In this document: one piece after another, positions 1-62,368 of the stretch
How the letters are laid out: the number at the start of each line of letters is the position of its first letter
Position numbering within the stretch: position 1 is the stretch's first letter
Assembly (NCBI GenBank): GCA_024402405.1
Contig: JAKSTW010000005.1
Span: 1 to 62,368 of the forward strand
Length of the DNA: 62,368 nucleotides
Reading direction: 5' to 3'
From: Spirochaetia bacterium
GTDB taxonomy: Bacteria; Spirochaetota; Spirochaetia; CADAEX01
Position numbers and translations under genes: made by a program
The notes under the pieces: model-generated
Told to the model about the DNA's origin: nothing
Seen by the model: the letters and a program-made list of their open reading frames with translations, nothing else
The model's database searches: none

Positions 1-325
1 GCAACTGGCGTGCAGTCCGTGTCCGCAGTTCTGATGCTCCTGCACCAGTTGGGTCAAGTATCACAGGTATTCCAAGCTCATTGGCTTTTCTGCCGGATAT
101 TGACATGGTGCGGATTGAATTGCTGTTCAATGTTCCCAGATTTATGCACAGTCCCTGACTGATGGATGTGATTTCTGCTGTTTCCTCCGGCTCATCGGCC
201 ATTATCGGAGATGCACCTGCGGCCAGAAGAATATTTGCACAGTCATTGGCAGTGACGTAATTTGTGATGCAATGGATCAGCGGTCTCGTTTTTTTAAGAT
301 TTATAAAATGTTGTTTGAATTGCAT
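1..325 (-). CDS. thiM: Hydroxyethylthiazole kinase ThiM (3' part cut off by window edge)
   Basis: ThiM phosphorylates 4-methyl-5-(2-hydroxyethyl)thiazole, the salvage route to the thiazole half of thiamine. The first 108 residues are visible. They carry the family start PLIHCITNYV, the stretch GASPIMADEPEE, the segment NLGTLNSN and the motif VILDPTGAGAS, all aligned as in known ThiM proteins. The ATG at 325 has an AGGAAG ribosome site inside the end of a TPP riboswitch, so control is by thiamine pyrophosphate. The remaining C-terminal half lies outside the window. The identification is firm because protein and riboswitch agree. Confidence 0.93.
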   Translation of the reverse strand, partial: MQFKQHFINLKKTRPLIHCITNYVTANDCANILLAAGASPIMADEPEETAEITSISQGLCINLGTLNSNSIRTMSISGRKANELGIPVILDPTGAGASELRTRTARQL

Positions 326-330
326 GGTCG

Positions 331-411
331 GCTTCCTACGTCGGCATTATCCGCATCAGGTTTTAGGGTCGAAGCTACGCTTCCTCTCAGCCATTACAGA
401 CAGCTCCCCTG
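331..411 (-). promoter_or_regulatory. TPP (thiamine pyrophosphate) riboswitch upstream of thiM
   Basis: Read on the minus strand the segment holds the conserved TPP-aptamer blocks in order: GGGG, CTGAGA, ACCC, ACCTGAT and GGATAATGCC. The end of the aptamer overlaps the AGGAAG ribosome site of thiM and no T-run terminator lies before the ATG. This suggests control of translation start rather than of termination. Confidence 0.95.
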
Positions 412-419
412 TTAGAAAT

Positions 420-449
420 AATCAAGACACAAAAGAGTGATTTAGTCAA
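420..449 (-). promoter_or_regulatory. Probable promoter of thiM
   Basis: On the minus strand TTGACT (449-444) is followed after 18 bases by TTGATT (425-420). The predicted start near 413 falls right at the 5' edge of the TPP aptamer. The -10 is a weak match. Confidence 0.5.
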
Positions 450-463
450 GTAGAAATAAAAAT

Positions 464-490
464 GCCGGGTTACAGGAGAGAAAACCCGGC
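464..490. repeat. Inverted repeat between thiM and the RNase gene
   Basis: GCCGGGTT (464-471) and AACCCGGC (483-490) form a perfect 8-bp stem around an 11-base loop. Read on the minus strand it is followed by a T-rich stretch and could end antisense transcripts. On the plus strand it sits just before the ribosome site of the next gene. Its role is unknown. Confidence 0.5.
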
Positions 491-514
491 GGATAGTATT
501 TAAAAAGGAGATTC

Positions 515-2485
515 ATGAAAGCAACATTTAATTTCTTTCGCTATTTACAAGAGAAACAAACCACCCGGCAGATAGTTACAAAAAAAATAAAAATTAATTA
601 TATTATTTCAATGATTAAAATTAATTCACTTGTTCTGTATAAATCCAATCCGGCAACAGTGACCGGAACAGAAAACGGAAAGTTTGCCATCAGATATTCA
701 GGCGGAACTCAGAATGTCCGGGAGAACGATATGATCCTTCTTCATGAAGGACCTGTGACTTTTGAGACGGCTATGAATTTCAGTGAAGCTGATCTTGCTG
801 AGCTTCAGGAAGAGATAAAGGATTGCTGGGAACTGCTGAGAAGTGATGATGAGACCAAAGATGCTCCGGCTGGTTTTGCTGATCTGTCATCCCTGTCTGG
901 AAGGATATCAGGAGATGACAGCTGGAAGCTGTATTCAGCTTTGAAGAGTTCGTTGTTTTTCCAACAGGATATGAAAGCTTTTGGAAAGGGACAGCTTGTT
1001 TTCATTCCGCGTACAGAAGAAGAAATTGAAAAAATAAAGAATAAGAATGCTGAGAAAGAACAGGAGGCTCTTCTGCGGGATGCTTTCATACAGCGTCTGA
1101 AGAACAGAAAGCTGCTGCCTGAGGACTCAAGGTTCATGCTGGATGTGGAGGCTCTGGCTCTGGGGAAAAGTGACAGAAGCCGCACTATGCAGGATGCGCA
1201 CCTTCGTCAGAGTCCTGAGAATGCCCACAGAGTCCTGCTGGAGACTGGCATCTGGAATATAAGCAAGAATCCATATCCTATGCGATGGGGCATGAGCATG
1301 AGATCTGCCTCTGCCAGTCTGGATTCTCCTGCTGATGAGGAAAGAATATCTGTAGACGGTGTGGCATGGGCTATAGACAATGAGCATTCCACTGACCCTG
1401 ACGATGCGGTCTGCTTTGATGGAAAATATCTGTGGGTGCATATTGCTGATCCGGCATCAACTGTACAGCCAGATTCTGAGGTGGACAGAAGTGCCAGAAG
1501 CCGTGGTGCCACACTTTATATCCCTGAAGGGGCAGTGCGGATGCTGTGCGAGAAATGTCCTGAGGATTATGCCCTTGGACTGACGGCACCCAGCCGGGCT
1601 CTTTCCTTCAGACTGCTGCTGGATGATGAGGGTAATATAGCTGAATGTCAGGTCATGAAGACATTGGTGAATGTGAGACGGCTGACTTATGCACAGGCAC
1701 AGGAAATGAAGGATTCTTCTGAACTCAAGCCACTTTTTGATATTGCTGCCAGAAATCTGGAGCGCAGGAGAAGATCCGGTGCTGTCTCCATATCCATACC
1801 GGAGGTTAATGTCTGGGTGGACAGAAGCGGAGGTGATGACAGGGTTTGTGTGGAACAGGCTGTCCGCTATGACAGCAGCGAGATGATAAGGGAGATGATG
1901 CTGCTGGCAGGTGAGGGTGCCGCAAAGTTTGCTTTCAGAAACAGTATTCCATTCCCATACATCAGTCAGGAAGCGCCGGAACTGCCAGGTTCTGTACCTG
2001 ATGGACTGGCTGGTGAATTTGCCAGAAGAAAATGCATGAAGCGCAGGATGGTGGGACTGATACCTTCCATGCACTGCAGTCTGGGACTGAGTATGTACAG
2101 CCAGGTGACCAGCCCGCTGCGCCGGTATGGCGACCTGCTGGCACACATGCAGCTGCGGGCTTTCATTGACGGCAGAAACATGCTGGACAGAGATACCATG
2201 CTGCAGATGCTGATGGAGGGTGAGAATGCTGCACAGGCTGCATCCAGAGCCAGCCGGAAAAGTGAGATGCAATGGAAGCTGGTCTATCTCCTGCAGAATC
2301 CGGAATGGACAGGGGAGGCGATCTGTGTGGATCTGAAGCAGAAACTGCCGCTGTGGTTCATACCGTCACTGGGGATGGAGACCAGTTTTGTTGTGTCTGG
2401 CGATATACCGCTGAACGGCACAGTGATGGTCAGAGCCGGAAGGATCGACATACCTGAGCTTCTGGTGGATTTCATGCCGGTGTGA
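515..2485 (+). CDS. RNase II/RNB-family 3'-5' exoribonuclease
   Basis: A processive RNA exonuclease of the RNase II/R superfamily, acting in cytoplasmic RNA turnover. The RNB domain starts near residue 285. An acidic cluster with several Asp residues at 288-299 (DNEHSTDPDDAV) matches the metal-binding motif, followed by VHIADPAS and, near residue 530, SPLRRYGDLLAH. The protein is 656 aa, close to RNase II size. The ATG at 515 has AAGGAG four bases before it, but the first 32 residues look unlike the family; an in-frame ATG at 611 (MIKINSLVLY) is a real alternative without a ribosome site. It is followed by ackA with its own promoter. Confidence 0.85.
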   Translation: MKATFNFFRYLQEKQTTRQIVTKKIKINYIISMIKINSLVLYKSNPATVTGTENGKFAIRYSGGTQNVRENDMILLHEGPVTFETAMNFSEADLAELQEEIKDCWELLRSDDETKDAPAGFADLSSLSGRISGDDSWKLYSALKSSLFFQQDMKAFGKGQLVFIPRTEEEIEKIKNKNAEKEQEALLRDAFIQRLKNRKLLPEDSRFMLDVEALALGKSDRSRTMQDAHLRQSPENAHRVLLETGIWNISKNPYPMRWGMSMRSASASLDSPADEERISVDGVAWAIDNEHSTDPDDAVCFDGKYLWVHIADPASTVQPDSEVDRSARSRGATLYIPEGAVRMLCEKCPEDYALGLTAPSRALSFRLLLDDEGNIAECQVMKTLVNVRRLTYAQAQEMKDSSELKPLFDIAARNLERRRRSGAVSISIPEVNVWVDRSGGDDRVCVEQAVRYDSSEMIREMMLLAGEGAAKFAFRNSIPFPYISQEAPELPGSVPDGLAGEFARRKCMKRRMVGLIPSMHCSLGLSMYSQVTSPLRRYGDLLAHMQLRAFIDGRNMLDRDTMLQMLMEGENAAQAASRASRKSEMQWKLVYLLQNPEWTGEAICVDLKQKLPLWFIPSLGMETSFVVSGDIPLNGTVMVRAGRIDIPELLVDFMPV

Positions 2486-2508
2486 GAACATAATAATTCC
2501 TCTCTGTC

Positions 2509-2537
2509 TTGAACATCCTTGAACATAATAGTATTAT
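2509..2537 (+). promoter_or_regulatory. Promoter of ackA
   Basis: TTGAAC (2509-2514), 17 bases, then TATTAT (2532-2537). The transcript would start near 2544 and carry a small CAGCC-GTCA-GGCTG hairpin (2562-2575) just before the GGAGG ribosome site. Confidence 0.6.
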
Positions 2538-2589
2538 TGTAGAAAATCAGAAAACTTTTTTCAGCCGTCAGGCTGCATTTGGAGGAATA

Positions 2590-3819
2590 ATGAAAATTCT
2601 TGTTATCAACTGTGGTTCAAGCTCACTGAAGTATCAGCTCATTGATATGGAAAATGAGAATGTTCTGGCAAAAGGACTCTGCGAAAGGATCGGAATTGCA
2701 GGTTCTATGCTGACACATAAGGTTCCTGGAAGGGATAATTATGTAGTTGAAAAGGCTATGCCTACACATAAAGAGGCTATTGAGCTTGTAATGGCAGCTC
2801 TGACAGATGCCGCTCACGGCGTCATCGCTTCTACAGACGAGATTACAGCTGTAGGACACCGCGTACTGCATGGCGGAAACACATATACAGAATCGATCAT
2901 CGTAAATGATGCTGTTAAGGCTGTCATCAGAGAGTGCTTCGACCTGGGACCTCTCCACAACCCTGCAAACCTTATGGGTATTGAGGCTTGTGAGGCTGCT
3001 ATGCCTGGAAAGAAGAATGTTGCTGTATTCGACACATCCTTCGGTATGGGTATGGAAGAGAAAGCATATCTGTATGCAATTCCTTATGAGTACTATGAGA
3101 AATATAAAGTACGCCGCTACGGATTCCACGGTACCAGCCATATGTTCGTAAGCCGCGAGGCTATCAAGTTCGGTAATCTGGATCCGAAGAAGGCAAAAGT
3201 TATCGTATGCCACCTTGGAAACGGTGCTTCCGTATCTGCTTCCATCGGAGGAAAATGTGTTGATACATCCATGGGTCTGGCTCCTCTTGAGGGCGTGATC
3301 ATGGGAACACGTTCCGGTGATGTGGATCCTACAATCTTGCAGTTCATCTGCAACCATGAGAAGATCGATGTCAACCAGATGCTGAACATCCTCAACAAGA
3401 AGTCAGGTATCCTTGGTATGTCCGGCGTATCATCAGATTTCCGCGATGTAGGAAAGGCTGCTGCAGAGGGCAACAAGAGAGCACAGGTCGGTCTGGATGC
3501 TTATGACTACAGGATCGCAAAGTATATCGGAGCTTACACAGCAGCAATGAATGGTGTTGATGCCATCTGTTTCACAGCCGGTGTAGGCGAGAATGACAAA
3601 GACTGCCGCAAGAGGATCTGCTCATATCTGGGATATCTGGGAGTTAAGATTGACAGCAGAAGAAACAACGTTCGCGGCGAAGAAAAGATCATTTCTTCCA
3701 ACGATTCAAAAGTAAAAGTCATGCTCATCCCTACAAACGAGGAGCTGGCTATTGCAAGAGAGACACTTGCTCTGACAACTGCAAAACCAAAAAGCAGATG
3801 CAGATGCAAATGCAAATAA
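2590..3819 (+). CDS. ackA: Acetate kinase
   Basis: Interconverts acetyl phosphate + ADP and acetate + ATP, the ATP-yielding last step of acetate fermentation. Family motifs are present: NCGSSSLKYQ at the N-terminus, VGHRVLHGG, AVFDTSFG, RRYGFHGTSH, CHLGNGAS and FTAGVGEN. The ATG at 2590 has GGAGG directly upstream; an open frame runs back to 2509 but is not needed. At 409 aa it is of normal length, except for a cysteine- and lysine-rich last stretch (KSRCRCKCK) that typical AckA proteins lack. Codon choice is narrow, fitting strong expression. It stands alone between a promoter and a clear terminator; no pta gene is nearby. Confidence 0.97.
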   Translation: MKILVINCGSSSLKYQLIDMENENVLAKGLCERIGIAGSMLTHKVPGRDNYVVEKAMPTHKEAIELVMAALTDAAHGVIASTDEITAVGHRVLHGGNTYTESIIVNDAVKAVIRECFDLGPLHNPANLMGIEACEAAMPGKKNVAVFDTSFGMGMEEKAYLYAIPYEYYEKYKVRRYGFHGTSHMFVSREAIKFGNLDPKKAKVIVCHLGNGASVSASIGGKCVDTSMGLAPLEGVIMGTRSGDVDPTILQFICNHEKIDVNQMLNILNKKSGILGMSGVSSDFRDVGKAAAEGNKRAQVGLDAYDYRIAKYIGAYTAAMNGVDAICFTAGVGENDKDCRKRICSYLGYLGVKIDSRRNNVRGEEKIISSNDSKVKVMLIPTNEELAIARETLALTTAKPKSRCRCKCK

Positions 3820-3843
3820 TTGATTTCAGCTAATCTGATATCG

Positions 3844-3870
3844 AAGTCCTCCGCAAGGGGGACTTTTTTT
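3844..3870 (+). terminator. Rho-independent terminator after ackA
   Basis: A 9-bp stem (3844-3852 with 3857-3865, one T-G pair) closes a GCAA tetraloop, and a run of T follows directly. Confidence 0.9.
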
Positions 3871-3908
3871 ATTTTATGTGATGTTTGATTCTGCATGAAA
3901 TACACAAT

Positions 3909-3937
3909 TTGACTGTATATATTTTTTATAATACTAT
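3909..3937 (+). promoter_or_regulatory. Promoter of the acyltransferase fusion gene
   Basis: TTGACT (3909-3914), 17 bases, TACTAT (3932-3937). A TATAAT at 3927-3932 also exists but would leave only 12 bases of spacing. Confidence 0.55.
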
Positions 3938-3960
3938 TCAGATATTGGGGTGAGATATTC

Positions 3961-6417
3961 ATGGGAAGACAGAACAGGGATTTTGCTGTTGATCTTTTAC
4001 GTGGGTTTGGAATAATTCTGATGATCTTCGGTCATGTGCATACATGCAGAAGGTTTGACATCTGGATCCATGGTTTTCATATGCCTCTGTTCTTCATCAT
4101 TTCAGGATATATGTTTTCTCCCGAGATATCATCATTTACAGCTTTTATAAAAAGAAAATTTACTAGGCTGATTGTGCCTTATATCGGATTTACTGTTGTC
4201 AATTTTCTTTTCTGCTTTATATTCATCCCCAAAGACAGAATAGATATTTTTCAGAAATTCTTTCATTTTCTGTTCAGACCCAATGTGGGTCAGATATCTG
4301 CCGGGACTGCTGTATGGTTTCTGCCGGCTCTGTTCTGGACTGTCCTGTTTTTTTATATTATTGTCAGACTTTGCCACGACAGAATATTTCTTGTGCTGCC
4401 GCTTTCTGCACTGGCAGGATTGTTCGGTACATGGTTGCCACAGTCTGGTATTTTTCTGCCGCTGACTTTATCTCACGGCCTTACAGGAGTGGCTTTCTGT
4501 GGAACTGGCTATGGACTGCGCAGATTTTATCTGAGATATGGAGAGCATATCCCGAAGAGCTCAGGAAAAGTATTTTTTCAGATTCTTATAAGTATTATTC
4601 TGCTGTTTCTGTTCTATCGTCTTATCCGTTTTAATCATATGGTGAATTTCCGTACGGAAAATTATCAGAATGTTTTTCTGACCTTTTTCAATGCAGTAGG
4701 GACTGCTGTTCTTTTATGGAGCATTGCCGTATCTGTTGAAAATATTGTCATGAAAAACAATGTTCTGAAGATCATTTCCAAACCTCTTTCTCAGGTCGGT
4801 GCCAATACGATGCTCTATCTTTGTCTGAATCAGATGATCATACTGGTTCTGTATAAACTGATACTGCATGGTGTAAAACAGTATAACAGACTGTGGGATA
4901 TATTTATCGGACTTGTGACAGTTGCTGTATGTTATATTCTGGTGCTGCTTAAAAAGCATACATGGAAATTTACTGTGAAGCAGACTTTAGGTATCGTGCT
5001 TTCACTGTTGGTTGTATTTATGGTCACTGTTACTGTCTGTGGAAAACAGTACAGAATCACAGATATTATAAGCGTAGATCAGAAATATGACGAAGATATA
5101 TCTCTGCTGCGTATAAGAGATATGATGAATGAGAATCTGAAATATGCTCTTAATACATGGTGGAATGAACTGAAACCCTATTCGTTCAGCAAGGACAGCA
5201 ATATAAGAGGCAGTAAGAAGCTGACGCCTGAGCAGATGATTCTGGCTGAAGAAAGTCAGAAGACTTTCATCCACTGGAAGGAACAGGATTACCTCCTGAT
5301 CAATCTGAATAAAGATATTAAACGGGCCGAGCAGGGTATCCGTCCCCTCGGACATCTGTGCTATATGCTGGCGGTGGCAATCAGATTTGACTATTATGAT
5401 GAAAAAATTGTTGGAATTTCTGCTTCTGATGCTGAGAAAATGCTTTTCCTGCTTATGCGGACAGGAGCTAAGATGCATAAGGATGGCAAATGGGGAAATA
5501 CCTGGCAGAGTGCTCTGTGGGCAGAAAATATAGGATTCGCCGGATATCTTCTGTGGGATGAGCTTTCGGCTGAGGACCGGGAGCTGATTACAGAAATGGT
5601 GCTTGGAGAAGCAGATACTATTCTGAATAGGTATGATATTCCATACTATAAAGACAGAAGTGGAAATGTTGTTTATAAAGGTGATACAAAAGGTGAGGAG
5701 ATTGCATGGAATTCCAAAATTCTGGCTCTGGCCGTATGTATGTATCCAGAACATCCTGATGTGTCCAGATGGCAGGATAAGCTTATCAAAATGCTCATTG
5801 CATCGACAGCTGCTCCATCTTCATTATCTGATAAAAGAAATATAGATGGCATTATTCCCTCTGATTTTTTGAATGGTTCTAATATTAATACTGATGGAAC
5901 TGTGATTAATCATAACCGCTGTCACCTGGATTATATGACGACTATTGTTCAGGAGATGGCTGATACAGAGGTACTTTTCAAAATCGCTGGCCTTCCTTCT
6001 CTTGAAGCCGCCACATACAATGTGGACAAAATTTATAATGCCATGGTGAATGTTGATCTGGGCTCATATGATCGAGATAAGGCAGGGCATCACTTTTATG
6101 AAAGAGATTTTTGGGGACGCCCGACTGCAGGTCTGAATATGCCTGGAAAATCAGACTGGGGTGGAAAATGGTATGCTAGCTGTTATCTGACTGATGTTTA
6201 TGCGAATGTGATGGGAATGGATCCCATGCTGCCTGAAAAATCAAGTGCGTCCCAATGGCAGAAAGTTCATTTTATTCAGCTTGAGAAGATGATGCGCCGC
6301 AATCCGGATGGAAATTTTTTTGTTGATGGTGAGAATAATTTTGTCTCAGGGGAATTTTTCCAGATGCACAATGTCACCAAGGCCTATCTTCTGCAGATAC
6401 TGAAAAAACATGAATGA
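3961..6417 (+). CDS. Acyltransferase-3 membrane protein fused to a large helical C-terminal domain
   Basis: Residues 1-345 are an acyltransferase family 3 (OafA/YrhL type) membrane domain. It opens with DLLRGFGIILMIFGHVH, whose His is the usual catalytic one, and has about ten hydrophobic segments. Such proteins O-acylate exported sugars or envelope polymers. A further membrane segment near 345-362 is followed by about 450 soluble residues, presumably outside the membrane, rich in Trp and Tyr (for example WGNTWQSALWAENIGFAGYLLW). The pattern resembles an alpha/alpha-toroid of the polysaccharide lyase or glycosidase kind, but I cannot assign a family. The fusion suggests a protein that both binds or cuts and acylates a surface polysaccharide. 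It is monocistronic and convergent with the SPL-like gene. Confidence 0.7.
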   Translation: MGRQNRDFAVDLLRGFGIILMIFGHVHTCRRFDIWIHGFHMPLFFIISGYMFSPEISSFTAFIKRKFTRLIVPYIGFTVVNFLFCFIFIPKDRIDIFQKFFHFLFRPNVGQISAGTAVWFLPALFWTVLFFYIIVRLCHDRIFLVLPLSALAGLFGTWLPQSGIFLPLTLSHGLTGVAFCGTGYGLRRFYLRYGEHIPKSSGKVFFQILISIILLFLFYRLIRFNHMVNFRTENYQNVFLTFFNAVGTAVLLWSIAVSVENIVMKNNVLKIISKPLSQVGANTMLYLCLNQMIILVLYKLILHGVKQYNRLWDIFIGLVTVAVCYILVLLKKHTWKFTVKQTLGIVLSLLVVFMVTVTVCGKQYRITDIISVDQKYDEDISLLRIRDMMNENLKYALNTWWNELKPYSFSKDSNIRGSKKLTPEQMILAEESQKTFIHWKEQDYLLINLNKDIKRAEQGIRPLGHLCYMLAVAIRFDYYDEKIVGISASDAEKMLFLLMRTGAKMHKDGKWGNTWQSALWAENIGFAGYLLWDELSAEDRELITEMVLGEADTILNRYDIPYYKDRSGNVVYKGDTKGEEIAWNSKILALAVCMYPEHPDVSRWQDKLIKMLIASTAAPSSLSDKRNIDGIIPSDFLNGSNINTDGTVINHNRCHLDYMTTIVQEMADTEVLFKIAGLPSLEAATYNVDKIYNAMVNVDLGSYDRDKAGHHFYERDFWGRPTAGLNMPGKSDWGGKWYASCYLTDVYANVMGMDPMLPEKSSASQWQKVHFIQLEKMMRRNPDGNFFVDGENNFVSGEFFQMHNVTKAYLLQILKKHE

Positions 6418-6445
6418 TTTCAGAATCTATCTGCGGCTGAAAAGA

Positions 6446-7570
6446 TCAGTTTTTCCTTATATGTTTCCGTACGCCGTTTATATGCTGGAAAATAGAAAAA
6501 TTATTCTTTGACTTCAGAGGTGCAGCACCGAACACATTGTTCCAGACAGTTCTGCTCTCCATGCACATATAGACTGGAACACAGTCCAGAGGTGACAGCT
6601 GCTGCCGCATGAATGAGAGGATGTTCTCCCGCTCATGCTGTATGTATCGGTATTTGTTGTCAGCACATCTGACGAACTCATCCAGCAGGTATGGCACATA
6701 TCCTGACGGGGATTCTTCTTCCATTTTTTCTTTCAGCCGGGCAGAGTACCTGATGGTTCCCAGACTGATCCAGCTGATTTTCTCTTTTGGAAATTCCAAC
6801 AGCCTGGCTGCTGTCCTGGCATAAAGATTTTCCCAGTCTTTCACTGCTATGATGGGGTCGAAGTGAAATGCAACATTGAATCCTGCATCTACAGCCTTTC
6901 TGGCAGCCTCCAGTCTCATATCCAATGAGAATGTGTCAGTCTCCTGTTCCTGTATGATCTCCGGAGGATTGACAGAGAAACCTATGACTGCGTTTCCTTT
7001 GTGCTTTATATCCAGCAGATGATCTACGAATGGAGTCTTGGTCTTCATCTCGAAGAATATGTTCGGATATGATGAAAGTTCCTGTACGAATATTTCTGAC
7101 ATTCTGAACATCGGGTCGAACTGCAGGGAATCTCCTGTCTCTCCGGTACCTGCCCGCACTGTTCTGTCCGGGTTCTGTGCTGCTATGCTCTTTATCTGCT
7201 GTATGGATGGCATGGGGTCCGCATAGACTGTCACCGGAGCAAAGTTCAGATAGCTTTTCATGATGCAGTAGGAACATCCGAGTGTACATCCCAGGTAAAG
7301 GTCTGCAGTCAGGTAGTTACAGCACATGTGTCCCTTGCTGCCAGGGCATTTTCCGACGGTCTTTCCCCTTGGTGAAGTTATGAGCAGTGTGTCCCGGTTC
7401 ATATGCTCAGGCGGTATGATATCCTTGCTGCGTATGATGCTGCAGGGCAGATGCCCCAGATATGATATGGCATTCCTGGTTGCCCGATAATTCTCAGCAT
7501 CCTGAGTGATATAAACTCTTTTAAAAATGTTCTTATAGTAATCAGAGTAATTTGAAAAGCTGGTCTGCAC
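6446..7570 (-). CDS. Radical SAM protein of the spore photoproduct lyase-like family
   Basis: The 374-aa protein has a radical SAM iron-sulfur motif C95-x3-C99-x2-C102 in LGCTLGCSYC, followed by the SPL-like stretch IMKSYLNFAPVTVYAD. An EMKTKT motif and a FHFDPI motif are also typical of this family. True spore photoproduct lyase repairs UV-made thymine dimers in endospores. Spirochaetes do not make spores, so the substrate here is unknown; DNA repair is only an inference. The start overlaps the end of the ParB-like gene by 29 bases, so the two are one operon. Confidence 0.8.
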   Translation of the reverse strand: MQTSFSNYSDYYKNIFKRVYITQDAENYRATRNAISYLGHLPCSIIRSKDIIPPEHMNRDTLLITSPRGKTVGKCPGSKGHMCCNYLTADLYLGCTLGCSYCIMKSYLNFAPVTVYADPMPSIQQIKSIAAQNPDRTVRAGTGETGDSLQFDPMFRMSEIFVQELSSYPNIFFEMKTKTPFVDHLLDIKHKGNAVIGFSVNPPEIIQEQETDTFSLDMRLEAARKAVDAGFNVAFHFDPIIAVKDWENLYARTAARLLEFPKEKISWISLGTIRYSARLKEKMEEESPSGYVPYLLDEFVRCADNKYRYIQHERENILSFMRQQLSPLDCVPVYMCMESRTVWNNVFGAAPLKSKNNFSIFQHINGVRKHIRKN

Positions 7571-8414
7571 TTTCTTTCACTTTCTCCAATGTCCTTATTA
7601 TTCTTTCCAGCTGGGTTACACTCTTTATCTGGAATCTGGCGGTAAAGCCGGATCCCTCAAATCCCTGTGGGGCTTCCAGAGTTATGCCGGAACCTTTCAC
7701 TGTTGAGCTTACATAGTTGCTGAAAGCCTCTTTCATGCTCTCCATCTTTGGATAACGGATTTTTGCCGCAGATTCCCCGGGGTTGTCAGCATCTGCGATA
7801 TCTCTGGTCAGCCTGATGCATTCATCCTGTGTCAGACCGTCCCTTCTGGATATCTCAAGTATCTCCTTCAGTATTATGCGGCGTGAGCTGTATGAGATCT
7901 TTCCGCATCTGAAAATGATGTCAAAAACTTCTGCCGGCAGATCTTTCATAAGCACTGCTGTCTTTATATCAATAAGATTTTCATCAATTCCATCTTTGAC
8001 TGTCTCCGGCAGAGTGTCATATTTGTCTGTATATATTGTAAAATCACCCTCATCCTGAATTTCTGCGGATATCATGGAGATGTGATCTTCCAGGTGGTTT
8101 TTTCTTATATATGCCAGCACCGCACTTTTTTCGCTGAAAGAAAAGTTGTTTTTCCTGTTCTGGAGACGCAGTGCTGCCAGAAGGTTTTCCAGCGGATTTT
8201 CAGCGACCAGATGGCACCACAGCTTGCTTATGCCGGCTTTTTCTGCGCTTTCAATAAGGTCGTTTCCCCAGATTATGCTGTTTTCTGTGATTACCGGAGG
8301 CTGATAATATCCTTCCGACACCAGGATTTCTGTTTCTTCCTGATTCCGTGAAATATATTTCCTGAAAGGAATAAAAGGTTCTTTGGGTAAATTTATTATG
8401 TTATAAAGTTCCAT
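7542..8414 (-). CDS. ParB N-terminal-like protein paired with the SPL-like gene
   Basis: A 290-aa protein. The ATG at 8414 has a TAGGAT ribosome-site-like element; an open frame continues further upstream to 8564 but would cross the divergent hom promoter. The first 100 residues (start MELYNIINLPKEPF, then PPVITENSIIWGNDLIESAEKAG and NPLENLLAALRLQNR) resemble the ParB/sulfiredoxin-fold domain that binds nucleotide or DNA. The rest is helical and unassigned. It is translationally coupled to the radical SAM gene. There is no parA nearby, so a chromosome-partition role is unlikely; a DNA-linked role together with its partner is an inference. Confidence 0.55.
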   Translation of the reverse strand: MELYNIINLPKEPFIPFRKYISRNQEETEILVSEGYYQPPVITENSIIWGNDLIESAEKAGISKLWCHLVAENPLENLLAALRLQNRKNNFSFSEKSAVLAYIRKNHLEDHISMISAEIQDEGDFTIYTDKYDTLPETVKDGIDENLIDIKTAVLMKDLPAEVFDIIFRCGKISYSSRRIILKEILEISRRDGLTQDECIRLTRDIADADNPGESAAKIRYPKMESMKEAFSNYVSSTVKGSGITLEAPQGFEGSGFTARFQIKSVTQLERIIRTLEKVKESADQLFKLL

Positions 8415-8441
8415 TATTAATAATCCTACCAAAAAATATAG

Positions 8442-8470
8442 TTTACTCCAAGTGTTTTTTCTGATATAAT
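8442..8470 (+). promoter_or_regulatory. Promoter of the hom operon
   Basis: TTTACT (8442-8447), 17 bases, TATAAT (8465-8470), directly upstream of hom and within the 83-base divergent region. Confidence 0.7.
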
Positions 8471-8497
8471 AATTCCAAATATTTAAAGGAACTGAAA

Positions 8498-9823
8498 ATG
8501 AGCAATATTGAAAGGAACGCTGTTGCTGTATTGGGATGCGGTACAGTCGGTGGCGGCACTGCAAAGATTCTTGTTGAGGACTGCGAATTCTTGCGTCAGA
8601 GGACCAATGTCCCTGTACGTCTTAAATATATAGTTGATGTTAATTTTACCCATGCCAGGGCTTTGGGACTCCCTGAGGAACTTTATGAGAAAGATCTTGA
8701 TAAGGTTCTGGCTGATCCTGAGGTCGGTGTTGTTGTGGAACTCATCGGAGGAACTACACTGGCCCGCACTTTTATCTGCAAGGCTCTTAAAGCCGGTAAA
8801 AATGTGGTCACTGCCAACAAGGCTCTTCTTGCTCATTATGGTGCCGAACTGTTTGCCCTGGCCAGAGAGAATGGTGTGGTCATAGGATTTGAGGCCAGCT
8901 GCGGTGGCGGTATTCCTATTATCCGTGCTCTTTATGACGGACTTATCGCCAATCGGAATGAGGCTATTTATGGCATTGTCAACGGTACCTGCAACTATAT
9001 CCTCACTCAGATGACACATGATGGCAAAAGTTATGCTGAGGCGCTGGCAGAAGCTCAGACTCAGGGACTGGCAGAAGCCAATCCTACACTTGATGTGTCA
9101 GGTCTTGATTCTGCCCACAAACTGGCTATCATGAGCTCACTTGCGTTCGGAAAATATGTGGAGCTCTCTGCGATTCCGGTGATCGGAATCGATACTCTTG
9201 AGCTTATGGATGTCTCCGCCGGACAGGATCTCGGTTATACCATCAAACTCATGGCAATGGCCAGAAAATATGATGACGGTAAGATATCAACCATGGTATG
9301 TCCTGTTTTCATTGATAAGAATCATCCGCTTGCCTGGGTTTCAGGATCATTCAATGCTGTCAGCGTGTATGGCCATGCTGTCGGACACACTATGTATTAT
9401 GGAAGAGGTGCAGGAAGTTCACCTACAGCTTCAGCTGTCACATCTGATATAATGTCTATTCTTACCGGTGCTTTCCAAAAATATTTCAACACTTTGCCTA
9501 TCTGGGCAGACAGAATTGAAAAGGCTGATATGCTGGAGCCAAGCAAAGCTGAAGAAAAATTTTATATAAGAATAAATGTCATTGATAAACCTGGTGTTCT
9601 GGCTAATGTCACTGCTATTTTTGCAAAACATGACATAAGTATTGCAAGCATGGTGCAGAAAAATAACGGAAAGGATGATAATTCTATTCCTATCGTCATC
9701 ATCACACACCTGGCGAAAGAAGGCGATGTGGCAGATGCGCTCCAGGAGCTGAATCTTCTCCCTGAGCTGAATGGTAACAGTGTCTGCATACGTATAATGG
9801 AAGAGTATAAGGAAAATATTTAA
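8498..9823 (+). CDS. hom: Homoserine dehydrogenase
   Basis: Reduces aspartate-semialdehyde to homoserine with NAD(P)H, on the way to threonine and methionine. The N-terminal nucleotide-binding fold has the motif LGCGTVGGGT (residues 13-22). The catalytic domain shows VVTANKALLA, FEASCGGGIPII and VNGTCNYILT. A C-terminal ACT domain (about 355-440, RINVIDKPGVLANV) suggests threonine feedback control. Length 441 aa is normal for the monofunctional ACT type. AAAGGA lies before the ATG. It is the first gene of an operon with the acyl-CoA synthetase and glycosyltransferase. Confidence 0.95.
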   Translation: MSNIERNAVAVLGCGTVGGGTAKILVEDCEFLRQRTNVPVRLKYIVDVNFTHARALGLPEELYEKDLDKVLADPEVGVVVELIGGTTLARTFICKALKAGKNVVTANKALLAHYGAELFALARENGVVIGFEASCGGGIPIIRALYDGLIANRNEAIYGIVNGTCNYILTQMTHDGKSYAEALAEAQTQGLAEANPTLDVSGLDSAHKLAIMSSLAFGKYVELSAIPVIGIDTLELMDVSAGQDLGYTIKLMAMARKYDDGKISTMVCPVFIDKNHPLAWVSGSFNAVSVYGHAVGHTMYYGRGAGSSPTASAVTSDIMSILTGAFQKYFNTLPIWADRIEKADMLEPSKAEEKFYIRINVIDKPGVLANVTAIFAKHDISIASMVQKNNGKDDNSIPIVIITHLAKEGDVADALQELNLLPELNGNSVCIRIMEEYKENI

Positions 9824-9832
9824 GGTAAAATA

Positions 9833-11734
9833 ATGACAGTCACTCAAAGAATAAAAGCTGTATGCCTGAAATATCCGAAGAGAAAGGCACTGCAGATAAA
9901 AGATGGCAAAGGAATTTTTCAGCCTTTTTCTTATGAGGAATTTTATAAGGAAATTTCTGCTTTAGGTGCATTTCTTGTTACCTGGGGTCTTAAAAGAGGG
10001 GACCATGTAGGAATCATCTCTGATAACCGCAAGGAATGGATCATCACTGACCTGGCTGTTATGGGTATTGGCGGTGTTGATATACCGCGTGGTTCTGATT
10101 CCACGGATCAGGAGATCTGTTATATTCTTTCTCACAGCGAGTCAAAAGTTGTCTTCCTGGAGAATTATAAGAAGGCTGCGGTAATTGCGACAAATCTGTC
10201 TCAGCTTCCGTCCCTTGAAGCTGTGGTGATCTTCAATTCTGTTTCTGATGATGATGTGGCTTCTCTGGAAAAACTTGGAATCAAGGTTCTGAGATATTCC
10301 GATATGGTGGCTGAGGGATTCAGACTTCTGAACAAAAATGACAGGATATTTGAAGATGAGCTGGATAAAGGCTCAGATAAAGATCTTGCCACGATTATTT
10401 ATACTTCCGGAACCACAGGAACACCAAAGGGAGTTATGCTGACCCATGAGAGTTTCATCTATCAGATAGACAGGATCAAGAAAAGTTATCTTATTGTCAA
10501 TCCTGGTGCCACTCTTCTTTCGATGCTTCCGGTATGGCATGCTTATGAGAGGACCATTGAGTACATAGTATTCTTCTCAGGTGCCAATGTAGCTTATTCA
10601 CAGCCTATAGGATCAGTGCTGCTCAATGATATACAGAAGACTCACGCTGATTGGATGACTTCCGTGCCTCGCATCTGGGATGGGATCAGAAGTGCTGTTG
10701 TCCGTTCAATAAATAAATCCAGCAAGATCAAGAAGACAGTTTTTTATTTCTTTCTGGGTGTCGGAATATGGTATAAAAAGATGTCCTCTTATATAAGAGG
10801 AACAGTTCCGCAGTTCCACAAAAGAAACCGTGTGGTGGATTTCTGTATAGGTATAATTCCGTTTGTGATCCTTTTTCCTTTCAACCTTCTTGGAAACGTT
10901 CTGGTATTCAGAAAGTTCAAGAAGATCCTTGGCGGTAATTTTACAGCCGGAATTTCTGGCGGTGGAAGTCTTTCCAGCTCAACAAGACAGTTTTTCTGTG
11001 GTATAGGTATAAAGATCCTTGAGGGATACGGACTGACAGAGACCGGACCTGTCCTTTCTGTATGCAAGCAGAAACGTCCTGTTTATGGTACTGTGGGTCC
11101 TATTCTGCAGGATACTGAGTTCAAGATCGTAGACAAGGATGGTAATGCACTTTCTCATGGAGAGAAAGGTATCCTGTGGGTCAGAAGTCCTCAGGTCATG
11201 CTTGGATATTACAAGAATGAAGAGGCTACAGCCAAGGTCATGCAGGATGGCTGGCTGAATACCGGTGATATTGTCATGTCCACCATAAACAATGAGATCA
11301 AGATCGTTGGCCGTGCAAAGGAGACGATCGTTCTCCGCGGCGGTGAGAATATCGAGCCTGTTCCTATTGAGAATGCCTGCCTGCAGTCTGACTATGTGGA
11401 TCAGATCATGGTTCTGGGACAGGATCAGAAGTTCATAGCAGCTCTTATTGTCCCTGATTATAAATATCTGGAGGAAAGATCCAAAGAACTGGGAATCGCA
11501 TATATGGATATGGAGGATCTGGTCAATAATCCTCAGATCTATAGCCTGGTCTACGGAAATATCTCTGAGATAGTCAGCAAGAAGAACGGTTTCAAGAATT
11601 ATGAGAAAATTTTCCGCATCAAGCTTCTGGCTAAACCGTTTAAAGTTGGTGATGAGCTTACAAACTCATTGAAAGTCAAGCGTGATGTGGTTATGAAGAA
11701 ATATAAGTCCGATATAGCCAAACTTTTCAAATAA
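9833..11734 (+). CDS. Long-chain acyl-CoA synthetase (AMP-binding family)
   Basis: Activates fatty acids to acyl-CoA through an acyl-adenylate, at the inner face of the membrane. The P-loop motif IIYTSGTTGTPKGVMLTH lies near residue 188, YGLTETGP near 400 and the hinge GWLNTGD near 475. At 633 aa it is of the long bacterial/eukaryotic type with an insert carrying a hydrophobic stretch (about 325-365), which may anchor it to the membrane. It starts 9 bases after hom and ends by sharing one base with the glycosyltransferase start. Spirochaetes usually import host lipids, and this enzyme would feed them into phospholipid synthesis (inference). Confidence 0.9.
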   Translation: MTVTQRIKAVCLKYPKRKALQIKDGKGIFQPFSYEEFYKEISALGAFLVTWGLKRGDHVGIISDNRKEWIITDLAVMGIGGVDIPRGSDSTDQEICYILSHSESKVVFLENYKKAAVIATNLSQLPSLEAVVIFNSVSDDDVASLEKLGIKVLRYSDMVAEGFRLLNKNDRIFEDELDKGSDKDLATIIYTSGTTGTPKGVMLTHESFIYQIDRIKKSYLIVNPGATLLSMLPVWHAYERTIEYIVFFSGANVAYSQPIGSVLLNDIQKTHADWMTSVPRIWDGIRSAVVRSINKSSKIKKTVFYFFLGVGIWYKKMSSYIRGTVPQFHKRNRVVDFCIGIIPFVILFPFNLLGNVLVFRKFKKILGGNFTAGISGGGSLSSSTRQFFCGIGIKILEGYGLTETGPVLSVCKQKRPVYGTVGPILQDTEFKIVDKDGNALSHGEKGILWVRSPQVMLGYYKNEEATAKVMQDGWLNTGDIVMSTINNEIKIVGRAKETIVLRGGENIEPVPIENACLQSDYVDQIMVLGQDQKFIAALIVPDYKYLEERSKELGIAYMDMEDLVNNPQIYSLVYGNISEIVSKKNGFKNYEKIFRIKLLAKPFKVGDELTNSLKVKRDVVMKKYKSDIAKLFK

Positions 11735-12858
11735 TGACAGTACTTCTGATATATTGTCTGGTGATGCTGGCTGTCCATTTTGTGGTGGTGGCCGGTATTA
11801 TCCGTGCCTGCCGTATGAGCCGCAGAATGTGTGATGACAGCGGAAATGCGGCTTTTAAGGTGTCTGTCATCATACCTGCCAGAAACGAAGAAAAAAATCT
11901 GCCCATGCTGTTCAAAAGTCTGGAGCACAATATGGATCCGGATCTGGAGATAATCCTTGCTGATGACCGCTCTACTGACCTGACACTGAGAATGATGCAG
12001 TTCTTTGCCTCCATGCATCCTAATGTCAAGGTGATATCAAACACAGAGGAGCCTGGCACTGATATGAATCCAAAGCATCATATGCTGGCACTGGCAGAAA
12101 AGGCTGCCACAGGAGATATCCTCATGTTCACTGATGCTGACTGCATAATTCCGCAGGACTGGGTTCCTAATGTATGCAGGTATTTTCAGAATCCGAATGT
12201 GGGTCTGGTTTTCTCCACTGTGGTGACAGTGCCTGGAAACAGCTTCCTGGAAAAATATCAGACTTATGATCATCTGCTCCGTTTTTTCTATACAGTTGGT
12301 GCTGTAGGACTGGGGAATCCTTCAGGAGGGTTTGGCAACAATCTGGCTGTGCGCAGGGCTGCACTGGCTGATGTGGGAGGATTTGAAGGAATAGGTTTCT
12401 CACTGACTGAGGATGCCCAGCTGATAGCTTCTGTAAGGAACACAGGAAAATGGCAGATCGCTGTGTCTCCGTTCAGGGAGACCATGGTATATGCCCAGCC
12501 CCAGAAGCGCTACAGTGATGTGCTGAAACAGGAGACACGCTGGAGTGCCGGTGCACTGTATGGCCGGGATAAGATGACTGGCATCATGTATTCTTTCATG
12601 CTGATGTTCACTGTGGCTGGAACTGTCGGACTGCTGGGCTCTATGTTCGATCCTATGGGACTGGGATGTTTCACTATCCTTATCTGGGGTATGGGACTGG
12701 TGGCTCTGACAGGATCATATTATGCCAAGTTTGATAATTATTTCAGGGCATTCATAATACCATGCACATGTCTTGGCGGTGTGTTTTACTGCATCACTTT
12801 TCTGGCTGCTTTTTTCGTACGCACGGTGAAATGGAAGGGAACAGCCATAAAAAAATGA
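11734..12858 (+). CDS. Membrane-bound family 2 glycosyltransferase
   Basis: A 374-aa protein with an N-terminal membrane anchor (about 3-24), a GT-A glycosyltransferase domain and three C-terminal membrane segments (about 285-370). Visible motifs are VSVIIPARNEEKNLP, DDRSTD, TDADC (the metal-binding DxD equivalent), a TEDAQL segment for the acceptor base and RWSAG in place of the processive QxxRW. The architecture fits transfer of a sugar from a nucleotide donor to a lipid or carotenoid-type acceptor at the membrane. Its start codon overlaps the stop of the acyl-CoA synthetase (TAATG), so the two are translated together; joint work on glycolipids is an inference. Confidence 0.85.
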   Translation: MTVLLIYCLVMLAVHFVVVAGIIRACRMSRRMCDDSGNAAFKVSVIIPARNEEKNLPMLFKSLEHNMDPDLEIILADDRSTDLTLRMMQFFASMHPNVKVISNTEEPGTDMNPKHHMLALAEKAATGDILMFTDADCIIPQDWVPNVCRYFQNPNVGLVFSTVVTVPGNSFLEKYQTYDHLLRFFYTVGAVGLGNPSGGFGNNLAVRRAALADVGGFEGIGFSLTEDAQLIASVRNTGKWQIAVSPFRETMVYAQPQKRYSDVLKQETRWSAGALYGRDKMTGIMYSFMLMFTVAGTVGLLGSMFDPMGLGCFTILIWGMGLVALTGSYYAKFDNYFRAFIIPCTCLGGVFYCITFLAAFFVRTVKWKGTAIKK

Positions 12859-12866
12859 GAAAATTG

Positions 12867-12895
12867 TTGACTTCATTGTATTGAATTTTTATATT
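12867..12895 (+). promoter_or_regulatory. Promoter of the exchanger gene
   Basis: TTGACT (12867-12872), 17 bases, TATATT (12890-12895). Confidence 0.7.
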
Positions 12896-12924
12896 AACTT
12901 TATCTGAAGTAGGAGAATCTGTTG

Positions 12925-13881
12925 ATGATTTGGTTGAAATTTGCTGTTACAGCTCTTGTTGTAGTATTTTTTTGTATCAATCTGTCAAAGTACGCTGATG
13001 AGCTGGCTGAGGCAAAAAATATTGGAAAAGGCTTTGTAGGATTTGTCCTCCTTGGGTTCATCACCTCTATCCCTGAGCTGATTTCCACTGTTTCCAGTAC
13101 TGCTTATCTGGATAACCCCATCATGGGAACTGCCAATATCATAGGAAGCGCCAATGCCAATATGTTCATATTGTTTGTATCGCTTCTCACAGCAGCCACA
13201 CTTCGGAGGGATGACGGCCAGATAGACGTAGAAAGCACGACCTCCTTGAGTTTCTGTTTCATCATAACAGCTGTGTTTATTCTGGCTGAATTCCTTTCTG
13301 GCAGACCTATTTATGGAAAATCAATTTTTGTCTATATAATTGTCGCAGCATTCATTCTCAGTATCGTAGCGCTGTACAAGTCTAATGATGCTCCGGATGT
13401 TCCGGATCACGAGCTGCAGCATCTGGGATTCTTCTTCTATTTGAAGCTGATCTTCTTTGCATGCGGTCTTATGGTCTCAAGTTTCATGCTTTCCATAGTT
13501 GTGGACACGATCAGCAGGGAGACCGAACTGGGCAGTGCTGCCGCAGGTGCTATCTGTCTGGCCTGGGCAACATCGCTTCCTGAGCTGGTAGTCACCATCA
13601 CATCTGTGTTCAGAGGTGCTGTGGAGATGGGAATCGGAAATATTCTGGGAAGCAACATATTCAACATGTTCATACTGGCTGTGGCAGAGTGCTGCTCTAC
13701 CAGCCATATAACTGTGTTCCAGCGTGATGATGGCCTCATGATTTTCGGAGTTCTCCAGATAATACTTCTTGGACTCATGCTGTTCCTTATCACTGAGAAG
13801 AAATTGCTCAGGATCGGGAAAATCGCAGTCATTCCGGTGTTCTCCATTGCCCTTTATTTTATAGGAATATCTCTGCTGTAA
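12925..13881 (+). CDS. Calcium/sodium exchanger-family membrane protein (CaCA, YrbG type)
   Basis: A 318-aa protein with about ten membrane segments and two copies of the alpha-repeat that forms the ion site: first GFITSIPELISTVSS with GSANANMF, second WATSLPELVVTITS with GNILGSNIFNMF. The conserved Glu in each repeat (PEL) is the cation ligand. The family exchanges Ca2+ for Na+ or H+; the ion here is not proven. An AGGAG lies 9 bases before the ATG at 12925; a TTG at 12922 is also possible. The next gene begins four bases after its stop. Confidence 0.88.
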   Translation: MIWLKFAVTALVVVFFCINLSKYADELAEAKNIGKGFVGFVLLGFITSIPELISTVSSTAYLDNPIMGTANIIGSANANMFILFVSLLTAATLRRDDGQIDVESTTSLSFCFIITAVFILAEFLSGRPIYGKSIFVYIIVAAFILSIVALYKSNDAPDVPDHELQHLGFFFYLKLIFFACGLMVSSFMLSIVVDTISRETELGSAAAGAICLAWATSLPELVVTITSVFRGAVEMGIGNILGSNIFNMFILAVAECCSTSHITVFQRDDGLMIFGVLQIILLGLMLFLITEKKLLRIGKIAVIPVFSIALYFIGISLL

Positions 13882-13884
13882 AGT

Positions 13885-15273
13885 ATGCTGCTGTTTTATG
13901 CCACACTTGATATAAACAGTAAAATGACACCTGATGCATTCATCAGTATGGTGCTGGAGTGGAACAGGAGCCACAAGTATAGTGACAATGTGATTCCTGG
14001 CATAGAGTGGCATGGCGAGAGAAATATCCGTTATGGGAATGAGAGGCTGTCACTGACATTCCAGGAGTACAGCCGGAAAAATATAATCGCAGTACGTTAT
14101 GAGAAGATCTTTGAGAATGAAGTGATCTGGAATTCAGATTATATAATGAATTTCAATGAGATGCATCTGGCCGTTCAACTTTATCGAAGCTATCAGGATG
14201 ATATTCCTGTCATGGACAGGGAATTTTCCACACCTTATTTTATATCAATGCTGATAGAGAATGGATATGTCGATGATGATGGGATCCTTCCGGTACTGCG
14301 TGACCCTATTATTGTTGATGATGATAATGTGCAGATGCTGGCGGATCTGATGAACGGAAAGGTCAGTTTTCATCTGCCTGTTATTTATATTTCCAGGACT
14401 GCGGATGATCTGTGTCCTGTTGCTGCTGACTGGCTGGCCAGCCGACTGAAAGGTGTGGCTCATGTACTTCTGGAAAGTGATATGCGGCTGCATGACCGGC
14501 TGGAAGAACTGTGCGGAAGTGAGAATGTGCAGCATGGCGCTGTGGATATATACTATCCTAACCAAAGCAGAATTCATCTGCACTTGCAGTATCAGCGGCA
14601 TGATGGGGAAGCATCAGTCCTTCAGGATAAGATCGAGAAGGAGATGATCCGGTACAGTATATCACAGAAGATCGATGCGCTGTACACATGGCAGGGTGTG
14701 AACAATGCTGTGCTTCTTGAGAAACTTGATGGGCAGAGAGAGGCTGATGAGCTGATACAGTCCTTTGATGACGAGGTGCAGAAGCTGAAACAGCAGATAT
14801 TGGATCTCACCAGAGCCAATGAGTCGCTGAACTATGAGAACTACGGGCTCAGAAATAAACTGAATGCTTCTGATTCTGTGCCTATGCTGTTTTTTGGCAG
14901 TGAGGAAGAGTTTTTTCAGGGAGAGATCCGTGATATTGTGCTCTCCGGACTGGATGATCGGCTGAAGGCAACCCCAGAGGGTAGCCGGCGGTATCATGTG
15001 CTGAAAGATATTCTGTCTGCCAACAGGTATGAACATATATTGGATGAGCGTCAGAAAATGGTGCGCAAATGTCTGAATGCCTATGACGGACTGTCCGGTA
15101 CCATGAGGCAGGACCTGAAGGATCTGGGTATGGAGATAACTGATGAGGGACGTCATTACAAGATACGTTACTTCGGGGATCCGCGCTACTGGGTCACCAT
15201 GGCCAAGACTCCCAGTGACAGCCAGCGTGGCGACATGAACCTGATAGCCAAGATAATCAAGACAATGCTGTAA
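13885..15273 (+). CDS. Unrecognised 462-aa protein with a central coiled coil
   Basis: I do not recognise a characterised family. Three parts can be seen: an N-terminal domain (1-270) rich in aromatic and acidic residues with WHGERNIRYG and YEKIFENEVIW; a strongly heptad-like segment (about 284-327, with DEVQKLKQQILDL); and a C-terminal domain (about 330-462) that looks like a helical DNA- or ligand-binding module ending in a basic stretch. There is no signal peptide or membrane segment, so it is cytoplasmic. It starts four bases after the exchanger stop and has no clear ribosome site, so it may be translated by coupling. It resembles in style the lone accessory proteins of defence or conflict systems, but no partner gene is present. 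Confidence 0.6.
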   Translation: MLLFYATLDINSKMTPDAFISMVLEWNRSHKYSDNVIPGIEWHGERNIRYGNERLSLTFQEYSRKNIIAVRYEKIFENEVIWNSDYIMNFNEMHLAVQLYRSYQDDIPVMDREFSTPYFISMLIENGYVDDDGILPVLRDPIIVDDDNVQMLADLMNGKVSFHLPVIYISRTADDLCPVAADWLASRLKGVAHVLLESDMRLHDRLEELCGSENVQHGAVDIYYPNQSRIHLHLQYQRHDGEASVLQDKIEKEMIRYSISQKIDALYTWQGVNNAVLLEKLDGQREADELIQSFDDEVQKLKQQILDLTRANESLNYENYGLRNKLNASDSVPMLFFGSEEEFFQGEIRDIVLSGLDDRLKATPEGSRRYHVLKDILSANRYEHILDERQKMVRKCLNAYDGLSGTMRQDLKDLGMEITDEGRHYKIRYFGDPRYWVTMAKTPSDSQRGDMNLIAKIIKTML

Positions 15274-15360
15274 AAGATAAAAAATCTCAAATGGTGTAGC
15301 ATTATTTGCTACAGGTGCAGTGCTAAACTTTATGCAAATCTGACTTGAAAGAGGTTGTGA

Positions 15361-15546
15361 ATGATGATTAAAGTTTTAGAACTGCTGATATCTGCTGTCA
15401 TTTTCTTTGCCATCGTATTTTTTTCTATTTTTTTTAAGGACTTGTGTCTCAGATGCGAGGAGTATAATTCTATTTTATGCGGTCTGCTGACTGTCGTGAT
15501 TACGCTTGCAGCTACCGGTGGAATCTACACTTTGATTTTCGGATAA
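15361..15546 (+). CDS. Small membrane protein (61 aa)
   Basis: GAGG lies eight bases before ATG 15361. The product has two hydrophobic segments (about 6-26 and 37-58) separated by a short basic and cysteine-containing loop (KDLCLRCEEY). No family recognised. Codon use resembles that of the neighbours, which supports a real gene. A GTAGC-GCTAC hairpin lies upstream at 15296-15312. Confidence 0.5.
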   Translation: MMIKVLELLISAVIFFAIVFFSIFFKDLCLRCEEYNSILCGLLTVVITLAATGGIYTLIFG

Positions 15547-15603
15547 CTCAATGAATATTATTTGTGCTATCAGTAAGAAGTCTGTTATACATACAAAATG
15601 CTC

Positions 15604-16590
15604 TCAGCACTGGCTCATGAAATCCCGGAGAATGCCCAGATATTCCTCGGCCTTGGTGCAGAACACTATGCGGTTCCTTATCTCCGCAGAGCCTGGAAGT
15701 CCCTTGGTATAACAGCACAGGTGCTTCTTCATCTCCTTGCATGCCATCTCTGCTCCGATGTATTTCACTGAGCGGCGGAAATGTTCCATGGCATTCTCCA
15801 GCTTCTGCTTCTGCAGTATTTTTGTGTATTCTCCTGTTGTCAGCAATTCCCGTGAGTATCGGAAGATCTCAGGATATCCTACTGCACCTCTGGCTATCAT
15901 GACACCATCACATCCTGTAGTTTCCAGAACTTCCTTCACTGCCTCCGGTGAGAACATATCTCCTGATGCTATGACAGGAATATGCACATGCTCTTTCAAT
16001 TTCTTTATCAGAGTCCAGTCCGCATTGCCGGCATAATCCTGACTGCGTGTGCGTGGGTGCAGTGTCACTGCCGCCGCGCCTGCCTGCTGTGCCGCATCTG
16101 CTGCCTCCAGAAAATTCAGGCTGTTCTTATCCCAGCCGGAGCGTATCTTAACTGTTACAGGCACATCTGTGCGCTCAGTCAGTGCCTTCACTATGCTGTG
16201 CAGCTTTTCAGGATCTCTGCCTAACGCAGCACCGCAGCCTGATTTCAGCACCTTGGGTACAGGACATCCGCAGTTTATGTCTATGACTGATGGATCCTGC
16301 TCCAGCACCTGTGGGAGGGCCTTCACTGCGGTTTCCGGGTTGGAGACAAAGATCTGGATGGCATAGAATTTCTCTTCATCTGCTTTCCGCATCATGCCCA
16401 TGGTTCTGGCACTGTCCCTGGACAATGCCTCGCAGGAGACCATCTCTGTGTATCCCATGTCTGAGCCCCACAGCGCTGCAAATCCACGCCAGGCCGCATC
16501 TGTATAACCAGCCATTGGAGCCAGAAACAGATTGCCAGGTATGGTCACTTTGTCTGAGAATTTAAACGGATGATACAGATTCTGAGTCAT
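15604..16590 (-). CDS. tRNA-dihydrouridine synthase (DusB/NifR3 type)
   Basis: An FMN enzyme that reduces uridine to dihydrouridine in the D-loop of tRNA. Motifs: LAPMAGYTD (residues 23-31), the catalytic region DINCGCPVPKV with Cys109, KIRSGWD, TLHPRTRSQ, and GCDGVMIARGA for phosphate binding. The 328-aa length fits. The ATG at 16590 overlaps the tatD stop codon (TGATG); a GTG one codon earlier is an alternative. It forms a two-gene operon with tatD. Confidence 0.93.
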   Translation of the reverse strand: MTQNLYHPFKFSDKVTIPGNLFLAPMAGYTDAAWRGFAALWGSDMGYTEMVSCEALSRDSARTMGMMRKADEEKFYAIQIFVSNPETAVKALPQVLEQDPSVIDINCGCPVPKVLKSGCGAALGRDPEKLHSIVKALTERTDVPVTVKIRSGWDKNSLNFLEAADAAQQAGAAAVTLHPRTRSQDYAGNADWTLIKKLKEHVHIPVIASGDMFSPEAVKEVLETTGCDGVMIARGAVGYPEIFRYSRELLTTGEYTKILQKQKLENAMEHFRRSVKYIGAEMACKEMKKHLCCYTKGLPGSAEIRNRIVFCTKAEEYLGILRDFMSQC

Positions 16591-17363
16591 CACTCTTTGA
16601 TATTGAACAGTCTCAGGCTGTTGCTGTAGAGGATATCTGCCAGTTCCTCAGGATCCATGCCGCGCATGTCAGCCAGGAATTCCAATGTGGAATGTATATA
16701 TGCAGGCATATTTCTCTTGCCTTTGTATTCTGCCGGAACCATGAACGGAGCCTCTGACTCTATCACCATGTTTTCCAGCGGCATCTTCATGGCTGTCTCA
16801 TGGAGATTACGGGCATTTTTGTATGTGACATTTCCTGCGAAAGATATGAACATGTTCATGTCCAGCGCTTTCTTTGCGAAATCCCATCCTTCTGAGAAGC
16901 AGTGGAGGACGCCGCCTTTGCGCGGAAGCTTGTGCTGCAGTATCTCCAGCACATCTTTTCCAGCCTCCCTGTTGTGTATGATGACAGGCAGATCCAGCTG
17001 CTGTGCCAGTTCCAGCTGTCTTATGAAAAGTGCGATCTGGGAGTCCTTGTCTCCGAATTTCTTATAATAATCCAGGCCTGTCTCTCCGATCGCCACAACT
17101 CTCTCAAGCTTTGCATATTCAATTATCTTTGATTCCCAGTTTCTGCCCTGATGGACTACCTCAGATGGGGAGATGCCGACTCCATGATATATGCCTGTTG
17201 CTGTCCGAAGATTCTCATAAACTGTGGCAAAATCGTGGAGGCTGTTGCATATACTGATGATATGCTCCACTTTTTCCTGCTTTGCTTCCCTGATAGTTAT
17301 AAGCTCCTGTATAGGGTCTTCATATATAAGACCGATGTGTGCGTGAGTATCAAAAAATTTCAT
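16590..17363 (-). CDS. TatD-family metal-dependent DNase
   Basis: A cytoplasmic TIM-barrel hydrolase of 257 aa. Metal ligands are visible: FDTHAHIG at the N-terminus (two His), AIGETGLDYY (Glu), VIIHNREAG (His), GGVLHCFSEG (His) and a final ESEAPF in place of the usual TDxP, so the last metal ligand Asp is replaced by Glu. TatD proteins act in 3'-5' DNA repair and quality control. Its own promoter lies back-to-back with that of the M23 peptidase gene. Confidence 0.9.
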   Translation of the reverse strand: MKFFDTHAHIGLIYEDPIQELITIREAKQEKVEHIISICNSLHDFATVYENLRTATGIYHGVGISPSEVVHQGRNWESKIIEYAKLERVVAIGETGLDYYKKFGDKDSQIALFIRQLELAQQLDLPVIIHNREAGKDVLEILQHKLPRKGGVLHCFSEGWDFAKKALDMNMFISFAGNVTYKNARNLHETAMKMPLENMVIESEAPFMVPAEYKGKRNMPAYIHSTLEFLADMRGMDPEELADILYSNSLRLFNIKE

Positions 17364-17400
17364 ATGGCACCTGAATTAATAATTGATAATTGTTTCTATT

Positions 17401-17429
17401 ATAATAACATGAGAATATCCAGAGGTCAA
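17401..17429 (-). promoter_or_regulatory. Promoter of tatD-dus
   Basis: On the minus strand TTGACC (17429-17424), 17 bases, TATTAT (17406-17401). Confidence 0.65.
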
Positions 17430-17436
17430 CATTTAT

Positions 17437-17465
17437 TTGACAAAAGTGATATGCGATGTTATATT
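17437..17465 (+). promoter_or_regulatory. Promoter of the M23-bactofilin operon
   Basis: A consensus TTGACA (17437-17442), 17 bases, TATATT (17460-17465). Confidence 0.8.
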
Positions 17466-17486
17466 TTCAGTCAGTAGGAGCAGAAA

Positions 17487-18476
17487 GTGTCCCCTGTAAA
17501 GGATTACAAAAGGGCTGAGATTCAGTTCATAAGGGTTATACAGCGGATTTTCCGCGCCATTGGTTCGGCAATATCCGGATTCTTCAGTGCCATAGTCAGG
17601 GGCGGACGTCAGCATTTCACCGTAATGCTGATTCCACATTCGGAAAAACATACTGTACATAATTTCAGGATTTCCATGTTTTCATTTGTGGTGATAGTCT
17701 TTCTGCTTGGCTGTATGACTATGTCATTCATCTTGTTTACTACCAGGTTCACAGGGGTCTCCAAACTGCTGGAGTCCAGGACTGAGGAGCTGCGGCAACG
17801 TGACGAGGATCTTGAGCTTATACGTGAGCAGATTGCCGGGCTGAAGATCGTCTCGGAACGGTTTGAGGATTCACTTTCTTCTGCTCTGGATAAACTGGGG
17901 TTGTCTTCCGGTGACGATTCGTCTCTGAATGGAGGGAGTATGATCTCTGGCGGTGAGCTGGCTGATCTTGAGAGTCTGAATGTCATGATGGAGGATTCCA
18001 TAAAGCATTTTTATGAAATAACCGGGATTATGGATGCCCACTCTGACCTGATCTCCGGACTTCCTTCGATCTGGCCGCTTAAAGGAAGCTACGGCAGGTT
18101 CACCGCATATTTCGGACCAAATCAGCATCCTTTCACCAAGGGATGGTATCTGCATAAGGGTATAGACATAGCTGACAAGTGGGGGACTCCTCTGGTGGCC
18201 ACTGCTGATGGCAAGGTGATAGAAAAAGGTTTTGAAGCCAATGGCTACGGTAATTATATCGTGATAAAGCATAAGTATGGCTTTTATACCAAGTATGCTC
18301 ATCTGGATAAAGTTTATGTGAAGGAGGGACAGTCTGTTCTTCAGGGAAATTTGATAGGTACTATGGGAAGCAGCGGTCTGTCTACAGGGCCGCATCTTCA
18401 CTATGAGGTCAGAATAGGATCTCAGGTGGTTGATCCCCAGCGGTATCTGAACCTTGGGAACCGTTCAGGACTTTGA
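17487..18476 (+). CDS. M23-family peptidoglycan endopeptidase, membrane-anchored
   Basis: A 329-aa zinc peptidase acting in the periplasm on peptidoglycan cross-links. It has a cytoplasmic tail, one membrane segment (about 61-83), a coiled-coil spacer (about 92-130) and a C-terminal LytM domain. Zinc ligands are in GWYLHKGIDIA (His, Asp) and GPHLHYEV (HxH). The start is GTG at 17487 with TAGGAG six bases before. The bactofilin gene follows after one base, and this pairing is widely conserved: bactofilins position the peptidase to set cell shape. Confidence 0.92.
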   Translation: MSPVKDYKRAEIQFIRVIQRIFRAIGSAISGFFSAIVRGGRQHFTVMLIPHSEKHTVHNFRISMFSFVVIVFLLGCMTMSFILFTTRFTGVSKLLESRTEELRQRDEDLELIREQIAGLKIVSERFEDSLSSALDKLGLSSGDDSSLNGGSMISGGELADLESLNVMMEDSIKHFYEITGIMDAHSDLISGLPSIWPLKGSYGRFTAYFGPNQHPFTKGWYLHKGIDIADKWGTPLVATADGKVIEKGFEANGYGNYIVIKHKYGFYTKYAHLDKVYVKEGQSVLQGNLIGTMGSSGLSTGPHLHYEVRIGSQVVDPQRYLNLGNRSGL

Positions 18477-18477
18477 T

Positions 18478-18876
18478 ATGGGTTGGATGAAAAAAAGTGC
18501 AGGTAATGGCAGTGCTGTCCCTGATAATAATGTGATGAATTCTCTGCTGGGCAGGGGAAGCTGTTTCAGGGGAAATCTGGAGTTGGATGGAGTTCTCCGT
18601 ATAGACGGAGATTTTATAGGTGATATAAAGAATACCGCAAAGGTTATCATAGGCGAGAATGGACGTTTGGAGGGTTCTGTTACCGCATATGCTGTGGTCG
18701 TAGGCGGTGCAGTCAGGGGAAACCTGGTGGCTGCTGAGAAGATAACTATTCTTTCTACAGGTATGGTGGTTGGAGATGTCAGGGCTCCCAGACTTGTGGT
18801 GGAGGATGGTGTTGTTCTGGATGGCAACTGCAGGATCGTGCTGCAGAAAGGTGATGCTGATGGCAGATCTGAATAA
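18478..18876 (+). CDS. Bactofilin (first of two)
   Basis: A 132-aa cytoskeletal protein with the right-handed beta-helix DUF583 core (about 30-115): FRGNLELDGVLRIDGDFIGDI repeated in six-residue rungs, then VVVGGAVRGNLVA and APRLVVEDGVVLDG. Bactofilins polymerise without nucleotide and recruit M23 peptidases; here the two genes are adjacent. The ATG at 18478 was chosen because an upstream in-frame ATG lies within the previous gene. Confidence 0.9.
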   Translation: MGWMKKSAGNGSAVPDNNVMNSLLGRGSCFRGNLELDGVLRIDGDFIGDIKNTAKVIIGENGRLEGSVTAYAVVVGGAVRGNLVAAEKITILSTGMVVGDVRAPRLVVEDGVVLDGNCRIVLQKGDADGRSE

Positions 18877-19177
18877 GCTGGCTCTGGAACTGGATGCGGC
18901 GGCAGATCAGCCTGAGAGATACAGACAGGCTGTCTGTGATTTTCTTTCCGGAGCTCTCGGAGATGCTTATGATATTGAACAGGGGACAGAACTGAGGGTT
19001 GACAGAAAGCGTCCGTTTCCTTTCAATAAGGAGAAGATCGTCAGGGAGAGGGTGTATACTGTATCTGCTGATGCGGAGAAACTGCTGAATGATGTCATGA
19101 GCCGTCAGGCTGATGGTATCAGACGTCTGGAAAGAACCGGCAGGGCCGATGCCCTTCTGGTGGATCTGAGAATTTGA
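18860..19177 (+). CDS. Unassigned 105-aa protein between bactofilin and PSP1 genes
   Basis: No family recognised. It is a small acidic-basic cytoplasmic protein with predicted helices and no membrane segment. The ATG at 18860 has AAAGG eight bases upstream; another ATG at 18854 is too close to it. It overlaps the bactofilin end by 17 bases and precedes the PSP1 gene by 9, so it is cotranslated with both. Confidence 0.75.
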   Translation: MADLNKLALELDAAADQPERYRQAVCDFLSGALGDAYDIEQGTELRVDRKRPFPFNKEKIVRERVYTVSADAEKLLNDVMSRQADGIRRLERTGRADALLVDLRI

Positions 19178-19186
19178 GGAATGAAT

Positions 19187-20110
19187 ATGGCTGATGAATT
19201 GACAGAAGATATAGTGCTGGAAGATGATCCTGAGATCAATGATTCTCCGGATCTTAATTTTCCTGATAAGCTGATCAAGGTGCGTTTTGTGCATTCCAGC
19301 GAGACTGAATATTGTGAATATCCTGCTGATATTGAACTGCATGACAGGGATTATGTCATATGCGATGGCAAATACGGCAAGGATCTGGCTGTGGTCAAAG
19401 GGCAGATGTTTTCTGTAGCGGAAAAAGGCAAACCAAGGCATGTCCGTGCCGTGTACACCATTATCAGAAAAGCTGATGACAGTGATATGGACAGATATAA
19501 GCACAACCAGGAGCGTGAAGTCGAGGCTTTCAGAATATGCGGAGAGAAGATCGCAGCGCACAAGCTGGATATGAAGCTTGTCTCAGCCCACTATCTGCTG
19601 GATGAGCCGAAAGTAATGTTTTTCTTCACTGCGGACAACAGAATTGACTTCAGGGCGCTGGTGAAGGATCTGGTGGCTGTTTTCCGTGTCAGGATAGAAC
19701 TGCGCCAGATCGGTGTCCGTGATGAGGCTATGGTGACGGGAGGTCTGGGAGTATGCGGACGCGGATACTGCTGCCATAATGTCACTGACAAGCTCAGGGC
19801 TGTCTCCATCAAGATGGCCAAAGACCAGAATCTGTCATTGAATTCCATGAAGATATCCGGTGCCTGTGGCAGACTTCTCTGCTGTCTGGCATATGAGTAT
19901 GATTTCTATGCTGAGGCGAGAAAAAGTTTCCCGTCTGAGGGATGCCGCGTCATTTTCGAGGATAAGATCTATAAGGTTGCGGAAAATAATATTCTGACAA
20001 AGACCGTCAAGATAGCTGCTCCTGACGGTGCCTGCGTTTTCCTCCCGCTGAAGTGCTTCACTTTTGACGGTGAGAAAAAAATCTGGAAGGCAGAAGAAGT
20101 GGCAGAATGA
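19187..20110 (+). CDS. PSP1-domain protein (RicT/YaaT family)
   Basis: A 307-aa protein. The PSP1 core spans about residues 55-235. It includes the cysteine-rich RicT signature GGLGVCGRGYCC and later GACGRLLCCLAYE, with KMAKDQNLSLN between. In Bacillus, RicT works with RicA and RicF as an iron-sulfur complex that affects RNA processing; no ricA or ricF gene is seen here. The N-terminus is acidic. The ATG at 19187 is preferred over 19181 because GAGGA lies six bases before it. Confidence 0.88.
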   Translation: MADELTEDIVLEDDPEINDSPDLNFPDKLIKVRFVHSSETEYCEYPADIELHDRDYVICDGKYGKDLAVVKGQMFSVAEKGKPRHVRAVYTIIRKADDSDMDRYKHNQEREVEAFRICGEKIAAHKLDMKLVSAHYLLDEPKVMFFFTADNRIDFRALVKDLVAVFRVRIELRQIGVRDEAMVTGGLGVCGRGYCCHNVTDKLRAVSIKMAKDQNLSLNSMKISGACGRLLCCLAYEYDFYAEARKSFPSEGCRVIFEDKIYKVAENNILTKTVKIAAPDGACVFLPLKCFTFDGEKKIWKAEEVAE

Positions 20111-20122
20111 TTTTCTATCTTA

Positions 20123-20151
20123 TTGACACTATCCATTGATGTCTTTATATT
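20123..20151 (+). promoter_or_regulatory. Strong promoter of the 56-aa zinc-ribbon gene
   Basis: TTGACA (20123-20128), 17 bases, TATATT (20146-20151), leaving a leader of about 60 bases. Confidence 0.8.
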
Positions 20152-20217
20152 TGTAACTTAGGAAGTTGGTATCATTCCACAGGAAGATACTTTTTTATAT
20201 CATTTAAGGAGAAACTA

Positions 20218-20388
20218 ATGGGACAGGTAAGTAAGAACTCCAGAACCGGATCATCTACTCATAAATTCTATTGTCCATGCGGCGGAGAGATCAAAATGAA
20301 GACTATGTTCGCCAACGGTAAAAAGAAAAACTATGCTGAATGTGAGAAATGCAAGAGACAGGAGCGCAAACCGAGCGATTTCAAATGA
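20218..20388 (+). CDS. 56-aa basic zinc-ribbon protein
   Basis: A short gene with AAGGAG just upstream of ATG 20218. The product has four cysteines in two pairs, CPCGG and CEKCKR, spaced as in a zinc ribbon, and is rich in Lys and Arg. It sits directly before rpsT and has its own strong promoter. Size, charge and context suggest an RNA- or ribosome-binding protein, but the family is not known to me. Confidence 0.75.
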   Translation: MGQVSKNSRTGSSTHKFYCPCGGEIKMKTMFANGKKKNYAECEKCKRQERKPSDFK

Positions 20389-20408
20389 GATAAACACTGG
20401 TAGTCTTA

Positions 20409-20437
20409 TTGACTATCTGATTTTTATCTGTTAATTT
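20409..20437 (+). promoter_or_regulatory. Promoter of rpsT-hup
   Basis: TTGACT (20409-20414), 17 bases, TAATTT (20432-20437). A small CTGTT-AACAG hairpin (20462-20475) lies in the leader before AAGGAG. Confidence 0.5.
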
Positions 20438-20504
20438 CGTATAGGTTACAGAGCTTCTATTCTGTTGTATAACAGCATTTAGAATAAATATAAGGAGTAA
20501 GTCG

Positions 20505-20759
20505 TTGTCAGAAAAAAGATACAGACAGAGTGTTAAGAGACATCTCAGAAACAAAATGACAAAAAGCGAAGTCAAAACTTATATCAAGGATTTTGAGGCA
20601 GCAGTAAACGGAAACAATAAGGAAGATGCTGAGAAGGCATTTGTTCTTATCACCAAGAAGATGGATACAGCTGCAAGCAAAGGTATTTACCACAAGAATA
20701 CTGTTGCAAGAAAAAAATCCAGACTGGCTAAAAAGCTTAACAAACTTATTGCTGGCTGA
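20505..20759 (+). CDS. rpsT: Small-subunit ribosomal protein bS20 (TTG start)
   Basis: An 84-aa, strongly basic protein that binds 16S rRNA early in 30S assembly. The pattern KRYRQSVKRHLRN, DTAASKGIYHKNTVARKKSRL and a terminal lysine-rich helix is typical. The start codon is TTG at 20505, seven bases after AAGGAG; no ATG or GTG fits. In Escherichia coli, rpsT also starts with UUG and this is tied to autoregulation, so the same could hold here. The HU gene follows 21 bases later. Confidence 0.95.
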   Translation: MSEKRYRQSVKRHLRNKMTKSEVKTYIKDFEAAVNGNNKEDAEKAFVLITKKMDTAASKGIYHKNTVARKKSRLAKKLNKLIAG

Positions 20760-20780
20760 TAAAAGGGTGATATTGGTCCT

Positions 20781-21086
20781 ATGAAAAAAGTTACGAAAAA
20801 TGATGTTGTTGAGAATATCTATGAAGACACAGGACTGAATATTACCAAGAAAGACATTCATGTCATTGTTGACAAAGTTTTTGAAGAGATCAAACAAGCT
20901 CTTATCGAAGATCAAATTGTAGAATTACGCGGCTTCGGCACTTTTGAAGTCAGAACACGCAAAGGGCGGGAAAAAGCCCATAATCCGAAAACTGGTGAAA
21001 AAGTTTCGGTAGAGGTTCACGGAGCCGCAGTATTTAGACCGGGAAAGGAACTGAAAAACAGTGTCTGGTCACTCAGGAAAGATTAA
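20781..21086 (+). CDS. hup: HU-family DNA-binding protein
   Basis: A 101-aa nucleoid protein that bends DNA as a dimer. The helical N-terminus (TKNDVVENIYEDTGL) is followed by the beta-arm region with ELRGFGTFEVRTRKGREKA and HNPKTGEKV, the family signature. The place next to rpsT is typical of spirochaetes. Its last 26 bases overlap the start of lnt. Confidence 0.95.
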   Translation: MKKVTKNDVVENIYEDTGLNITKKDIHVIVDKVFEEIKQALIEDQIVELRGFGTFEVRTRKGREKAHNPKTGEKVSVEVHGAAVFRPGKELKNSVWSLRKD

Positions 21087-22644
21087 ACCTTTATTATTCC
21101 TCCTTCTCTCATCCGTTTTATTTGCATTATCATTTCCATCTTTTATAAATAAAAATGGTTTTCCATTTCTTGGATATATTGCACTGGCACCGATGTTTGC
21201 AGCCATCCATCTTATCAGGTTGCGCAATGCTCCGTGGCTGGGATTCCTGTACGGACTGATATCCTATGCTCTTTTTAATTACTGGCTGGGAATATTCTAT
21301 CCTCCTGCCATTGTTATAATACCATCCCTTTATGCCGCATATTTCTTTGTGCTGTTTCCATTGCTTAAAGGGGCAGATATGCTTTTCCCAAAGTACGGTT
21401 TTCTTGTTCAGAGTTTTATCTGGATAGGGTATGAATATTTCAGAACAAAAGGCTTTCTGGGATATCCTTATGGAATCATGGGGTATTCCCAGTATGCTTA
21501 TCCTCTGCTTATCAGAGTGGCTGCTGTCACAGGAGTGTGGGGCGTCTCATTTCTGCTGGTCTATCCATCAGCGCTTATTGGGCGGATATTCAGGGATGGA
21601 TACAGAAAGGCCGGTCCTGCTCTCAGAAATTTCGCTGTTCCGTCAGCATTCTGGGCAGTTCTCATGTGCATGGCTCTGGTTTATGGCGCTGTCACTTCAG
21701 GTGATTACTCCGGGTGCCGGACTGTACGCCTGGCACTGATACAGCAGAATATAGATCCATGGCAGGGAGGTACTGCCACATACAGGGAATCACTGGACAG
21801 GCTGACAAGACAGAGTACCGCATCTCTGGCTGAGAGACCAGATATGGTCGTATGGTCAGAGACTTCTTTTGTCCCTTCGGTTGACTGGCACAGACGCTAT
21901 CGGACCGATGCCGATTATTATAAACTTGTGAAGGAACTTCTGGACTTTATGAAACAGCAGGAAATTCCTTATGTGATAGGCAATAATGAGGGTGTTCTCG
22001 GATATGATGAGTATGGACGGCAGGTGCGTCAGGATTATAATTCCGCACTTCTGTTTCAGAATGGTGATATAACTGATGTCTACAGAAAGATCCATCTGGT
22101 GCCATTCACCGAGCATTTCCCGTATAAGAAGCAGCTGCCATTCATATATGATTTTCTGGTTTCTTGGGATACGCACTTCTGGAGGCACGGAACTGAATAT
22201 ACAGTATTTGATGCTGCCGGAGTGAAGTTTTCCACACCTATATGTTTTGAGGACAGTTTCAGTGATATTTCCAGGGGATTTGTCAGAAACGGTGCACAGA
22301 TGATCGTGAATCTCTCCAATGATGGCTGGGCTTTCTCTGTCCCTTCCGAAATGCAGCATATGGCTATGGCAGTTTTCAGAGCCTGCGAGAACAGGCGTAC
22401 TGTGGTGAGGAGTACCAACAGCGGTATGACCTGTGTCATAGAACCTTCAGGCAGAATACTTTCCATGGCTGAGCCTTTCAAGGAGCTTTATATGGTTTAT
22501 GATGCACCTGTTTATGATGACACTACTACGATTTACACGAAGTATGGTGACTGGTTTGCTGTGCTGTGCTCCATGCTGGCTGCGGCATTTGTTTCTGCCG
22601 GCATTTTTATGGCTGTTTTCAGGAGGTGCCGACATGCTGAGTGA
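21061..22644 (+). CDS. lnt: Apolipoprotein N-acyltransferase Lnt
   Basis: Adds the third acyl chain to the N-terminal Cys of lipoproteins at the inner membrane. Six or so N-terminal membrane segments are followed by a periplasmic nitrilase-type domain and a last membrane segment. The catalytic triad is intact: Glu267 in WSETS, Lys343 in YRKIHLVPF and Cys395 in ICFEDS. The 527-aa length is normal. The start is a GTG inside the end of the HU gene. Spirochaetes are rich in lipoproteins, and one is encoded at 29.4 kb. Confidence 0.95.
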   Translation: MSGHSGKIKPLLFLLLSSVLFALSFPSFINKNGFPFLGYIALAPMFAAIHLIRLRNAPWLGFLYGLISYALFNYWLGIFYPPAIVIIPSLYAAYFFVLFPLLKGADMLFPKYGFLVQSFIWIGYEYFRTKGFLGYPYGIMGYSQYAYPLLIRVAAVTGVWGVSFLLVYPSALIGRIFRDGYRKAGPALRNFAVPSAFWAVLMCMALVYGAVTSGDYSGCRTVRLALIQQNIDPWQGGTATYRESLDRLTRQSTASLAERPDMVVWSETSFVPSVDWHRRYRTDADYYKLVKELLDFMKQQEIPYVIGNNEGVLGYDEYGRQVRQDYNSALLFQNGDITDVYRKIHLVPFTEHFPYKKQLPFIYDFLVSWDTHFWRHGTEYTVFDAAGVKFSTPICFEDSFSDISRGFVRNGAQMIVNLSNDGWAFSVPSEMQHMAMAVFRACENRRTVVRSTNSGMTCVIEPSGRILSMAEPFKELYMVYDAPVYDDTTTIYTKYGDWFAVLCSMLAAAFVSAGIFMAVFRRCRHAE

Positions 22645-22855
22645 TTCCAAGATCGCAGCTGTGGAATTTTTCCGCAGAGGAAGAGAGCTTTATAAGGGCA
22701 GAAATTTTTCTGAGGCCAGAGAGTGTTTTGCAAAGGCCCTTGAAGTATGTCCCGATGATCACCCGTCAGAAGTTTATCTCCATCGATGTGATTATTATCA
22801 GGAATTTCCGCCTGATGATGACTGGGATGGTGTTTACGTGATGAAGACAAAATAA
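22634..22855 (+). CDS. 73-aa TPR-like protein resembling the tail of adenylate/guanylate cyclases
   Basis: AGGAGGTG lies six bases before ATG 22634, and the gene overlaps lnt by 11 bases. It holds one TPR-like helix pair (about residues 7-45, FFRRGRELYKGRNFSEARECF). It ends in PPDDDWDGVYVMKTK, which closely matches the C-terminal tail of many TPR-linked class III cyclases. No cyclase domain is present, so it is a free-standing piece. A role in protein interaction is an inference. Confidence 0.8.
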   Translation: MLSDSKIAAVEFFRRGRELYKGRNFSEARECFAKALEVCPDDHPSEVYLHRCDYYQEFPPDDDWDGVYVMKTK

Positions 22856-22880
22856 GTGATAAGGATTAAAATAAAAATAT

Positions 22881-23273
22881 ATGGCAAAGTATAATTCTAA
22901 GGAAATTGACAGATTGGCGGCAGTTTTTGGCAGAGAGACAGAGTTCCGTGGCGACCTGCGGTTTTCTGAATCTCTTCAGATAAACGGAAGATTTGAGGGA
23001 ACGATTGAGTCCACAGGTTTTCTTTATATAAGTGACAGCGCTTCTGTCCATGCTGATATCAAGGCCAGGACTGTCATCGTGGCCGGTGAGGTTACAGGTG
23101 ATATTTCTGTGACAGATAAACTGGAAATGCTGTCTTCTGCCAGAGTCAATGGCAATATCAGAACTCCCAAACTGATGATTGCTGACGGGGTCGTTTTTCA
23201 GGGAATGTGCCAGATGCTGAAAGATGGCTCAGATGTGAATATTTTTGAAAGAAAGGATGTGGAGCTGATATGA
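22881..23273 (+). CDS. Bactofilin (second of two)
   Basis: A 130-aa beta-helix protein of the DUF583 family: [21 protein letters not shown], then [20 protein letters not shown] and [16 protein letters not shown]. It is about as long as the first bactofilin but clearly diverged from it. There is no M23 gene beside this copy, so it may build a different filament. Its stop codon overlaps the start of the CinA-like gene (ATGA). Confidence 0.9.
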
Positions 23274-23965
23274 AAATCCGTGTTTATTTTATTCCTCAGG
23301 AGCAGATCAGGGCTGAGCTTGATAAGTATGCGCAGCTTCCTGGAAATCTGGAGATCTCTGAGGATGATGAAAGTGTTATTATTGAATCTTCTGTGGATGA
23401 TGACAGCTTTTTTGTATTTTACGACTGGCTGCGGGAACGGTTTGGCAGCTATTTGGTTTATGCCGGAACAGACACTGCCGCAGAGCGGCTTGGCAAGGTG
23501 CTGTCAGCCACTGGAAATATCCTGGTGAGTGCTGAGTCCTGTACATCTGGACTTGTCGGTGGCGCTGTCACTGAGGTTCCCGGCAGCTCTGACTGGTTCT
23601 GGGGCGGTTATGTCACTTACGACAACAGGGCCAAGATCAGACTTGGTGTTGATTCTGAAGTGCTGTCTGAGAATGGTGCCGTATCTTCTCCGGTGGCTGC
23701 GGAGATGGCCGAGAGTGCTCTCAGAAATTCTGATGCCACAGTGGCTGTAAGTATAACAGGTATTGCAGGTCCTGGAGGTGGAAGCAGAGAGAAACCTGTG
23801 GGAACTGTCTGGTTCGGTGTTGCAGGGAGAACCAGGGATACAGAGACCTACAGATTCAGATTTTCAGGTGGCAGATCTGACGTGAGAAGAAAATCAGTGC
23901 TTGCTGCCATGCTGCTGGTGGAAAATTTTGCGCAGGACTTGACACTATTTTCTTACTGTGAATAA
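23270..23965 (+). CDS. CinA-type protein lacking the MoCF domain (KH + NMN deamidase domain)
   Basis: The C-terminal two thirds (about 76-228) are the CinA/PncC domain, which deamidates nicotinamide mononucleotide in NAD recycling: [33 protein letters not shown] and [12 protein letters not shown] are clear. The first 75 residues resemble the KH-like linker domain of full-length CinA (about 415 aa). The MoCF domain that normally precedes it is absent. The start overlaps the bactofilin stop (ATGA), so the short form is the real gene and not a broken one. Confidence 0.85.
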
Positions 23966-24022
23966 ATATTAAAGCATAAATCTTGACAAATCAAATATCC
24001 CCAAAATTTAAAGAAGAAACTG

Positions 24023-25585
24023 ATGTTAGAAGAAGAGAAAGAAGAATCAAAAAGTAGAATCAGCAGCGATATTCCCGCAGCTGCTCCCAGGAGAAGAATT
24101 ACCCGCAGACGAAGGGTCGATGATGCTCCTGCAGAAAATGAAAATATGAATGATGTTCAGAGGAGCGATGACTCAGAGCCTGAGATCAGACAGGAGAGGA
24201 AGATCATTCGCAGGAGATTCAGAAATCCTGATGCAAATCCTGTGAGCTCGCAGCCTGAGGAGATGCCTGTCAATGCAGCTCCTGAGAATACAGAAGGCAG
24301 AAGCAAGATCTGCATCAATGATCTGACACTGATGGGACTCCAGGAGCTGCGTGAATATGCTCTCAATATGGGAGTGAACAACGAGAACCTGGGCAGCCTT
24401 AAGATGCAGGATCTCATTTTCAACATACTCAAGGCACATACTGCCGGCGGCGGAATAATTTATGCCTATGGCTCACTGGAGATACTTCCTGAGGGTTTCG
24501 GATTTCTGAGATCACCTCAGAACAGCTATCTGCCCGGCTCTGATGATATTTATATATCTCCTTCCCAGATAAGGCTTTTCAACCTGAAGACCGGTGACAT
24601 TGTATCAGGCCAGATAAGGACTCCAAAGGAGGGCGAGAAATATTTTGCAATGCTCAGGATCGAGCATGTGAACTATGATGATCCTATTGTGGCTCAGACA
24701 AGAATTCCATTTGATAACCTTACCCCTCTTTTCCCGGAGGAGAGGATAAATATGGAGACTGAGTCAGGTGATCCGTGCACCAGGATGATAAACCTTTTCT
24801 GTCCTATAGGAAAAGGTCAGAGAGGACTTATCGTATCACCTCCGAGATCTGGAAAGACCATCATACTTCAGAAGATAGCCAATGCAATAACTGAGAATCA
24901 TCCTGAGATCCATCTTATTCTTCTTCTGATCGATGAGCGTCCGGAGGAAGTCACAGATATGCGGCGTCATGTCAAGGGAGAGGTCATTGCATCAACTTTT
25001 GACGAGATGGCTTCCAGACATGTTCAGGTGGCTGAGATGGTCATTGAGCGCGCCAAGAGGATGGTGGAGCACAAGAAGGATGTTGTTATCCTGCTGGATT
25101 CCATTACCAGACTGGCCAGAGCATATAACCAGACTGTTCCTACTTCCGGCAAGATACTTTCCGGTGGTGTGGATTCCAATGCTCTGCACAAGCCTAAGAG
25201 ATTTTTCGGTGCCGCCAGGAATATTGAGAACGGAGGCAGCCTGACCATTGTGGCAACAGCTCTTATTGAGACTGGAAGCAGAATGGATGAGGTTATTTTC
25301 GAGGAATTCAAGGGAACCGGTAATATGGAGATGGTTCTGGACCGGAAAATTGCCGACAGAAGGCTTTATCCTGCTATTAATATCAAGAAATCGGGTACCA
25401 GACGCGAGGATCTTCTTCTTACAGAGGAAGAACTTAACAAGATATGGATACTCAGAAAAGTCATTAATCCTATGGATGATGTAGAAATTATTGAAATGTT
25501 GATTGACAGAATGAAAAAAACAAAGAATAATGAATCATTCTTGAGATCTATGAATACTACAGGTCCTGTGGATATACAGATGTAA
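24023..25585 (+). CDS. rho: Transcription termination factor Rho
   Basis: A hexameric RNA helicase that ends transcription. The N-terminal 90 residues form an extra arginine-rich, low-complexity extension ([18 protein letters not shown]). The RNA-binding cold-shock-like domain follows (about 100-220, GFGFLRSP), then the ATPase domain with Walker A SPPRSGKT near residue 275, [13 protein letters not shown], and the Q- and R-loops ([17 protein letters not shown]). Length 520 aa reflects the extension. rpmE follows 13 bases after the stop. Confidence 0.96.
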
Positions 25586-25598
25586 AACGGAGGAATTT

Positions 25599-25805
25599 AT
25601 GAAAAAGGGCATACATCCTGATTATAAACCAGCAAAAATCACATGTGCATGTGGAAATGTAATTGAGACCAGCACAGCAGTGGGCGATATCCAGGTTGAA
25701 ATCTGCTCCAGCTGCCATCCATTTTTTACTGGAAAGGAAAAACTTGTAGATACAGCCGGAAGAGTTGAGAGATTCAACAAAAAGTACGGAATCAAAGCTA
25801 ACTGA
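25599..25805 (+). CDS. rpmE: Large-subunit ribosomal protein bL31 (zinc-binding form)
   Basis: A 68-aa ribosomal protein at the bridge between subunits. It opens [11 protein letters not shown] and keeps the CAC and CSSC cysteines that bind zinc. A good GGAGG ribosome site precedes it. It is the last gene of the rho unit and is followed by a strong terminator. Confidence 0.97.
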
Positions 25806-25828
25806 AATAATCTTTTATTTTGAGCTGA

Positions 25829-25860
25829 AAACACGCCTATATTCAGGCGTGTTTTTTTTT
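25829..25860 (+). terminator. Rho-independent terminator after rpmE
   Basis: AACACGCCT (25830-25838) pairs with AGGCGTGTT (25845-25853) around a 6-base loop, followed by seven T. Confidence 0.95.
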
Positions 25861-25861
25861 G

Positions 25862-25890
25862 TTGCCAAATCCAGATTTCCAAAGTATAAT
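25862..25890 (+). promoter_or_regulatory. Promoter of the galactokinase-like gene
   Basis: TTGCCA (25862-25867), 17 bases, TATAAT (25885-25890), directly after the rpmE terminator. The predicted start (about 25897) lies only four bases before the ATG. Confidence 0.75.
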
Positions 25891-25900
25891 ATTCAGCCAA

Positions 25901-27052
25901 ATGGAAATGGTTTTTTCATTGCATACAAAAGAATTTGGCACCAGACCTGAAGTGGTGGTACAGGGTCCCGGAAGTATAATGCTTATGGGAAATTTTCTGG
26001 ACAGAGAATGCGGACTTTTTCTGTCTGCCTGTATCAATCATGGAGTTGAGATGTCTTTCTCACGGCGTGATGATGGTTATCTCCATTTTTTCTTTGTAAA
26101 GAACAGTGAGCACAGACATATTCTTCTTGCCGGCAATAAATTCAGAAAGGAAGACAGGCTTGGCAATGCTGTAAAAGGTATTTTCCCATGGCTTGAGGGC
26201 ATGAAGGTGCATGTCCCCGGAATGAATATTACAGTTGCCTATGATATCATTTCACATTCCGGTATACCCATTTCCCATACTATTGCATGTTGTGCTGTTG
26301 CTGGTGTCAATAAAATGCTGGATTTGAACCTTACTGTGCCGCAGATGGTGGATGCTGTCTGCTATTCTGAGATGAAGTTTCAGCAGACTGAGAGATTTCC
26401 TGTAAATGCCTATGGAATACTCAGCAGCAGATCGGGCAGTCTGACTTATTCTGATTTTGTCTCTTCCGAATCTGAGAATCTTCCTCTGAATGATGATGAT
26501 ATCATAATTGTTGTGACTACTTCCAATATCCCTCATTTTATTTTTGAGACTGATGGTTATAATAAGAAAAGGGATGCATACAGGGCTCTTGCCTCGTTGG
26601 GCATCGGTAAACTTCAGTCTCTGATGGAGCTTTCCGGTTCCGAGATACGTCACATGCTTATGACTCTGCCGGAATCCCTGAGAAAATTGTGTATCTATAT
26701 GGTGGAAGAGATCAGACGTGTGATCGACGGCCGTGAGCTCCTTAGAAAGGGATATTATGCTGAGTTCGGCAAGCTTATGAACCGTTCCCATGAGAGTATG
26801 CGTGATAATTTCAATGTATCATGTCCTGAAGTGAACTGGCTGGTCAAACGTGCACAGGAAATTGACGGTGTGTATGGTTCCAAGCTTACCGGTGCAGGAG
26901 ATACAGGATGTACTGTAACTCTTATGAAGAGATCGGCTCTGGATAAATATAAGAAAAGGCTTGCGGAGTATGAGCATATTTTCGGATTCAGGGCCAAAGC
27001 TTATGTGAGCTGTCCTGAAAAAGGGGTCAGTGTGGTTTATTCCACAAAATAA
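25901..27052 (+). CDS. GHMP-kinase protein related to galactokinase, with altered motifs
   Basis: A 383-aa protein with the three GHMP regions in galactokinase order. Motif 1 reads GPGSIMLMGNFLDRECG instead of the usual PGRVNLIGEHTDYN. The phosphate-binding loop reads GIPISHTIACCAV where galactokinases have a GLSSSA-type run. Motif 3, GSKLTGAGDTGCTV, is well kept. The substrate is therefore uncertain and the protein may bind sugar rather than phosphorylate it. No ribosome site precedes ATG 25901 or the second ATG at 25907. It precedes surE by 5 bases. Confidence 0.72.
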   Translation: MEMVFSLHTKEFGTRPEVVVQGPGSIMLMGNFLDRECGLFLSACINHGVEMSFSRRDDGYLHFFFVKNSEHRHILLAGNKFRKEDRLGNAVKGIFPWLEGMKVHVPGMNITVAYDIISHSGIPISHTIACCAVAGVNKMLDLNLTVPQMVDAVCYSEMKFQQTERFPVNAYGILSSRSGSLTYSDFVSSESENLPLNDDDIIIVVTTSNIPHFIFETDGYNKKRDAYRALASLGIGKLQSLMELSGSEIRHMLMTLPESLRKLCIYMVEEIRRVIDGRELLRKGYYAEFGKLMNRSHESMRDNFNVSCPEVNWLVKRAQEIDGVYGSKLTGAGDTGCTVTLMKRSALDKYKKRLAEYEHIFGFRAKAYVSCPEKGVSVVYSTK

Positions 27053-27057
27053 ATAAT

Positions 27058-27780
27058 ATGAAAATTCTTCTTGTCAATGATGATGGTATCAATGCCTCTG
27101 GGCTGAAGGCCCTTGATGTGGCTCTGTCTGTGGCTGGTCATGATGTTATGGTCGTGGCTCCTGAGACTCAGCGCAGCGGTTTTTCAAGTTCCATAACTTT
27201 TGTCAATGATGTGATATTGAGAAAGATCGATGACCGGCATTATGGCTGTTCCGGAACGCCTGTGGACTGCTGTCACCGTGCTCTGCTGGGCGCTGTGGAT
27301 TTTATTCCGGATCTGGTGATCTCCGGTATCAACTCTGGTCCTAATGTGGGGACTGATATAATTTATTCAGGGACAACAGGCGGGGCACGGCAGGCTGCAT
27401 TCCTGGGATATCCCGCAGTTGCTGTGTCTGTGAATGCATTTTCGGAGCCTTTTTATTTTGATATTGCCGCTGAATTTGTTGTTGACAATCTTGAGAGATT
27501 CATTGACTGGTGTGAGAATGAATATTTTATCAATGTGAATATACCTGCCAGTCCTGAAAAACTTGATTTTGATTTTACATTTCCTGCAAAAATCACATAC
27601 TCCAACGAGATAAAGACTCTGTGGGAAGAAGATTCCCTCCATACGATCCTCAGACTGACAAAATCCAGGGAGACACAGGAGGAGGGTTCTGATGCCTGGG
27701 CTGTCAATCACGGGAAGATTTCTGTCAGCAAGGTATATATTTACCCTGTTGCTGATATGAGATATGATAAAATGACTTGA
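27058..27780 (+). CDS. surE: 5'/3'-nucleotidase SurE
   Basis: A metal-dependent phosphatase that removes phosphate from nucleoside monophosphates. The SurE signatures are intact: LLVNDDGINASG at the N-terminus with its two Asp ligands, APETQRSGFSSS, GTPVDCC, SGINSGPNVG and YSGTTGGA. Length 240 aa is normal. It lies 5 bases after the galactokinase-like gene and 22 before a HAD gene, in one transcript. Confidence 0.95.
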   Translation: MKILLVNDDGINASGLKALDVALSVAGHDVMVVAPETQRSGFSSSITFVNDVILRKIDDRHYGCSGTPVDCCHRALLGAVDFIPDLVISGINSGPNVGTDIIYSGTTGGARQAAFLGYPAVAVSVNAFSEPFYFDIAAEFVVDNLERFIDWCENEYFINVNIPASPEKLDFDFTFPAKITYSNEIKTLWEEDSLHTILRLTKSRETQEEGSDAWAVNHGKISVSKVYIYPVADMRYDKMT

Positions 27781-27802
27781 TTGAGCCGGAGGGGAAATTT
27801 TT

Positions 27803-28480
27803 GTGAACATAGTTTGGGATTTTGACGGGATAATTTTTCCTCTTGTTCCTTACAGCAGTGATCATATCCTGATTGACTATATGTTTCAGAAGGATTTCTT
27901 CAGTTTCACGGAAAAAATGCTTATGAGACTTGCTTATTCTTTTGAAAAGAAAGATATGGCTTCTCTCAGATTCAAAAAATGTCTGAGGACTCTTGTCTGT
28001 AAGAAACCTTATGCTGTGCTGGATTATGTTCTGGAAATAATCAGTGCTGGAATTCCTGATGAGAATGTGCGTCTGCTGTCCGGACTCCATGATGCAGGAT
28101 ATAAGATGCATATTATAAGTACCGGGACTGAGAATATCATAAAGAATGCTCTTGTGTCCAAAGGTGCTGACCAATATTTCAAGACTGTAAGCGGAAACCG
28201 CATTGTGGCTGAGATAGGACGGATCATCGGATATGACTGTCTTATCACTGCGGAGAGCAAAGTCGATTTTGCAGAGAGACAGCTGGGACTCAGAAGCCAG
28301 GATACGATCGCTGTTGGGTTCGGATATTCTGATATTCCTATTTTGGACTGGGCCAGATATCCGGTGCTTATAGATCCGTCGAAAGCCGGCTGGGAAAAAT
28401 TCGGTGACAGGAATTATATATTCCTTGAATCGGTGGATATGCTTCCGCGTATCCTGAAAAGTCTGATCGTGCAGGTGTGA
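27803..28480 (+). CDS. HAD-superfamily hydrolase (first of a tandem pair)
   Basis: A 225-aa cytoplasmic protein. Motif I is WDFDGIIFP with both Asp residues, motif II is IISTGT, and the acidic motif IV is weak (GFGYSDIPILD). The fold resembles phosphoserine-phosphatase-like HAD proteins. The start is GTG at 27803 behind GGAGGGG. One base separates its stop from the next HAD gene. Confidence 0.8.
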   Translation: MNIVWDFDGIIFPLVPYSSDHILIDYMFQKDFFSFTEKMLMRLAYSFEKKDMASLRFKKCLRTLVCKKPYAVLDYVLEIISAGIPDENVRLLSGLHDAGYKMHIISTGTENIIKNALVSKGADQYFKTVSGNRIVAEIGRIIGYDCLITAESKVDFAERQLGLRSQDTIAVGFGYSDIPILDWARYPVLIDPSKAGWEKFGDRNYIFLESVDMLPRILKSLIVQV

Positions 28481-28481
28481 T

Positions 28482-29414
28482 ATGAAGAAACTGATCGTAT
28501 TTGATATGGATGGCGTTCTTGTGGATGTTTCCTGTTCCTACAGGGATGTCACCAGAAAGGCTGCATATATTTTCCTTAAGGACTGTCATGGCGGCGAGCT
28601 GCTTCCGGAGCCTATGTTCGGCTTTGATGAGCTGGCTGAGGTGAAGCAGCGTGGCGGTCTGAATAATGACTGGGATATGACATACCATGTTATTTCAATG
28701 CTTCTGACTATGGCAGATACAGATTCTGCTGAGAGGGAGAACTGGGATGTGACAGGGCTGGCATCCTTCCTGAAAGATACTCCGAGACCGCTGGCTGCTC
28801 TTCTGAAAAAAGGAAAGCTTTCTGATGCGGCTGTCCGGTATTACAGCGGAGATGTGGGAAGCGGCAATGTCATAAAGCAGATATTCCAGGAGATCTATCT
28901 GGGGCAGGAACTGTTCCGTAAGACTTACAGTATTGATGCATCTTATTTTAAATGCCCCGGATATATCCTTAAAGAAAAACTTTTTGTAAATGCTGATATA
29001 CTGAAAGCTCTGGCTGAGGATAATATACTGGCTGTGGCTACAGGTCGGCCAAGGGATGAGGCTCTGTATCCGCTGGAGAAAAATGGACTGGATATGTTCA
29101 GCTGCATTATGTCTCTGGATGAATGTGCTGAGGCTGAGAGGCTGGAACTGGAAAGGACCGGAAAAAAAGTCTCATTTGCCAAACCTTCTCCTTTCATGCT
29201 GGATACACTGGCTGAGAAATATCCTGGACTTGAGTATATTTATGCCGGTGATGTGGGTGATGATATGATAGCTGCAAAAAGTTCCAGATATGGATATAAG
29301 GCTGTCGGGATCGTATATTCTGCTCCTGACCGGAATATCTCAAGAGACAGTCTGCTGAAATGCGGTGCTGACATTCTGGCTGAGGATCCGGAAGAGCTTC
29401 TTGATCTGAGATGA
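28482..29414 (+). CDS. HAD-superfamily hydrolase (second of the pair)
   Basis: A 310-aa protein with motif I FDMDGVLVDVS, motif II ATGRPRDEA, a lysine in SFAKPSPFML and motif IV YAGDVGDDM. It has a long cap insertion (about 40-160). Substrate unknown; the insertion size fits a type I cap. It is cotranscribed with surE and the first HAD gene, so nucleotide or sugar phosphate handling is a reasonable guess. Confidence 0.8.
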   Translation: MKKLIVFDMDGVLVDVSCSYRDVTRKAAYIFLKDCHGGELLPEPMFGFDELAEVKQRGGLNNDWDMTYHVISMLLTMADTDSAERENWDVTGLASFLKDTPRPLAALLKKGKLSDAAVRYYSGDVGSGNVIKQIFQEIYLGQELFRKTYSIDASYFKCPGYILKEKLFVNADILKALAEDNILAVATGRPRDEALYPLEKNGLDMFSCIMSLDECAEAERLELERTGKKVSFAKPSPFMLDTLAEKYPGLEYIYAGDVGDDMIAAKSSRYGYKAVGIVYSAPDRNISRDSLLKCGADILAEDPEELLDLR

Positions 29415-29435
29415 ATGAAATGAATAGGAGATGAT

Positions 29436-30803
29436 ATGATGAGAAAAATTCTGTCTGTTTTATGTATTGCCATGATCCTGCTGGGATCCTGTGGCGGGAA
29501 TAAAAATGATAATGCCCAGCTTGAGAAAGAGGTTGAGGCTCTGATGCAGGAAAAGCAGGGAAATGACTTGCTGGCCGGACTTATGGAGCTGGATAAAAAA
29601 TATAAGGATAATCTTTCCCTGAAGATAAACATAGCAGGAATTCTGCTGCTGAACGATAACATGAAGGATGCCGATGAATATCTGAAACAGGGATTGGCTC
29701 TGGTTAAGAAATCGAAAAGCGGTGAGGAGAAATATCTTTTTTATACGAATTATGCAGTCTTTGAGTTCAAGAACCAGAATTATGATAAATGCATAGAATA
29801 TGCCAAGAACGCGCTGGATGCTGATAAGTCCGATCCTCTGGGAGTCAAGATAACAATGGCAAAGGGTTATGCTGAGCTTCAGGATAATGCCAGTGCCATA
29901 AAGCTTATGAAGGATGCCTGGAACAATGAGCGTGACAAGTTCATCGAAGAGGATATGGTTTACCTGCTTATGCTGCTGGGCAGTGAGGTGGACAGTCTTG
30001 AGAATATCGAGATAGTTGTATCTATTGCTGATGAGCTGTCGATAAGGAAGCCAAGTATGACAGGTACCGGTCTGCAGCAGGCACAGGTACTGGAAGATGC
30101 CGGATATATGATAGGAGCGCTTACAGCATCATTCTCTGAGCTTGACAGGATGAGATTCCTTGGAAGACTTACTGACGATGAGATCTATTCGACCCTGAAT
30201 CAGTTTGCGTCTCATTTTCCTGCGGACTCACCTTATGTCAGATTGCTGGATGGATTCCGGCTCTATATGCATGAGGACTGGGATAAGGCTGATGATGTGT
30301 TCTCTTCTATGGTACCTGAGGTTCCTCTGAATTTTTATACATATCTCCAGCTGGTTTCCAGAGCCAACAGCAGCAGGACTTCTGTACAGGCCTGTGACAT
30401 GCTGCAGGCTGCAGGTGATAGATTTCCTCTTTTCCAGGGATATTATTATTATTTCTGGAAAGCTCTGGATAAAAATGGTCTTCTGGATAAAGAGAAGGGA
30501 GATCCTGTTCTGAGGGAATGCATTCTCTCCAATCCTTCCTCCAGATTCGGTATTGATTCTAAAAAACGGTTGGGTGCTCTGTATGGCATTGCAGATGGTG
30601 AGAATATACTTCTGCGGGATGAGCTGATGGTTTATTATGTGAAGGTGAAAGGCGGTGAGTCCACTGATATGCTGGAACCTGTGGCCAGATTTCTGAATAT
30701 GGGTGACAATCAGTTCCGCACAGAGGGAGCGCGCATTATATCTGAGCTTGAGAAATTGCCTGGAGTGAAGGAGTGGCTTTCTCAGCATCAGGACATAAAA
30801 TAA
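29436..30803 (+). CDS. TPR-repeat lipoprotein
   Basis: A 455-aa exported protein. A 19-residue signal ends in a lipobox LLGSC, so Cys19-20 would be lipidated. TPR-like helix pairs cover about residues 50-160 and a helical region follows. TPR lipoproteins in this place, directly before rnhB, are known in spirochaetes (the Borrelia counterpart I recall is BB0045). AGGAG precedes ATG 29436. The stop overlaps the start of rnhB (TAATG). Confidence 0.85.
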   Translation: MMRKILSVLCIAMILLGSCGGNKNDNAQLEKEVEALMQEKQGNDLLAGLMELDKKYKDNLSLKINIAGILLLNDNMKDADEYLKQGLALVKKSKSGEEKYLFYTNYAVFEFKNQNYDKCIEYAKNALDADKSDPLGVKITMAKGYAELQDNASAIKLMKDAWNNERDKFIEEDMVYLLMLLGSEVDSLENIEIVVSIADELSIRKPSMTGTGLQQAQVLEDAGYMIGALTASFSELDRMRFLGRLTDDEIYSTLNQFASHFPADSPYVRLLDGFRLYMHEDWDKADDVFSSMVPEVPLNFYTYLQLVSRANSSRTSVQACDMLQAAGDRFPLFQGYYYYFWKALDKNGLLDKEKGDPVLRECILSNPSSRFGIDSKKRLGALYGIADGENILLRDELMVYYVKVKGGESTDMLEPVARFLNMGDNQFRTEGARIISELEKLPGVKEWLSQHQDIK

Positions 30804-31408
30804 TGGAGCTGATATGTGGAATGGATGAGGTTGGTCGCGGGCCTCTGGCAGGACCTGTCACCGCCTCTGCTGTTATCCTTCCTCCTGATTTTCCTGTGGA
30901 GATCCTGGCTGATTCCAAGAAACTTTCTGAGAAGAAGCGGCTGGCTGCTGTGGATATCATAATGAACAGGGCTCTTTCCTGGGGTACTGGCTGGGTGTGG
31001 CCATTTGAGATAGATAAGATCAATATCCTGAATGCCTCTCTGCTGGCTATGAAGAGGGCCTGGGAAAATATGAGTGTGCCGATGGTGCCGGATGCAATTC
31101 TGGTAGATGGACTTTATGTCCCTCCTATTGTGACTGATATTCCTATGCGGGCAATTGTGAAGGGCGATGACAAGATCCATGAGATAATGGCTGCATCCAT
31201 ATTGGCCAAGACTCTCCGTGATTTATGGATGACCCGATATTCCTGGATCGAGGACGGATACGGATTTGAGAAACATAAGGGATATCCCACTAAAGCTCAC
31301 AGGGATGCTGTTGAGAAACTTGGTATGTCGTGCATTCACAGAAAAAGTTTCAGAATTTCTTCTTCTTGCTGTCCATCATCCGAACAGCCTTCGATAATTC
31401 CCTCATGA
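30803..31408 (+). CDS. rnhB: Ribonuclease HII
   Basis: Cleaves RNA in RNA-DNA hybrids and removes misincorporated ribonucleotides. The catalytic acidic residues are in GMDEVGRGPLAGP (Asp8, Glu9), ILVDG (Asp) and AASILAKTLRD (Asp), together with ADSKKLS. Length 201 aa is normal; the last 20 or so residues, rich in Ser and Pro, lie over the 3' end of the convergent bpuR gene. The start codon overlaps the stop of the lipoprotein gene. Confidence 0.95.
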   Translation: MELICGMDEVGRGPLAGPVTASAVILPPDFPVEILADSKKLSEKKRLAAVDIIMNRALSWGTGWVWPFEIDKINILNASLLAMKRAWENMSVPMVPDAILVDGLYVPPIVTDIPMRAIVKGDDKIHEIMAASILAKTLRDLWMTRYSWIEDGYGFEKHKGYPTKAHRDAVEKLGMSCIHRKSFRISSSCCPSSEQPSIIPS

Positions 31409-31589
31409 AATTGTCGATGTCTTCTTCATATACCATGACGGAATGACGCTCAAAAGAGCCATTTGGCATCTTCTTGCTTTCTACAAGATTGAGGAAATGG
31501 CTTCCTGTTCTGTCTTCTTTCACATTGAAAAAATAAGTCCTTTTTTCTGTTATAACCTGAGATGAAAAAATCTCGCCTCTGATAGCCAT
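31350..31589 (-). CDS. bpuR: PUR-alpha-like nucleic-acid-binding protein (BpuR type)
   Basis: A 79-aa protein that is almost wholly one PUR domain: RGEIFSSQVITEKRTYFFNVKE, then FLNLVESKK and SFERHSVMVYEEDI. In Borrelia, BpuR (BB0047) binds DNA and RNA, represses its own translation and regulates other genes; the rnhB-bpuR neighbourhood is the same as here. GGTGG precedes the ATG. The gene converges on rnhB and overlaps it by 59 bases. Confidence 0.88.
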   Translation of the reverse strand: MAIRGEIFSSQVITEKRTYFFNVKEDRTGSHFLNLVESKKMPNGSFERHSVMVYEEDIDNFMRELSKAVRMMDSKKKKF

Positions 31590-31660
31590 TTCTATACCAC
31601 CGATAAATTAAGTATCTGTCATCAACTTTACAGATTAAAACATCTTTATTCAATAACATA

Positions 31661-31689
31661 TTGACATTTTGTCCTTTAATTTGTATAAA
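31661..31689 (+). promoter_or_regulatory. Promoter of tRNA-Gly
   Basis: Consensus TTGACA (31661-31666), 17 bases, TATAAA (31684-31689). Confidence 0.75.
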
Positions 31690-31733
31690 ATATGAGTAAT
31701 TTGAATTTATTCAGATTGTTTAGAATGTTATTT

Positions 31734-31805
31734 GCGCCTGTGGTATAATGGCTATTACCTCAGCCCTCCAAGCTGATGATGTCGGTTCGATTCCGATCGG
31801 GCGCT
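31734..31805 (+). tRNA. tRNA-Gly (anticodon TCC) with C at position 33
   Basis: A full cloverleaf: acceptor GCGCCTG with CGGGCGC, D-arm, anticodon stem TCAGC/GCTGA, T-arm GTCGG-TTCGATT-CCGAT, discriminator T. The anticodon loop is CCTCCAA, giving anticodon TCC with C at position 33, where nearly all tRNAs have U. The Escherichia coli tRNA-Gly(TCC) loop differs from it only at that base. CCA is not encoded. Confidence 0.93.
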
Positions 31806-31820
31806 TTTCCTTATTTTACA

Positions 31821-31846
31821 ACGGGCTGCGGCCCATCTTTTTTTTT
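31821..31846 (+). terminator. Probable terminator after tRNA-Gly
   Basis: A short GGGC-TGCG-GCCC hairpin (31823-31834) is followed after three bases by a run of nine T. The stem is only four pairs. Confidence 0.55.
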
Positions 31847-31857
31847 ATAGGCCTTTC

Positions 31858-31866
31858 TGATATATT
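31858..31866 (+). promoter_or_regulatory. Possible extended -10 element of the aldo/keto reductase gene
   Basis: TGA followed by TATATT (31861-31866) reads as an extended -10, with no good -35. The ATG lies seven bases after it, so the transcript would begin at or next to the start codon. Confidence 0.4.
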
Positions 31867-31872
31867 TTTTTC

Positions 31873-32859
31873 ATGATTTATTCCCCTGATCTGGTTGGTA
31901 AAAAAAACAGTTTCATTGGTCTTGGAACATGGCGTTTCGGCGAGGATGAGGATCCTTCTGATCTTTCCGATCCTATGCGGTGTTACTGGGGCGGACAGAA
32001 AAGAAGTGACAGTATAAAGACGCTTCATGCGGCGCTCAGAAATGGCATCACTCATTTTGACACTGCCCAGGTCTATGGAAACGGCAAGTCTGAGCAGCTG
32101 GTGGGACAGGAACTGCGCAAGATCCGGGATCAGGTGATCATTGCTGATAAATTCATGCCATATAATGCTGATTATTCCAGTGTGGAAAAAAAGGTGGAGC
32201 TTTCACTCCGCCGCCTTAATACTGAATATATTGATATCATGTATATCCACTGGCCTGTCTGCGGCGTAGAGAATGCTGTGGCTGCGGAATCGCTGGAAAG
32301 GTTGCGGCAGTCAGGGAAGATCCGTTTCATCGGTGTCAGCAATATGGATGCCGGGCAGATCTGTGATGCCATGCGTGGCGGTACTGTGGATTTCTGCCAG
32401 ATCGGATATAATATTCTGTGGAGGCGAAGTGAACTGGATGTCATTCCGTTGTGCCGTGAAAATGGTATACATCTGGTGGCCTATGGATTTCTGGGGCAGG
32501 GACTTTTCGCGGGAAGTCATGGATTCTCTGATGATGGTAATGTTCCTGGTGATGCCAGAAAAAAGCTGGTCTTTTATGGAAACAATGCCTCTGAATACCG
32601 CAGACTGTACAGACAGATCGAGATCCTTGCTGCAGAGAATGATATGTCTCCTGCTGTGCTGCTTCTGTCCTGGGGGAGAAGGAAGAATATTTTCGATACC
32701 ATACTGACCGGAGCCAGTGCCAGATGGCAGATTGATGAGAACTGCCAGTCCTGTATGAGTGAGATTTCAGACAGTCTGTTCATGAGCTTGGAAAAGATAT
32801 CTGCTGATTCGATGAAAATTTATGAAGAGTCTGGAAATATTTTCTGTCACAGGATCTGA
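31873..32859 (+). CDS. Aldo/keto reductase
   Basis: A 328-aa NAD(P)H-dependent TIM-barrel oxidoreductase. The catalytic tetrad is visible: Asp63 and Tyr68 in HFDTAQVYGNG, Lys93 in IADKF and His126 in YIHWP. The motif IRFIGVSN is present. The N-terminal loop is slightly long. The substrate cannot be told from sequence. No ribosome site is seen before the ATG. It converges on mntP and overlaps it by 13 bases. Confidence 0.88.
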   Translation: MIYSPDLVGKKNSFIGLGTWRFGEDEDPSDLSDPMRCYWGGQKRSDSIKTLHAALRNGITHFDTAQVYGNGKSEQLVGQELRKIRDQVIIADKFMPYNADYSSVEKKVELSLRRLNTEYIDIMYIHWPVCGVENAVAAESLERLRQSGKIRFIGVSNMDAGQICDAMRGGTVDFCQIGYNILWRRSELDVIPLCRENGIHLVAYGFLGQGLFAGSHGFSDDGNVPGDARKKLVFYGNNASEYRRLYRQIEILAAENDMSPAVLLLSWGRRKNIFDTILTGASARWQIDENCQSCMSEISDSLFMSLEKISADSMKIYEESGNIFCHRI

Positions 32860-33413
32860 TAATGTTCCAGCACTACTTTGATTCCTATCAGTATAAGTAC
32901 TGCTGAGCCTGCGAATTCAGCATAGATTCCGAAAGCATCAGACAGTTTTTTGCCGAATATGAAACCGCAGACGCATATCAGAAATGTAATGATTCCTATT
33001 ATTACAGATGAGCTGAATACCGGTGCATTCAGTGCGGAGAAGCTGACACCCACCATCAGGGCATCTATACTTGTGGCTATGGCCAGAATAATGAGTGTCT
33101 TCATGTCACTGATGTCAGTTTTCTCTTCTGGCTTTTTCCCGTGAAGTTCGCTGAGTGCATCCATGAACATTTTTCCACCTATGAATGCCAGGAGTCCGAA
33201 AGCTATCCAGTGGATTATGAATTCGATGAACTGCTGTAGAAATGCAGACAGACCATAGCCGATCAGCGGCATGAAAAACTGGAAGAATCCGAACATGAAG
33301 GCTGCTGTCAGGCATGTCCTGTATCTGAGTTTGGAAGAGCATGATGCGGAGGATACTGATACAGCGAAAGCATCCATGGAAAGACTGATTGCTATGAGAA
33401 TTATTTCTGTCAT
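32847..33413 (-). CDS. mntP: Manganese efflux pump MntP
   Basis: A six-helix inner-membrane protein that exports Mn2+. It has the repeated SMDAFAVS and TSIDALMVG motifs (an Asp in each half), a GKMFMDAL segment and a length of 188 aa as in the family. No yybP-ykoY manganese riboswitch is seen, since the gene is translationally coupled to the upstream HAD gene by an ATGA overlap. Confidence 0.92.
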   Translation of the reverse strand: MTEIILIAISLSMDAFAVSVSSASCSSKLRYRTCLTAAFMFGFFQFFMPLIGYGLSAFLQQFIEFIIHWIAFGLLAFIGGKMFMDALSELHGKKPEEKTDISDMKTLIILAIATSIDALMVGVSFSALNAPVFSSSVIIGIITFLICVCGFIFGKKLSDAFGIYAEFAGSAVLILIGIKVVLEHYQIL

Positions 33414-34048
33414 AATGATGTTATGTACTCCTTAAGTTGTTTTATGTTATGGCATATATGCTGGGGTGACACAGATTCCAGGGTGGCGGTACTCTGCCAT
33501 CCGTAAGTGACTGCTATGGTCCGAACTCCTGCACGGCGTCCTTCGGTGATGTCTCCCATGGTATCACCTATCATCCAGCTGCTGTCAGGGGATGCGCCGA
33601 ACTTAGTCATTATTCCTCTTATTTTTTCTGCTTTCTCTCCCTTTGTGTCAGCACCCACAATGTAAGAGACATATTCCATCATTCCTGATTTTGCCAGCCG
33701 GTTTGCCACAGCTTTTGAGTCATTTGCCGTGTTCACTGCCACTGTATTGCCTGCCTGGTGTATGGATCTGAATAATTCTGCTATTCCGCTGAATACTGGA
33801 GCCAGAAGTGATTTTTCACGCAGCATTGCAAGAAGCTCTGGCTCTATGACCGGAATTTTTTCTGGAGCTGCTCCCATCAGAAGCAGGATCCTGTCCATGG
33901 TGACAGATGGCATTTCTGATATGGCTTCTTCTGTCAGTGGCTTGGGGAGATCATATTTTTCTCCTATTGCATTGGCTATCCCCATGCAGACCTTGAGTGA
34001 ATCCACGATAACTCCGTCGTAATCGAAGATGAACAATTTTTTAGCCAT
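33410..34048 (-). CDS. HAD phosphatase of the phosphoglycolate phosphatase type
   Basis: A 212-aa protein with motif I FDYDGVIVDS, motif II VNTANDSKAVA, a lysine in GADTKGEKAEK and motif IV MIGDTMGDITEG. A helical cap lies between motifs I and II. Members remove phosphate from small metabolites such as phosphoglycolate. The ATG at 34048 has GGGGAGA before it; an upstream in-frame ATG at 34093 lacks one. It is the first gene of a pair with mntP. Confidence 0.87.
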   Translation of the reverse strand: MAKKLFIFDYDGVIVDSLKVCMGIANAIGEKYDLPKPLTEEAISEMPSVTMDRILLLMGAAPEKIPVIEPELLAMLREKSLLAPVFSGIAELFRSIHQAGNTVAVNTANDSKAVANRLAKSGMMEYVSYIVGADTKGEKAEKIRGIMTKFGASPDSSWMIGDTMGDITEGRRAGVRTIAVTYGWQSTATLESVSPQHICHNIKQLKEYITSL

Positions 34049-34130
34049 AGATATCTCCCCTATATTGAAAATTATTCCTTGAAAATATAACATTAAACAA
34101 TCTTTTTAAACAATAAATTCCGGAGAAATT

Positions 34131-36260
34131 ATGGAAACAAAAATTGTTGATTTCAGTAAGACTTCTTTGCATGAGATTTATGGTGAGAACTGTTTTAATG
34201 ATGCCATTATGCGGGAACTTTTGCCAAAAGCAGTGTATAAGGAACTGAAAGAGATCCAGTGGGGAAATAAGATCCTTACATTGGAGATAGCTGAGATCGT
34301 GGCCAGTGCCATGAAGACATGGGCTATTTCCAAAGGTGCCACACATTTTACACATTGGTTCCAGCCACTGAATGATCTTACTGCAGAGAAACATGATGCG
34401 TTCATCAATCCTACTGAGGACGGCCGTGTTATCCTGGAATTCTCCGGCAAAGAGCTGATAAAGGGTGAGTCAGATGCCTCATCTTTCCCCAGCGGAGGTC
34501 TGAGAGCCACTTTTGAGGCCAGAGGATATACAGCCTGGGACACCACATCACCTGCATTCCTTATGGAGGATAATTCCGGTGTCACACTGAATATTCCGAC
34601 AGCATTCTTCTCATATACAGGGGAGGCTCTGGACAAGAAAGGTCCTCTGCTGAAATCCATGGATGTCATAGACAAGGCAAGCATCAGACTGCTGCGTGCA
34701 CTGGGAAATACGACTTCCAGAAAGGTTTTTGCCACTGTCGGTGCTGAGCAGGAATATTTCCTGGTGGACAGAAAATACTATGACACACGGTCTGATCTGG
34801 TTCTCTGCAAAAGGACACTTTTCGGTGCAATGCCTGGCAAGGGGCAGGAGCTGGACAGTCATTACTACGGCAATATCAGGCTGAGGGTGGCCGACTTCAT
34901 GCGCGAGCTTAACTGTGAGCTATGGAAGATGGGTATTCCTGCCAAGACACAGCACAACGAGGCTGCTCCTAACCAGTTTGAGATTGCTCCTGTGTTCTCA
35001 AAGGTGAATGTTGCAACAGACCAGAACCAGCTGACCATGCTTATACTGCGTCAGGTGGCAAAAAGACACGGTCTGGCTGTACTTCTCTATGAGAAGCCGT
35101 TCCAGGGTGTGAATGGCTCAGGAAAGCATAACAACTGGTCTCTTATGACTGATGACGGCATCAATCTGTTTGATCCCGGTGATGATCCGAAGTCCAACAC
35201 CCAGTTCCTGCTGTTCCTTACAGCCGTTGTGAAGGCATGTGATAAATATGCCGAGATCATCAGAGCATCGGCCAGCAATCCTGGCAATGACCACAGACTT
35301 GGCGCTGCAGAGGCACCTCCTGCAATAATCTCTGTTTTCCTGGGTGATGAGCTGGAGGAGATTCTTAACAAACTGTCACGCCATGAGGATATTGCATCTG
35401 CCAAAATGGATTATATCCAGTTCGGTGTCAATTCTCTGCCTGTTGTCCGCAGGGATTCAACAGACAGAAACAGAACATCACCGATGGCATTCACAGGAAA
35501 TAAATTTGAATTCAGAATGGTTGGATCTTCTCAGTCTATTGCTAATCCTAATACTGTTCTGAATACAGTGGTGGCTGATATTTTGAATGAATTTGCTGCC
35601 ATTATAGAAGATTCTGATAATAAATCTGAGGCAGTTCTGAAACTGATTACAGATACATATAAAGAGCATAAGAGAGTTATTTTCAACGGAAATGGATATT
35701 CTGATGAATGGGTCGCAGAGGCTGCCAGACGCGGTCTTCCGAACATAAGCAACAATGTGGATGCCATAGCTACGATTATTTCGGAGAAAAACGTGTCAGT
35801 CTTTGAGAAGATGAAAGTTCTCAGCAGGCAGGAGCTTGAGGCACGTTATAACATTTATCTGCAGGGGTACAGCCGGCAGATAAAGATGGAAGCCACAGTG
35901 ATGCTTCAGATGTGTCATAAGGATATTCTCCCTGCGGCATTCAAATATTCCAAGATCCTTGCATCGACCATCAATGAGGTCAGGAAGACAGGTCTTGAAT
36001 GTCCTCTGGCTATGGAAGAGAATATGGTCACTGACATAATGGATAATATTGACAGGCTGGCTCGGACTGGTACTGAGCTGGAGTGCACACTGCAGAAAGT
36101 GCATGAGCTGACTGACAGTTTCCAGAAAGCATGTGCCTACCGTGATGATGTGGTTCCGCTGATGAAGACTCTCCGTAAATATGCAGATATAATCGAGAAT
36201 AATGTGGGCAGGGAATACTGGCCTTATGCCACATACGAGGATTTATTATTCAAGATCTGA
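34131..36260 (+). CDS. glnN: Glutamine synthetase type III
   Basis: Makes glutamine from glutamate, ammonia and ATP. At 709 aa it is the long type III (GSIII) form. Signatures include FPSGGLRATFEARGYTAWD, VGAEQEYFLVD with its metal-binding Glu, QHNEAAPNQFEIAP, GSGKHNNWSL and GNKFEFRMVGSSQS. The C-terminal helical region (about 560-709) is as in the family. A GGAGA ribosome site precedes the ATG. cysK follows 29 bases later, giving a small nitrogen and sulfur assimilation unit. Confidence 0.96.
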   Translation: METKIVDFSKTSLHEIYGENCFNDAIMRELLPKAVYKELKEIQWGNKILTLEIAEIVASAMKTWAISKGATHFTHWFQPLNDLTAEKHDAFINPTEDGRVILEFSGKELIKGESDASSFPSGGLRATFEARGYTAWDTTSPAFLMEDNSGVTLNIPTAFFSYTGEALDKKGPLLKSMDVIDKASIRLLRALGNTTSRKVFATVGAEQEYFLVDRKYYDTRSDLVLCKRTLFGAMPGKGQELDSHYYGNIRLRVADFMRELNCELWKMGIPAKTQHNEAAPNQFEIAPVFSKVNVATDQNQLTMLILRQVAKRHGLAVLLYEKPFQGVNGSGKHNNWSLMTDDGINLFDPGDDPKSNTQFLLFLTAVVKACDKYAEIIRASASNPGNDHRLGAAEAPPAIISVFLGDELEEILNKLSRHEDIASAKMDYIQFGVNSLPVVRRDSTDRNRTSPMAFTGNKFEFRMVGSSQSIANPNTVLNTVVADILNEFAAIIEDSDNKSEAVLKLITDTYKEHKRVIFNGNGYSDEWVAEAARRGLPNISNNVDAIATIISEKNVSVFEKMKVLSRQELEARYNIYLQGYSRQIKMEATVMLQMCHKDILPAAFKYSKILASTINEVRKTGLECPLAMEENMVTDIMDNIDRLARTGTELECTLQKVHELTDSFQKACAYRDDVVPLMKTLRKYADIIENNVGREYWPYATYEDLLFKI

Positions 36261-36289
36261 CATTGAAATTAGTACAACGGAGAAGAGAG

Positions 36290-37231
36290 ATGATTTGTAA
36301 TACGATACTTGAGGCTATGGGCAATACACCTGTCATACAGCTTAACAGAATGGTGGATGAGAATTCTGCCAGGATTCTTGTTAAATTTGAAGGTCTCAAT
36401 GTAGGTGGTTCCATAAAGACACGTACAGCCTGGAATATGATTCAGGCTGCCGAGAGACAGGGCAAGATAAATAAGGATACAATAATCGTTGAGCCTACCA
36501 GCGGCAATCAGGGAATTGGACTGGCACTGGTCGGAGCTGTCAGAGGATATAAAACTGTCATCATAATGCCTGATTCTGTCAGCGAGGAGCGGCGTAAGAT
36601 AATCCGCCACTACGGGGCTGAGGTGCGGCTGGTGCATGATGCAGGCGATATCGGTGCATGTATCGACGAGTGTCTGGCTATGGCTATGAGAATGGCTGCT
36701 GAGGATCCGCATGTTTTTGTGCCGCAGCAGTTTGAGAATCCGGCCAATCCGGAGATTCAGAGGAGCCAGACGGCCAGGGAGATCCTGGAACAGGTGGATG
36801 GTCCTATAGACGGATTCTGTTCAGGTATCGGAACCGGCGGAACCATAACAGGTATCGGTGAGATACTGAAAGCTGCCAATCCCGGTATGACGATCTGGGC
36901 TGTAGAGCCACAGAATGCGGCTATTCTGGCTGGAGGTACTGTAGGAACCCATCTTCAGATGGGGATCGGTGATGGTGTCATTCCGAAGATTCTCAACAGA
37001 AATATTTATAATTCCATTTATATTGTGACAGACAGTGTGGCTATCAGGACATCCCGTGATCTGGCCAGAAAAGAGGGAATAATGTGCGGAATTTCCAGCG
37101 GAACCAATGTGGCTGCTGCCATTGAGCTGGCAAAAAAACTGGGAAAAGGAAAGACAGTTGTTACAGTGCTTCCGGATACAGCTGAGAGATATTTCTCTAC
37201 CCCATTGTTTGACAAAGATATGATTTTCTAG
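36290..37231 (+). CDS. cysK: Cysteine synthase (O-acetylserine sulfhydrylase)
   Basis: A PLP enzyme that makes cysteine from O-acetylserine and sulfide. Lys43 in LNVGGSIKTR binds PLP; the more common motif is NPGGSVKDR, so the Pro and Asp are changed. TSGNQGIGLA and GTGGTITGIGE bind substrate and PLP phosphate, and CGISSGTN is present. Length 313 aa is normal. GGAGAAG precedes ATG 36290. The promoter of the riboflavin operon overlaps its last codons. Confidence 0.93.
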   Translation: MICNTILEAMGNTPVIQLNRMVDENSARILVKFEGLNVGGSIKTRTAWNMIQAAERQGKINKDTIIVEPTSGNQGIGLALVGAVRGYKTVIIMPDSVSEERRKIIRHYGAEVRLVHDAGDIGACIDECLAMAMRMAAEDPHVFVPQQFENPANPEIQRSQTAREILEQVDGPIDGFCSGIGTGGTITGIGEILKAANPGMTIWAVEPQNAAILAGGTVGTHLQMGIGDGVIPKILNRNIYNSIYIVTDSVAIRTSRDLARKEGIMCGISSGTNVAAAIELAKKLGKGKTVVTVLPDTAERYFSTPLFDKDMIF

Positions 37232-37237
37232 TATTGT
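37209..37237 (+). promoter_or_regulatory. Promoter of the riboflavin operon, inside the end of cysK
   Basis: TTGACA (37209-37214), 17 bases, TATTGT (37232-37237). The expected start (about 37244) coincides with the 5' edge of the FMN riboswitch. Confidence 0.75.
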
Positions 37238-37243
37238 ATGGAT

Positions 37244-37364
37244 ATCTTCGGGGCAGGGTTAGATTCCCTACCGGCTGTGTGCGTATTACGCAAGCCAGCG
37301 AGCCGCAAGGCATGACACGGTGTGATTCCGTGGCCGACAGTAAAGTCTGGATGAGAGAAGAGAT
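37244..37364 (+). promoter_or_regulatory. FMN riboswitch (RFN element)
   Basis: The conserved blocks occur in order: ATCTTCGGGGCAGGGT, ATTCCCTACCGGC, AGCCAGCGAGCC, GTGATTCCGTGGCCGACAGT, and AGTCTGGATGAGAGAAGA, closing a stem with the first block. FMN binding would stop expression of the ribD-ribE-ribBA-ribH genes. Confidence 0.97.
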
Positions 37365-37377
37365 TTCATTGACCATG

Positions 37378-37401
37378 CCCCGGAAAGAACGGGGTTTTTT
37401 T
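37378..37401 (+). terminator. Riboswitch-controlled terminator overlapping the ribD ribosome site
   Basis: CCCCG (37378-37382) pairs with CGGGG (37390-37394) and is followed by seven T up to base 37401. ATG of ribD starts at 37402. The GGGG of the stem is the only ribosome-site-like element, so hairpin formation would block both elongation and translation. Confidence 0.9.
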
Positions 37402-38511
37402 ATGTCCGCAGAACAGTATATGCGACAGGCCATTGAACTGGCAAAGAAAGGGGAGGGGCGTGTGAATCCCAATCCTCTGGTGGGTGCCGTGATAGTCAGA
37501 GATGGCAGGATCATCGGTCAGGGATATCATCGTCAGTATGGAGGTCTCCATGCGGAGCGGGAGGCGTTGGCTGACTGTCTCTCCAGAGGTGAGTCTCCTG
37601 CAGGTGCTGATATTTATGTAACGCTGGAACCATGCTGCCATTTTGGAAAGCAGCCGCCGTGTACTGCTGCCCTGGTGGAAGCCGGCATAAAAAAAGTGAT
37701 AATCGGTTCAAGAGATCCCAATCCCCTTGTATCAGGCAGAGGCGCTGAATATCTGAGAGAACATGGCATTCAGGTCGAGGAGGATTTTCTCCGTACGGAA
37801 TGTGATTCCATCAATGATATTTTCTTTTACTATATAACTACAGGATTGCCTTATGTGGCAATGAAATATGCTATGACAGCAGACGGCCGGACAGCCACTG
37901 TTACCGGAAGATCCAAGTGGATAACCGGTGAGGAGGCACGGCGGCATGTTCATGTTCTGAGAAACCGTTATGCCGCAATACTGGCTGGTATAAACACTGT
38001 GCTTGCAGACGACCCGATGCTGAACTGCCGCATAGATGGCGGACGGGATCCTCTGCGGATAATATGTGACAGCCATCTGCGTATACCGATGGATTCTGCC
38101 GTGGTAAGAAGTTCTGGCAAGATTCCCACTATTGTAGTATGCAGTTATGATGACCATGAAAAAAAAGAACAGCTGGAGAGCATGGGCATACAGGTTCTCT
38201 GTCTGTCTGGTGATGACGGCATGGTGGATCTGAATGCTTTGGTTCGAATCCTTGGAAAACGTGGAGTTGACAGCCTTTTTATCGAAGGCGGCAGCCGGAT
38301 AAATTACAGTGCATTGAAATCCGGTATAGTGAATCATGTTTATTGTTATGTTGCTCCAAAGATTTTCGGCGGGTGCAGAGTTCAGGTGCCGGTGTCAGGC
38401 AAGGGTGTTGATGCTCCTGATGATGCATTCAGATTGGAGATATGCGGTATGAGCCGATTCGGACAGGACATGCTGCTGGAATATGAGGTGAAAAAATGTT
38501 TACAGGAATAA
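37402..38511 (+). CDS. ribD: Bifunctional riboflavin deaminase/reductase RibD
   Basis: Carries out the second and third steps of riboflavin synthesis, deaminating and then reducing the pyrimidine intermediate. The N-terminal deaminase (about 1-145) has zinc ligands His50 in LHAERE, Cys78 in LEPCCH and Cys87 in PPCTAA. The C-terminal reductase (about 150-369) shows PYVAMKYAMTADGRTAT and a FIEGGSRIN motif for NADPH. Length 369 aa is normal. Its end overlaps ribE by 16 bases. Confidence 0.96.
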   Translation: MSAEQYMRQAIELAKKGEGRVNPNPLVGAVIVRDGRIIGQGYHRQYGGLHAEREALADCLSRGESPAGADIYVTLEPCCHFGKQPPCTAALVEAGIKKVIIGSRDPNPLVSGRGAEYLREHGIQVEEDFLRTECDSINDIFFYYITTGLPYVAMKYAMTADGRTATVTGRSKWITGEEARRHVHVLRNRYAAILAGINTVLADDPMLNCRIDGGRDPLRIICDSHLRIPMDSAVVRSSGKIPTIVVCSYDDHEKKEQLESMGIQVLCLSGDDGMVDLNALVRILGKRGVDSLFIEGGSRINYSALKSGIVNHVYCYVAPKIFGGCRVQVPVSGKGVDAPDDAFRLEICGMSRFGQDMLLEYEVKKCLQE

Positions 38512-39146
38512 TTGAGGAGACTGGAACAGTCAGGTCTGTCTTCATGCATGGCGTTTCTGGAAAAATACATATCAGAGCAGAGTTTGTGCTGGAGGGGACA
38601 CAGCTGGGGGACAGCATTGCAGTCAACGGAGTATGCCTTACAGTCACTTCCATGACTTCTGACGGATTTACAGCTGATGTTATGGCTGAGACTTTCCGAC
38701 GTTCCAACCTTGGTTCTCTGGTGACAGGTGATGTGGTGAATCTGGAACGTGCCATGGCTGCAGACGGACGGTTCGGAGGTCATATCGTCAGCGGACATAT
38801 TGACGGAACTGGAACAGTCAGCAGTATGAGGCATGAGGGCAATGCTGTCTGGGTTGAGATCAGGACTTCTGATGATATTCTTTCTCTGATTGTTGAGAAA
38901 GGCTCTGTTGCTATAGATGGGATCAGTCTGACTGTGGCAGAAGTTGGCAGAGACAGTTTCTCAGTGTCTGTTATCCCTCATACAGGAGCCAATACTACGC
39001 TGCTGCAGAAAAGAGTCGGCAATGTGGTGAATCTTGAGAATGATATGATAGGCAAGTATGTCAGGCGTTTTATGGATGCCGGAGCAGGAATATCTGCCGG
39101 GAAAAGCCACATAACTGAAGATTTTCTCCGGGATAATGGATTTTGA
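38496..39146 (+). CDS. ribE: Riboflavin synthase alpha subunit
   Basis: Converts two 6,7-dimethyl-8-ribityllumazines to riboflavin plus a pyrimidine. It is made of two similar lumazine-binding halves: [12 protein letters not shown] with AVNGVCLTV, then [12 protein letters not shown] with AIDGISLTV. Length 216 aa fits. The start lies within the end of ribD. The typical gap before ribBA has AAGGAG. Confidence 0.96.
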
Positions 39147-39171
39147 ATTAAAAAATATAAGGAGTTTTCTT

Positions 39172-40377
39172 ATGGAATATAAATATAACACTATTGAAGA
39201 GGCTCTGGATGAACTCAGGGCCGGACATATAATTCTGGTCACAGATGATCCTGACCGGGAGAATGAAGGTGACATGATCTGCGCCGCAGAGTTTGCGACC
39301 CAGGCTAATGTGAATTTCATGGCTTCCTATGCCAAAGGTCTTATCTGCACACCGATGAGCGCAGAGATAGCATTCAGACTGGGACTGCCCCCTATGGTAA
39401 CAGAGAATACTGATAACCATGAGACAGCATTTACTGTGTCCATAGATCATGTCAGCACCACCACAGGAATCTCAGCGGCTGAGCGTTCCATCACTGCCCT
39501 CCAGTGTGTCAATGACCAGTCAAAGCCTCAGGATTTCAGACGTCCTGGACATATGTTCCCTCTGACTGCCAGAAAGGGTGGTGTTCTTGTCCGCAACGGT
39601 CATACTGAGGCAACTGTGGATCTGTGCCGTCTTGCCGGTCTGAAAGAATGCGGTCTGTGCTGCGAGGTCATGGATGATGACGGAACCATGATGCGGACAC
39701 CTAAACTTTGGAAGCTGGCTGAGAAATATGGCATCAAGTTTATCACGATCAAAGCGCTTCAGGATTACTGCCGTATCCATGAAAAACATGTTGTCCGCGA
39801 AGCCAAAGCCAAATTGCCTACAGAATATGGTGATTTTGATATCTACGGATATGTGAATGAGATCACTGGCGAGAATCATATTGCTCTGGTCAAGGGAGAG
39901 ATCGGTGATGGTGAGAATGTGCTCTGCCGTGTCCATTCTGAATGTATGACCGGTGATGTGTTCGGATCAAAGAGATGTGACTGTGGTCAGCAGCTTCACA
40001 AGGCTATGGAACTGATACAGAAAGAGGGCCGCGGTGTCATCCTGTATATGCGTCAGGAGGGAAGGGGCATCGGACTTATCAACAAGCTGAAAAGCTATGT
40101 GCTGCAGGAGCAGGGATGTGATACTGTGGAAGCCAACATCAAGCTGGGATTCCAGCCTGATCTCCGGGAATACTGGATAGGTGCTCAGATCCTCTGTGAT
40201 CTCGGCATTAAGTCTCTCAGACTGCTTACCAATAATCCTGGTAAAGTTTACGGACTGGATGGTTTCGGACTGCATGTGGCCCAGCGTGTTCCTATTGAGG
40301 TTGAGCCCCAGCAGTATGACAGATTTTATCTTCAGACAAAGAAAGATAAGATGGGACATATTTTTACAAAATTCTGA
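39172..40377 (+). CDS. ribBA: Bifunctional DHBP synthase / GTP cyclohydrolase II
   Basis: Supplies both precursors of riboflavin. The N-terminal half (about 1-200) makes 3,4-dihydroxy-2-butanone phosphate ([24 protein letters not shown]). The C-terminal half opens GTP ([19 protein letters not shown] carries the three zinc Cys; RQEGRGIGL follows). The ATG at 39172 has AAGGAG upstream. Length 401 aa is normal. Confidence 0.97.
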
Positions 40378-40398
40378 TGATATTAAGTGAGGTATAAA

Positions 40399-40863
40399 AT
40401 GAATTTACTTGAGGGAAAATTAGTCGCTCCTGATGGAATGAGGGTTGGAATTGTCGCTTCCCGTTTCAATGAGATTATTGTGAACAAGCTTCTTTCCGGA
40501 GCTGTGGATGGTCTGGTCCGCCATGGTGTTAAAGAAGAAAATATTACAGCTGCATGGGTACCTGGTGCTTTTGAGATCCCATTGGTTGCTGATAAAATGG
40601 CTGCCAGCGGAAAGTATGATGCTGTCATTGCTGTGGGTGCTGTCATCCGCGGTTCCACAAGCCATTATGACTATGTGTGCAATGAGGTTTCCAAAGGTGT
40701 GGCACAGGTAGGACTTAAAAACGGTGTCCCTGTCCTTTTCGGTGTCATAACTACAGAGAATATTGAGCAGGCTATTGAGCGTGCCGGTTCCAAGGCTGGA
40801 AACAAGGGATATGACTGCGCACTTTCTGCTGTTGAGATGGTGAATCTGATCAAGAAATTGTGA
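40399..40863 (+). CDS. ribH: Lumazine synthase
   Basis: Joins the two precursors into 6,7-dimethyl-8-ribityllumazine. A 154-aa protein with [40 protein letters not shown] with the catalytic His, and [11 protein letters not shown]. It ends sharing bases with the GTG start of the MATE gene. Confidence 0.97.
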
Positions 40864-42182
40864 GAACGATAGAACTCTGCCAGGGTTCACTTTATAAAAA
40901 TATTTTTCTCTTCAGTGTTCCGCTGATTTTTACAAACCTGCTTCAGGTCTTTTTCAATATGACTGACATTGCGGTGCTGGGGCATTTTGTGGGAACAGGT
41001 GCACTGGGTGCTGTGGGCTCCACTACCATGTTCCTGTATTTCTTCACCGGACTGGTCATGGGGCTTGCCAGTGGTGTCAATGTCATTGTGGCATATTTTG
41101 CAGGCGCAGGTAGAAATAAGCATCGGGATTCCACCATTTACACCTCGTTTGTTGTGTGTCTTGCTGCAGGTCTGCTTCTCATGATCCTGGGAATGACATT
41201 CACTTCCAGAGTCCTGGTCCTGCTGGATACCAAACCGGAGCTGCTGGAAGATGCTGTGCTGTATGCCAGAATATATCTCCTGGGGCTTCCTGCCCTGGCG
41301 CTGTATAATTTCGGAAACGGTGTGCTGAACGGATGCGGCGATACCAGACGGCCGCTCATTTATCTTTCTGCCGCAGGTATTGTCAATGTGATCCTTGATC
41401 TGGTGCTGGTTCTTGTGTTCCATATGGGAATTGCAGGAGTGGCCGCAGCCAGTGCTGTCAGTCAGTATGTCTCTGCAGTTCTTATTATCCCGGCTGCATT
41501 TGGATATTTTGAGGATCGTTCTGCACCTCTCCGTTCATATTTTGATGTCAGAAAAATGGTGAGGATCCTTCAGGTCGGTGTTCCTGCCGGAATCCAGTGG
41601 TCTATTTTTGCATCTGCCAATATGTTTATCCAGTATGGACTTAATTCTTTTGATGCTGTGACTGTGGCAGGGTGTTCAGCGGCAGATAAATATGACGGAC
41701 TTGTCTATCAGGTCATGGGAGCATTCTATGTAGCCTGTGCCAGTTTTATCGGGCAGAATTATGGTGCAGGTAATAAAAGCAGAGTACTGAAGACATATTA
41801 TATCAGCCTTGGATATTCTGTTGCCGCAGGACTTGTTCTGGGAATAATTATTTACCTGAACGGAGCGTCAATGCTTTCAGTTTTTACTTCAGACCGGAAT
41901 GCTGTCAGTGCTGGACTGGTAAGGCTTCAGATAATGTCATTCTCTTTCTGGGTTGCCCCTTTCATGGATTGTACTGTCGCTGCCGCAAGGGGACTTGGCA
42001 AGACGCTGGTTCCGTCATTCATCATTATCATGGGATCCTGTGTCTACCGTATTATCTGGATTTTTACAGTATTCGCATACTTCAGAACGCTGGAATCTCT
42101 GTTCCTGATTTTCATTACATCATGGATAATTACTGCTGCTGCATCAATATGTTATTTTGTTAGGATTTATAGAAAAATATAA
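40860..42182 (+). CDS. MATE-family efflux transporter
   Basis: A 440-aa inner-membrane protein with 12 membrane segments. MATE features include the N-terminal [25 protein letters not shown], then [21 protein letters not shown] and IGQNYGAG in the second half. These proteins export cationic compounds using Na+ or H+. The GTG start overlaps the stop of ribH (GTGA), so it is translated as part of the riboflavin operon and would be under FMN control. Flavin transport is a possible role, not shown. Confidence 0.9.
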
Positions 42183-42195
42183 TTCTATTTTTTCA

Positions 42196-42217
42196 GAAAA
42201 TATATTATAATATTTTC
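42196..42217 (+). promoter_or_regulatory. Palindrome over the -10 of the adenine deaminase gene
   Basis: GAAAATAT (42196-42203) and ATATTTTC (42210-42217) form a perfect 8-bp inverted repeat around six bases. It covers the TATAAT at 42206-42211, three bases before the ATG. A repressor site is likely; the -35 (TTCTAT, 42183-42188) is poor. Confidence 0.5.
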
Positions 42218-42219
42218 CT

Positions 42220-43908
42220 ATGAAAACTTTGCTTAGAAATGGAATTATCGTTAATGTCTTTACCGAACAGCTGGAAAAAGCTGATATTCTGATAGATGGT
42301 GATAAAATAATCGGTGTCGGTGATTATTCAGACGAGAATGCTGATATAGTCGAGAACCTTGATGGATTATTTGTCTGCCCAGGATTCATTGACAGTCATA
42401 TACACATTGAGAGTACCATGCTGCTTCCGTATGAGCTGTCAAAGCTGTCTGTCAGACATGGTACTGTGGCAGTGCTGGCTGATCCTCACGAAATAGCTAA
42501 TGTATGCGGAACAGACGGTATAAAATATATGCTGGCGGCCAGTGACGGTATTCCTCTGAAAGTTTTCATAATGCTTCCATCCTGTGTGCCTGCCACTCCA
42601 TTTGATGAGGCAGGTGCTATATTGCAGTCTGATGATCTTCTGCCGTTTTATAAACACAGACGGGTTCTGGGTCTCGGTGAGATGATGAATTATCCTGGAG
42701 TTGTAGAGGGAGTTCAGTCGGTTCTGAAAAAGATAAAGGATGCCCATAATTCTTACAGGGTTGTTGACGGACATGCTCCGCTTCTGTCCGGACATGCTCT
42801 GGATAAATATATTTCAGAAGGAATAAACAGCGATCATGAGTGCACGTCTTTTGAAGAGGCAAAGGAAAAAATATCCAAGGGACAGTATATTCTTGTACGT
42901 GAGGGCACTGCCGCAAAAAATCTGAAGTCGCTTCTTCCATGTTTTGACAAGCCTTATTCAGAAAGATGCTGCCTTTGTACCGACGACAGGAATGCCGCAG
43001 ATCTTCTGCTTGAAGGACATGTGGACAATGTGGTGCGCAAGGCTGTCAGTCTGGGAAAATCTCCGATCACTGCCATAAAGATGGCATCGTACAATGCCGC
43101 ATCATATTTGGGTCTCCATGATATGGGAGCTATTGCACCAGGCAGAAAAGCTGATATTCTTGTCCTTTCGGATTTGAAAAGCATCAGGATCAAGGATGTG
43201 TATATCAACGGAACTAAATATCTGGATAATGACCAGCTGGTGAATTTTTCCGAACCTTCTGTCCCTGTCAGACTTAACAAGGCAGTCCATAAGACAGTGC
43301 ATCTTGATGAGATACATGAGGAGAATTTCTTCATAAAACCTGATAGCCCGAGATGCAGGGTCATTCATATCATTCCTGGACAGATACTGACCGAGGAGAT
43401 GATCGCTGAGATAGACTGGCAGAAAAACAACGGAATAAACCTGGATGCCGATATCCTAAAGCTGGCAGTCATTGAGCGGCATAAAAAAACAGGACATATC
43501 GGACTGGGCTTTATAAACGGAATCGGACTTAAGCATGGCGCTGTTGCATCAACAGTGTCCCATGACAATCATAATCTCATTGTGGTCGGAACCAATGAAA
43601 GGGATATGGCGGTGGCATCAAATGCCATAATAGAGATGGGCGGCGGTAATGTGTTTGCTTCTGGTGGAGAGGTGATAGGTAAGTTTCCTCTGCCTGTTGC
43701 AGGTCTTATGTCTGAAAGTTCTGCCGAAGATGTTGCGGCTATGAACAAACAGCTGAAAATATTGCTTTATGATGCCGGAGTTCCTGAGAATGTGGCGCCT
43801 CTGATGAATATGGCATTTGTCAGCCTTACTGTAATACCTTCACTTAAAATGTCAACTCACGGTCTGGTGGATGTGAACAGCCAGAAACTTGTCTCACTTT
43901 ATATCTGA
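42220..43908 (+). CDS. ade: Adenine deaminase
   Basis: Converts adenine to hypoxanthine and ammonia in purine salvage. A 562-aa amidohydrolase of the Ade family with the metal motif DSHIHIESTML, ADPHEIANVCG, GEMMNYPGVV, GHAPLLSGHAL and STVSHDNHNLIVVG in the C-terminal domain. No ribosome site is seen before ATG 42220, and the -10 ends eight bases upstream. It is monocistronic. Confidence 0.93.
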   Translation: MKTLLRNGIIVNVFTEQLEKADILIDGDKIIGVGDYSDENADIVENLDGLFVCPGFIDSHIHIESTMLLPYELSKLSVRHGTVAVLADPHEIANVCGTDGIKYMLAASDGIPLKVFIMLPSCVPATPFDEAGAILQSDDLLPFYKHRRVLGLGEMMNYPGVVEGVQSVLKKIKDAHNSYRVVDGHAPLLSGHALDKYISEGINSDHECTSFEEAKEKISKGQYILVREGTAAKNLKSLLPCFDKPYSERCCLCTDDRNAADLLLEGHVDNVVRKAVSLGKSPITAIKMASYNAASYLGLHDMGAIAPGRKADILVLSDLKSIRIKDVYINGTKYLDNDQLVNFSEPSVPVRLNKAVHKTVHLDEIHEENFFIKPDSPRCRVIHIIPGQILTEEMIAEIDWQKNNGINLDADILKLAVIERHKKTGHIGLGFINGIGLKHGAVASTVSHDNHNLIVVGTNERDMAVASNAIIEMGGGNVFASGGEVIGKFPLPVAGLMSESSAEDVAAMNKQLKILLYDAGVPENVAPLMNMAFVSLTVIPSLKMSTHGLVDVNSQKLVSLYI

Positions 43909-43944
43909 ATTTTATAGAAATATCACGTAAATATAATTGAAAAA

Positions 43945-44018
43945 TCGGGCTGGGCGGATTTGAACCGCCAACCCCATCGACCCGAACGATGTACGCTAGC
44001 CAATTGCGCTACAGCCCG
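43945..44018 (-). tRNA. tRNA-Pro (anticodon CGG)
   Basis: On the minus strand: acceptor CGGGCTG/CAGCCCG, anticodon stem CATCG/CGATG with loop TTCGGGT, T-arm GGCGG-TTCAAAT-CCGCC, discriminator A. CCA is not encoded; a T-run follows. Confidence 0.95.
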
Positions 44019-44058
44019 AAAAAGAAAAAAAATGGGGTGTTTTTCAACACCCCAGATT

Positions 44059-44133
44059 CGGGAGCGAAGGGGCTTGAACCCTCGATCTCCGGCTTGACAG
44101 GCCGGCGCGATAAACCAGCTTCGCCACGCCCCC
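44059..44133 (-). tRNA. tRNA-Asp (anticodon GTC)
   Basis: On the minus strand: acceptor GGGGGCG/CGCTCCC with one G-T pair, anticodon stem CCGGC/GCCGG with loop CTGTCAA, discriminator G as expected for Asp. CCA is not encoded. It lies 40 bases upstream of tRNA-Pro and is probably cotranscribed with it. Confidence 0.95.
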
Positions 44134-44144
44134 TTACCTTTCCC

Positions 44145-44174
44145 ACTATATCAATTATTACTTTAAGGTGTCAA
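44145..44174 (-). promoter_or_regulatory. Promoter of the tRNA-Asp/tRNA-Pro pair
   Basis: On the minus strand TTGACA (44174-44169), 18 bases, TATAGT (44150-44145). Confidence 0.7.
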
Positions 44175-44208
44175 TAACTTTTATAAAATATTTGAAATTT
44201 GTGAATTG

Positions 44209-44238
44209 TTGACAACTGGCACCTCAACATGTTATTAT
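44209..44238 (+). promoter_or_regulatory. Promoter of the foldase gene
   Basis: TTGACA (44209-44214), 18 bases, TATTAT (44233-44238). A TATAAT at 44254-44259 is a second candidate. Confidence 0.6.
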
Positions 44239-44273
44239 TATCTGCAAATTTTTTATAATGTAGGAATAGTTTT

Positions 44274-45803
44274 ATGGCAGAAGATGAAAAACAGATTCAG
44301 GGTAAACCGGAGAAGATGACAGATCTTGAGAAGAAGAGAAACAGACATCCGGTGATTTATATTCTTTCAGTTATTCTCCTTATAGTTATTGCAGTTACTT
44401 TTGTAGGTGCTCCTGTTATTGATGATGCTGTCACCAAAGGTGCCAATGCGATTTCTTTCGGAAAATACGGGGATAAAGATATAGAATTTGCCCAGGGAAA
44501 CTTCTTTTCCAGACAGAGAGAGATCATAGGACAGCAGATCAACCATGACCAGAATGGAAATTCCCAGAACTGGAAGTGGGAAGCTTACCAGGTTTGGCGC
44601 GGAGCTTTTGAGCGGACTGTAGTTCATACAGGTATGCTCAGTGAGTGCGAGACCAATAAGACATTTATTACTGATGACCAGCTCAATAAGGTTATCATTG
44701 AGGGAGGTCCTTTCACAGTCAACGGTGAGTTCGATGTTGATGCTTATGAAGAGACACCTTCCTATAAGAAACAGGAGATCCGCAGAGACTTCAGGGAGAA
44801 CACACTGAAGGAATATTACCTGACAGATTATATCTACGGCAACAAGACATCTGATCAGGAATCTGACATGATCATGGATATCCTGAAGAATCAGAGAACT
44901 TTCCAGCTGGTCTTCTTCCCGTTTGACAGAATTTCTGATGATGAGGTCAAGGCTTACGGAGAGAAGAATAAGAATCTTTTCAGAAAGGTCGGACTGGCAA
45001 AGATCACACTGGATTCTGAATCAGATGCCAAGGCTGTGCTGAAGCAGCTCAAGGATGATCCTAATGCTTTCAGTGATATTGCTAAGAATCAGTCAAAAGA
45101 TGTTTATGCTGACAATGGCGGTGATATGGGAATGATTTATTACTATTCCCTTAAGGATGAGTTCCAGGATGACGCCCAGCTGAATAATGTGTTCGGCCTG
45201 GCAAAAGATGGAATTTCCGGTATCGTGAAGTCAGGTGATTCATTCTTGATTTATAAGTGCACAGCTCCTGCAGTTGATGCCAACCTTGATTCAGTTGATG
45301 CTGTCACAACCATTAAAAGTTATATGAACAGATTTGAGAGAGGCATAATGGAAGACAAGGCTATGAAGGTGGCTGAGGATTTCAGAGTCAATGCTGCAAA
45401 AGATGGAATCTATCAGGCTGCATCACTGGCTGGTGTATCTGTTTATGAGACCGAGCCTTTTGGCATCAACTATGGCGGTTTCAACTATTTCAGCCAGATC
45501 AGACTGGTTCAGGGAGATCTGGATATCAGATCAGCCCAGTATAACAAGGACTTCTTCATCCAGGCTTTCTCTGTGAACAAAGATGAATATACAAAACCTG
45601 TCATTCTTGACAGAGGTGTTGTTGTTCTGAAGTATATTGATGAGAAAGTTCCGGAGGACGACCTTCTGGCTACTTTCGGACTCTATTATCCACAGATCCA
45701 GTCACAGTATGCACAGAATGATATAGCTGTTCATTTCCTTAAATCTGACAAGCTGAAGGATAATTTCGTAAAGACATTCGATAAATATTTCAAGTTTGAA
45801 TGA
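44274..45803 (+). CDS. Membrane-anchored SurA/PpiD-like peptidyl-prolyl isomerase or foldase
   Basis: A 509-aa protein with a short cytoplasmic tail, one membrane segment (about 27-49) and a large extracytoplasmic part. The N-terminal chaperone region (about 60-200) resembles SurA/PpiD. A parvulin-like domain follows (about 215-325: FRKVGLAKITLDSE, NGGDMGMIYYYSLKDEF), but the canonical parvulin motif is degenerate, so it may act as a chaperone only. It probably helps outer-membrane or secreted proteins to fold. It has its own promoter, a TAGGA ribosome site and a strong terminator. Confidence 0.82.
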   Translation: MAEDEKQIQGKPEKMTDLEKKRNRHPVIYILSVILLIVIAVTFVGAPVIDDAVTKGANAISFGKYGDKDIEFAQGNFFSRQREIIGQQINHDQNGNSQNWKWEAYQVWRGAFERTVVHTGMLSECETNKTFITDDQLNKVIIEGGPFTVNGEFDVDAYEETPSYKKQEIRRDFRENTLKEYYLTDYIYGNKTSDQESDMIMDILKNQRTFQLVFFPFDRISDDEVKAYGEKNKNLFRKVGLAKITLDSESDAKAVLKQLKDDPNAFSDIAKNQSKDVYADNGGDMGMIYYYSLKDEFQDDAQLNNVFGLAKDGISGIVKSGDSFLIYKCTAPAVDANLDSVDAVTTIKSYMNRFERGIMEDKAMKVAEDFRVNAAKDGIYQAASLAGVSVYETEPFGINYGGFNYFSQIRLVQGDLDIRSAQYNKDFFIQAFSVNKDEYTKPVILDRGVVVLKYIDEKVPEDDLLATFGLYYPQIQSQYAQNDIAVHFLKSDKLKDNFVKTFDKYFKFE

Positions 45804-45828
45804 GACTTGCGAGAGAATGAATGATATG

Positions 45829-45860
45829 AATGCCATCCGTCAGAGGGTGGCATTTTTTTT
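45829..45860 (+). terminator. Rho-independent terminator after the foldase gene
   Basis: A 10-bp stem (45829-45838 with 45845-45854) and a run of eight T. It also overlaps the 3' end of the convergent trpR-like gene. Confidence 0.93.
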
Positions 45861-46169
45861 ATAAAGTTCGATCATCCTTCTGAATGCTGAATTTTCTTTT
45901 TTGTATTCTTTTGAGCCTCTGGTGATCTTGCACAGGCTCATTTCCAGATTTTCTGCTATTTTTCTCTGGCTGATTCCCTGATCCAGCATTCTCACTACTG
46001 TCCACCTGTCTGAGATTTCTTTTGCCTCATGTTTGGACAATAGCTCCAGCAGAAAATTTTTTATGAGTTCCTTATCATCCGTTGCTGCCAGGATGTATGA
46101 AAGTTCTTCCCATGACTGTTCTATTATCTTTTCCCGTTCTGTCATGTCGGCCTCATTTGAAAATTGCAT
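45840..46169 (-). CDS. trpR: TrpR-family transcription repressor
   Basis: A 109-aa helical DNA-binding protein. The helix-turn-helix is in ISQRKIAENLEMSLCKITRGS, the classic TrpR motif (split here: ISQRKIAENLEM then SLCKITRGSKEYKK). DRWTVVRMLDQG precedes it. TrpR binds tryptophan and represses trp genes. No trp gene is nearby. It overlaps the DHH gene by 17 bases. ATG 46169 has GGAGAAA upstream; ATG 46145 is possible. Confidence 0.85.
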   Translation of the reverse strand: MQFSNEADMTEREKIIEQSWEELSYILAATDDKELIKNFLLELLSKHEAKEISDRWTVVRMLDQGISQRKIAENLEMSLCKITRGSKEYKKENSAFRRMIELYKKNATL

Positions 46170-47112
46170 GAAATTTCTCCACCAGCTGATTTCTTATTTC
46201 TTCTATTGTTCCGTCTGCCTTGAATCCGGCTGCTTTTTTATGACCGCCGCCGTTGAATTCGCCTGCCAGTTTGCCCAGGTCTATATCTTCTTCTCTGGTG
46301 CGCAGCCCCACAGTCACGGACCCGTTGTCTTCTTTTATGTTGGCAACTGCCTTCACATTTTCTGTTCCCAGCAACAGCATATAAATTGTGTCTATGTCTC
46401 TTGCCTGAGGGGAGACTGCAATATAATCTTCCATTGTCTCGTAGGTGATGAGAAGTTTGCCGTCAAAATATGGAGTGACTCTGCCAAGGGATTTTGCCAT
46501 CTGATATCTGGAGTCCAGAGTCCTGTTGCCATTGATGTCAAAATATATTTTATTTGGTGATGCCCCTGCCTGTGTGAGTCTGGCCGCTGTCTCAAATGCC
46601 CTGTATCCTCCGGATGTCAGATGTCTGAAAAATCCAGTGTCGGTGCACAGCCCCAGCATGAGGAGCTCGGCCTCTTCTTTTGTGGGCTTTTCGCCCAGCT
46701 CATCAATGAGCTGCAATATAAGCATGGTATTGGAAGATGCATCCGGATCCACATATCTGAGGTCTCCGAAATCAGTGCCAGAAGAATGGTGGTCTATTAT
46801 TATTGTCTTATATCCTGTTATGGAATCTGCGAATATTCCCGTCCTGTCAGGAGTGGAACAGTCCACGATTATGGCTGTGGCATCATTTTTAGGAACATCG
46901 AACGGTACAAATTCAGAATGGAATAAAGGTTCAAATCTCTTTATCTCCACACGGTCAAATTTACCCTGTGAGAAAAGGCGCACATTTTTTCCTATTCTTT
47001 TCAGAAAAAGTCCAAGTCCCAGCTGGCTTCCTATGCAGTCACCGTCAGGATCCATATGTCCGAAGATATAAAAATTTTTGTTCTTCTTTATCTGATCTGC
47101 TATATCCTTCAT
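46153..47112 (-). CDS. DHH/DHHA1 phosphoesterase (NrnA-like)
   Basis: A 319-aa cytoplasmic manganese-dependent hydrolase. The DHH domain has GHMDPDGDCIGS, VDCSTPDR and IIDHHSSG. The DHHA1 domain carries GGGHKKAAGF near the C-terminus. Relatives degrade very short RNAs (nano-RNase) and pAp. It is the third gene of the gltA operon, 11 bases after the M24 gene. Confidence 0.9.
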   Translation of the reverse strand: MKDIADQIKKNKNFYIFGHMDPDGDCIGSQLGLGLFLKRIGKNVRLFSQGKFDRVEIKRFEPLFHSEFVPFDVPKNDATAIIVDCSTPDRTGIFADSITGYKTIIIDHHSSGTDFGDLRYVDPDASSNTMLILQLIDELGEKPTKEEAELLMLGLCTDTGFFRHLTSGGYRAFETAARLTQAGASPNKIYFDINGNRTLDSRYQMAKSLGRVTPYFDGKLLITYETMEDYIAVSPQARDIDTIYMLLLGTENVKAVANIKEDNGSVTVGLRTREEDIDLGKLAGEFNGGGHKKAAGFKADGTIEEIRNQLVEKFHAIFK

Positions 47113-47123
47113 TTTCTTTCCTG

Positions 47124-48290
47124 TTAAAATCTGAAAGTCATAAGTTCCTGCTGTGGAATTCCGCCGGAAATTATTGCCCTGTTGTTTCTGATATACACAT
47201 CAATCTCGCTGCGCATACCGAATCTGTCAGTATAAAGCCCGGGCTCAACGGAAAAACATGACCCTTCACACAGAAATCTGGTGTCTGGAAATTCCCTGCT
47301 GTCCAGATTCACTCCGTTGCCATGTACTTCTGTGTCTATACTGTGTCCTGTCCTGTGCTTTATATAACTGCCATATCCTGCTGCCATGAGTATTTCTCTT
47401 GCTGCAAGATCACATTCTGCACCTGTTATTTTTTCTCCGGATGCCAATGCTCTGGAAACAGTTCTGACCACATTATCTCTGGCTGACCTGACAGTATTGA
47501 AAAAATCAGTGTATTCTGCAGGGGGATTCGGTCCTGTATATCCCAGCCAGGATATATCTCCGAAAACATCATCATCTGCCTGTCCTTTTGCCCAGATGTC
47601 AAACTGTATGATCTCACCCGGCAGGATCTGTTTTCCTGCTCTCTCCACAAAATAGTGAGGATTGCCTGAATTTATCCCTGCTGCCACAACAGGCATGTCT
47701 TCTGATATCAGTTTTCTTTTATTGTATTCCTGAAGTATGAAATCTCTTATTTCTCCCTCGAAGACTGCAGCGCCTGCCTGAAATCTTGTCTCTATTTTTT
47801 CCCAGCTGAGCCGTATTATGTCATACAGGTGTCTCGCTGCCTGCTCATGTGACTGTATCTGGCTGTCAGAAAGAGTTCCCAGGACCTGCTGTATCAATGA
47901 TGATGCAGGTACCAGTTTTATTCCTGCTTCTGTCAGCCTTGTGGCTGTACCATAGTCCAGGTATGAGAAATTTGGAAGCACCGGATCAAACTGGGCTGCC
48001 AGTGTTGTGCCTGAGAAAGAATGGAGAATGGCTGTGAGCTCGTCGTATGAGGAGTAGATGATAAGTTTTCCCGGAAGAGTGCTCAGGTTGTCCTTTTCTA
48101 TTGAATGGCATATTCTGATATTCTCACCGTTTTTAATGCAGATGTAATACCATGGACGTGTGTTTATCTGACTGGCCGGAATATCCAGAAGTCTCAGGGC
48201 TATGGGATCTCTTTTTCTGAAACTGCAGAAGAGCCAGCCCCGGACATCTGAATTTTTCAATGCATCATTTATCTTCCCTAAATAATTCAT
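47124..48290 (-). CDS. M24-family metallopeptidase (Xaa-Pro type)
   Basis: A 388-aa peptidase with a creatinase-like N-terminal domain (1-155) and a pita-bread catalytic domain. Metal ligands appear as FDIWAKG and VFGDIS (two Asp), HRTGHSIDTEVHGNG (His), SVEPGLY and RSEIDV (two Glu). Substrates are usually peptides with proline at the second position. It is coupled to gltA by an ATGA overlap. Confidence 0.88.
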   Translation of the reverse strand: MNYLGKINDALKNSDVRGWLFCSFRKRDPIALRLLDIPASQINTRPWYYICIKNGENIRICHSIEKDNLSTLPGKLIIYSSYDELTAILHSFSGTTLAAQFDPVLPNFSYLDYGTATRLTEAGIKLVPASSLIQQVLGTLSDSQIQSHEQAARHLYDIIRLSWEKIETRFQAGAAVFEGEIRDFILQEYNKRKLISEDMPVVAAGINSGNPHYFVERAGKQILPGEIIQFDIWAKGQADDDVFGDISWLGYTGPNPPAEYTDFFNTVRSARDNVVRTVSRALASGEKITGAECDLAAREILMAAGYGSYIKHRTGHSIDTEVHGNGVNLDSREFPDTRFLCEGSCFSVEPGLYTDRFGMRSEIDVYIRNNRAIISGGIPQQELMTFRF

Positions 48291-49636
48291 TTTCTGTCTT
48301 TTATGGATATATAAGGGGTTTTTTCCGATACTACTCTGTATGCCGGTCTTATAAGCTTACCGCCGCTGACCAGCTCCTCGATCCTGTGGGCTGACCATCC
48401 TGCCACGCGGGCCAGCGCAAAGATAGGTGTGTACAATGTGGTAGGTATATTCAGCATTCTGTATACGAAACCTGAATAGAAATCGACATTCACACAAAGT
48501 ACTCTGTCAGAGTTCCTTTCCTGGTTGAATGCCACACCTGCAAGTCTCTCCACATTTTCAAACAGATTCAGTTCCTTTGTGAACCCTTTCTCTGATGCCA
48601 GACTTCGGGCTGTCTCTTTGAGCAGAATCGCTCTAGGATCTGACTTTGTATATATTGCATGTCCATAACCGTATATGAGACCGGCTTTGTCGAAAACTTC
48701 CTTTCTTAGGATTTTCTTCAGGTATGTCACTATCTCATCATCATCGTTCCAGTCATGGACATTTTCCATTATATTCTCCATCATCTGGACTACCTTGATG
48801 TTTGCACCGCCGTGTTTCGGTCCCTTCATTGAGCAGAGAGCCGCGGCAATGGCCGAATAAGTGTCTGTATATGCTGATGTTACCACGTGGTTTGTGAAAG
48901 TAGAGTTGTTACCGCCTCCGTGCTCTGCATGAAGTATGAGGGCGATGTCCAGAACTGTGGCTTCCAGCTCTGTGTATTTCTTGTCCGGTCTGATCATCCT
49001 CAGAAAGTTTGCGGCAGTTCCGATCTTAGGTGCCGGATTATGTATGAAAAGGCTTTTTCCCTCGTGGTAGTGAGCCTTGGCCTCATATCCGTGGGCGATC
49101 ATGGTAGGGAATCTGGCGATCAGGATGATGCACTGTCGGAGCACATTCTCTATGGAGACATCATCTGCATTGGAATCATAGGAGTAGGATGCCAGGACGC
49201 TTCTGGCCAGTTTGTTCATGACATCGTTGCTCGGTGCCTTCATTATCATGTCTTCTGTGAATCCAGGCGGCAGATTTCTGTATGAGTCCAGCAGATCATT
49301 GAATTCATCCAGTTCTGTGCTGGAAGGAAATTCTCCGAACAGCAGGAAGTAGACGGTCTCCTCAAAACCATGCCGTTTCTCACGAAGCACGTTGTTTACT
49401 ATATCATTAATGAGAACACCTCTGTATGTGAGTCTTCCCTCATCAGGAATAAGGGTACCTTCATCAAAAATGTAACCATGGGCATCACCAATCTGGGACA
49501 GTCCTACTACAACACCTGAGCCGTCGCTGTTGCGCAGACCTCTTTTGGTATTGTACTTGGCATAAAGGGCAGGGTTGATGGTGTTGTTCAGTACAGCAGT
49601 TCCTTTCATCCTGCTGACATATTTCTCAATGTCCAT
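48287..49636 (-). CDS. gltA: Citrate synthase
   Basis: Condenses acetyl-CoA and oxaloacetate to citrate. A 449-aa full-length enzyme. The three catalytic residues are intact: first His in GPKHGGAN, second His in YGYGHAIYT and Asp in CVNVDFYSG. It is of the longer type with an N-terminal extension (DGSGVVVGLSQIGDAHG). The ribosome site is GGGGGA. This normal enzyme shares a 230-base intergenic region with the divergent citrate-synthase-fold operon described below. Confidence 0.95.
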   Translation of the reverse strand: MDIEKYVSRMKGTAVLNNTINPALYAKYNTKRGLRNSDGSGVVVGLSQIGDAHGYIFDEGTLIPDEGRLTYRGVLINDIVNNVLREKRHGFEETVYFLLFGEFPSSTELDEFNDLLDSYRNLPPGFTEDMIMKAPSNDVMNKLARSVLASYSYDSNADDVSIENVLRQCIILIARFPTMIAHGYEAKAHYHEGKSLFIHNPAPKIGTAANFLRMIRPDKKYTELEATVLDIALILHAEHGGGNNSTFTNHVVTSAYTDTYSAIAAALCSMKGPKHGGANIKVVQMMENIMENVHDWNDDDEIVTYLKKILRKEVFDKAGLIYGYGHAIYTKSDPRAILLKETARSLASEKGFTKELNLFENVERLAGVAFNQERNSDRVLCVNVDFYSGFVYRMLNIPTTLYTPIFALARVAGWSAHRIEELVSGGKLIRPAYRVVSEKTPYISIKDRK

Positions 49637-49670
49637 TGTTTTTCCCCCGTAATATTATTATATTTATATT

Positions 49671-49699
49671 ATTATAAATATAAATTTATTCAGATACAA
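49671..49699 (-). promoter_or_regulatory. Promoter of the gltA operon
   Basis: On the minus strand TTGTAT (49699-49694), 17 bases, TATAAT (49676-49671). The leader is AT-rich with short palindromes. Confidence 0.7.
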
Positions 49700-49776
49700 G
49701 CCTTGCTGAGCTTGGAATCATAAATATATTTATGATGTGATAACCGCAAGTTATTGAAATAATGAGTTTAAATAAC

Positions 49777-49805
49777 TTGACCTGTTTTTTATTATCAAGT
49801 AAACT
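49777..49805 (+). promoter_or_regulatory. Promoter of the citrate-synthase-fold/aldehyde dehydrogenase operon
   Basis: TTGACC (49777-49782), 17 bases, TAAACT (49800-49805), overlapped by the ACTTGA/TCAAGT repeat. Confidence 0.65.
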
Positions 49806-49866
49806 CTATGGCAAAGTAATAATATTTGCCGTAAAGGTGAATTATAATCATTAGGAGGAGTAAAGT

Positions 49867-50763
49867 ATGGATCGTAAACCATTGATCCAGAGAAAGACTG
49901 GTATTTCTTACAAAACAGAAGAAAAAACAGTTTTGCGTGGCTATAACGTATGCGAACTCGCAGACGCTGGTTACACATTTATCGATGGACTGTATATTCT
50001 TTTTCAGGGAAGAATTCCTGCAGAAAATGAAAGAGCAATGCTTGACTACGAAGTTGCAGAGTTCCTTGAGCACTCAATGTCACCTTCAGCAGCAGCTGCT
50101 ATTGGAGTAATTAACGGACACCCAATGCTGCCAGCAGCAGTAGGTGCTTCTATCGCTACATTCGGTGGAGCACACGGACCTGGAGCTCAGCATGGATACA
50201 TGATGAAAAAATACCTGGACAGAGCTGTTCTCGAGCACAAGACAGTAGAAGAAGTTGCTGTTGAGTGTGTTGATGAATACATGGACAGCGGTAGAGCAGT
50301 TATGGGTATGGGTCAGCCACAGCACCTTGATGGCGATCCAAGAGCTGAACCTACACACCTGAAGCAGGAAGAAATCGGTGTAGTCGGCGTTTACCTGAAG
50401 TTCCAGAGAGCTCTTGAGAAGAGATTCTATGCAAGAAGATTTGCTGAAGGCAGATCATATGTTGCAGTTAACATGGTTGGAGCTGGTAACACAGCACTTT
50501 CCGATATGGGATTCTCACCTAACGCAGCATGGACAATCGGTTGTGTAACAAGAGGTTACAGCTGTTCTTGCCACGCACTCTACACACTGAAGAAAGGTAG
50601 AGCTTGGGGTGCTTCCAGAAACGAACCTATGGTACAGATGCTTGACCTTTCTATGATCAAGTACATCGGACCAGATGACAGAGAGGTTCCACCACAGAGC
50701 GAAAGAGAAGCTTATGCATTGAACGAACTTAAGACAGGAGAATTTAAGAAATGGGTGATCTGA
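49867..50763 (+). CDS. Citrate-synthase-fold protein, citryl-CoA-lyase-like, subunit 1
   Basis: A 298-aa protein of the citrate synthase/citryl-CoA lyase superfamily. It lacks the N-terminal part of true citrate synthase, as citryl-CoA lyases do. The first catalytic His is kept (His103 in GGAHGPG). The second is Gln150 in GMGQPQH, where the family has GxGH. The catalytic Asp is Val204 in VNMVGAG, where the family has NVDGA. The CoA-site DPRAEP is kept. A strong AGGAGGA precedes the ATG, and codon choice is narrow, so expression should be high. It overlaps subunit 2 by 13 bases. Relatives split or join CoA thioesters; with two of three catalytic residues gone the reaction must differ or need the partner. 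Confidence 0.82.
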   Translation: MDRKPLIQRKTGISYKTEEKTVLRGYNVCELADAGYTFIDGLYILFQGRIPAENERAMLDYEVAEFLEHSMSPSAAAAIGVINGHPMLPAAVGASIATFGGAHGPGAQHGYMMKKYLDRAVLEHKTVEEVAVECVDEYMDSGRAVMGMGQPQHLDGDPRAEPTHLKQEEIGVVGVYLKFQRALEKRFYARRFAEGRSYVAVNMVGAGNTALSDMGFSPNAAWTIGCVTRGYSCSCHALYTLKKGRAWGASRNEPMVQMLDLSMIKYIGPDDREVPPQSEREAYALNELKTGEFKKWVI

Positions 50764-51869
50764 CAAACGTTGCTGTCAACAGAATGACAGGTAAAGTATG
50801 TGATGAAAGAATTGCTACAATGAAGCATTCTAAGAGAAAACCAATCGGAAACCTTGCAAATCCTAATTTGCTTTTCGATTATACAAACAGAGAGGTTGGC
50901 ACACTTCCTGATGATAACAGAGCTCATTTCAAATGGGTTTCAGAAGTTGCTTACAAAAACATCCACAGAATCGTAACCAGAGGTTACGATACAACAGAGC
51001 TTGTTGAAGCAGGCTATGGTGTTTGTGATGTTCTCTTCATTGACTTCCAGGCTAGAATCCCACTGGTTGAGGAAAGAAAAGTTCTCGACTACTGCCTCCT
51101 CGTTGGTCTTGAAGATGGTCTTTCAAACCCAGCTCTTATCGCAAGATTGGTAGCTAGAGGAAAATCATATCTTACACAGGCTGCAGGTGCTTCTGTATTT
51201 GCATTCGGTGAAGCTTATGGTGCATTCAAGAACTTCGGATATATGCTCGAGAAATATTACAACAAGATTGCAGAAGAAGGCCTCTCAATGGCTGATGCAG
51301 CTGCTCTCTGTGCAAAAGAGTGCTATGCTGAAGATCATTTCGGAATCAACGAAAACTATGTTAAGGATCCTACACCTAAACACCTTCTCGCTTATGCTGA
51401 AAAGACACTTGCTGGAAAGAAAGAGCTGAAATATGTTCCATTCCTGAAGGAAGTTGTTAAGGCTGCACAGGCTCAGATCGGATATGTTGAGGCAGACGTC
51501 ATGGCTGCTATCACAGCTGCTCTTATGGACTGCGAGTTCACACCAGACGCTGTATGGTGTATGCTTGGTGTAACAAGAGCTTTCTCTGCTGGTGCTCATG
51601 TATGTGAGGAAATCGAAAGAGAATGCGAGAGAGACGGATTCGATGCTTACGGTTCAACTCTCACACCAAAAGAATGGTACGATGGTCCAGCTGACAAACC
51701 AGTTCCTCCTATCACAGAGAGAGGAAACTTCAAGGGTGGTCAGGCTCAGACACCAGATGAATGGAAGGCTCTTTGGAACAAGAAAGCTAAAGAACTCTCT
51801 GGTTCTGGTTTCGCTATCGACTTCGTTCTTGATGATGCAAGAAAAGTTGTACACGGAAAGAAGAAATAA
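50751..51869 (+). CDS. Citrate-synthase-fold protein, subunit 2, no canonical catalytic residues
   Basis: A 372-aa homologue of subunit 1 with about 75 extra N-terminal residues and a lengthened C-terminus. Aligned segments are RGYDTTELVEAGYGVCDVLF against RGYNVCELADAGYTFIDGLY, and TPDAVWCMLGVTRAFSAGAH against SPNAAWTIGCVTRGYSCSCH. At the three catalytic places it has Tyr156 (GEAYG), a non-His residue, and Met251 (EADVMAA). It therefore looks like the non-catalytic or differently catalytic half of a hetero-oligomer. The start overlaps the end of subunit 1, so the two are made together in equal amounts. Three hairpins follow its stop. Confidence 0.78.
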   Translation: MGDLTNVAVNRMTGKVCDERIATMKHSKRKPIGNLANPNLLFDYTNREVGTLPDDNRAHFKWVSEVAYKNIHRIVTRGYDTTELVEAGYGVCDVLFIDFQARIPLVEERKVLDYCLLVGLEDGLSNPALIARLVARGKSYLTQAAGASVFAFGEAYGAFKNFGYMLEKYYNKIAEEGLSMADAAALCAKECYAEDHFGINENYVKDPTPKHLLAYAEKTLAGKKELKYVPFLKEVVKAAQAQIGYVEADVMAAITAALMDCEFTPDAVWCMLGVTRAFSAGAHVCEEIERECERDGFDAYGSTLTPKEWYDGPADKPVPPITERGNFKGGQAQTPDEWKALWNKKAKELSGSGFAIDFVLDDARKVVHGKKK

Positions 51870-51874
51870 TTTTG

Positions 51875-51949
51875 CAGGCTTAGCAGCCTGATTTGTCTAA
51901 AAATACACCCCTGTCTTTGGCAGGGGTATCTTCACATTTAGGATGTGAA
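51875..51949 (+). other. Three tandem hairpins between subunit 2 and the aldehyde dehydrogenase gene
   Basis: CAGGCT-TAGC-AGCCTG (51875-51890), ACCCCTG with CAGGGGT (51907-51927) and TTCACAT with ATGTGAA (51931-51949). None is followed by a clear T-run on the plus strand, so they are more likely mRNA processing or stability elements than terminators. Confidence 0.75.
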
Positions 51950-51974
51950 AAAAATCTAAAAAGAGGTGATTGAT

Positions 51975-53420
51975 ATGGATATGGAAAAAGACCTTCCTAT
52001 TCAGGAAATGTACGAAAGAGGAAGAAAAGCTTTCGAATGGATTGAATTCAAGACACAGGAAGAAGTAGATGAAATCGTTGCAGTAGTTGGTTGGCAGTAT
52101 CTCCAGAAGCAGGTTGCTGAAGAAGGTGCTGAACTTGCTTTCACAGGTTCCGGAATGGGCGTTAAGGCTGATAAATACGGAAAAGCTGGAAAAGTAAGAG
52201 GTATCCTCTGGGATATGAAAGGTGCTAAGACTTGTGGAATCATCAAAGAAGACCACATCAGAGGTATCACAACATATGCAAAACCAATGGGAGTTGTTGC
52301 TAACGTTTGTCCTTGTACAAACCCATGTATCACAGCTGCTTTCATCGGTCTTACACTTCTTAAGACAAGAAACGCTATGATCTGCTCACCACACCCAAGA
52401 ACAAAGCTTGCTACAGTTAACGCAGTTAACTGGGGAAGAAAAGCTCTTAAGGCTATTGGTGCTCCAGAGGACCTGTTCCAGGTAATCGCTGAACCATCAA
52501 ACGAGAAGACTGTTGAACTTATGCAGAAGTGTGACTTCGCTGTAGCAACAGGTGGAAAGGCTCTTATCAAAGTTGTACACCTTGCTGGTACACCATCTGT
52601 AACAGTAGGTGCAGGTAACGTAAGAGCAATCATCGACCCATCTGCTGACCTGAAGCATGCAGCTATGTGTGTTGCAGCATCAAAGTGCTACGATAACGCT
52701 ACATCATGTTCTTCTGAGAACGCAGTTTCTATCCATGAGAGCATCTATGAGCCAATGATGGAAGAACTCAAGAAAGTTGGTGGATACCTCCTGGACGATG
52801 CATCAAGAGAGAAACTCAGAGCTGCTATGTGGCCTGATGGACATACTCTTAACAGAGACATCGTTGCAAAACCAGTTCAGACAATCGCTAAGATTGCTGG
52901 AATCTCTGTACCAGAAGGAACAAAGTTCATCATGGTTAAGGGACAGAAGATCGGTCCAGAAGATATGTTCTCTAACGAGAAACTTTCTCTTATCCTCACA
53001 GTATGGACATGGACAGATTTCGAAACAGAAATTGCTACACTCAAGAAGAACCTCTACTTCTCAGGTGTTGGTCACTCATGTGCACTCCATTCAACAAAGC
53101 CAGAGCAGTGGCACAGACTTGCTGAGTTCATCCCTACAGGCCGTGTAAACATCAACATGCCTAACACAGTTGTTAACTCAGGAAGCTGGTTCGCTGGACA
53201 GGAATTCACAACAACAATCGGTTGTGGTACATGGACAGGAAACAGCCACTCTGACAACATCAACTATAGACATTTCATGAATACAACAAGACTTGCTGTT
53301 CCAAGAGCATGGTATGTTGCTACAGATGATGAAGTATTCGGAAAGTATCTTGCTAAGGCAAAAGCTCTTATCGGAGACGACAGAGTTGATATGCCACACA
53401 AGCCAGCTTACCTTGACTGA
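51975..53420 (+). CDS. CoA-acylating aldehyde dehydrogenase (SauS/EutE-like)
   Basis: A 481-aa NAD(P)-dependent enzyme of the family that interconverts an aldehyde and its acyl-CoA. The catalytic Cys is near residue 245 in DNATSCSSENAV; the Glu used by hydrolytic aldehyde dehydrogenases is absent from its usual place, as in the acylating class. Other motifs are GVVANVCPCTNPC, NAMICSPHPR and VTVGAGNVRAII. The closest characterised relatives I recall act on sulfoacetaldehyde, acetaldehyde or similar short aldehydes; the substrate here is not known. AGAGG lies eight bases before ATG 51975. It is the last gene of the operon and ends with a UUCG terminator. Confidence 0.9.
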   Translation: MDMEKDLPIQEMYERGRKAFEWIEFKTQEEVDEIVAVVGWQYLQKQVAEEGAELAFTGSGMGVKADKYGKAGKVRGILWDMKGAKTCGIIKEDHIRGITTYAKPMGVVANVCPCTNPCITAAFIGLTLLKTRNAMICSPHPRTKLATVNAVNWGRKALKAIGAPEDLFQVIAEPSNEKTVELMQKCDFAVATGGKALIKVVHLAGTPSVTVGAGNVRAIIDPSADLKHAAMCVAASKCYDNATSCSSENAVSIHESIYEPMMEELKKVGGYLLDDASREKLRAAMWPDGHTLNRDIVAKPVQTIAKIAGISVPEGTKFIMVKGQKIGPEDMFSNEKLSLILTVWTWTDFETEIATLKKNLYFSGVGHSCALHSTKPEQWHRLAEFIPTGRVNINMPNTVVNSGSWFAGQEFTTTIGCGTWTGNSHSDNINYRHFMNTTRLAVPRAWYVATDDEVFGKYLAKAKALIGDDRVDMPHKPAYLD

Positions 53421-53435
53421 TTTGTGATTTAGCAC

Positions 53436-53463
53436 AAAAAGCTCCCTTCGGGGAGCTTTTTTT
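53436..53463 (+). terminator. Rho-independent terminator of the citrate-synthase-fold operon
   Basis: AAAGCTCCC-TTCG-GGGAGCTTT (53438-53459) with a T-run. The UUCG tetraloop makes it very stable. Confidence 0.96.
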
Positions 53464-53491
53464 ATATCTATATTACTGAAAAGGAAAAAAT

Positions 53492-54193
53492 ATGATTAAA
53501 GCATTGATTTTTGATTTTGTGCAGACACTTGGTGACGCAGCCAGCGGATATAAAGATGGAGAGAAAAATGCCCAGAAAAAACTCATTGAGAAACTGGGGA
53601 TAACTGATACAGAAACATTTATGGAACATTTCCGGGAAATCAGAAAAAAACATTTCTTGGCAGCTGACTTCAACCGCAAGAATCAATGGCTTGAGCTTCA
53701 GGCACTCTACGGAAAAAATCTTGGCGATGAGTTCCTGGACAAGCTGGCTGATGAGTACTGGCAGTTTGTCATTGATGCCATGAAACTTTTCCCTGAAGCT
53801 GAAGAAGTTATTTTAAGCCTTAAGAAAAAATACAAGCTGGGCCTTATCTGCAATTCCCAGCGCGACGGTTCTACCAGAGCTCTCCAGAGTCCTGAGTTTG
53901 AACGTGCGGTAAAATATTTTGACAGCTATATTCTGTCAGGTACTGATGGTATTCCTGCCAAACCGGATCCTGCGCCATTCAATATGATGCTGGAAAACCT
54001 TGGTGTCAAGGCTGAAGAGGCACTGTATGTCGGTGATGACTATAGAGTCGATATTGAGGGTGCCCATGGTGCCGGAATTCCAGTTGTATGGCTGAAGCAC
54101 TATTCTGTAAAGAGAAACTGGCCGGAGAATCCGCTGGATGTACCTGTCATCACAGATCTTAAGCAGTTGGAGCAGCTTGATCTGCTTAAATAA
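53492..54193 (+). CDS. HAD-superfamily hydrolase with altered motif I
   Basis: A 233-aa protein with a helical cap. Motif I reads IFDFVQTLGD: the nucleophile Asp is present, but the second Asp (general acid) is Val. Motif II is ICNSQRD, and IPAKPDPAPF and YVGDDYRVDIEGAHGAG are intact. Loss of the second Asp usually means weak or different catalysis. It lies 29 bases after the operon terminator, with no strong promoter seen. Confidence 0.82.
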   Translation: MIKALIFDFVQTLGDAASGYKDGEKNAQKKLIEKLGITDTETFMEHFREIRKKHFLAADFNRKNQWLELQALYGKNLGDEFLDKLADEYWQFVIDAMKLFPEAEEVILSLKKKYKLGLICNSQRDGSTRALQSPEFERAVKYFDSYILSGTDGIPAKPDPAPFNMMLENLGVKAEEALYVGDDYRVDIEGAHGAGIPVVWLKHYSVKRNWPENPLDVPVITDLKQLEQLDLLK

Positions 54194-54208
54194 GTGTAAT
54201 ATCAAGCC

Positions 54209-54237
54209 TTGACTTGAAATAAAGTGATATGTATCAT
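54209..54237 (+). promoter_or_regulatory. Promoter of the LysR gene
   Basis: TTGACT (54209-54214), 17 bases, TATCAT (54232-54237). The expected start is about five bases before the ATG. Confidence 0.65.
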
Positions 54238-54248
54238 AAATATTAGTT

Positions 54249-55166
54249 ATGAATTTATATCATTTGAAGACATTTTATTACACCGCAAAATTCAGAAGTC
54301 TGACCAGGGCGGCAGAGTATCTGTGCATTACACAGCCTGCCGTCACAAAACAGATAAAGCAGCTTCAGAATGATTATAATCTAAAGTTTCTGGATGTCAT
54401 AGGAAAGAAAGTCATCCTTACTGATGCCGGTCTCAATCTGTTTACTATCGCAGAGCGCATTTTTGACATGGAATCTCAGGCTGAGGCGGCGATCAAAGAT
54501 TTTCAGGAGTATAATAAAGGAAAGATCAGTATTCTTTCTTCTGAAAGTTTCGGATCTTATTACATTCCTCATATCATAAACTGTTTCAGAGAAAAATGGC
54601 CGGAGATATGTATCTCGGTACAGTCTGCAGCCAATATCGACATAATAAATGGCATAGCAGCTCTTAAAGAGGATATCGGATTTATTTCAGCTCCGGTTCA
54701 GAATCCTAAGATTTCTGTATATGAGATCATGGATGATGAGATCGTGCTTATTGCCAATCCGGGATTCAGACTCAGTGACCGAGATACACTGCAGATCCAG
54801 GATCTGGAAGGGTGCGAGCTTATAGTCCATGAACCTGGTTCCATGGTAAGGAAAGTGGTGGATTCTTATCTGAAGAAAAATCATGTCCATGTGAATATTA
54901 AATATGAGATATCAAATAATGAGACCATAAAGAAGATGGTCCAGGATAATATCGGTGTGGCATTTCTGACAAGAAGTATAGTCAGGGATGCGGTTGACTG
55001 CGGTCAGCTTATATCTGTTCCTATTGCTGACAGAAATTTCAGACGCAAATATTATATGGTTTATCACAGTGAGAAATATTTTTCCAAGCCGCTTAAAGAT
55101 TTCAGGGATCTGGTGCTGAAATGGATGGATATATATCCTGCTATCGTAGAAAAAAATGATGATTGA
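54249..55166 (+). CDS. LysR-type transcription regulator
   Basis: A 305-aa DNA-binding regulator. The helix-turn-helix lies at about 18-37 (SLTRAAEYLCITQPAVTKQI) and the effector-binding domain at about 90-290. LysR proteins respond to small metabolites and bind T-N11-A sites near target promoters. It lies downstream of the citrate-synthase-fold operon on the same strand and may control it or the two genes behind it. No ribosome site precedes the ATG. The next gene overlaps its end by 11 bases. Confidence 0.92.
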   Translation: MNLYHLKTFYYTAKFRSLTRAAEYLCITQPAVTKQIKQLQNDYNLKFLDVIGKKVILTDAGLNLFTIAERIFDMESQAEAAIKDFQEYNKGKISILSSESFGSYYIPHIINCFREKWPEICISVQSAANIDIINGIAALKEDIGFISAPVQNPKISVYEIMDDEIVLIANPGFRLSDRDTLQIQDLEGCELIVHEPGSMVRKVVDSYLKKNHVHVNIKYEISNNETIKKMVQDNIGVAFLTRSIVRDAVDCGQLISVPIADRNFRRKYYMVYHSEKYFSKPLKDFRDLVLKWMDIYPAIVEKNDD

Positions 55167-55932
55167 GAATCTTGTTGAAAAAGTGATTCATGCCGGTGAT
55201 TATGCCGCTGATATGCAGCACTGTGTGACCCGTAATTTCAAAGCTGACGGGACAGTGGTCACCGAAGTGGATATGCATATAAATAAGACTCTGGGACAGG
55301 AGATAAGAAAACTTTTTCCGGATGCGAATCTGGTTACGGAAGAAGAAAAGGAGACTTTTGATCCGGACAGAGAATATACATTTGTACTGGATCCGCTGGA
55401 TGGGACAGATGCCTACAGTATGGGAATGCCATGCTGGTGCGTGTCTCTGGGACTGCTGAAGGGCAGTGTACCTGTGGCAGGAATAGTATATGCTCCTACC
55501 TGGGGACTGCGGGGCGGTACGCTTATTTATGCTGATCTGAAAGGGGATGTCAGTCTGAACGGACATCCTGTGGAAAAAATTTGCAAGGATATTCGTGTTC
55601 CGCAGATAATGATTCCATCTTCCATACATCACTACTTCGACTGGAGCTCATTTCCCGGCAAGATAAGGGGAACCGGTTCTGCAGTCATTGGGATAAGTTC
55701 TCTGCTGATACATTCTCAGATCATAGGTGCTGTTATAAACAGATGCTATGTATGGGATATTGCCGCACCTCATGCGATCATAAAACGTCTTGGATTTGAT
55801 CTGGAATATTTTTCCGGAGAATCTGTGGATTATGATAATCTGGTTTACCGTAATAAAATGAAAGATTATCTGATATGCGGAACATCTGATGCTATATCAA
55901 AAATAAGAGAAAATTTTAAGAGGATTTTGTAA
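55156..55932 (+). CDS. Inositol monophosphatase-family protein
   Basis: A 258-aa metal-dependent phosphatase. Motif 1, DPLDGTDAYSMGMPCWCVSLGL, is shown here in part as DPLDGTDAYS; the first metal Glu is in LVTEEEKE. The second motif is VWDIAAPHAI. Substrates in this family include inositol phosphates, 3'-phosphoadenosine phosphate and sugar bisphosphates, so the role is open. It is translated from within the end of the LysR gene and is followed after one base by the flavoprotein gene. Confidence 0.88.
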   Translation: MMIENLVEKVIHAGDYAADMQHCVTRNFKADGTVVTEVDMHINKTLGQEIRKLFPDANLVTEEEKETFDPDREYTFVLDPLDGTDAYSMGMPCWCVSLGLLKGSVPVAGIVYAPTWGLRGGTLIYADLKGDVSLNGHPVEKICKDIRVPQIMIPSSIHHYFDWSSFPGKIRGTGSAVIGISSLLIHSQIIGAVINRCYVWDIAAPHAIIKRLGFDLEYFSGESVDYDNLVYRNKMKDYLICGTSDAISKIRENFKRIL

Positions 55933-55933
55933 C

Positions 55934-57982
55934 ATGGCAAGGGTGAATATTAAAATCAATGGTAAGGATCATTCAGTTCCTGAAGATATGACAATTCTCA
56001 GGGCAGCCGAATCATGCGGATATGAGATACCTTCTTTATGTAATGTTCGTGAGCTTTCCTCATATACCAGTTGTCTTATGTGTGCTGTTAAAATTGATGG
56101 GGGAAAGGGAATTTTCAGACCTGCCTGCCATATGAAAGTTGCAGAAGGACTGAGCGTCATTGTCAGTGGTGATGAAGTTGACCGGGTGAGAAAGACCTGT
56201 ATCAACCTGATCGTTGCAGACCATTGCGGTGACTGTCTGCCACCCTGTGTCAGTACATGTCCTGCCGGTATGCCTGTAAAAGAATTCATGAGCCTGGTGG
56301 CTGATGGGAAGGAACTGGAGGCTGCCGCTCTCATAAGAGAAAAATCACCATTTGCCGGAATCCTGGGAAGAATATGTCCAAGGCCATGCGAGGAAGAATG
56401 CCGCCGCAACAGGGTGGATGAACCTATGGCGATCTGCTATATGAAGCGTTATATCGCTGACTTTGAGCGGAAACATGCCGGAGATGCCATTCTGCCGGAA
56501 AAGTCTGCTCCCACAGGAAAAAAAGTTGCCATAATAGGAGCAGGACCTGCCGGTATGTCTGCTGCATATTATCTGGCATTGGCCGGACATAGTGTCACTG
56601 TATTTGAGGCACATGACAAGTCTGGTGGTATGCTCCGTTATGGAATACCTTTCTACAGGCTTCCTGATGATATTCTGTCTTATGAGTTTGATGCCGTGGA
56701 GAAGCTTGGTGTGGATGTGAAGTATAACACAGCTGTCGGAAAAGATATAAGTGCTGCCGCACTGGCCGCTGATTTTGATGCTGTGCTGATCGCTGCAGGT
56801 GCTCAGGTCCCGACTGCCATGCGCATAGACGGTGAGAATACAGAGGGTGTTTATTCCGGTATTGATTTTCTGGGACGGATCGCAGAGAACAGGCCAGTTG
56901 ATATCGGGTCAAAAGTGCTGGTGGTGGGCGGAGGAAATACTGCCATAGATTCTGCCAGAACAGCTGTGCGGCTGGGTGCGGATGTGACTGTGCTCTACCG
57001 CAGGACCAGGGAAGAGATGCCTGCCAGCAGCTTTGAGATCGATGAGGCTATGGCAGAGGGAGTCGATATCCGATATCTGACAGCACCTTTGGCTGTGGAG
57101 AAAAAGAATGGGATTCTCTCACTCAGATGTATTGAGATGAGATTGGGAGAAGCCGATGCATCTGGCCGAAGAAGTCCTGTTCCGGTGGAAGGTTCTGAGT
57201 TTGAACTTCCGTGTACTGCTGTAATAGGTGCCATAGGTCAGAAAGTCATGGTTCCGTGGGTAAAGGAACTTGGAGTGGAGCTGACAGGACGGGGTACTGT
57301 CCAGACCGATCCTCGTACTCTTATGACCAGCAGACCAGGCATCTTTGCTTCAGGCGACTGTCAGTCAGGCGCTGATATTGCTGTGCGTGCATCTGCTGCC
57401 GGAAGAAAGGCTGCTTTCTCCATAAATCAGTATCTGAAAGGTGAGAGTGTTACTGGTGAGCCGGTTATGTTCAATTCTTCCATGGGCAGCTTGGATGAGG
57501 TGCCTGAAGCGCTCTTTGCTGACAAAGAGAGAGCTTCCAGAGCTCAGATGCCTGTGCTGGGAATGAATGCCAGAAAATCAGGATTTGATGAGATAGAGAC
57601 TGGATTGACCACAGAGATGGCAAGAAGAGAGGCTGCCAGATGTCTCCGGTGCGGATGTGACAAGGCTGATGACTGCCGCCTGAGAAAGTATGCTACAGAG
57701 CTTGGAGCCGACCAGCATTATTTTGACGGTAAGCATAAGGATTATGGTCTGGATGACACTCACAGCGACATCAGGATAGAGACTGGAAAATGCATATCCT
57801 GCAGTGCTTGTGTCAGAGCCTGTGCTGAGATAAAAAAATTCAATATTCTTGCTTTCAATGGCAGAGGATATAAAACCAGGATGCTGCCTCCGTATGGATA
57901 TCCGCTGGCGGATACGGAATGTGATGGCTGCGGTGAGTGTGCCAGAGTGTGTCCTACAGGAGCAATAATAAAGAAGAAATAA
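55934..57982 (+). CDS. GltD-like iron-sulfur flavoprotein with N- and C-terminal ferredoxin domains
   Basis: A 682-aa electron-transfer protein. It has an N-terminal 2Fe-2S domain (1-80; Cys in PSLCNV, TSCLMCAV and PACHM), a NuoG-like cysteine segment HCGDCLPPCVSTC (about 95-115), and a GltD-type Fe-S entry (CPRPCEEEC). FAD-binding (IIGAGPAGMSAAYYLA, about 199-214) and NADPH-binding (VVGGGNTAIDSART, about 330-343) domains follow. Two 4Fe-4S motifs close the protein (CISCSACVRAC, CDGCGECARVC). Such proteins move electrons between NAD(P)H and ferredoxin, or feed hydrogenases and dehydrogenases. The partner is not encoded beside it; a link to the aldehyde dehydrogenase is an inference. Confidence 0.88.
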   Translation: MARVNIKINGKDHSVPEDMTILRAAESCGYEIPSLCNVRELSSYTSCLMCAVKIDGGKGIFRPACHMKVAEGLSVIVSGDEVDRVRKTCINLIVADHCGDCLPPCVSTCPAGMPVKEFMSLVADGKELEAAALIREKSPFAGILGRICPRPCEEECRRNRVDEPMAICYMKRYIADFERKHAGDAILPEKSAPTGKKVAIIGAGPAGMSAAYYLALAGHSVTVFEAHDKSGGMLRYGIPFYRLPDDILSYEFDAVEKLGVDVKYNTAVGKDISAAALAADFDAVLIAAGAQVPTAMRIDGENTEGVYSGIDFLGRIAENRPVDIGSKVLVVGGGNTAIDSARTAVRLGADVTVLYRRTREEMPASSFEIDEAMAEGVDIRYLTAPLAVEKKNGILSLRCIEMRLGEADASGRRSPVPVEGSEFELPCTAVIGAIGQKVMVPWVKELGVELTGRGTVQTDPRTLMTSRPGIFASGDCQSGADIAVRASAAGRKAAFSINQYLKGESVTGEPVMFNSSMGSLDEVPEALFADKERASRAQMPVLGMNARKSGFDEIETGLTTEMARREAARCLRCGCDKADDCRLRKYATELGADQHYFDGKHKDYGLDDTHSDIRIETGKCISCSACVRACAEIKKFNILAFNGRGYKTRMLPPYGYPLADTECDGCGECARVCPTGAIIKKK

Positions 57983-58088
57983 TCTATGATGCAAAAATCT
58001 TTGTTATACTATTTACAAAAATAAAGAAAATTGCTATTCTTTTAGAACTTAATTGTGTAACTATACATTCTATATATGAGGTGAAAAA

Positions 58089-58277
58089 ATGGCTAGAAGA
58101 TGTGATATATGCGGCAAAGGCGTTATGGTCGGAAATAATGTGAGCCATGCACAGAATAAGACAAAAAGAGTATGGAAACCAAATCTGGTTAAAGTAAGAA
58201 GTATTATTTGTGGCAGAGTTATGACACTTAAGATCTGTACTTCATGTCTGAAGAAAGGTTTTATCACAAAAGCCTGA
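58089..58277 (+). CDS. rpmB: Large-subunit ribosomal protein bL28
   Basis: A 62-aa basic protein with the start [11 protein letters not shown], the typical [12 protein letters not shown] and a second CTSC pair; the four cysteines bind zinc. GAGGTG precedes the ATG. It stands alone with a strong terminator. The 106 bases upstream hold a weak promoter-like TTTAGA-17-TACATT (58041-58069). Confidence 0.97.
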
Positions 58278-58300
58278 CTTGTTGTCTGTATGCTGTATGA

Positions 58301-58334
58301 AGAGAGGTTTCAGTTATTGGAACCTCTTTTTTTT
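58301..58334 (+). terminator. Rho-independent terminator after rpmB
   Basis: AGAGGTTTC (58303-58311) pairs with GGAACCTCT (58319-58327) and seven T follow. Confidence 0.93.
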
Positions 58335-58374
58335 ATTAGTATATTGTATATTGAGATCATTACAGGAGATATGA

Positions 58375-59358
58375 ATGAGCGACAGAAATCCTCAGTTTAA
58401 TTACCGGCCTCCGCAGTTCAGACTGCCCAAAGGAAAATCCCTTTACAGCATTATTCTGGTGGTTCTGATCATGGGAATACTGGCTACTGGTATCTATCAG
58501 GTGGATCAGCGGGAAGAGTCAGTGATTCTTCTGCTTGGAAAATTCAACAGAATTACAGGTCCTGGACTTCATCTGAAAATGCCTTTTGGCATTGAGAAGA
58601 ACTACAATGTTCCTACCCAGGTGATCCAGAATATGTCTTTCGGTTTCAGGACCAATGAGTACGGAGGTTCTCAGACTAATGATTATCCGCAGGAATCTGT
58701 CATGCTGACCGGAGACCTTAACATTGTTGATGTTGAGTGGATCATCCAGTACAGGATCACAGATCCTAGGGCATGGCTTTTCAATGTGCTGGAGAAAGAG
58801 AAGACCATACGTGATATCTCGCAGTCTACACTTAACATGCTGGTGGGTGACCGTACGATCATGGATGTGATAGGAGAAGAGCGAAACAATATAGAGATCC
58901 AGGGACAGGAGCTTATAAATAATGTCCTTGGAAGTTATAAGCTTGGTATAAATGTCATTGCTGTGAAACTCAGGAATATCGTTCCGCCGCGTGGAGCTGT
59001 GCAGGATGCCTTTGAGGATGTTACCAAAGCCCAGCAGGATATGAACCGTTTTATCAATGAGGGAAAAGAGGCATATAACAACGAGATTCCGAAAGCACGC
59101 GGTCAGGCTGACCAGATCGTTCAGGAAGCTATGGGATATGCAAAAGAAAGGGTCAACAAGGCACAGGGCGATGCTGCCAGATTTGATGCTGTCTATGCTG
59201 AGTATGTCAAAAGCAAGGATATAACCAAGACCAGGCTTTATATTGAGATGATAGAAGATGTATTCAAGGGAGACAAAGCCGGTGATCTTATTGACAGAGA
59301 CCTTGAGAATTTTCTGCCTCTCAAGAATATGCAGCAGAATCCGGGAGGTGCCAGATGA
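58375..59358 (+). CDS. hflK: HflK-type SPFH membrane protein
   Basis: A 327-aa protein with one N-terminal membrane segment (about 22-42) and an SPFH/band-7 domain facing the periplasm, then a long helix. The YQVDQREESVILLLGKF and GPGLHLKMPFGIE motifs are typical. With HflC it forms a cage around the FtsH protease and limits its access to membrane proteins. AGGAG lies six bases before the ATG. It is coupled to hflC by an ATGA overlap. Confidence 0.93.
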   Translation: MSDRNPQFNYRPPQFRLPKGKSLYSIILVVLIMGILATGIYQVDQREESVILLLGKFNRITGPGLHLKMPFGIEKNYNVPTQVIQNMSFGFRTNEYGGSQTNDYPQESVMLTGDLNIVDVEWIIQYRITDPRAWLFNVLEKEKTIRDISQSTLNMLVGDRTIMDVIGEERNNIEIQGQELINNVLGSYKLGINVIAVKLRNIVPPRGAVQDAFEDVTKAQQDMNRFINEGKEAYNNEIPKARGQADQIVQEAMGYAKERVNKAQGDAARFDAVYAEYVKSKDITKTRLYIEMIEDVFKGDKAGDLIDRDLENFLPLKNMQQNPGGAR

Positions 59359-60407
59359 GTGCAGATAAGAAGAAAACTGGAAATACAAAGATCTCTTTTA
59401 TGGTCCTGCTGGTTCTTGTTGTGCTTTTTATTGCCGCAGGTCCATTCTATATTCTTTCTGAGGGTGAGCAGTCAATTGTGGCCAGATTCGGAAAGATCGT
59501 GAAGACAGAATATAATGCCGGACTTAAATTCAAGATACCTGTGATCGATAAGGTGACTAAATATCCTAGCAAGATCCTGGCTTGGGACGGTGAGTCACAG
59601 CGTATTCCGACCAGAGAGAAACTGTTTGTCTGGGTGGATGCTACTGCCAGATGGAAGATCGTGGATCCGGCCAAGTTCTATGCTTCTGTAACAACTATAA
59701 ATGCTGCCCAGGGGCGTCTCAACGAGATCATTGAATCTTCACTCCGCACTGTAATATCACAGAACTTTCTCAGGGAAGTCGTCAGAAATTCCAATATCAT
59801 CAATGAGATATCCCGAGAGTCTGAGCTGATCGTTGAGGGTGAGAATATTGAGGATTCTGTCAGTGAGGATGTTGACAGCGGAATGAAGAAGAATATTATC
59901 CGTGATCCGTCAGGCCAGACACAGACTGTCGTCATATATGATCCTATTGAAATAGGAAGAAATGAGCTTTCTGAGGAGATGCTGGTGGCTGCCAGCAGAC
60001 TGACACCAGAATTTGGTGTGGAGCTTATTGATATCATCCTGAGACAGATAAAGTATTCAGATGACCTGACTGAGAGTGTCTACAGCAGAATGATAAAAGA
60101 CAGGAACCAGATAGCCCAGGCTTATCGTTCTTATGGACAGGGAAAAAAGCTGGAGTGGCTGGGTAAGCTTACAAATGAGCAGATGTCCATTATTTCAGAG
60201 GCCAACAGAAAGGCCAATGAGATCAAGGGACAGGCTGATGCTGAGGCTACTGCTATTTATTCCAAAGCATATTCCAAAGACCCTGAATTCTTTGAGTTCT
60301 GGCGTTCCATGGAAAGTTACAGGCAGACAATTCCTGCATTCAGCAAGGTTTTCTCTACCGGACTTGAGTATTTTAAATATCTTGAGGATAAGACCCCGAG
60401 AAATTAA
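59355..60407 (+). CDS. hflC: HflC-type SPFH membrane protein
   Basis: A 350-aa partner of HflK. The N-terminal membrane segment (about 15-35) is followed by YILSEGEQSIVARFGKI and the SPFH core. An acidic insert at about 160-190 (EDSVSEDVDSG) is extra. A coiled-coil helix with ANRKANEIKGQADAEA follows. It overlaps hflK and precedes the methyltransferase gene by nine bases. Confidence 0.93.
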   Translation: MSADKKKTGNTKISFMVLLVLVVLFIAAGPFYILSEGEQSIVARFGKIVKTEYNAGLKFKIPVIDKVTKYPSKILAWDGESQRIPTREKLFVWVDATARWKIVDPAKFYASVTTINAAQGRLNEIIESSLRTVISQNFLREVVRNSNIINEISRESELIVEGENIEDSVSEDVDSGMKKNIIRDPSGQTQTVVIYDPIEIGRNELSEEMLVAASRLTPEFGVELIDIILRQIKYSDDLTESVYSRMIKDRNQIAQAYRSYGQGKKLEWLGKLTNEQMSIISEANRKANEIKGQADAEATAIYSKAYSKDPEFFEFWRSMESYRQTIPAFSKVFSTGLEYFKYLEDKTPRN

Positions 60408-60416
60408 GGAGCAAAT

Positions 60417-61583
60417 ATGTCATTACCTTCAGTTATATTGAAAAAAGGACGTGATATTCCTCTCAAATGCGGTCATCCGTGGGTGTTCTCCGGAGGAGTC
60501 GCAAAGGATGCTGATTCTGAATGCAGGGGGCTTAAAGCAGGTTCACTGGTCCAGGTTCTTGATGCAGATGGTGCATATCTGGGAATGGGAACATGGCACC
60601 GCGGGAACAGCATAAGGGTCAGAATTATTTCCAGGGATGTTCTGGAAAAACTGGATGAGAATTTTTTCGTAGGAAAATTCAGAAAGCTGCTGAAAGAAAA
60701 GATGGCATTACTGCCTCCTGATACAACTGGATTCAGACTGGTACACAGTGATGCTGATGGTTTTCCTGGTGTGGTCATAGATATTTTTGGAAGCATAGCT
60801 GTATATCAGATTTCTGCTGCCGGATTTGAGCCTTATGCGGATGTGATGGTTTCTGCACTTCAGAAAGTCATGCCGCTGAAAACTGTTATTGAGAAGAATG
60901 ACGATCCTACTGTGAAGACAGGTGATGCAATAGACCGGGCTGTTTTCTTTGAGAATGGTCTTAAGATGGTTTCTCTCTGCATGAGCGGTCAGAAGACCGG
61001 TTTTTTTCTGGATCAGCGTGATGCCAGGGCATATCTCCGCAGTATATCTGACGGCAGAAAAGTTCTGGATCTTTTTTCAAATGCAGGTGGATTCACGCTG
61101 TCTGCCGCAGCTGGCGGCGCTGAGAGTGCTGTGGCTGTGGATGTATCTGAGAAAGCTCTGGAAGTTGTTTATGAGATGCTGAAAATGAACAGGCTGTCAG
61201 GTCTTGAAAAAAATGTGCAGACTGTGTGCAAGGATGTGTTTGAATATCTGGAAAAAGTTCAGCCTGGAGATTTTGATATAATCGTGTGTGATCCTCCGGC
61301 TTTTGCCAAAAGCAGGGACACTGTGACGCAGGCCCTGAAGGCTTATGTCCGTCTGAACAGAAAATGCTTTGAGAAGCTGGATCGCGGTGGAATACTTATC
61401 ACCAGTTCCTGTTCCGGTGCAGTGAATATGGATGATTTCCAGACTGTTGTCAGACTGGCGGCAGGACAGAGCGGCCGAGATGTGCGGATCCTTAAGACAC
61501 TGACACAGCCTGTGGATCATACCCTGAAGATGTCTTTTCCTGAGGGACTTTATCTGAAGACTTTTGTGGTGCAGGTTCTTTGA
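60417..61583 (+). CDS. rlmI: Class I rRNA methyltransferase of the RlmI type (PUA domain)
   Basis: A 388-aa SAM-dependent enzyme that makes m5C in 23S rRNA (position 1962 in Escherichia coli). The N-terminal PUA domain (about 1-80, HPWVFSGG) is followed by VHSDADGFPGVVID, the SAM loop VLDLFSNAGGFTL and the catalytic DPPAFAKS and TSSCSG. GGAGC precedes the ATG. mazG starts nine bases after its stop. Confidence 0.92.
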   Translation: MSLPSVILKKGRDIPLKCGHPWVFSGGVAKDADSECRGLKAGSLVQVLDADGAYLGMGTWHRGNSIRVRIISRDVLEKLDENFFVGKFRKLLKEKMALLPPDTTGFRLVHSDADGFPGVVIDIFGSIAVYQISAAGFEPYADVMVSALQKVMPLKTVIEKNDDPTVKTGDAIDRAVFFENGLKMVSLCMSGQKTGFFLDQRDARAYLRSISDGRKVLDLFSNAGGFTLSAAAGGAESAVAVDVSEKALEVVYEMLKMNRLSGLEKNVQTVCKDVFEYLEKVQPGDFDIIVCDPPAFAKSRDTVTQALKAYVRLNRKCFEKLDRGGILITSSCSGAVNMDDFQTVVRLAAGQSGRDVRILKTLTQPVDHTLKMSFPEGLYLKTFVVQVL

Positions 61584-61591
61584 GGTGCAGT

Positions 61592-62368
61592 ATGGCAGAA
61601 TCAGACAGGCTTTTTAAGGAATTCTATGGTATCATAACACGGCTCAGGGCTCCTGACGGATGTCCCTGGGACAGAAAGCAGACTGCTGAAAGCATGAAGG
61701 GAAGTCTTCTGGAGGAGACTTACGAGGCTCTGGATGCCATAAATGAGAAAGATGATGAGCATCTGAAAGAGGAGCTGGGCGATGTTCTTCTTGATCTGGC
61801 CATGATCGTCAGAATCAAGGAGGAAGCGGGCAGCTTTTCAATGGATGATGTGCTCCGGACAGTCAATGATAAGCTGATAAGGCGTCATCCCCATGTGTTT
61901 GGGAATGTGCAGGTCAGGGATGCAGATGAAGTCCTTAAAAATTGGAATGAGATAAAGGAAAAGGTAGAAGGACGCAAGAAAAAAGAGGGACTTTCTGCTG
62001 TTTCCAAGGGATATCCTTCACTGGAGCGTGCATATAAAATTCAGAAACAGGCTGCGAAGGTCGGTTTTGACTGGGATGATATTGAGGATGTGCTGGCCAA
62101 GCTGGAAGAAGAGGTGGCTGAGCTGAAGTCTGCCATAGCACGGAATGAGTCCAGAGCACGCCAGGAGGAGGAGCTGGGCGATATACTTTTTTCTGCTGTG
62201 AATGTGTCTAGATTCATAAAAGCTGATCCTTCTGCTGCGCTTCATGGTACCAATGAGAAATTTATCAGACGCTTTGAATATGTGGAATCAGAGATGAAAA
62301 AACTTGGTATTGAGCTGAATCATGATAATTTTCTTAAGATGGACAGCCTTTGGAATAGGGCAAAAGAA
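61592..62368 (+). CDS. mazG: MazG nucleoside triphosphate pyrophosphohydrolase (3' end cut by window edge)
   Basis: Hydrolyses noncanonical or excess NTPs to NMP and pyrophosphate. The 259 visible residues cover both MazG repeats: CPWDRKQT with LLEETYEALDAI and ELGDVLLDL, then GFDWDDIEDVLAKLEEE with EEELGDILFSAVN, holding the ExxE and ExxD metal motifs. The frame is open to the last base. Full-length MazG is about 265 aa, so only a few residues are missing. Confidence 0.95.
   Translation, partial: MAESDRLFKEFYGIITRLRAPDGCPWDRKQTAESMKGSLLEETYEALDAINEKDDEHLKEELGDVLLDLAMIVRIKEEAGSFSMDDVLRTVNDKLIRRHPHVFGNVQVRDADEVLKNWNEIKEKVEGRKKKEGLSAVSKGYPSLERAYKIQKQAAKVGFDWDDIEDVLAKLEEEVAELKSAIARNESRARQEEELGDILFSAVNVSRFIKADPSAALHGTNEKFIRRFEYVESEMKKLGIELNHDNFLKMDSLWNRAKE

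Follow-up and report, generated by a model that had tools for sequence, protein, structure and literature searches.

Gene content of the locus

The window (the whole stretch of DNA analysed, 62,368 nucleotides of contig JAKSTW010000005.1 from a Spirochaetia bacterium) contains three closely spaced genes encoding two proteins of the citrate-synthase fold, here called A and B, and an aldehyde dehydrogenase (ALDH), followed by genes for a HAD-superfamily hydrolase and a LysR regulator (Table 1). The three reading frames are those given by an initial annotation made from the DNA letters, and the terminator that it recognised is a good one. The ALDH start is the ATG, with an alternative GTG possible 9 bases upstream. 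The promoter that had also been proposed matches the consensus at 9 of 12 positions and stays tentative, as the number of promoter-like sites in the region (11) is not above that in shuffled sequences (8.2 ± 2.8). The description of the three genes as a self-contained operon did not survive: the HAD gene, which starts 72 bases after the ALDH gene and beyond the terminator, belongs to the same conserved set, and many genomes carry the gene for PhnW (2-aminoethylphosphonate (AEP) transaminase) inside the operon. The LysR protein scored 169.5 bits against phn_lysR (TIGR03339), below the cut-off of 341, with NF040786 as its best model, and might regulate the set. The adjacent citrate synthase is complete and ordinary, and the A/B pair is, as had been argued from this neighbour, dispensable for citrate synthesis.

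Table 1. Features of the locus, with positions in the window.
Feature	Position	Strand	Basis or remark
Citrate synthase, ordinary and complete, neighbour	48287-49636	-	NF010635, 680.8 bits (cut-off 426)
Promoter-like site, TTGACC-17-TAAACT	49777-49805	+	9/12 consensus match, tentative
A, citryl-CoA-lyase-like citrate-synthase-fold subunit, 298 aa	49867-50763	+	PF00285; nearest PDB entry 6hxp by profile and Foldseek
A/B overlap, 13 nt	50751-50763	+	end of A (..KKWVI*) doubles as start of B (MGDL..)
B, diverged paralogue of A and proposed partner subunit, 372 aa	50751-51869	+	profile homology to A; adjoins A in nearly all loci; Foldseek nearest 6hxp
B-ALDH spacer with two hairpins	51870-51974	+	occupied by the PhnW gene in many other genomes
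ALDH, proposed phosphonoacetaldehyde dehydrogenase (CoA-acylating), 481 aa	51975-53420	+	best NCBIfam SauS NF047625
Intrinsic terminator, between ALDH and HAD	53436-53461	+	11 pairs, UUCG loop, T-run
HAD-superfamily hydrolase without the Asp+2 acid/base, core set member	53492-54193	+	orthologues in carriers; motif columns
LysR regulator, downstream	54249-55166	+	TIGR03339 and NF040786 matches

Distribution and conservation

Outside the window the module was found at 80 loci, distributed patchily over about ten phyla and nearly all from uncultured organisms of mostly anoxic habitats, with sulfate reducers, gut spirochaetes, Anaerolineae, Planctomycetes and Verrucomicrobia among the carriers. 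The gene order A-B-(PhnW)-ALDH-(HAD) recurs across these phyla, and the search of other genomes found the three genes of the initial annotation usually together. B begins with an ATG at position -13, giving the 13-nt overlap, in 67 of 75 loci, and with a GTG there in six more. Given this recurrence across phyla and the maintenance of the overlap, the A-B-ALDH arrangement exceeds chance. Mean column identity was highest for A (83%), followed by the ALDH (71%) and B (66%), and lowest for the HAD protein (58%).

Association with phosphonate genes

The most common natural phosphonate is AEP, and phosphonate genes accompany the module in most loci. A PhnW gene lies within 8 kb in 29 tested loci, usually between B and the ALDH, and NCBIfam models supported the neighbour clusters of PhnW (29 of 29 tested members, three models), HpnZ (17 of 18), phn_DUF6 (15 of 15) and PhnA (five of six). 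One or more of these four occur within 8 kb in at least 49 of 74 loci, and the other 25, some of them on short contigs, have no such marker in that range. PhnC and PhnE exceed their cut-offs directly beside the operon in two loci (L031 and L116), and a third (L055) encodes the AEP-binding protein phnS2 (500 bits, cut-off 393). PhnA adjoined the set in only five loci in the neighbourhood scan.

At the genome level, PhnW scored over its cut-off in 41 of 59 genomes searched (58 of which carry A); the genome of the window encodes it elsewhere, beside a TRAP-TAXI transporter. Within a sample of 147 genomes from one Desulfobacterota class, A was present in five and PhnW in 15, and the four genomes with both have them adjacent (Fisher p = 3e-4; p = 0.02 with two index genomes left out). 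The phosphonatase PhnX (TIGR01422) was over its cut-off in none of 60 genomes. PEP mutase is absent from the genus of the window and exceeded its cut-off in only five of 60 genomes, which speaks against phosphonate biosynthesis. Most carriers instead show the pattern of AEP catabolic clusters, PhnW with catabolic genes and no pepM, with PhnW either adjacent or elsewhere in the genome. The four-gene cluster therefore very probably belongs to a phosphonate pathway, although some carriers may use a substrate other than AEP, as 25 of the loci have no marker within 8 kb and some carriers have no PhnW over the cut-off.

The aldehyde dehydrogenase

The initial annotation had the third gene as a CoA-acylating aldehyde dehydrogenase acting on a short aldehyde or CoA thioester, and this agrees with its relatives. 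The best NCBIfam match is the sulfoacetaldehyde dehydrogenase SauS (NF047625; 453 bits, 147 below the cut-off of 600), the nearest PDB entry is an acylating SSADH (8cei), and the catalytic Cys245 is invariant in 49 of 49 sequences. It is not a PhnY, scoring 24.5 bits against TIGR03250 (cut-off 636). The proximity to SauS suggests that the ALDH would turn phosphonoacetaldehyde into phosphonoacetyl-CoA on the way to acetyl-CoA and phosphate, and phosphonoacetyl-CoA is a likely intermediate. SauS being the best-scoring family, the substrate might instead be sulfoacetaldehyde or another C2 aldehyde of this kind, with the phosphonate neighbours incidental; we give this little credence, considering the shortfall from the SauS cut-off, the phosphonate neighbours in most loci and the finding of no recognisable sulfonate gene among the neighbours scanned. 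Sulfonate metabolism was rejected on these neighbours, and sulfoacetyl-CoA was not found together with citrate synthase in the literature searched.

Active-site residues of the A/B pair

A and B are homologous and different, as first described (about 32% identity, E 4e-29; profile-profile E 1e-39). A passes the gathering cut-off of 27 bits for the Pfam citrate-synthase family PF00285 (42.6 bits), and B alone falls below it (21.9 bits). AlphaFold predicted the two structures with modest confidence (pLDDT 70.7 and 64.9), and the nearest structure to both proteins by Foldseek, and to A also by profile, is a citryl-CoA lyase.

Residue columns compiled from 71 A sequences have His103, Gln150, His153, Arg159 and Arg229 invariant in all. 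His103 corresponds to the histidine that polarises, by hydrogen bonding, the thioester carbonyl in citrate synthase, and is the only member of the His274/His320/Asp375 triad that A has kept. The His320 position is occupied by Gln150 in 71 of 71, and that of Asp375 by Val or Ile (residue 204) in 71 of 71 and by hydrophobic residues in B; alignment at the latter site is not unique, giving V204 with the citryl-CoA lyase profile and N202 at the end of the local hhalign alignment, neither of them acidic. In B, 60 of 62 sequences have His154 where the protein of the window has Glu. Two substrate-binding arginines are retained in A (Arg159 and Arg229) and could hold a phosphonate. We propose A as the CoA-thioester-binding catalytic subunit and B as its partner. 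A match of human ACLY His760 to citrate-synthase His274 was dropped, His760 being the phospho-histidine of the ATP-driven step; the role of the citrate-synthase-homology domain of ACLY is itself debated (PMC10115795).

The pair had been predicted to be a hetero-oligomeric C-C lyase or synthase. Co-translation from overlapping genes fits the hetero-oligomer, but the C-C chemistry is at odds with the missing citrate-synthase base in both proteins, the glutamine at the His320 position and the phosphonate neighbours (PhnW, PhnA, PhnCDE, AEP transport), which make a C-P bond the most likely target. A Claisen-type synthase or C-C lyase, for instance one condensing phosphonoacetyl-CoA with a keto acid, would suit the fold and the nearest structure; with the residue losses and scores far below the cut-offs (193-409 bits) of all NCBIfam citryl-CoA lyase models (PRK06224; best 118.3 for A and 65.2 for B, against 212), it appears very improbable and was rejected as the leading explanation.

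The HAD protein

Orthologues of the HAD protein occur in 46 of 53 A-carrying genomes (E ≤ 1e-30), and in the 147-genome sample HAD and ALDH have the same carriers. The nucleophile Asp8, Lys157 and the metal site Asp182/183/187 are invariant, as are Arg48 and Arg51, with Arg62 nearly so. The usual acid/base Asp+2 is absent in 34 of 36 sequences (motif DFVQTL in the window, usually DFGQTL) and retained in two (L072 and L119). Phosphonatase likewise lacks Asp+2 (DxA). These features are consistent with a C-P hydrolase in which Asp8 attacks the phosphorus of phosphonoacetyl-CoA, the thioester replacing the phosphonatase Schiff base, for which HAD has no conserved cap lysine. The arginines could bind the CoA ester, and A/B would have another role, such as holding or channelling that ester. 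We regard this as unlikely, since five carriers have A-B-ALDH and no recognisable HAD orthologue, HAD is the least conserved member with Asp+2 persisting in two sequences, and A/B, the most conserved pair, would be left without a job. A phosphonatase of the PhnX type was rejected for HAD on the missing cap lysine and the absence of a TIGR01422 match: no Lys outside motif III is invariant or nearly so in 34 HAD sequences, and PhnX is not among the 25 NCBIfam families listed as matches, the best being TIGR02253. The Schiff-base lysine in the phosphonatase cap is Lys53 in B. cereus (PMC11203657).

HAD might also act after A/B, which would transfer the phosphoryl group off the carbon atom, with an oxygen or the enzyme as acceptor (e.g., an enol phosphate, acyl phosphate or phosphohistidine), for HAD to hydrolyse the product. 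Both are core members, an enolate or carboxylate leaving group would require no protonation, in keeping with the loss of Asp+2, and A has five invariant histidines (103, 109, 153, 164 and 236); the acceptor is purely hypothetical and HAD is missing from a few carriers, making such a division of labour improbable.

A proposed acyl-CoA route

From the computed family assignments, co-occurrence, operon structure and residue losses we infer the following reactions. PhnW would convert AEP to phosphonoacetaldehyde, which the ALDH would oxidise to phosphonoacetyl-CoA, using NAD(P)+ and CoA. The C-P bond would then be cleaved at the thioester level, with the enolate of acetyl-CoA leaving, to give acetyl-CoA and phosphate. 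Tentatively, the enzyme for this last step may be the heteromeric A/B complex, which has kept the thioester-carbonyl histidine and the two arginines and lost the base that deprotonates acetyl-CoA; HAD would be an accessory phosphoryl-removing enzyme or share in the cleavage. We favour A/B over HAD for the C-P cleavage with about even confidence. Set against the proposal are the loss of Asp+2 in HAD, which makes this protein just as attractive a C-P hydrolase, the Glu at the His154 position in B of the window, and PhnA, which adjoins the set in a few loci and for which an acetyl-CoA-forming A/B would leave no need. Taken as a whole, catabolism of AEP or other sources of phosphonoacetaldehyde via a CoA thioester is a reasonably probable explanation. 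As the initial annotation anticipated, no characterised pathway with exactly this gene set was found in the literature searched, nor was an acyl-CoA pathway of phosphonate breakdown; phosphonoacetyl-CoA appeared there only in the biosynthesis of flavophos.

If the proposal is correct, this would be a third PhnW-dependent route for AEP, apparently centred on anaerobes and ending directly in acetyl-CoA, that would explain AEP use by carriers with PhnW and without a recognised phosphonatase. Phosphonates would then be a source of carbon and energy, besides phosphorus, in anoxic sediments, the rumen and the termite gut.

Comparison with known systems

To our knowledge, the citrate-synthase fold has so far been associated with C-C chemistry; if A/B cuts the C-P bond, this would be a new reaction for the fold and a new class of C-P-cleaving enzyme. 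A/B shares the fold, the thioester-binding histidine and the substrate arginines with citryl-CoA lyase and citrate synthase (6hxp; the ACLY domain), and differs in having two paralogous subunits that have lost the equivalents of the base Asp and His320. SauS, the nearest family to the ALDH, also makes a CoA thioester, from the sulfonate analogue of phosphonoacetaldehyde, but the ALDH scores below its cut-off and has other genomic partners.

Hydrolytic AEP breakdown has been described as PhnWX or PhnWYA only (PMC10574752, PMC10590968). In common with PhnWX, the proposed route would start with PhnW, pass through phosphonoacetaldehyde, use a carbonyl-derived electron sink for C-P cleavage and involve a HAD protein without Asp+2; it differs in the lack of a PhnX over the cut-off in the 60 genomes, a thioester in place of the Schiff base, an end in acetyl-CoA rather than acetaldehyde and the additional citrate-synthase-fold pair. 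As in PhnWYA (the PhnY dehydrogenase and the phosphonoacetate hydrolase PhnA), phosphonoacetaldehyde would be oxidised before C-P cleavage and oxygen would not be needed, whereas here the dehydrogenase is acylating and not PhnY, the product would be a CoA thioester rather than free phosphonoacetate, and PhnA is present in few loci. PhnWYA ends in acetate, whose activation costs ATP; the proposed route would avoid this expense, a saving from which anaerobes would benefit.

Gene order and distribution

The initial annotation had placed two homologous citrate-synthase-fold proteins (A and B), a CoA-acylating aldehyde dehydrogenase (ALDH) and a terminator in tight order, and all are present as described, together with an ordinary citrate synthase divergent from and upstream of A (680.8 bits; cut-off, 426). 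The promoter claimed for the operon is no more than a match to the consensus, and such matches are not enriched in the region. A HAD-superfamily gene (HAD), previously omitted, lies 72 bases 3' of ALDH, past the terminator.

Coordinates of features in the window and at related loci (L-numbers)
Feature	Location	Strand	Remarks
A	49867-50763	+	298 aa
B	50751-51869	+	372 aa; start 13 bases inside the 3' end of A
ALDH	51975-53420	+	
Terminator	53436-53461		
HAD	53492-54193	+	
GltD-like flavoprotein	55934-57982		2Fe-2S and 4Fe-4S domains; PRK12814, 749.9 bits, under cut-off; 3' of a LysR gene and an inositol-monophosphatase-like gene
Small TrpR-like protein (judged by eye) and DHH-type phosphoesterase-like gene	45840-47112	-	the two overlap
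PhnW and TRAP-TAXI transporter	L102:6241-11169		window genome, contig C16; divergent, in the window's family
Second HAD, PhnX-like	L116:3336-4064; L115:3329-4057; L117:15184-15933		TIGR03351, 169.5 bits (cut-off, 219); motif DLSGTT

Searching ~85,000 species genomes with an alignment built from A recovered 80 loci (58–96% identity) in the Spirochaetes, Desulfobacterota, Planctomycetes, Verrucomicrobia, Chloroflexi, Gemmatimonadota, Latescibacterota, SAR324, Bacteroidetes, and Proteobacteria, with source labels that are almost all MAGs or uncultured symbionts. In almost every locus A is followed by B, and ALDH comes next in most loci of sufficient length. The 13-nt overlap supplies an ATG start in 67 of 75 loci and a GTG start in six further loci, and its retention across phyla indicates a conserved device that couples translation of the two subunits. 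The module is genuine and conserved. Its patchy distribution (A in 7 of 393 Spirochaetota genomes and 5 of 147 genomes from a Desulfobacterota class sample) suggests spread as a unit via horizontal transfer. Within the 147-genome sample, A, ALDH (>780 bits), and HAD each occur in five genomes, four of them in common, and the two mismatches are contig-edge cases, with contigs stopping inside ALDH (G108) or just after the gene for 2-aminoethylphosphonate (AEP) transaminase, PhnW (G219). One Sedimentisphaerales MAG has two distinct A-B copies (L034 and L039), with no ALDH near L039.

Association with phosphonate metabolism

Clustering the neighbours of all A loci revealed a recurrent gene, mostly between B and ALDH, that is PhnW in 29 of 29 copies tested (three NCBIfam models). 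Further recurrent neighbours are PhnA (5), HpnZ (17) and phn_DUF6 (15), the last two being families whose names themselves rest on association. The phosphonate transporter PhnC/PhnE occurs at L031/L116 and the AEP-binding protein phnS2 at L055. Outside the window's genus, at least 49 of 74 loci have a phosphonate marker within 8 kb. The second HAD recurs near HpnZ in carriers of A and is possibly another phosphonate branch.

Among 59 genomes searched for PhnW (58 with A), 41 gave a hit above the family cut-off. In the 147-genome sample, PhnW was present in 4 of 5 A-carriers versus 11 of the 142 genomes without A (p = 3e-4 by Fisher's test, or 0.02 without the two index genomes) and adjoins the module in all four genomes with both. 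The window's own genome encodes PhnW (385.6 bits; cut-off, 360.8) on another contig next to a TRAP-TAXI transporter, which suggests that this transporter takes up AEP or a relative. Phosphonatase was over cut-off in none of 60 genomes and PEP mutase in only five, none in the window's genus, which indicates a catabolic pathway. The assignment of the substrate to phosphonate is well supported.

Predicted reactions and active sites

ALDH is an acylating dehydrogenase with an invariant Cys245, nearest to the acylating sulfoacetaldehyde dehydrogenase SauS, with a score well under that family's cut-off. As SauS acts on the sulfonate analogue of phosphonoacetaldehyde, the natural reading is that ALDH converts phosphonoacetaldehyde, which PhnW would form from AEP, to phosphonoacetyl-CoA, the likely acyl-CoA intermediate. 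Cleavage to acetyl-CoA and phosphate would then fall to A/B, HAD, or both.

The closest match to A, by sequence profile and by fold alike, is the citryl-CoA lyase of Hydrogenobacter, which is also closest to B by fold, the predicted structures being of modest model confidence. Across 71 A sequences, citrate-synthase His274 (H103) and the DPR- and GWxAH-type arginines (R159, R229) are retained, but Gln150 stands in place of His320 and Val/Ile204 in place of the base Asp375 (an alternative local alignment places Asn202, likewise non-acidic, there). B also lacks the base and has an invariant N-terminal region of its own; at the His274 position (residue 154) the window's B has Glu, with His in 60 of 62 homologues. 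Citrate-synthase-type enzymes stabilise the acetyl-CoA enolate, and an enolate formed by loss of phosphorus rather than a proton would dispense with the base and the oxaloacetate-activating residue. These are the two residues missing from A, which shows the highest conservation of the four proteins, and A/B is favoured on these sequence features as the C-P-cleaving enzyme.

Evidence of a similar kind exists for HAD, in which Asp8, Lys157, Asp182, Asp183, and Asp187 are invariant; 34 of 36 sequences have Gly, Val, or Tyr in place of the usual acid/base Asp+2, and the other two keep Asp. Phosphonatase likewise lacks Asp+2, since it releases a leaving group other than an alcohol. Of 53 A-carriers tested, 46 have a HAD orthologue; none was found in G009, which belongs to the family but lacks A. 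A modest counter-argument is that HAD is not recognisable in five carriers, some perhaps incomplete MAGs. No counterpart of the phosphonatase cap lysine (Lys53; PMC11203657) was found in the HAD sequences.

Comparison with known routes

Carriers include spirochaetes of the rumen and termite gut. Rumen ciliates contain AEP, which would suit as a source. A full-text search, with most subscription journals outside its reach, returned 'phosphonoacetyl-CoA' in a single paper, on flavophos biosynthesis (PMC12871164). Taking novelty as 'not found' in the literature searched, A/B, ALDH, and HAD form an apparently undescribed module, very probably for phosphonate degradation, alongside the hydrolytic AEP routes covered in reviews, PhnWX and PhnWYA (PMC10574752, PMC10590968).
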